Shown here: positions 1 through 21,771 of the stretch, in pieces
Position numbering within the stretch: the first letter of the stretch is position 1
How the letters are laid out: each line of letters opens with the position of its first letter
IMG/VR virus record: IMGVR_UViG_3300006802_000678
Coordinates: 1-21,771 of that record
DNA length: 21,771 nucleotides
Source of the DNA: a virus
Strand: one strand, 5' to 3'
Program-made: the position numbers and the translations under genes
Notes under the pieces: model-generated
Seen by the model: the letters and a program-made list of their open reading frames with translations, nothing else
The model's database searches: none
Told to the model about the DNA's origin: nothing

Positions 1-2
1 GT

Positions 3-1067
3 CTAGTATCTGTAAAGATGCGTTCATCTATTGATATGGAAGCACGCGGTCAGTTCGATGACATTTTGGCAGTGCAGCTTGCTAAGGCACGCTTTGCTGT
101 GCTACAGATTCAGGCAGCCGAAAAGTCAATCCAGGCTCCTATCGCCATTCCACAAGACGTACAAGAATTGGCACTCGGCCCTGATTCAATTATGCGTTCT
201 GCAAACCCACAGGCAATTCGTCGTGTTCCATTGGAACTACCTGCTGGTGTCTTTACAGAATCAGGTGTATTAGATAGAGAACTACGAGTTGGTGCTCGTT
301 ACCCAGAAGTACGTGGAGGCCAAATTGATGCTTCAGTTGTTACGGGGCGTGGTGTTCAGGCACTACAAGCAGGTTTTGATACACAAATTAAAGCAGCGCA
401 AGCACAGTTTGCACTCTTCTTTACAGAACTTATTTCGCTCTGCTTCAAAGTAGACGAGAAGATATTCGGTTCACGCAAGAAAGAAATTAAAGGTAACGAT
501 GATGGTATGCCATACACAATGTCATACATCCCATCAAAGGATATTGGCGGAGATTATTCTGTAGATGTTCGCTACGGCATTATGTCTGGTATGAATCCAA
601 ACAATGCAATCGTAGCCCTACTACAAATGCGTAGCGACAAACTTGTATCACGCGATTATGTACGCCGTGAACTACCAGTAGATATTAACATCAGCCAAGA
701 AGAACAGAAGGTTGATATTGAAGAGATGCGTGATGCACTACGAGTGGCAGTGGCTCAGTATGCACAGGCTGTTCCTACCCTTGCAGCGCAAGGCCAGGAT
801 GTTGAGCCAATCATTACACGCATCGCAGATGTAATTAAGGGCCGTCAAAAAGGACAGCTACTTGAAGATATTGTTGAGAAGGCCTTTGCGCCAGCTCCAC
901 AACAGCAGGCACCACAAATGCCTCAGCCATTAGGTGCAGGTGCGGCCCCCGTCTCTGCCTCGCAGCCAACTCCAGTACAACCTGGCGGTGCGGCCCCTGC
1001 GCCTGGTGCGCCACAAGGACGACCAGATATTGCATCATTGCTCGCCTCAATCGGCGGCGCGGCATAA
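3..1067 (+). CDS. Portal protein, C-terminal part (5' end outside window)
   Basis: Probably the C-terminal ~355 residues of a phage portal protein, the ring at the head vertex through which DNA enters and leaves. The frame is open to the first bases and the first ATG (18) has no convincing ribosome binding site, so I treat the gene as cut by the window edge. Visible: helical, charged segments (around FDDILAVQLAKARFAVLQIQ; a long helix near residues 115-145 from the ATG at 18), a central segment with MPYTMSYIPSKDIGG and YGIMSGMNPNN, then a helical region and a Pro/Ala/Gln-rich tail. Portal C-termini commonly carry such low-complexity tails. Position ahead of scaffold and capsid genes supports the call, but I recognise no diagnostic motif, so another head protein is possible. 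A strong AGGAGGT follows and serves the next gene. Confidence 0.55.
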   Translation, partial: LVSVKMRSSIDMEARGQFDDILAVQLAKARFAVLQIQAAEKSIQAPIAIPQDVQELALGPDSIMRSANPQAIRRVPLELPAGVFTESGVLDRELRVGARYPEVRGGQIDASVVTGRGVQALQAGFDTQIKAAQAQFALFFTELISLCFKVDEKIFGSRKKEIKGNDDGMPYTMSYIPSKDIGGDYSVDVRYGIMSGMNPNNAIVALLQMRSDKLVSRDYVRRELPVDINISQEEQKVDIEEMRDALRVAVAQYAQAVPTLAAQGQDVEPIITRIADVIKGRQKGQLLEDIVEKAFAPAPQQQAPQMPQPLGAGAAPVSASQPTPVQPGGAAPAPGAPQGRPDIASLLASIGGAA

Positions 1068-1084
1068 AGAAGAGGAGGTGCAAT

Positions 1085-1225
1085 ATGAAAAAAGGAACAC
1101 AGGCCCCAGCTCCAATGTCTAAGCCAGTTGAAGGCAAGAAGGAAGGCGACAAGGTTCAGGGCGGCAAGGTAATGGCTCCATTCGCTGGAGCAGCTAAGCC
1201 AGGCAAGAAAGTCAAGAAGGGCTAA
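1085..1225 (+). CDS. Small Lys/Gly/Pro-rich basic protein (46 aa)
   Basis: A 46-residue protein with 12 lysines, ending in KPGKKVKKG. The start is decided by a near-perfect AGGAGGT about 8 bases before the ATG, the best ribosome binding site in this part of the window, so I believe it is translated despite its size. No known domain recognised. The composition suggests nucleic-acid contact or a disordered inner-virion component, but that is inference. Its neighbour downstream starts MCxxC; the same pairing (Lys-rich gene, then MCxxC gene) recurs at 12059-12351, which supports both being real genes. Confidence 0.6.
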   Translation: MKKGTQAPAPMSKPVEGKKEGDKVQGGKVMAPFAGAAKPGKKVKKG

Positions 1226-1233
1226 TAAAATTT

Positions 1234-1482
1234 ATGTGCGAGAGGTGCCGGATGGAAAATGATCGTATACGCCGTCCGGTACGTCTTGCCGATTTTCTAG
1301 TAGTCGGTGCAGGATTTTTGCACAATGTAAGTGAATCATTTTCGGTATTAACCGAAGAGATTATGCAGTTAGCAATCCATAACGCTAACAGAGAAACCGA
1401 ACTTAATAATGTTTGGTCAGATTTTTCAACAGAATTAGAAAAAATTACGGAGGACGAAGATGGCAATCACGGATTCAACTAA
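1234..1482 (+). CDS. Small protein with N-terminal Cys-x-x-Cys (82 aa)
   Basis: Unrecognised 82-residue protein beginning MCERC, a possible half zinc knuckle, followed by a basic patch (RIRRPVRLADF) and an amphipathic helical region with an acidic end. There are two candidate starts: ATG 1234 keeps the MCxxC motif; ATG 1252 has a better-placed AGAGGT 5 bases upstream but loses both cysteines. I keep 1234 because another gene here (12229) also starts MCxxC. The 3' end overlaps the next gene by 23 bases, and the overlapped part contains that gene's ribosome binding site. Function unknown. Confidence 0.5.
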   Translation: MCERCRMENDRIRRPVRLADFLVVGAGFLHNVSESFSVLTEEIMQLAIHNANRETELNNVWSDFSTELEKITEDEDGNHGFN

Positions 1483-1894
1483 TCCATTAGCCGGTATCTC
1501 CGGTCCTGGTCCATACGCAAAGCGTACAGATTTACAATATCAGTCACCTGAGTATGGTGCAGGTGTACAGTATGAAGCAGACAAATCAGCGGTTCCATTA
1601 GCTAAAACAGCAGACGTTTTAGGTGCTACTAATACAGAAGTTCGTCAGGCTGCAGATAAAGCAGTTTCACAAGATTCAATAACTTCTCTTTACGCTCCAT
1701 CTTCACGTAAAAACGAAGATATTATGCACGGTACCGATGTACCAGGTAGTCCTGGTGGTGGATCTAATGTACTAATGATGCAATCACAATTTGCACAAAC
1801 AAAACTTTCAGATACTTTGGCACAGATGTTGCCATACGACCAGACAGGTGAAGTTGCTGTTCTTTATCAGCAAGCCCTAGCGCGAGGTATGTAA
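1460..1894 (+). CDS. Hypothetical virion-region protein (144 aa)
   Basis: Start ATG 1460 has GGAGG at 1449-1453, a good spacing. The protein has a Gly/Pro/Tyr-containing N-terminal third (GPGPYAKRTDLQYQSPEYGAG), a polar Ser/Thr/Asp middle, a flexible GSPGGGSN stretch and a C-terminal helical segment (QTKLSDTLAQMLPYDQTGEVAVLYQQALARGM). No family recognised. It abuts the 1557-aa gene: its TAA is followed directly by the GTG start, so the two are almost certainly translated together. Role unknown; a small partner of the large protein is possible. Confidence 0.6.
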   Translation: MAITDSTNPLAGISGPGPYAKRTDLQYQSPEYGAGVQYEADKSAVPLAKTADVLGATNTEVRQAADKAVSQDSITSLYAPSSRKNEDIMHGTDVPGSPGGGSNVLMMQSQFAQTKLSDTLAQMLPYDQTGEVAVLYQQALARGM

Positions 1895-4800
1895 GTGGCT
1901 AATAACCAGAAATTAAATGCCATAGCGCAACAGGCTGGTTTAACAGATGCTCAGAAATCACAGATTGATGGATTATCTAAATTACTAGATTCTCATCAAA
2001 AACTTAGCGCTATGCCTGAACCACAGGCAAAGCAAGCATTTAGCACTTTAACTCCAGACCAGCAAAAATCTCACGCTTCATTCTTTGGTTTTGATGCAGG
2101 TAGCCCTCTAGGTTCTGCTTTACATTATGCAACTGGTGCAATTAAAAATGTTATTGCTGCGCCATTTAAATCGCTAAACGAAGTTTCAGATTTTATGACC
2201 CGTGCTTATCGCACCGGTATGATTGCTGCAGATCAAGGCGTTGACCTTGGTAAAGCGTGGCAGATTGCAAACGATAAGGGCGATAAGGTATTTAGCCCAA
2301 CACGTATTGCTGATGCTGAAACAAAGTATGGCAAAGATGTTATGTCTATTGCTATGAAAGTGGCATCAGGTATGCCATTGGATCAACTTCAAGCAGAAGC
2401 AACTACCGATGCTGAAAAGCAAATTATTGCTGAAGCACGCAAAGGTGATAGATTTTTTCAAGATGCGCTAGATGCTGCTCAAGCAGCTAAATATTCTCCT
2501 GGTCGTCAGATAGCAAACTTCTTACTTCCTGCAGGATTAGAAGGCTCAGGCCTTTTGTACAAAGGAATTTCTGGCGTATTTGACGCAGCCTATCGTGTAT
2601 TTGCAGATCCTACTCTTGCACTTGGCAAAGCCAAGAAAGCATACGATGCTGGAAACTGGATGTTGTTTAATGTTCTAGGTAAAGAAAAATATACCTATGG
2701 ACGTTCATTGCTTGGAACTATCAACAATGAAGAAAACATTAACCGCGTATTTGCAAACCCAAAGGTTTCAGGTTTTTTTGATGTTTACGGTGCAGAACTA
2801 AATAAACTATCAGAGGCACGTAAGTCAGGCGATAAGTTTGCAGCAGTAGAAGCATCTACAAACCTAAAGCGTATTGCTCCTGAGTTTGGCCCATCGGCAG
2901 TAGATGAGTTTATTCGCGCTGGTGTTAAAGACTCTATTACTGCACAGAATTATTTAAAGAACGTCAATGACGTTACCTTTATGCTTCGTGGACAGGCAGT
3001 TCGTAAAACTCCGTTAGTTCCAAAGTTAGACGCAGCACGTAAAGCACGTATTAATTTTTTAACAACAGCAGACCGCGTATTTAATATTGATAAAGTTGGT
3101 CAGCAACTTGTTAAAGATATTTACGGTTTAAATGTAACTCCTGAAGTTGTAGCACAAAAGTTATCTAAAGAAGCAGAAACGATTGCTGCTAAAGAAAAAG
3201 GCTTAGGCAAGATTAAGCAAGACGGAGCATTCCGTTTTACTAACGAGCAGTTTTCAAAGCGCGTTGATCGCTTTGCTGCTAAGTGGACAGTTACTCCATA
3301 TTTTAAGAATAACTTTTTTGATGTTAATTCACCTGATGCGGCAACAAAGGTTTACCAGTTAGCACGTTTAGGTAACAGCCGTTTCCACGCAAAGGTAATT
3401 GCTGAAGCATTTGCTTCTGGAGATGAAGGTCAAAAAGAACAAATCTTTAAAGGTCTTTGGACTACCCTTGCTGAAATTCGTGGATGGAATAAATCAGAGG
3501 CTGGACTAAAGCAGTTAGATACTCAGTTTGTTCGTACTCAACAGTATGCCCCTACAATCATTCGCAAGAAAGTTGATGAGTTAGGCAATACTGTAGATGA
3601 ACTTTACAACCCAGCATCATTTGATGGTGAGCAACTAGCGGTTCTTGACTGGCAATTATCATCCGGCATTCGTGTTCCTAACATTATGGAACTAGATAGT
3701 TATGTTGCTAAAGATGCTTTCTTGGCTCGTATGTTTGGTCCTAACTATAAGAAGTGGGCTGACCAAGTAACTTCTTGGTGGGTATTCGGTACTCTTGCTG
3801 GACCACGTTTCGTTATTCGTAACTCTGCAGAAGATTTGCTAGTACACGCAGCGATTGGTGAATCACCATTTGGTTTAATTTCAGGTCGTCAATTTACAAC
3901 ACGTATGGGTGTTGCAGGTTCTCAAGGCAAACTTGGCTTTGTTAATAAGTTAGTTCGTCGTAAAGATATTGGCAAGTACACTGTTGATAAGAATCTTTCA
4001 GCAGATTTAAAGGCTGCAAAAGTTCGTGAGAATATGGCTCACGCTCTTGTCTCAGATAACCTTGGTAAAGCGCTTGATAAGCGTGGTGCTGAATTATTAG
4101 CAGACCATCTTGCATACACCAATATTGATGACTACCTAGAAAGCGTAGCTGAAGGTAGCAAGAACGCTCAACGTGGTGCAAGTCAGTATATGGCTGTCAC
4201 TCAGGATACTTCAAAGTATGGCGCTAAGATGGGTGCCCTTGAAGTAAATGGACAGAAATATGTTCAAGCTACCGGATCATCATTCGGTGATTTAAATCCA
4301 GTAGTTAGCCAAGAGAATCGTATTTCTTGGATGATGACTATTTCTGCTAATGCCAACTCAGATTTGGGTGCACTTGCTATCAAGTATCTTGCACCTAACA
4401 TCTCACGCAAAACTGCAGTTGATGGCATTCGTGAATACTTAAAAGAATTACCTGCTAACGCAAGAGGTCGCTTTCAGCTTTATTCAAAACCTGGTGTCAC
4501 AGAGCAACAGCACGCTGAGGCTATCTATGACACAGTGCGTCAATATTTTGTAAAGCGTGATGGCAATTTAAATATGGACCTTTTAAACAAGGTTCGTACT
4601 CGTGATGAATTTGGCAATATCAAAGTCAGCACAGATAATCTTCACTTAGAAGATATTCCTGGCAAAGCAGACTTTGCTAATGCTCCAGAATTTATTTCAG
4701 GTCCTCAATTAGTTCCATATACAGGCGATAACTTTGCCGCTGGAATTATGGAAGTAGGCTGGGATGCAATGGGTGCAGCCAATGCTCGCCTTACCCGCTA

Positions 4801-6568
4801 CCCACTAGCGCAAGATGCGCTTGTTAATGTTTTAAAAACAATGGAAGATACTGGTTTTACCAAGTCTTACATTGCAAAAGCAACAGAAGGTTTAGCAGAT
4901 GAAGCGCTTGCTAAGGCTACTATTAACGCAAAGCGCCAGCTTGCTTCTATTGCTGAAGATTTAGCAAAGAACCGAGTGCTATCTTTTGTGGATAACCCTG
5001 AAGTTCGTACACAACTTGCTATGAATGTACGTAACTTTGCTCGTTTCTACCGTGCAACTGAAGATTTCTATCGTCGTGTATACAAAGCAGTACGCTATAA
5101 CCCAGAATCTTTGACTCGTGCAAGCCTAACTTACGAAGGTATCTCACATTCAGGTTGGGTTCAGACAGACGATAAGGGAGATCAATACTTTTTCTATCCA
5201 GGATTGTCACCTGTTTATCGCGTAATGGCTAAACTTGGTCCAATCTTTGGTGTAAAAGACGCTTTCCAAACTGGTATGCCAATTCAATTTGGTGCTCAGT
5301 TAAAGATGATTACTCCATCTTTGAACCCAGACTCTTTGTTCCCTACATTTGCTGGACCTGTAGCTGCGCTACCACTAAAGATGGTAGGAAATATTATTCC
5401 ACAGGTACACGATTTAGAGCAATACCTGCTTGGCTCTTATGGCGTAGACCAACCAATGATTTCTGCAGTGCTTCCAGCACACTTAAATCGTTTGCTTCAA
5501 ACACTTTCAACAGATGAGCGTAATTCACAGGCTGCATCTGCAATGCGTAAGGCAGCAACCTATTTAGAAGCATCAGGTCACGGTATCGGAACTAAGATTG
5601 ATCCTGAAACTGGTCAGACAATTACACCAACTCCTGGTGAGATTGCTGAATATCAGAACAAACTGCAGGCATCTACTATGACAGTTCTTGCTATGCGTTT
5701 TATCTTTGGTTTCTTTGCTCCGGCAACACCACAGGTAAACTTAAAGTCTGATATGGCTAAGTGGGTACGCGATAATGGACGTGTTAACTACAAGCAAGTT
5801 TTCAATAAGTTGATTGAGCGCTATAACGGCGACATTGATAAGGCTGTTGGAGACTGGATTAAATACTATCCAGACCAGATGCCTTACACAATCTCAGAAA
5901 CTGATAGCACTGTAGTGGCTAACGTACGTGCTGTTGATAAGGATACATCTTGGATTCAGAATAACCAAGAATTACTAAAGGCTTATCCAGAAGCAGCAGC
6001 ATTCTTAATTCCTAATGCTGGCAAGTTTGATTTCAACGCCTACAAGTTGCTTGCAACTCAAGGCTTAAAAACTAATAAGACTGTTACCGACTTTGTTCGT
6101 CAAGTAGCTGTGGCTAAAGACCGCGAAACCTACTATGCGAAAAAAGATGAGTATGATTCAATGCTTGCAGGTGTTGTAGATACAACAACTAAACGTGCAA
6201 TCAGCGCTCAGTGGCAGGCTTGGTCAGATGAATTTAAGGGTGCTCGCCCATTACTACAAGAAGAACTTGGTAAGGGTGCACAATCTGCTATCCAGCGCAA
6301 TAAGGCGCTTGATGACTTGCGTAATATGCTTTCAGATAAATCAGTTAAATCTGAACCACAGACTCGTAAATTATTAAAAGATATGTTGGATCAGTTTGAT
6401 AGTTTTGTAAGTGCAAGAGATTATGCACAATCAGCAGGCAGCGGTGTTAGTTCAGCTTCTTTAACTCTATTAAAGAATGGTGCTAAAGACGCAATCCGTG
6501 CTATCGCTGGAAATAACCCTAACGCAGTAGCGGCATATAACTCGCTATTCGCACCGCTATTCCGTTAA
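1895..6568 (+). CDS. Very large putative inner-virion protein (1557 aa)
   Basis: GTG start at 1895, directly after the previous stop, with GCGAGGT about 7 bases upstream. The 1557-residue product is mostly alpha-helical, rich in Ala/Lys/Gln/Asp, with no signal peptide. Two short hydrophobic patches stand out: near residues 628-640 (WWVFGTLAG) and 1263-1277 (TVLAMRFIFGFFAPA). A distinctive aromatic, positively charged segment lies near 1053-1061 (ATEDFYRR) and leads to a GWVQTDDKGDQYFFYPGLS stretch. I looked for lytic transglycosylase (GLMQ), metallopeptidase (HExxH) and T7-like RNA polymerase signatures and saw none. Size, helical content and location fit an inner-virion or DNA-ejection protein, but in T7-like phages those genes lie after the capsid and tail-tube genes, so this placement is unusual. 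A tape measure is less likely because it lies upstream of the capsid gene. Function is inferred only. Confidence 0.6.
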   Translation: MANNQKLNAIAQQAGLTDAQKSQIDGLSKLLDSHQKLSAMPEPQAKQAFSTLTPDQQKSHASFFGFDAGSPLGSALHYATGAIKNVIAAPFKSLNEVSDFMTRAYRTGMIAADQGVDLGKAWQIANDKGDKVFSPTRIADAETKYGKDVMSIAMKVASGMPLDQLQAEATTDAEKQIIAEARKGDRFFQDALDAAQAAKYSPGRQIANFLLPAGLEGSGLLYKGISGVFDAAYRVFADPTLALGKAKKAYDAGNWMLFNVLGKEKYTYGRSLLGTINNEENINRVFANPKVSGFFDVYGAELNKLSEARKSGDKFAAVEASTNLKRIAPEFGPSAVDEFIRAGVKDSITAQNYLKNVNDVTFMLRGQAVRKTPLVPKLDAARKARINFLTTADRVFNIDKVGQQLVKDIYGLNVTPEVVAQKLSKEAETIAAKEKGLGKIKQDGAFRFTNEQFSKRVDRFAAKWTVTPYFKNNFFDVNSPDAATKVYQLARLGNSRFHAKVIAEAFASGDEGQKEQIFKGLWTTLAEIRGWNKSEAGLKQLDTQFVRTQQYAPTIIRKKVDELGNTVDELYNPASFDGEQLAVLDWQLSSGIRVPNIMELDSYVAKDAFLARMFGPNYKKWADQVTSWWVFGTLAGPRFVIRNSAEDLLVHAAIGESPFGLISGRQFTTRMGVAGSQGKLGFVNKLVRRKDIGKYTVDKNLSADLKAAKVRENMAHALVSDNLGKALDKRGAELLADHLAYTNIDDYLESVAEGSKNAQRGASQYMAVTQDTSKYGAKMGALEVNGQKYVQATGSSFGDLNPVVSQENRISWMMTISANANSDLGALAIKYLAPNISRKTAVDGIREYLKELPANARGRFQLYSKPGVTEQQHAEAIYDTVRQYFVKRDGNLNMDLLNKVRTRDEFGNIKVSTDNLHLEDIPGKADFANAPEFISGPQLVPYTGDNFAAGIMEVGWDAMGAANARLTRYPLAQDALVNVLKTMEDTGFTKSYIAKATEGLADEALAKATINAKRQLASIAEDLAKNRVLSFVDNPEVRTQLAMNVRNFARFYRATEDFYRRVYKAVRYNPESLTRASLTYEGISHSGWVQTDDKGDQYFFYPGLSPVYRVMAKLGPIFGVKDAFQTGMPIQFGAQLKMITPSLNPDSLFPTFAGPVAALPLKMVGNIIPQVHDLEQYLLGSYGVDQPMISAVLPAHLNRLLQTLSTDERNSQAASAMRKAATYLEASGHGIGTKIDPETGQTITPTPGEIAEYQNKLQASTMTVLAMRFIFGFFAPATPQVNLKSDMAKWVRDNGRVNYKQVFNKLIERYNGDIDKAVGDWIKYYPDQMPYTISETDSTVVANVRAVDKDTSWIQNNQELLKAYPEAAAFLIPNAGKFDFNAYKLLATQGLKTNKTVTDFVRQVAVAKDRETYYAKKDEYDSMLAGVVDTTTKRAISAQWQAWSDEFKGARPLLQEELGKGAQSAIQRNKALDDLRNMLSDKSVKSEPQTRKLLKDMLDQFDSFVSARDYAQSAGSGVSSASLTLLKNGAKDAIRAIAGNNPNAVAAYNSLFAPLFR

Positions 6569-6583
6569 TCGAAAGGCTAGATA

Positions 6584-8458
6584 ATGGCTCAACTGGACAT
6601 CAATGCTTTAGTCGCTAAGGCTAAAGCTGATGCTGCCGCAGCAGAAGCCGCTGCAACCGCTGCTAAAGCAGCAGCAGCTAGTGGCAAAGCAAAGACCGCT
6701 CAGGCTAATAAAATCCAGGCTCAGGCTAACCAAAAGTTTGATTATGCTAAAAACTTAAAGTCATCACTTCAAAGTATTGAAGATGAGATTATGAGTTATG
6801 TTACTCGTATATCTCGTGGTGACACATTATCTAAGTCTGAACAATCACGCCTAGATTCATTAGGTAAGCAATACGATAGCGTATCTACAAATTATACTAA
6901 TGCCTTAAAACAAGGTAATGATTTGCTGGCTACTATTCCAGCAGAGGCAAAGCCTTCTATTCCTAGCGGTGCACCAAAAGCTGGAACTACAGGAACCGTA
7001 TTAGGTACAGGCGCTGATACAGGCGGCACAACTGGAATAACAGTTGATAGCGCTAATGCACAAATTGACGGGCAACTAAAGAGTGCTCGTGAAGATATTG
7101 CAAAGATGACAGATGATCAACGTCTTAATCTTTCAAAGACTCTTACCTCTGCAGGTTTTAAGACACCTGAAATTGGTAAGTTTAACGATACTCTTGTATT
7201 GCAATATCAGGCTGCTTTAAGTGCTGCTAAAGTTTACAATACAAACAATAAAGATATTATCGCAAAGAATATCTTAAAGCCTTTAAACTTTACAGATTTT
7301 CTAATTAACCAAACTCAATTAGTTAATCAAATTGGTGGCATTGGTGCTGGTGGTACTGGTACAAAAGCGGGAACATTTACTCGTACTTTGCCTACTACTA
7401 CAAATACTGATGATGCTAAAGCAACCATCACAAAGATTTTCCAAAGCACCCTTAATCGCCTACCAACCGCTAAAGAATTAGCGGCTGCAACTAAAGCGCT
7501 TAATGCTCACGAAGCGGCTAACCCATTAAAAGAAAAGTACACCATTGACTCTAATGGAAACATTGTTAATCGTGCTACTACGGGTGGTTCAAATGCTGAA
7601 CAGTTCTTACTTGATTATGTTCAAGCAGATAAGACTCTTGGTGCTGAATACAACAAGGTAAAACAGACTGCTCCAGATTTAAATCAACTTGCTGCTAATA
7701 AGAAACTTTATGAAGATGCAATTAAGGCTGCAGGTAATGATTTAGGTGCAATTCAAAAGGCTAAAGAAACCACAGCCTATGGTCGCGGTTTAAAAGAACT
7801 TGAGACTCAGCTTCAAGATAAGTTTATGAATGCTGGTGCTACCAATGACCCAGGTGATGTAGCACGTATTGCTCAAGATTTATACGATAAAGGCTTATCA
7901 TTAAATGATGAAACTGGTCTTTCATTAGTTGAATCTCAAATGAAGTTTGGTCCTTCTACTACATCTGTAGGAGGAAAAGATTACACTGGTTACACAGGTA
8001 AAGCTGGCCAGAATGTAGATGCACTTCGTTCATATGCTTTAGGAAATGGTTTAAAACTAGAAGATGTATTTGGCGCTAACTTGCCAGATGTGTTATCTGC
8101 TATCAATCACGGAGAAGCACTTGATACATATGCTCGCATCATTCGAGATGCGGCTAAAGTGGCTTGGAAGGTAGATGACAAAGTTGCAGCCCTTATGGAT
8201 CAGGGTGTTTCTTTAGATTCAATTTACTCTCCATTTAAGAATGCTTATGCTGATACTTTAGAGATTAGCCCAGAGCAAGTTAACTTAAATGATTTAGCAA
8301 AATACAATGTGGTAGGCGGAGATGGAACTGGTGGGAATCTATTTGATTTCCGTAAAGCGCTACGCAAAGACCCACGTTGGCAGTACACACAACAAGCAAA
8401 TCAAGAAGTAGCTGGAGCGACACAACAGGTACTACGTGACTTTGGATTTATGGGGTAA
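6584..8458 (+). CDS. Large helical structural protein (624 aa), putative inner virion
   Basis: Start ATG 6584 is preceded by GAAAGG. Layout: an Ala-rich helical N-terminus (residues ~10-45), a probable coiled coil to ~115, a Gly/Thr-rich linker (~125-150), a middle region with DAKATITKIFQSTLNRLPTA near 277, and a C-terminal domain from about 479 (DALRSYALGN...) ending RKDPRWQY...VLRDFGFMG. I associate this C-terminal pattern, particularly an LRKDPRWQYT-like motif before the end, with uncharacterised proteins of actinophage-like contigs; I know of no assigned function. It sits between the 1557-aa and 435-aa genes with gaps of 15 and 3 bases, so the three likely form one translation unit and perhaps one inner-virion assembly. 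Confidence 0.55.
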   Translation: MAQLDINALVAKAKADAAAAEAAATAAKAAAASGKAKTAQANKIQAQANQKFDYAKNLKSSLQSIEDEIMSYVTRISRGDTLSKSEQSRLDSLGKQYDSVSTNYTNALKQGNDLLATIPAEAKPSIPSGAPKAGTTGTVLGTGADTGGTTGITVDSANAQIDGQLKSAREDIAKMTDDQRLNLSKTLTSAGFKTPEIGKFNDTLVLQYQAALSAAKVYNTNNKDIIAKNILKPLNFTDFLINQTQLVNQIGGIGAGGTGTKAGTFTRTLPTTTNTDDAKATITKIFQSTLNRLPTAKELAAATKALNAHEAANPLKEKYTIDSNGNIVNRATTGGSNAEQFLLDYVQADKTLGAEYNKVKQTAPDLNQLAANKKLYEDAIKAAGNDLGAIQKAKETTAYGRGLKELETQLQDKFMNAGATNDPGDVARIAQDLYDKGLSLNDETGLSLVESQMKFGPSTTSVGGKDYTGYTGKAGQNVDALRSYALGNGLKLEDVFGANLPDVLSAINHGEALDTYARIIRDAAKVAWKVDDKVAALMDQGVSLDSIYSPFKNAYADTLEISPEQVNLNDLAKYNVVGGDGTGGNLFDFRKALRKDPRWQYTQQANQEVAGATQQVLRDFGFMG

Positions 8459-8461
8459 CTA

Positions 8462-9769
8462 ATGGCTGATATTTTTAGCGCACGACGTGGAGAACAAGCA
8501 TCTATTGATGCTCTTAAAAATTATGTTGCCCCTACATTATCTACAGAACAAGAATCAGCTTTAAATGATGCAGCTCTTGGTATTGACCGTAAAGCAGGAA
8601 CTATTACTGATGACCGTACTGGAAATACTTACGACCTTAATAGTGCTCAAGGTAAGAATGTTTTAAAATACAATACTCAAAATTATGAAGATGTAACCAA
8701 TCAACCACCAGGAGATGCACCTGCTGGTACTCATTACGATTGGGATCCATATAATCGTAAATGGACTCTCTATAAAGATAACGGCACTCCAGCATCTGGT
8801 GGAGGCGGTGGTGGTGGAGGCGGTGGCAACACAGGCACCACTGGCAGCACTACTTCATTAACTGATTATTTTGCAAAACAAGCTGCAGATACAGCAGCTG
8901 CTACCGCAACAGCAGGTCGTCAATCTGCTTACGATACTCTTTATAATGAGTTTAATAAATATGGTTTAGGTTCTTTAGTAGAACAATTAAAAGGAATGAT
9001 TACCGATGCAAAGGTATTTCCATCAGAGTTTGCTATTGCTTTGCAAAATACTGAAGAATATAAGAAACGTTTTGCTGCTAATCAAGACCGCATTAAACAA
9101 GGTTTACGAGCGCTAAGTCCAGCAGAGTACATTGGTCTTGAAGATCAGTATCAGAACATTATGCGTAACTATGGTCTACCTGCTTCTTATTACACTAAAG
9201 ATTCTTTAGGTACTCAGGCTGGATTAAATAAGTTTATTGCCAATGACGTATCTGCAGCAGAGTTAGAAGATCGTATTGCTACTGCACAGAAGCGTGTGCT
9301 TAATTCAGATGTTAATGTAATGGATGCGTTAAAGCAGTTCTATCCAGATATTACCAATGGTGACATTCTTGCATACACACTTGACCCTACCAATGCACTT
9401 GAGAACATTAAGCGTAAGGTTACTGCAGCAGAAATTGGTGGTGCCGCACTAGCACAAGGTCTTGGCACAAATGTTGGACGTGCTGAAGAACTTGCTAAAT
9501 ATGGAATCACTAAGGCTCAAGCACAGCAAGGTTATTCAGCAATCGGTGAACTGCTACCAACTGCTACAAAACTTGGTGATATTTATGCTAATCAGGGTCT
9601 TGGTCCATACAACCAAGCAACTGCAGAATCAGAAGTATTTAATACAGCGAATGCAGCAGAGGCTGCACGCAAGCGCAAGAAGCTAACGCAACTTGAACAA
9701 GCCACATTTAGCGGTCAATCAGGTACTGCACAAGGTGCACTTGCAAGAGAACGACAAGGTTCGTTCTAA
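8462..9769 (+). CDS. Structural protein with poly-Gly hinge (435 aa)
   Basis: The ATG lies 3 bases after the previous stop. The N-terminal ~110 residues are followed by ten consecutive glycines (residues 113-122) and a Gly/Thr/Ser linker, so this is a two-part protein joined by a flexible hinge. The C-terminal part (~140-435) is helical, with LSPAEYIGLEDQYQNIMRNY, GLPASYYTK, an IANDVSAAELEDRI stretch and KVTAAEIGGAALAQGLG, then a Lys/Arg cluster and an Ala/Gly/Gln-rich end. I associate this C-terminal layout with unnamed proteins of Actinobacteria phages; no enzymatic motif is seen. It closes the three-gene group and is followed by the structured gap at 9770-9890. Confidence 0.55.
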   Translation: MADIFSARRGEQASIDALKNYVAPTLSTEQESALNDAALGIDRKAGTITDDRTGNTYDLNSAQGKNVLKYNTQNYEDVTNQPPGDAPAGTHYDWDPYNRKWTLYKDNGTPASGGGGGGGGGGNTGTTGSTTSLTDYFAKQAADTAAATATAGRQSAYDTLYNEFNKYGLGSLVEQLKGMITDAKVFPSEFAIALQNTEEYKKRFAANQDRIKQGLRALSPAEYIGLEDQYQNIMRNYGLPASYYTKDSLGTQAGLNKFIANDVSAAELEDRIATAQKRVLNSDVNVMDALKQFYPDITNGDILAYTLDPTNALENIKRKVTAAEIGGAALAQGLGTNVGRAEELAKYGITKAQAQQGYSAIGELLPTATKLGDIYANQGLGPYNQATAESEVFNTANAAEAARKRKKLTQLEQATFSGQSGTAQGALARERQGSF

Positions 9770-9774
9770 CTAAA

Positions 9775-9859
9775 GCCTGCTAACGGAACTACCGGCCCGT
9801 TAGAGCGACAGAACATCCGGGAGTGGGAGCCATACTGCGTACCCCAAACAGTATGAGGC
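9775..9859 (+). ncRNA. Candidate structured RNA / 5' leader of the scaffold gene
   Basis: The 121-base gap before the scaffold gene can fold into a three-way junction. P1: GCCT 9775-9778 with AGGC 9856-9859. P2: CTAACGG 9780-9786 with CCGTTAG 9797-9803, 7 perfect pairs, 10-base loop. P3: CATACTG 9831-9837 with CAGTATG 9849-9855, 7 perfect pairs, 11-base loop. P3 stacks directly on P1. CCGG in the P2 loop (9792-9795) can pair with CCGG at 9817-9820, a possible pseudoknot. By my count 51 of 86 bases (9775-9860) are G or C, clearly above nearby genes. There is no U-tract, so it is not a simple terminator. I match it to no known riboswitch class. Confidence 0.4.
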
Positions 9860-9890
9860 CTACGACAAACATAGAATGGGAGATGGACTA

Positions 9891-10352
9891 ATGTCCAATT
9901 ACGACTACGAGGACGATGACGAATTCACAACGGATTCAAATGATCTCGTTAAACAACTGCGTAAAGCAGCAAAACAGAAGGATAAAGAACTAGCTGAATT
10001 AAAGTCACAGTTCGAGAACCTTAACAAACAATCAAGAGAACGAGCAATTAAAGATGTCCTCGAAGCTCGCGGAGTAAATGGCAAAGTTGCCAAATTTATT
10101 CCACAGGACTTAGACCCAACTGAGGAGTCTTTGTCACGATGGCTTGAAGATAATGCCGATGTATTCGGCTTTCAAGTCGAAGATAAATCACAGCCAGCTG
10201 TTGACCCAGCTCAAGCTGCTGCTTACAAGAAGATGAATAGTGCTGTTGACCAAGGATTAACTCCTGATTCAACAGATGACATTATGAGAAAACTTCTGTC
10301 AGCAAACAGCAAAGAAGAGTTGGACGAAGTAATTCGCAACGCTGGCATTTAA
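9891..10352 (+). CDS. Capsid scaffold / assembly protein (153 aa)
   Basis: I place the start at ATG 9891 because GGAG (9879-9882) lies 8 bases before it; ATG 9876 in the same frame has no ribosome binding site. The protein is very acidic at its N-terminus (NYDYEDDDEF), then carries a charged coiled coil (about residues 13-55: LVKQLRKAAKQKDKELAELK onward), a short globular part (VAKFIPQDLDPTEESLSRWL) and a helical C-terminus. A small, charged, coiled-coil protein immediately upstream of the major capsid gene is the usual form and position of a phage scaffold, which organises coat subunits in the procapsid and leaves before maturation. No protease is seen nearby. Sequence motifs alone are not diagnostic. 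Confidence 0.75.
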   Translation: MSNYDYEDDDEFTTDSNDLVKQLRKAAKQKDKELAELKSQFENLNKQSRERAIKDVLEARGVNGKVAKFIPQDLDPTEESLSRWLEDNADVFGFQVEDKSQPAVDPAQAAAYKKMNSAVDQGLTPDSTDDIMRKLLSANSKEELDEVIRNAGI

Positions 10353-10377
10353 CCAACTCTAACCGAAAGGCATACTA

Positions 10378-11307
10378 ATGGCAGGTAACGTACCTTACGG
10401 TACCCTCACCGGTACCAGTACCATTAGCAACCTCGTTCAGACAGCATATGATCAGTACGTCCGTATGGCGCTACGTTCAATTCCTGTTATGCGAGCACTT
10501 GCTGATGTGAAGCCAGTTCAACAGGCGATGCCAGGTTCATCAGTTGTATTCTCAATCTACTCAGATCTAGCACAAGCTACATCTACATTGACAGAATCTT
10601 CTGACGTATCTTCAATCGCGCTTGGTAATCCAAATCAGATTACCGTAACACTACAGGAATACGGTTCAGCCGTAACCACAACCAAGAAGTTAAACCTAAC
10701 TTCATTCAACGACGTAGATGCAGCACTTGCTGATATCATCGCTTATAACGCTGCAGACTCTATTGACGCAGTTGTTGCAGGTGTTTTGACATCAGGCACA
10801 AACATCATCTACGGCGGTACAGCAACAAACACTGCAGGTATCACAGCTGGTTCAACCATCTCTGTATCTGACATCCGTGCTGCTGTAACAAACCTACGTT
10901 CAAACAAGGCTCTGCCTCGTATTGGCGAATTATATGCTGCTTACCTACACCCTAAGCAGACAGCTGACCTTCGTGCAGAAACAGGTACTGGTGGATTCCA
11001 GGATCTATCTAAGTACGTAGATCGCACACCATTCGTTGCTGGTGCTGTTGGTGTACTTGAAGGTGCGTTCATTGTTGAAACACCTCGTGTACCTTACACA
11101 TCAAACGGTTCAGTCAACGTTTACTCAGCAATCATTGCTGGTCGTGAAGCACTTGCGGAAGCTCAAGGACAAGACATCTCTACTGTCATCGGTCCACAAA
11201 TTGACGCGCTTCGCCGCTTCCACACAATCGGTTGGTACTACTTCGGTGGATGGAACATCCTTCGTACCGCAGCTCTGTACAACATCCAGACAGCAACAGC
11301 TTACTAA
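10378..11307 (+). CDS. Major capsid protein (309 aa)
   Basis: The coat subunit of the head. ATG 10378 is preceded by GAAAGG. The length and layout fit an HK97-fold coat protein of the N4-gp56-like type: N-terminal arm (TSTISNLVQTAYDQYVRMAL), a segment with VKPVQQAMPGSSVVFSIYSD, a beta-rich core (QITVTLQEYGSAVTTTKKLN), a long helix with DVDAALADIIAYNAADSIDA, then DIRAAVTNLRSNKALPRIGE and YAAYLHPKQTADLRAE, ending in a domain with GREALAEAQG. Codon use differs from the flanking genes, with more C-ending codons (29 G+C in the 60 bases 10861-10920), as expected for the most highly expressed virion gene. It follows the scaffold and is itself followed by a strong hairpin. The family name is my best recognition, not a search result. 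Confidence 0.85.
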   Translation: MAGNVPYGTLTGTSTISNLVQTAYDQYVRMALRSIPVMRALADVKPVQQAMPGSSVVFSIYSDLAQATSTLTESSDVSSIALGNPNQITVTLQEYGSAVTTTKKLNLTSFNDVDAALADIIAYNAADSIDAVVAGVLTSGTNIIYGGTATNTAGITAGSTISVSDIRAAVTNLRSNKALPRIGELYAAYLHPKQTADLRAETGTGGFQDLSKYVDRTPFVAGAVGVLEGAFIVETPRVPYTSNGSVNVYSAIIAGREALAEAQGQDISTVIGPQIDALRRFHTIGWYYFGGWNILRTAALYNIQTATAY

Positions 11308-11317
11308 TAGTTAGTTG

Positions 11318-11351
11318 ACTGGGAGGCAGGGGGAAACTCCTGCCTCTTGGT
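11318..11351 (+). promoter_or_regulatory. Strong GAAA-capped hairpin after the capsid gene
   Basis: GAGGCAGGGG (11323-11332) pairs with CTCCTGCCTC (11337-11346), ten pairs including one G-U, closed by a GAAA tetraloop (11333-11336). Five further pairs, three of them G-U, extend the stem outward to 11318/11351. This is the strongest hairpin I found. No run of T follows, so it is not a classical intrinsic terminator. It may act as a partial terminator, or as a 3' stabiliser keeping capsid mRNA abundant relative to the genes after it. Confidence 0.6.
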
Positions 11352-11370
11352 AAGTTCACTAGGAGAACTA

Positions 11371-11700
11371 ATGGCATACGCAGCAACAACACCTTGGCAA
11401 TGGCAGACTTGGAATGCAGGTAAGGCTTGGCCTGATAAGTATTCACGTCTTGCTGGACGACCAGTAACAGGTGGTACATACACTGGGCCTATCAACCCAT
11501 TCATTACTGACGTTGCTCGTGGTGTTACTTTAATTGCCAAAGATGGAGTAGTAGAGGAAACTCTATATCCATATCAGAATACTTTAGCTGATGCAGACTT
11601 CTATATCCTCGGTGGTCATACACAGACCATTACAGATGAGCAAGCAGCAATCTTAATTGCTAACGGTTACGGAGATTATGTAACCCCTATCGTGGAGTAA
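11371..11700 (+). CDS. Hypothetical head-region protein (109 aa)
   Basis: The start at ATG 11371 is set by AGGAG 4-10 bases upstream (11361-11366); a longer frame from TTG 11347 would begin inside the hairpin and is rejected. The product is aromatic at its N-terminus (TPWQWQTWNAGKAWPDKYS), then beta-rich, with TDEQAAILIANGYGDYVTPI at the C-terminus. I do not recognise a family. Its place directly after the capsid gene suggests a head decoration or head-completion protein. The next gene starts 2 bases after its stop. Confidence 0.6.
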   Translation: MAYAATTPWQWQTWNAGKAWPDKYSRLAGRPVTGGTYTGPINPFITDVARGVTLIAKDGVVEETLYPYQNTLADADFYILGGHTQTITDEQAAILIANGYGDYVTPIVE

Positions 11701-11701
11701 T

Positions 11702-12049
11702 ATGCCTCGTTATGACTATACCTGCAATGAATGTCAGGTAACAGAAGAAGTAAATAAGCCTTATGCAGAATTTGATAGAGAAGAGATCCACACTTGCGGT
11801 AGCAAGATGGAGCGAGGCTTTAATCTAAATCCATTCTTTGATGGTGGCTTAATGCCAACCAGAGGTGGTGCATCATTAGGTGCAATCAAGAAAGACGACA
11901 AAGAGTTGTCATCATATTATTCTGCAGTAAAGCAGGGTATCGAACCTATCTCTACTAAGCAGAAAGACATTGACGCAGCGGTCAATCTGAGCAATGAGAT
12001 GGGAAAAGCATTCGATGGAAATAACATCGGTGCTAGTTTATTAAACTAA
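11702..12049 (+). CDS. FmdB-like zinc-ribbon protein (115 aa)
   Basis: The N-terminus MPRYDYTCNECQ matches the opening of FmdB-type zinc ribbons, which usually read MPxYxYxCxxCG and end with a second CxxC knuckle. Here the first knuckle is C8-x2-C11; the second is altered to H30-x-C32, so a Cys2-His-Cys site is possible. The family is short (about 60-110 aa). Residues after ~40 are low-complexity (GGLMPTRGGASLG) and then helical. In phages, such proteins occur in head and late regions with unknown roles; the original regulatory label of FmdB should not be carried over. It is followed by AAGGAG serving the next small gene. Confidence 0.65.
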   Translation: MPRYDYTCNECQVTEEVNKPYAEFDREEIHTCGSKMERGFNLNPFFDGGLMPTRGGASLGAIKKDDKELSSYYSAVKQGIEPISTKQKDIDAAVNLSNEMGKAFDGNNIGASLLN

Positions 12050-12058
12050 GGAGAAACT

Positions 12059-12229
12059 ATGAAGTTCGCAAAAGCTATGAAGGGCGATGGCGGAGCAGAG
12101 TCAACTCAGGACAAAGGTTTCGGACCTGGTTCTAAGAAGGGTATCCCTGCTTCTACTATGAAGGGCAAAGTCGGAATGTCTGGCAAGAAAGCTACATTCA
12201 AGGCTGGAAAGAAAACGGTGAAGAAGTAA
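12059..12229 (+). CDS. Small Lys/Gly-rich basic protein (56 aa)
   Basis: A 56-residue protein with 15 lysines, starting MKFAKAMKGDGG and ending FKAGKKTVKK. AAGGAG lies just upstream of the ATG and supports translation. It stops in TAATG, sharing one base with the next gene. Composition and order (Lys-rich gene, then an MCxxC gene) mirror the pair at 1085-1482. Likely disordered; DNA or RNA binding, or packaging within the head, is possible but inferred from charge only. Confidence 0.65.
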   Translation: MKFAKAMKGDGGAESTQDKGFGPGSKKGIPASTMKGKVGMSGKKATFKAGKKTVKK

Positions 12230-12351
12230 TGTGCGCTAATTGCGGATGCGGTTACGCATCATATGATGATATTCAAACAGGTGCGCCAGCAAATGAGCCT
12301 TGGCCTTGGACACCTATGGAAGAAAAGCGTGAAACTACGGAGGCTCAGTAA
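12229..12351 (+). CDS. Tiny Cys-motif protein (40 aa)
   Basis: Starts MCANCGCGYASYDD, with Cys at positions 2, 5 and 7, followed by a Pro/Trp segment (PWPWTP) and an acidic end. The ATG shares its A with the preceding TAA, and the gene itself ends in TAATG, so it is embedded in a chain of coupled genes. I trust it as a gene because of these junctions, and because of the parallel with the MCERC protein at 1234. A metal site shared between subunits is conceivable. Function unknown. Confidence 0.55.
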   Translation: MCANCGCGYASYDDIQTGAPANEPWPWTPMEEKRETTEAQ

Positions 12352-12527
12352 TGAAGAAGCATCCGGGATTCAAGGCAGTACAGAAGAAGGTTGCTGCCAA
12401 GCAAGGTGTCTCGATGGAGCGTGCCGGTGCAATAGTTGCTGCGGGTGCGAGGAAAGCATCGAAAGCTGCTGTTAAAGCAAACCCTAATCTGAAGAAGGTT
12501 AAGGGTATGAAGAAGAAGATGGGCTAA
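12351..12527 (+). CDS. Small basic helical protein (58 aa)
   Basis: A 58-residue protein with 15 Lys and 2 Arg: KKHPGFKAVQKKVAAKQGVS, then MERAGAIVAAGARKASKAAV and a NPNLKKVKGMKKKMG tail. I associate the HPGFKAVQ...KQGVS..RAGAI-A-A-RKAS pattern with short proteins that recur in phage head regions, without a known role. The ERAGAIVAAGARKAS stretch should be an amphipathic helix; the tail is strongly cationic. It is coupled by one-base overlaps on both sides. Confidence 0.65.
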   Translation: MKKHPGFKAVQKKVAAKQGVSMERAGAIVAAGARKASKAAVKANPNLKKVKGMKKKMG

Positions 12528-12679
12528 TGCCTAAACCAAAAACTAAAGAAGCAAAAGTAATGGGTGAGTTCAAAAGAGGAACACTCCATTCTGGATCTAA
12601 AAAAGGTCCAGTTGTTAAAAATAGAAAACAGGCAATAGCAATCGCATTAAGCGAAGCAAAAAAGTCAAAAAAGAAGTGA
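12527..12679 (+). CDS. Small basic protein, DUF6496-like (50 aa)
   Basis: A 50-residue protein with VMGEFKRGTLHSGSKKGPVV followed by KNRKQAIAIALSEAKKSKKK. This matches the pattern I know from DUF6496-type small proteins (KVMxEFKxGxLxSGSGxxVKxRKQAIAIALSEA), which are common in bacteria and phages and have no established function. The motif includes a Gly/Ser loop followed by an amphipathic helix, with a lysine-rich end. It overlaps the previous gene by one base (TAATG). The family assignment is from memory of the motif. Confidence 0.7.
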   Translation: MPKPKTKEAKVMGEFKRGTLHSGSKKGPVVKNRKQAIAIALSEAKKSKKK

Positions 12680-12687
12680 GGTAATAG

Positions 12688-12984
12688 GTGGCACAATACG
12701 GATATGATGGTTCAACACTCAATGATGAACTTAATCGTTTAGCTAATGGTGGTGCTACCTATCCTTCTTATACCGACTATAGGGATCAAGCGGCAGCCGC
12801 ACAGGCTTGGGCTGGCGCAAAGAGCGTAGCTCTTGGAAAGGTGACCGATCTTGTTGGAGTTCTTAATCTTATTGGCGGCATTACTAATCGTACTAATATG
12901 CTAGACGTTGCAGGTATCTGCAATAAGATCGCTGGCACTACAGGACTGGAGCCTGCAGCAGCGTTACGTCAGGTGGCTAACTAA
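12688..12984 (+). CDS. Hypothetical small virion protein (98 aa)
   Basis: GTG start with GTGAGGT (12677-12683) at short spacing. The protein is rich in Leu/Asn/Gly/Ala, with short related segments: TLNDELNRLANGGATYPS, VGVLNLIGGITNRTN and GICNKIAGTTGLEPAAALRQ, which look like degenerate copies of an LNxLAG-T-G-type unit. I have seen this flavour of protein in phage head-fibre regions but cannot name a function. Its stop is directly followed by the ATG of the next gene, indicating coupling with the fibre genes. Confidence 0.6.
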   Translation: MAQYGYDGSTLNDELNRLANGGATYPSYTDYRDQAAAAQAWAGAKSVALGKVTDLVGVLNLIGGITNRTNMLDVAGICNKIAGTTGLEPAAALRQVAN

Positions 12985-15305
<2,321 letters not shown>

Positions 15306-16188
15306 GGTCAGAAGTAACCTTGCTGGTTATACCCTGCGCCAAGACCGCATCACTAACTTAGCTAACACAGGTGGCATTACTGCTACTGAATTAGCAATCA
15401 AGATCGGTAACTCCGAGAACTTGGCTAAAGGTATCATCGAGATTGATGATGAACTTATCTGGGTTAACTCATTTGATAAGCAGAATCTATATCTAAATGC
15501 TATTGCAGGCTTTGGTCGTGGCTATGGTGGAACTACACCTGCACCACATTCAGAGAACGCAATGGTTACCTTAACTCCTACTTTCCCAAGAGTTAATGTT
15601 AAGAAGGCAATCAACGATACTATCAACTCTTTCTACCCAAAGTTATTTGGTGTAAGTTCTACAACCTTTACCTTTAACGCAGCGCAAGTTGCGTATCCAT
15701 TACCAGCAGAAGCACGAGATGTTTTATATATCTCTTGGCAAACTGTTGGTCCGTCTAAAGAATGGCTACCAGTTAATAGATGGCGTTTTGACCGTATGGC
15801 AAACGTGGCAGCTTTCAATACTACAAAGACGGTGAATATTTATGAAAAAATTATGCCTGGTCGCACAGTACAAGTCTATTATTCCATTATCCCAAATGAC
15901 CTCACTAACAACACTGATGACTTTGCTACTGTTACAGGCCTACCAGAAACGTCAAGAGATGTCGTTACACTTGGAGCTGCGTACAGGCTCCTTAGTTACC
16001 TTGACACAGGTAGAATTAACCTCTCATCAGCAGAAGCAGATATAAACGATAACAAGTTACCATCCACTGCTGGTGCTTCTGCATCTAAATATGTCTTTGC
16101 TCTCTATCAGCAACGCTTGATGGAAGAGTCAACCAAACTCCAAGACCGTTTCCCTATTCGCGTCCACTACTCAAAGTAAGGCAGCCTA

Positions 16189-16977
16189 ATGACAGTTCGC
16201 GTCTATTCATCCATATCGCAAGATACAACTCTTGCATCCGGTGGTATATCAGCCACTGCTACATCTATGACCGTCGCTACTGGTACAGGTTCTACTCTTA
16301 TGGGTGGCATCGTATTAACAGCAGGTGACATCTTTACAGTAGCACTTGATCCTGATACCGTTAACGAAGAGATTGTTTATATCACTGCTCAGTCAAGTGA
16401 TACCTTTACAATTACTCGTGCACAAGCTGGTACATCTGGAACTGTTCACGCAGCAGGTGCGACAGTACGCCACGTACTATCAAGTGCTGACTTAACCTAC
16501 TTCCGTGTAGGTGTTGAGACAGCAGATGCTGCTATACCTAAGAGTGATTTAACCACTAAGGGCGATATTATCGCTAGAACCTCTAGCGCACCAACACGTG
16601 TAGCAGTTGGTACAAATGGACAAGTCCTTACTGCAGATTCATCTGCTAGCGCAGGCGTTGCTTGGGCTACACCTTACAGCCCTAGCCTTACCTTTAATGC
16701 TCAGACTGGCACAACCTACACTCTAGTATCAGGCGATGTTAATAAGTTAGTTACCTTAAATAACTCAAGCGCTATAACAGTTACCGTTCCTAATGGAGTA
16801 TTTACTACCGGTCAGCAGATTAACTTACAGCAAATTGGTGCTGGCCAGGTTACTATCGCATCAGATGGAACTACCGTTATTACTGGAACTGGTACAAAAC
16901 TAGCTGCCCAATATGCTGCAGCAACTTTGATTTGCACATCAAGCAATAACTTCACATTGATTGGATACCTAGCCTAA
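16189..16977 (+). CDS. Tail fibre/tip protein with duplicated C-terminal domain (262 aa)
   Basis: Three parts are visible. Residues ~12-105 form a beta domain with EEIVYITAQSSDTFTITRAQ followed by AGTSGTVHAAGATVRHVLS, a virion attachment pattern also recognisable in the preceding connector gene. Residues ~120-160 hold a common phage fibre motif (LTTKGDIIARTSS, GTNGQVLTADSSASAGVAWA). Residues ~168-262 are a Thr/Ala/Val beta domain (FNAQTGTTYTLVSGD ... GAGQVTIASDGTT ... NNFTLIGYLA) that is repeated as a stand-alone protein at 17300. The protein is probably a host-contact or tail-tip fibre. It ends in TAATG, sharing one base with the next gene. Confidence 0.7.
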   Translation: MTVRVYSSISQDTTLASGGISATATSMTVATGTGSTLMGGIVLTAGDIFTVALDPDTVNEEIVYITAQSSDTFTITRAQAGTSGTVHAAGATVRHVLSSADLTYFRVGVETADAAIPKSDLTTKGDIIARTSSAPTRVAVGTNGQVLTADSSASAGVAWATPYSPSLTFNAQTGTTYTLVSGDVNKLVTLNNSSAITVTVPNGVFTTGQQINLQQIGAGQVTIASDGTTVITGTGTKLAAQYAAATLICTSSNNFTLIGYLA

Positions 16978-17300
16978 TGCCTACACTTAAAGTTCTGGGT
17001 CAGTCATACCCATCAGCTGCTACAGCAACCACGTTATACACCTGCGGTGTAGCAAATGGAACCGTAGTATCTACTATCAACGCTTCTAATACCTCTAGCA
17101 CATCAGATTCAATTCGTATTGCGGTGCGTCCTGCAGGTGCAGCTTTGGCTAGTCAGCATTACATAGTCTATGGCGCTACACTACCTGGTAATGGTCAGTA
17201 CACATTCCAGGGTGGTATCACTTTGGCTAATACAGACGTTGTAACTATTTATTCAACTAATGGAACCACTGCATTTAGTGCGTTCGGACAGGAGCAGTAA
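16977..17300 (+). CDS. Small beta-rich tail protein (107 aa)
   Basis: Starts at TAATG (one-base overlap), with no obvious ribosome binding site, so its translation probably depends on the gene before. It reads as a single beta domain: KVLGQSYPSAATATTLYTCG, VVSTINASNTSSTSDSIRIA, ASQHYIVYGATLPGNGQYTF, GGITLANTDVVTIYSTNG. The layout resembles small phage proteins often attached to fibre tips, but I cannot name a function. It ends with GGAGCAGTAATG, an AGGAG-type site plus one-base overlap for the next gene. Confidence 0.65.
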   Translation: MPTLKVLGQSYPSAATATTLYTCGVANGTVVSTINASNTSSTSDSIRIAVRPAGAALASQHYIVYGATLPGNGQYTFQGGITLANTDVVTIYSTNGTTAFSAFGQEQ

Positions 17301-17659
17301 TGTCACTATCAGTTGTTAATGGTACAACCCTAGTAGGTTCCGTTGGAGTTAATGCTCAGACCGGTACTACTTATACCTTTGCAGCAGCAGATGGATTTAA
17401 TACAGTAGTTACTTTATCTAACGCATCAGCGATTGCGGTAACTATTCCAACCAATGCAACCACAGCATTTCCAGTAGGCACAGTGCTTAACTTTGCTCAG
17501 ACCGGTGCAGGTCAGGTTACGGTCTCAGGTGCATCTGGTGTAACTGTTACATCTAACGGCGCTACCGCAGCAAGTCCAAAGACACGTGTACAATATTCAG
17601 CAGGATCAGCTATACAGACTTCTGCTAATAACTGGCTAGTGATTGGAGATATTGCCTAA
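17300..17659 (+). CDS. Stand-alone copy of the fibre C-terminal domain (119 aa)
   Basis: Residues 18-119 (VNAQTGTTYTFAAADGFNTV ... AQTGAGQVTVSGASGVTVTS ... SANNWLVIGDIA) align with the C-terminal ~95 residues of the protein at 16189 (NAQTGTTYTLVSGDVNKLVT ... QIGAGQVTIASDGTTVITGT ... SSNNFTLIGYLA). So a beta domain exists once fused to a larger fibre and once as its own gene. A short N-terminal leader (SLSVVNGTTLVGSVG) replaces the fusion partner. AGGAG lies upstream; the start shares one base with the previous stop. Probably a fibre or tip subunit. Confidence 0.7.
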   Translation: MSLSVVNGTTLVGSVGVNAQTGTTYTFAAADGFNTVVTLSNASAIAVTIPTNATTAFPVGTVLNFAQTGAGQVTVSGASGVTVTSNGATAASPKTRVQYSAGSAIQTSANNWLVIGDIA

Positions 17660-18204
17660 TGCCTATTCTTGGTATTTATGCTTCATCAATGCAACCAGCG
17701 TTAAATGCTTCATCTTATGATTCTATTGCTACTGTAACTGTCGGCGCTGGTGGAACAGCCACCGTTAGTTTATCTTCTATACCTAGCACCTATAAACACT
17801 TACAGGTTCGTATTACAAGCCTTGCGCCATCACTTACATCAGGTTTGATTTACTTTAATGGTGGTGCTGGAACTTATGCTTGGCACGAATTAAAGGGTAA
17901 TGGTTCATCTGCTTCGGCAACCGCAGGAACAAGCACAAATGTTTTGTATAGCACATACAATGAAACATCAACTGCAAGTTATACAGGAGCAGCAATCGTT
18001 GATATTTTAGATTATACAAACACTAATAAAGCAAAAACTATTCGTGTATTAAGCGGTTCAGATGCTAATGGTGCAGGTTCAGTATTTCTTCGTTCAGGAG
18101 TTTCGTCAGATACTAGCGCAATAACATCAGTTAATTTTATTGTTTCAGGTGGCGGAAACTGGGCGCAATACTCATCATTCGCACTTTACGGGGTGAAAGG
18201 CTAA
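17659..18204 (+). CDS. Tail adhesin-like beta protein, paralogue 1 (181 aa)
   Basis: First of three related Ser/Thr/Gly-rich beta proteins. Landmarks: SIATVTVGAGGTATVSLSSI at the N-terminus, PSTYKHLQVRIT, a variable middle (YAWHELKGNGSSAS...), NKAKTIRVLSGSDANG, and the closing GNWAQYSSFALYGVKG. The same start (T-VGAGG-...-SIP-TY) and end (Y-S---LYGVK) occur at 18713 and 19734, whereas the middle differs, as seen for phage receptor-binding or tip proteins. Joined to its neighbours by one-base TAATG overlaps; the gene that follows is an HNH endonuclease. Confidence 0.7.
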   Translation: MPILGIYASSMQPALNASSYDSIATVTVGAGGTATVSLSSIPSTYKHLQVRITSLAPSLTSGLIYFNGGAGTYAWHELKGNGSSASATAGTSTNVLYSTYNETSTASYTGAAIVDILDYTNTNKAKTIRVLSGSDANGAGSVFLRSGVSSDTSAITSVNFIVSGGGNWAQYSSFALYGVKG

Positions 18205-18713
18205 TGGCTTCTACATATACAGAACAATTAGAGAAAATTGTTAGCCGTTTCCAACCTCAAGAAAATGGTTGCTGGTATCTTGGTGCAAGTAATCATCCAG
18301 GCGTAACTAAGCCTGATAGCAAAGGTTATTCCAATACTAAAATTGGTTGGCCAAATTCTAAATCAATACGCGTTCATAAATTATCTTGGTTATATTACAA
18401 AGGTGATATTCCAGAAGGTATGGTCATAGACCATATGTGTCATAACCCATCTACTTGTGTAGGTGGTGTAACTTGTCAGCATCGCAGATGCGTTAATCCA
18501 GATCATCTTCAGTTAATTACAGCTCCTGAGAATAATGCTAAAACAGTACGAGTATTAAAGTATCGTACTCATTGCAAGAATGGACATAAGTTGGAAGATA
18601 ATACCTATCAATATAAGTCAGGCAAATACACACGCTTTGCTTGCTATACCTGCAAAAAGGAACAAACTAAAATGAACCAACGCAAGTATCGTGCTGAAAA
18701 GGTAGGTGTCTGA
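18204..18713 (+). CDS. HNH endonuclease 1 (169 aa)
   Basis: A DNA-cutting enzyme of the HNH_3 (homing endonuclease) type. Motif: VHKLSWLYYKGDIPEGMVID with H58, then D76-H77, and N98/H101 in NPDHLQLIT. Cysteines C79, C85, C91 and C96 plus H93 form a Cys-rich insert inside the motif, probably a structural zinc site. A second site near the C-terminus is C124-x2-G-H128 and C147-x2-C150, the familiar CKNGH...CYTC ribbon. N-terminal NGCWYLGAS... is typical of these proteins. It is a free-standing gene, not an intron or intein insertion, tucked between two tail-protein paralogues with TAATG in and TGATG out. GAAAGG precedes the start. All metal-site residues look intact, so I expect activity. Confidence 0.9.
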   Translation: MASTYTEQLEKIVSRFQPQENGCWYLGASNHPGVTKPDSKGYSNTKIGWPNSKSIRVHKLSWLYYKGDIPEGMVIDHMCHNPSTCVGGVTCQHRRCVNPDHLQLITAPENNAKTVRVLKYRTHCKNGHKLEDNTYQYKSGKYTRFACYTCKKEQTKMNQRKYRAEKVGV

Positions 18714-19210
18714 TGGCGGCGACCTATACTAGTATAGCGACTACTACGCTAGGCAGCGATACAGGAATAGTTACTTTTGCTAGCATTAGTGGTTCTTATA
18801 CCGACCTTATTTTAGTATGCAAAACTGCAAAAAACGGCGGCGGCGCAGGAACTTTAAGGCTTCAATTCAATTCAGACACTGGTAGCAATTATTCTTATAC
18901 TCGTATATTTGGTGATGGAACTAGCGCATATAGCGATAGAGGCACAAGCGAAACTGGTGCAGGAGTGGCAATTCTTGGCGATGTGGTTATTTCTTCTGCT
19001 GGAACTTTTATTGTGCAATTACAGAATTATTCAAATTCAAGCACTTATAAAACTGCAATTAGTCGTGGCTCCGATAGCGCTGGTGGTTATGTTTCTGCTT
19101 ATGCTTCTTTATGGCGATCAACTTCTGCTATCAACCGCATAGATATTTATTCGACTACTAATCTTCGTTCTGGTTCAACCTTTACCCTTTACGGAATTAA
19201 GGCGGCATAA
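18713..19210 (+). CDS. Tail adhesin-like beta protein, paralogue 2 (165 aa)
   Basis: Related to the proteins at 17659 and 19734. Start TSIATTTLGSDTGIVTFASI; end LRSGSTFTLYGIKAA; GSYTDLILV corresponds to TYKHLQV and TYTDLVI in the others. The middle (RLQFNSDTGSNYSYTRIFGD, YASLWRSTSAINRIDIYST) is its own, though WRSTSAI matches WSNTSAI of paralogue 3. All-beta, no membrane segment. It is flanked on both sides by HNH genes, with TGATG and TAATG junctions, so an HNH plus adhesin pair looks like the mobile or duplicated unit. Confidence 0.7.
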   Translation: MAATYTSIATTTLGSDTGIVTFASISGSYTDLILVCKTAKNGGGAGTLRLQFNSDTGSNYSYTRIFGDGTSAYSDRGTSETGAGVAILGDVVISSAGTFIVQLQNYSNSSTYKTAISRGSDSAGGYVSAYASLWRSTSAINRIDIYSTTNLRSGSTFTLYGIKAA

Positions 19211-19734
19211 TGGCTGACTTATCACCAGTAAAATACTTAGAGCCTTTACATAAAGAAGGACTTGCTAGTTGGGATTTGCTAGAAAGAATGTTTAATAATG
19301 TAAACGTATTAAATTATTCTAAATGTTGGTTATGGGATAAATCTCTTAACCCAGATGGCTATGGCGTAACCACAAGAAAGATAGAAAAAAAGATTCACGG
19401 TTTACTTGTTCATAGAGTTGCTTACTATTATATGTACGGAACTATTGATGACAATATGGTTGTAGACCATACTTGCCACGATCCTAAGACTTGCGTTAAT
19501 GGCATTGAATGTCAACATCGTAGATGCTATAACCCATATCATTTACGTCTAATAACTCGTGCTGAGAATACAGCTGCGGGCGCTAACCCAAGAATTAATG
19601 TTGGTTTATGTAGAAATAATTTACACGAATGGATAGAAGAAAACGTGCGTGTATATCCAAGTGGCAAGCAAGTCTGTATTCCTTGCCAAAAGGAACAAAT
19701 TAGACGTAAGCGTTTAAGAAAGGTTGGTGCTTGA
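19210..19734 (+). CDS. HNH endonuclease 2 (174 aa)
   Basis: A second HNH_3-type endonuclease, clearly homologous to the one at 18204 but not a recent copy. Motif: LVHRVAYYYMYGTIDDNMVV with H68, D86-H87, then C89, C95, C101, H103, C106 and NPYHLRLIT with N108/H111. The CQHRRC-NP-HL block is shared with HNH 1. The C-terminal site is C156-x2-C159 but its partner is altered: C134-RNNL-H139 instead of CxxGH, one residue longer. The N-terminus is extended (LHKEGLASWDLLERMFNN). Local base composition is AT-rich (16 G+C in the 60 bases 19261-19320), below the virion genes, consistent with separate acquisition. It overlaps both neighbours by one base. Confidence 0.88.
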   Translation: MADLSPVKYLEPLHKEGLASWDLLERMFNNVNVLNYSKCWLWDKSLNPDGYGVTTRKIEKKIHGLLVHRVAYYYMYGTIDDNMVVDHTCHDPKTCVNGIECQHRRCYNPYHLRLITRAENTAAGANPRINVGLCRNNLHEWIEENVRVYPSGKQVCIPCQKEQIRRKRLRKVGA

Positions 19735-20264
19735 TGCCTAGTAATACCTATGTTTTGATTTCCAGCGTAACAGTCGGCGCTGGTGGCGCTAGCAGTATTG
19801 ACTTTACTAGTATTCCTGCTACTTATACGGATTTAGTAATTAAATTATCTGCTCGCTCAAACAGAAGCAGTGGAGATGCCAACTCTATTAAAATAACTTT
19901 TAATGGTTCAACTAGTGGTTACACATTTCGTTTGCTTTATGGAGATGGTTCAAACGCATATTCATCTACTCAGGCAAGTTATTTTACAAATGCTGGTTGG
20001 GGTGGTTATGCTGACCAAAATACAGGCAATACGGCAAGCACCTTTTCAAGCCACGAAATTTACATTCCTAATTATGCTGGCTCAAACAATAAATCTTTTT
20101 CAGTAGATTCGGTACACGAAAATAATGCTGCTAATGCTTATGCTGCTTTAGTAGCAAATTTATGGTCAAATACTTCTGCGATTACTTCAATCTCATTAGT
20201 GCCAGAAGGTTTTAGTTTTGTTCAATACTCAGATGCTTATTTATACGGAGTGAAGAATTCATAA
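19734..20264 (+). CDS. Tail adhesin-like beta protein, paralogue 3 (176 aa)
   Basis: I start at ATG 19734, which shares one base with the HNH stop (TGATG), matching the other junctions; a TTG at 19731 in frame is rejected. Landmarks: SVTVGAGGASSIDFTSIPAT, YTDLVIKLSARSNRS, FNGSTSGYTFRLLYGDGSNA (compare YTRIFGDGTSAYS in paralogue 2), VANLWSNTSAITSISLV and the end YSDAYLYGVKNS. Paralogues 2 and 3 look closer to each other than to paralogue 1 in their middle. Probable fibre-tip or receptor-contact protein. Confidence 0.7.
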   Translation: MPSNTYVLISSVTVGAGGASSIDFTSIPATYTDLVIKLSARSNRSSGDANSIKITFNGSTSGYTFRLLYGDGSNAYSSTQASYFTNAGWGGYADQNTGNTASTFSSHEIYIPNYAGSNNKSFSVDSVHENNAANAYAALVANLWSNTSAITSISLVPEGFSFVQYSDAYLYGVKNS

Positions 20265-20524
20265 TGGCTATTTTAGATAAACTACTAGGGAGAAACACAA
20301 TGTCAGAAACACTAACCAAAATCGTAGTGGACTGCACTACTGGCGCAGTTGAAGAACTACCACTAACCGCTGAAGAGATTGCACAGCGTGAGGCTGACGC
20401 AGCAGCGTTTGCACAGGAACAGGCTGCCAAGGAAGCAGAAGCGGCAGCAAAAGAAGCAGCTAAGGCTGATCTTCTTGCTAAGCTCGGCATTACTGCTGAC
20501 GAAGCAAAACTACTTCTTTCTTAA
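20264..20524 (+). CDS. Small Ala/Glu-rich helical protein (86 or 74 aa)
   Basis: Two starts are plausible. ATG 20264 shares one base with the previous stop and gives an N-terminal MAILDKLLGRNT. ATG 20300 has AGGGAG 7 bases upstream and gives MSETLTKIVVDCTTG, which I think is the conserved family start. The body has VVDCTTGAVEELPLTAEEIA followed by a long Ala/Glu/Gln helix and a KADLLAKLGITADEAKLLLS end. Such small proteins next to fibre genes are common in phages and are sometimes suspected of helping fibre assembly; I know of no proven function. It is the last gene before the 62-base gap at 20525. Confidence 0.65.
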   Translation: MAILDKLLGRNTMSETLTKIVVDCTTGAVEELPLTAEEIAQREADAAAFAQEQAAKEAEAAAKEAAKADLLAKLGITADEAKLLLS

Positions 20525-20542
20525 TTAATTTGTATATAGTCC

Positions 20543-20575
20543 TGACCAAGACTTTAAACTGGTCACTTTCTATTT
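20543..20575 (+). terminator. Weak hairpin plus T-rich stretch (possible terminator)
   Basis: TGACCA (20543-20548) and TGGTCA (20560-20565) pair over a loop of 11 bases and are followed by CTTTCTATTT. The stem is short (6 pairs) and the T-run is broken, so termination would be partial at best. Just upstream, TATAGT at 20535-20540 resembles a -10 box, but I find no good -35, so a promoter for the next gene is a competing reading of the same gap. Confidence 0.25.
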
Positions 20576-20586
20576 AAGGAGATCAG

Positions 20587-21771
20587 GTGGCCTACGGCGA
20601 TAACATTACCGAGAAGATTCCGGTAACGATTGGTAATCCAACTAACAACCAACTATACGCTGGTACAGGTGTGGCCTACGATATTTCTATCGGTAATCAG
20701 CCATTCTTTTTACTTAACGATGACAATAATCCATATCGTAGAGTCACTGCTCAGTATCGTAAGAATCAAGTAGATATGAGCCGTGAACCAGGTGAGCAAA
20801 CTCTTACCGGTTGGTGGCTACGTTCACAGTCATCTTTTCATCTAGGTCAAGGCATTAAGTTCTATGAACCTACTCAGGATGAATCGCTACGCTTTCAATA
20901 TACCTATTCAAAAGGTTGCGATGTCTGGACTAAAGGTCAGGTAACACTACTCCCTACTACCTTTACATCCCACTATACAACTGGTGACTTACAACCTAAC
21001 AAGCGTCCATTTCAGATCACACGTTCTATTCGTCCAAGTTATACCGTAACTAACAAGGCTCTATCATCTAATGTTGCGACCTTGACTATCGGTACTCACT
21101 ACCTAACAGTGGGTGCAACTATAACTGTGGATAACATTGACGCTACCTTTAATGGTACCTATGTCCTTACTGCAGTTACATCTACCACTATCAGCTATGC
21201 CAAGACTGCATCTAACGTAACCTCAGTTGCATCTACTGGCCTTGTAACCCAAGATGCGGTATTGCTTTGGGATAAGTATGACGTAGATAAGATTGACGTA
21301 GGCGGAAACCTAGTTCACTTTATTGACTATACAGCTGGTGTTAATGATCCGGTCTATTCAATCTGTGATGATGGCGTATATGCATACTGGGTAACCAACG
21401 TAACATCTGGTGGCTCTAGCAAGTTACACGTCTATAAGAAATTACTTACTGCTGACTCTAGTGTTGCAGCTACCTTGATGTTTAACGCTACAGGCGTAGT
21501 AGTTACTAATGCTGTAATTGAGTTCACAAAAGAACGTCTAGTTCTAGCAGCAAATAACAAAGTGTATGAGTTTGCAACTACTGCAACAGCGCTACCTACT
21601 GCTGTTTATACACATCCAACAGATGATTTTGTATATACATCTATCACCTCATCTGGTGCTGCTATCTACTTAGCAGGTTACACAGGTGTTCAATCAACTA
21701 TCAGTAAGTTTACGCTTACTACTGCTGGTGCTATGCCTACTCTTACATCTGCTATCACAGCAGCTGAACTA
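20587..21771 (+). CDS. Large beta-rich tail protein, N-terminal part (cut by window end)
   Basis: GTG start at 20587 with AAGGAG (20576-20581) 5 bases upstream; the frame stays open for 395 codons to the window end. The N-terminus reads MAYGDNITEKIPVTIGNPTN, then a beta-rich part with WWLRSQSSFHLGQGIKFYEP and FQYTYSKGCDVWTKGQ. After about residue 225 the sequence has repeating segments that look like propeller blades: VYSICDDGVYAYWVTN, KLHVYKKLLTADSS, RLVLAANNKVYEF, AIYLAGYTG. A protein with an N-terminal beta domain and a propeller, encoded after the connector, fits a podovirus tail nozzle/tubular or tip protein. The family is unassigned and the propeller is inferred from spacing. Confidence 0.6.
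   Translation, partial: MAYGDNITEKIPVTIGNPTNNQLYAGTGVAYDISIGNQPFFLLNDDNNPYRRVTAQYRKNQVDMSREPGEQTLTGWWLRSQSSFHLGQGIKFYEPTQDESLRFQYTYSKGCDVWTKGQVTLLPTTFTSHYTTGDLQPNKRPFQITRSIRPSYTVTNKALSSNVATLTIGTHYLTVGATITVDNIDATFNGTYVLTAVTSTTISYAKTASNVTSVASTGLVTQDAVLLWDKYDVDKIDVGGNLVHFIDYTAGVNDPVYSICDDGVYAYWVTNVTSGGSSKLHVYKKLLTADSSVAATLMFNATGVVVTNAVIEFTKERLVLAANNKVYEFATTATALPTAVYTHPTDDFVYTSITSSGAAIYLAGYTGVQSTISKFTLTTAGAMPTLTSAITAAEL

Follow-up and report, generated by a model that had tools for sequence, protein, structure and literature searches.

A covarying pseudoknot-containing RNA leader, a candidate translational regulator, precedes the scaffold gene in Streptomyces and freshwater phages

Synthesis of the scaffolding protein of phage P22 (gene 8) is tuned post-transcriptionally to the status of assembly. 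Post-transcriptional control of scaffold synthesis was reportedly proposed in P22 work decades ago. To our knowledge, P22 has no described operator in the form of a conserved RNA, and scaffold control of this kind has so far been without one that can be tested. In the RNA phages MS2 and Qbeta, the coat-protein operator hairpin is located at the start codon of the replicase gene. Autogenous translational operators can also include pseudoknots: in T4, the gene 32 leader carries one 67 nt before the start codon (PMC3014915), and the same source mentions a pseudoknot near the initiation site in the autogenous control of ribosomal protein S15 (rpsO). Here we describe an RNA family, compact, with strong covariation and without an entry in Rfam, that is located before a phage scaffold gene and is very probably a cis-regulatory leader. 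As a structured translational leader it is of a known kind, but we consider the family itself, and its location, to be new. Text searches retrieved no description of this leader; subscription journals were mostly outside their coverage, and an unseen description there is possible.

The leader was found in a stretch of 21,771 nucleotides (IMG/VR record IMGVR_UViG_3300006802_000678), hereafter called the window; the leader and the genes on either side of it lie on its + strand. The gap in which a previous sequence-only reading had proposed a structured RNA is present at 9770-9890 and is 121 bases long, and its G+C content over 9775-9859 is 50/85, correcting a previous count of 51/86. It separates the stop codon (9767-9769) of an ORF encoding a 435-aa protein (8462-9769) from the ATG at 9891 of a gene encoding a scaffold-like capsid assembly protein (9891-10352, 153 aa, MSNYDYEDDD...). 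The next gene of the operon encodes the major capsid protein (10378-11307; PHROG 1357, major head protein, E 3e-75). The scaffold-like protein belongs to PHROG 7813, of unknown function, and has relatives in every clade described below; a search for relatives among the GTDB genomes found none. One of its clade II homologues shows a weak resemblance to the DUF4355/Gp46 scaffold family (E 0.014, under the Pfam cut-off). The predicted structure of the scaffold-like protein is a long helix modelled with moderate confidence (pLDDT 69), in which no RNA-binding fold was recognised. The 435-aa protein corresponds to PHROG 8424, in which no function is assigned, and its C-terminal part is 36-38% identical in Streptomyces phages. 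It contains a poly-glycine run in the window, at a position where the homologue of Caudovirales sp. ct2KA10 (L083:2719-4332) carries a long Gly-Thr repeat (TGTGTG in the DNA). Elsewhere in the window, HNH-endonuclease-like motifs (DHMCHNP...CQHRRCVNPDHL) occur in a pair of small, related ORFs inserted among tail-type genes at 18204-18713 and 19210-19734, and a collagen-like protein of about 290 aa with G-x-T/P repeats is encoded at 13329-14207, where repetition also produces a long open frame on the opposite strand.

By folding energy alone the window's leader does not stand out (z -0.51 compared to shuffles) and its stems could have been chance, so we turned to comparative data. Since a DNA-level search in named phages gave no match, relatives were sought by protein. 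Searching IMG/VR with the downstream protein produced 80 relatives; the element is present in the window and in 78/78 of the relatives with a complete upstream region. The clade I alignment (A2) comprises 66 distinct sequences and 25 pairs. Clades II and III were gathered with the scaffold genes of Caudovirales sp. ct2KA10, whose major capsid protein is 48-49% identical, and of Streptomyces phage FlowerPower as queries, giving alignments of 53 distinct rows (clade II, A6) and 22 sequences (the Streptomyces clade III, A5). Additional searches brought in further clades. A covariance model, R1, gave a single match in each locus, where the element was expected, and also detected clade II. A second model built from clade III (R2) gave one strong match per Streptomyces locus. 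At the edge of detection, R1 gave no match in loci L305-L307 and L314, although inspection by eye shows a CCCC loop there and a pattern resembling the pseudoknot. No strong second copy was found elsewhere in the phages.

In the clade I alignment, 95.9% of the cells form a standard pair and 17/25 pairs have changed on both sides, compared to at most 6 double-changed pairs when one strand was slid by 1-3 bases. Double changes affect 15/27 pairs in clade II and 17/25 in clade III. Significance was assessed with a self-written null model, R-scape-like but distinct from R-scape, in which the tree is retained and each branch receives as many substitutions, of the same types, as in the real data. With this phylogeny-preserving null, the significant pairs among those listed in our structures were 8/25, 5/27 and 4/25 in clades I, II and III, respectively, with 1, 2 and 1 significant unlisted pairs. 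The unlisted pairs of clade I (columns 15-24, G-U versus A-C) and clade III (columns 14-26) would both lengthen helix S1 and could be real extensions of it; the two of clade II fall inside helix S2. Covariation among homologues, named in advance as a check on whether the gap encodes a functional RNA, was thus found in all helices of three clade alignments.

The fold supported by these alignments is an H-type pseudoknot (order S1a-S2a-S1b-S2b) followed by a long hairpin, P2, and both S1 and S2 covary in three clades. S1 is formed by CUAACGG (9780-9786) and CCGUUAG (9797-9803), one of the two perfect 7-bp stems noticed from the sequence (CTAACGG/CCGTTAG); all of its pairs (7/7) show double compensatory changes among 66 homologues. 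Loop L1 (9787-9790) is 4 nt long in 66/66 clade I homologues. The 5′ strand of S2 (ACCGG, 9791-9795) lies within the S1 loop and covaries with CCGGG at 9817-9821. In the present phage A9791 is mismatched, and the pairing consists of CCGG (9792-9795) with CCGG (9817-9820), an interaction that had been put forward as a possible tip-to-junction contact and proves to be real, since it corresponds to S2 and covaries across clades. S2 occurs as CCGG/CCGG, as CUGG/CCAG, in the swapped form CCAG/CUGG (L039) and, in other clades, as UCGG/CCGA. We also evaluated S2 on alignment A9, which was fitted without S2 from the matches of R1, a model likewise built without S2; 93.3% of the cells were paired, a value reached in 0/500 shuffles. 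Loop L3 (9804-9816, 13 nt in the window) starts with a conserved AGYGA and contains on average 53% A across the 66 homologues. Loop lengths in clade I are 4 for L1, 1-2 for L2 and 11-15 for L3, and the sequences of S2 and L3 differ from clade to clade. The end of S2 is located 71 nt upstream of the scaffold start codon.

P2 is an extended hairpin (9823-9863) with an invariant CCCC-type loop. Its inner stem, CAUACUG (9831-9837) with CAGUAUG (9849-9855), is the second of the perfect 7-bp stems (CATACTG/CAGTATG) and covaries. The outer stem pairs GUGGG (9823-9827), followed by a conserved AGCC, with CCUAC (9859-9863) and shows compensatory changes. U-G pairs are frequent in P2 (33/66 at one position) and would be C-A on the opposite strand; the RNA is therefore the + strand transcript. 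The stems had been read as a three-way junction closed by GCCT/AGGC (9775-9778/9856-9859). Although this 4-bp stem can form in the window, it does not covary (0.106 versus 0.127 for shuffles), has just 1 pair with any double change, and part of its 3′ strand is used by the P2 outer stem. The junction is thus replaced by a pseudoknot and a hairpin reaching 9863.

The CCCC of the P2 apical loop (9842-9845), found in every clade I homologue, is complementary to the Shine-Dalgarno (SD) region of the scaffold gene (GGGAG, 9878-9882, conserved in clade I); the loop reads CCCUA in clade III. Complementarity of at least 4 nt between the P2 loop and its own SD was observed in 81% of the distinct leaders of clade I, 94% of clade III and 75% of clades IV/V, compared to 20-35% when the loop was matched with the SDs of other genes. 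Clade II showed no enrichment (20% versus 24% with the SDs of other genes). Because CCCC and GGG hardly vary, this pairing is unprovable by covariation; the combination of loop CCUAA with SD UUAGG in L210, where most relatives have CCUAG and CUAGG, is possibly one compensatory change.

Folding the leader together with the first codons first revealed a further hairpin, GGAC-UAAU-GUCC (9885-9896), in which the AUG (9891-9893) straddles loop and stem. In clades I, II and IV/V, all distinct initiation regions (78/78) have a start-codon hairpin of at least 4 pairs; a comparable hairpin occurs at 7.7% of 466 other gene starts of the same loci and at 3-11% after shuffling of the 5′ flank. Its letters change by clade with pairing kept (GGAC/GUCC, GUUGCU/AGCAAC, GUUGC/GCAAC, AUUGC/GCAAU), and these variants are accompanied by a switch of the Ser codon between UCC and AGC; in clade I, every scaffold gene uses UCC for Ser2. 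The hairpin is absent from the Streptomyces clade. We also considered an RNA constraint extending deeper into the scaffold coding sequence and rejected it: the first codons are not unusually conserved as a block (16/124 windows were as low), and Ser2 alone stands out.

An IMG/VR search with the P2 pattern, blind to gene content, identified 33 loci. The next gene encoded a scaffold according to HMM comparison in 31 of them, and the remaining 2 were cut by the contig end with an MSN start visible. Among 84,980 species genomes of bacteria and archaea, the same pattern had no real match; two chance matches fell in unrelated coding genes and lacked the pseudoknot. In Streptomyces phages FlowerPower, Abafar and WRightOn, 14-22 annotated tRNA genes separate the homologue of the 435-aa gene from the scaffold gene, and the leader sits between the final one (tRNA-Val) and the scaffold gene, beginning at or adjoining the last base of tRNA-Val, whereas the same gap holds only the leader RNA in freshwater phages. 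As the gene on the upstream side varies, being either the 435-aa gene or tRNA-Val, and the downstream gene stays across clades, the element belongs to the scaffold gene, in front of which the sequence-only reading had placed it. Arrays of up to 22 annotated tRNA genes occupy the leader slot in several related Streptomyces phages (L082:4345-6416, L084:3112-4357, L085:1837-3857, L199, L201, L207, L214, L224 and L229). A degenerate tRNA-like sequence, with acceptor GGGCGAG/CUCGUCC and a perfect T-arm, directly precedes the leader of a divergent relative (L301:2714-2800); it received no ARAGORN call and a sub-threshold tmRNA match in Rfam.

No Rfam 15 family matched the window, none matched the leader region even at E up to 10, and none overlapped the leader in 8 divergent relatives, in line with the initial impression that no recognised riboswitch class was present. 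A tRNA or tmRNA was rejected, ARAGORN finding none in the window, and so was an intrinsic terminator: as already noticed, the + strand of the gap carries no terminator U tract, and no G+C-rich hairpin followed by one. Some Streptomyces phages have UUUU after P2, located inside the covarying outer stem. A stop-codon readthrough pseudoknot was also discarded, since the 121 nt from stop to ATG are not a multiple of 3 and the gap length varies among homologues.

The comparative data establish the pseudoknot, P2 and the hairpin at the start codon, show which strand is the sense strand and reveal an unvarying link to the scaffold gene. They place the three covarying or clade-compensated parts of the leader around the scaffold initiation region. 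This arrangement suggests that the structured 5′ leader probably acts in cis on the initiation of scaffold translation. We propose that the C-rich loop of P2 would pair with the scaffold SD and, together with the start-codon hairpin, lower initiation. The pseudoknot could provide a platform for a trans-acting regulator, most likely unassembled scaffold protein, whose binding would shift the balance and bring scaffold output into step with capsid assembly. Both T4 gene 32 and the autoregulation of the P22 scaffold offer analogies by which unassembled scaffold would be the most economical regulator. That scaffold or capsid protein is the ligand of the leader is possible but less likely than not. 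The complete scheme, in which free scaffold (or capsid) protein would bind the pseudoknot and switch translation via C-loop/SD pairing, assembly status thereby setting scaffold synthesis, is possible but rather doubtful. Control of the scaffold-to-capsid dosage, an idea already raised from the sequence, is a plausible candidate role.

As the main rival explanation, which we regard as unlikely, the leader would protect the 5′ end of the mRNA or serve in its processing. Pseudoknot and P2 would then form a compact 5′ end shielding the scaffold-capsid mRNA from 5′-to-3′ decay, an end that in Streptomyces phages would come from 3′-end processing of the tRNA-Val abutting S1. Exonucleases can be blocked by compact pseudoknots. 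The start of the leader is, moreover, a natural segment boundary, given by the end of the last tRNA at or beside it in Streptomyces phages and, in the freshwater clade, by the upstream stop codon, which lies 0-9 nt before a conserved RCCU in 79 clade I homologues (GCCU in the window, 5 nt after the stop codon). However, the conserved start-codon hairpin, the loop-SD complementarity and the end of the leader near the SD are left unexplained.

It is quite improbable that the leader is a riboswitch-like or host-factor sensor, in which a host protein or small molecule would be bound by the pseudoknot, with the pairing of P2 loop and SD acting as expression platform. Known riboswitches do combine a pseudoknot whose L3 is A-rich with an expression platform complementary to it, and the A content of L3 fits this layout. 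Yet the element precedes one phage structural gene only and never host metabolic genes, the large genome survey gave only its two chance matches, Rfam has no corresponding family, and the variation of S2 and L3 by clade leaves no constant ligand pocket visible across all clades. Still less probable is a trans-acting packaging or assembly RNA (similar to the phi29 pRNA) or an independent non-coding RNA. Such a role would suit a highly structured RNA within a capsid operon, but the leader is always directly upstream of the scaffold initiation region and structurally continuous with it, and the + strand of the gap has no promoter-like or terminator-like site. Finally, functionless chance stems in a G+C-rich gap, with which the ordinary folding energy would agree, are refuted by compensatory changes in every helix of three clade alignments, leaving this explanation a negligible probability.

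The family spans hundreds of phages or more, and since cultured Streptomyces phages are among them the proposal is directly testable; the leader can also serve as a structural marker to locate scaffold genes in poorly annotated phages. If the proposal is true, capsid assembly status would directly set scaffold synthesis through a new RNA class.

Compared to the systems described above, P22 scaffold autoregulation differs in that the phages studied here are not P22-like. The leader resembles the MS2/Qbeta operator in having its start codon in a small hairpin within an operon of virus structural or assembly genes; it differs in belonging to a DNA phage, in its sequence, in the combination with a pseudoknot and in having no known bound protein. 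It has no sequence relation to the rpsO operator, and its pseudoknot lies about 70 nt upstream without including the SD. The nearest known analogue is the pseudoknot operator of T4 gene 32. As in T4, T2 and RB69, a phage mRNA leader carries an H-type pseudoknot ahead of the ribosome-binding site of the gene in question, which here is without exception the scaffold gene immediately downstream. In contrast, the gene 32 operator regulates a single-strand DNA-binding protein, the present leader has an additional C-loop hairpin and a start-codon hairpin between pseudoknot and gene, it is G+C-richer rather than A+U-rich, and autoregulation is proposed for it by analogy. If this analogy is true, the leader would be a second viral pseudoknot operator besides that of T4 gene 32, kept in Streptomyces phages and in diverse freshwater phages.
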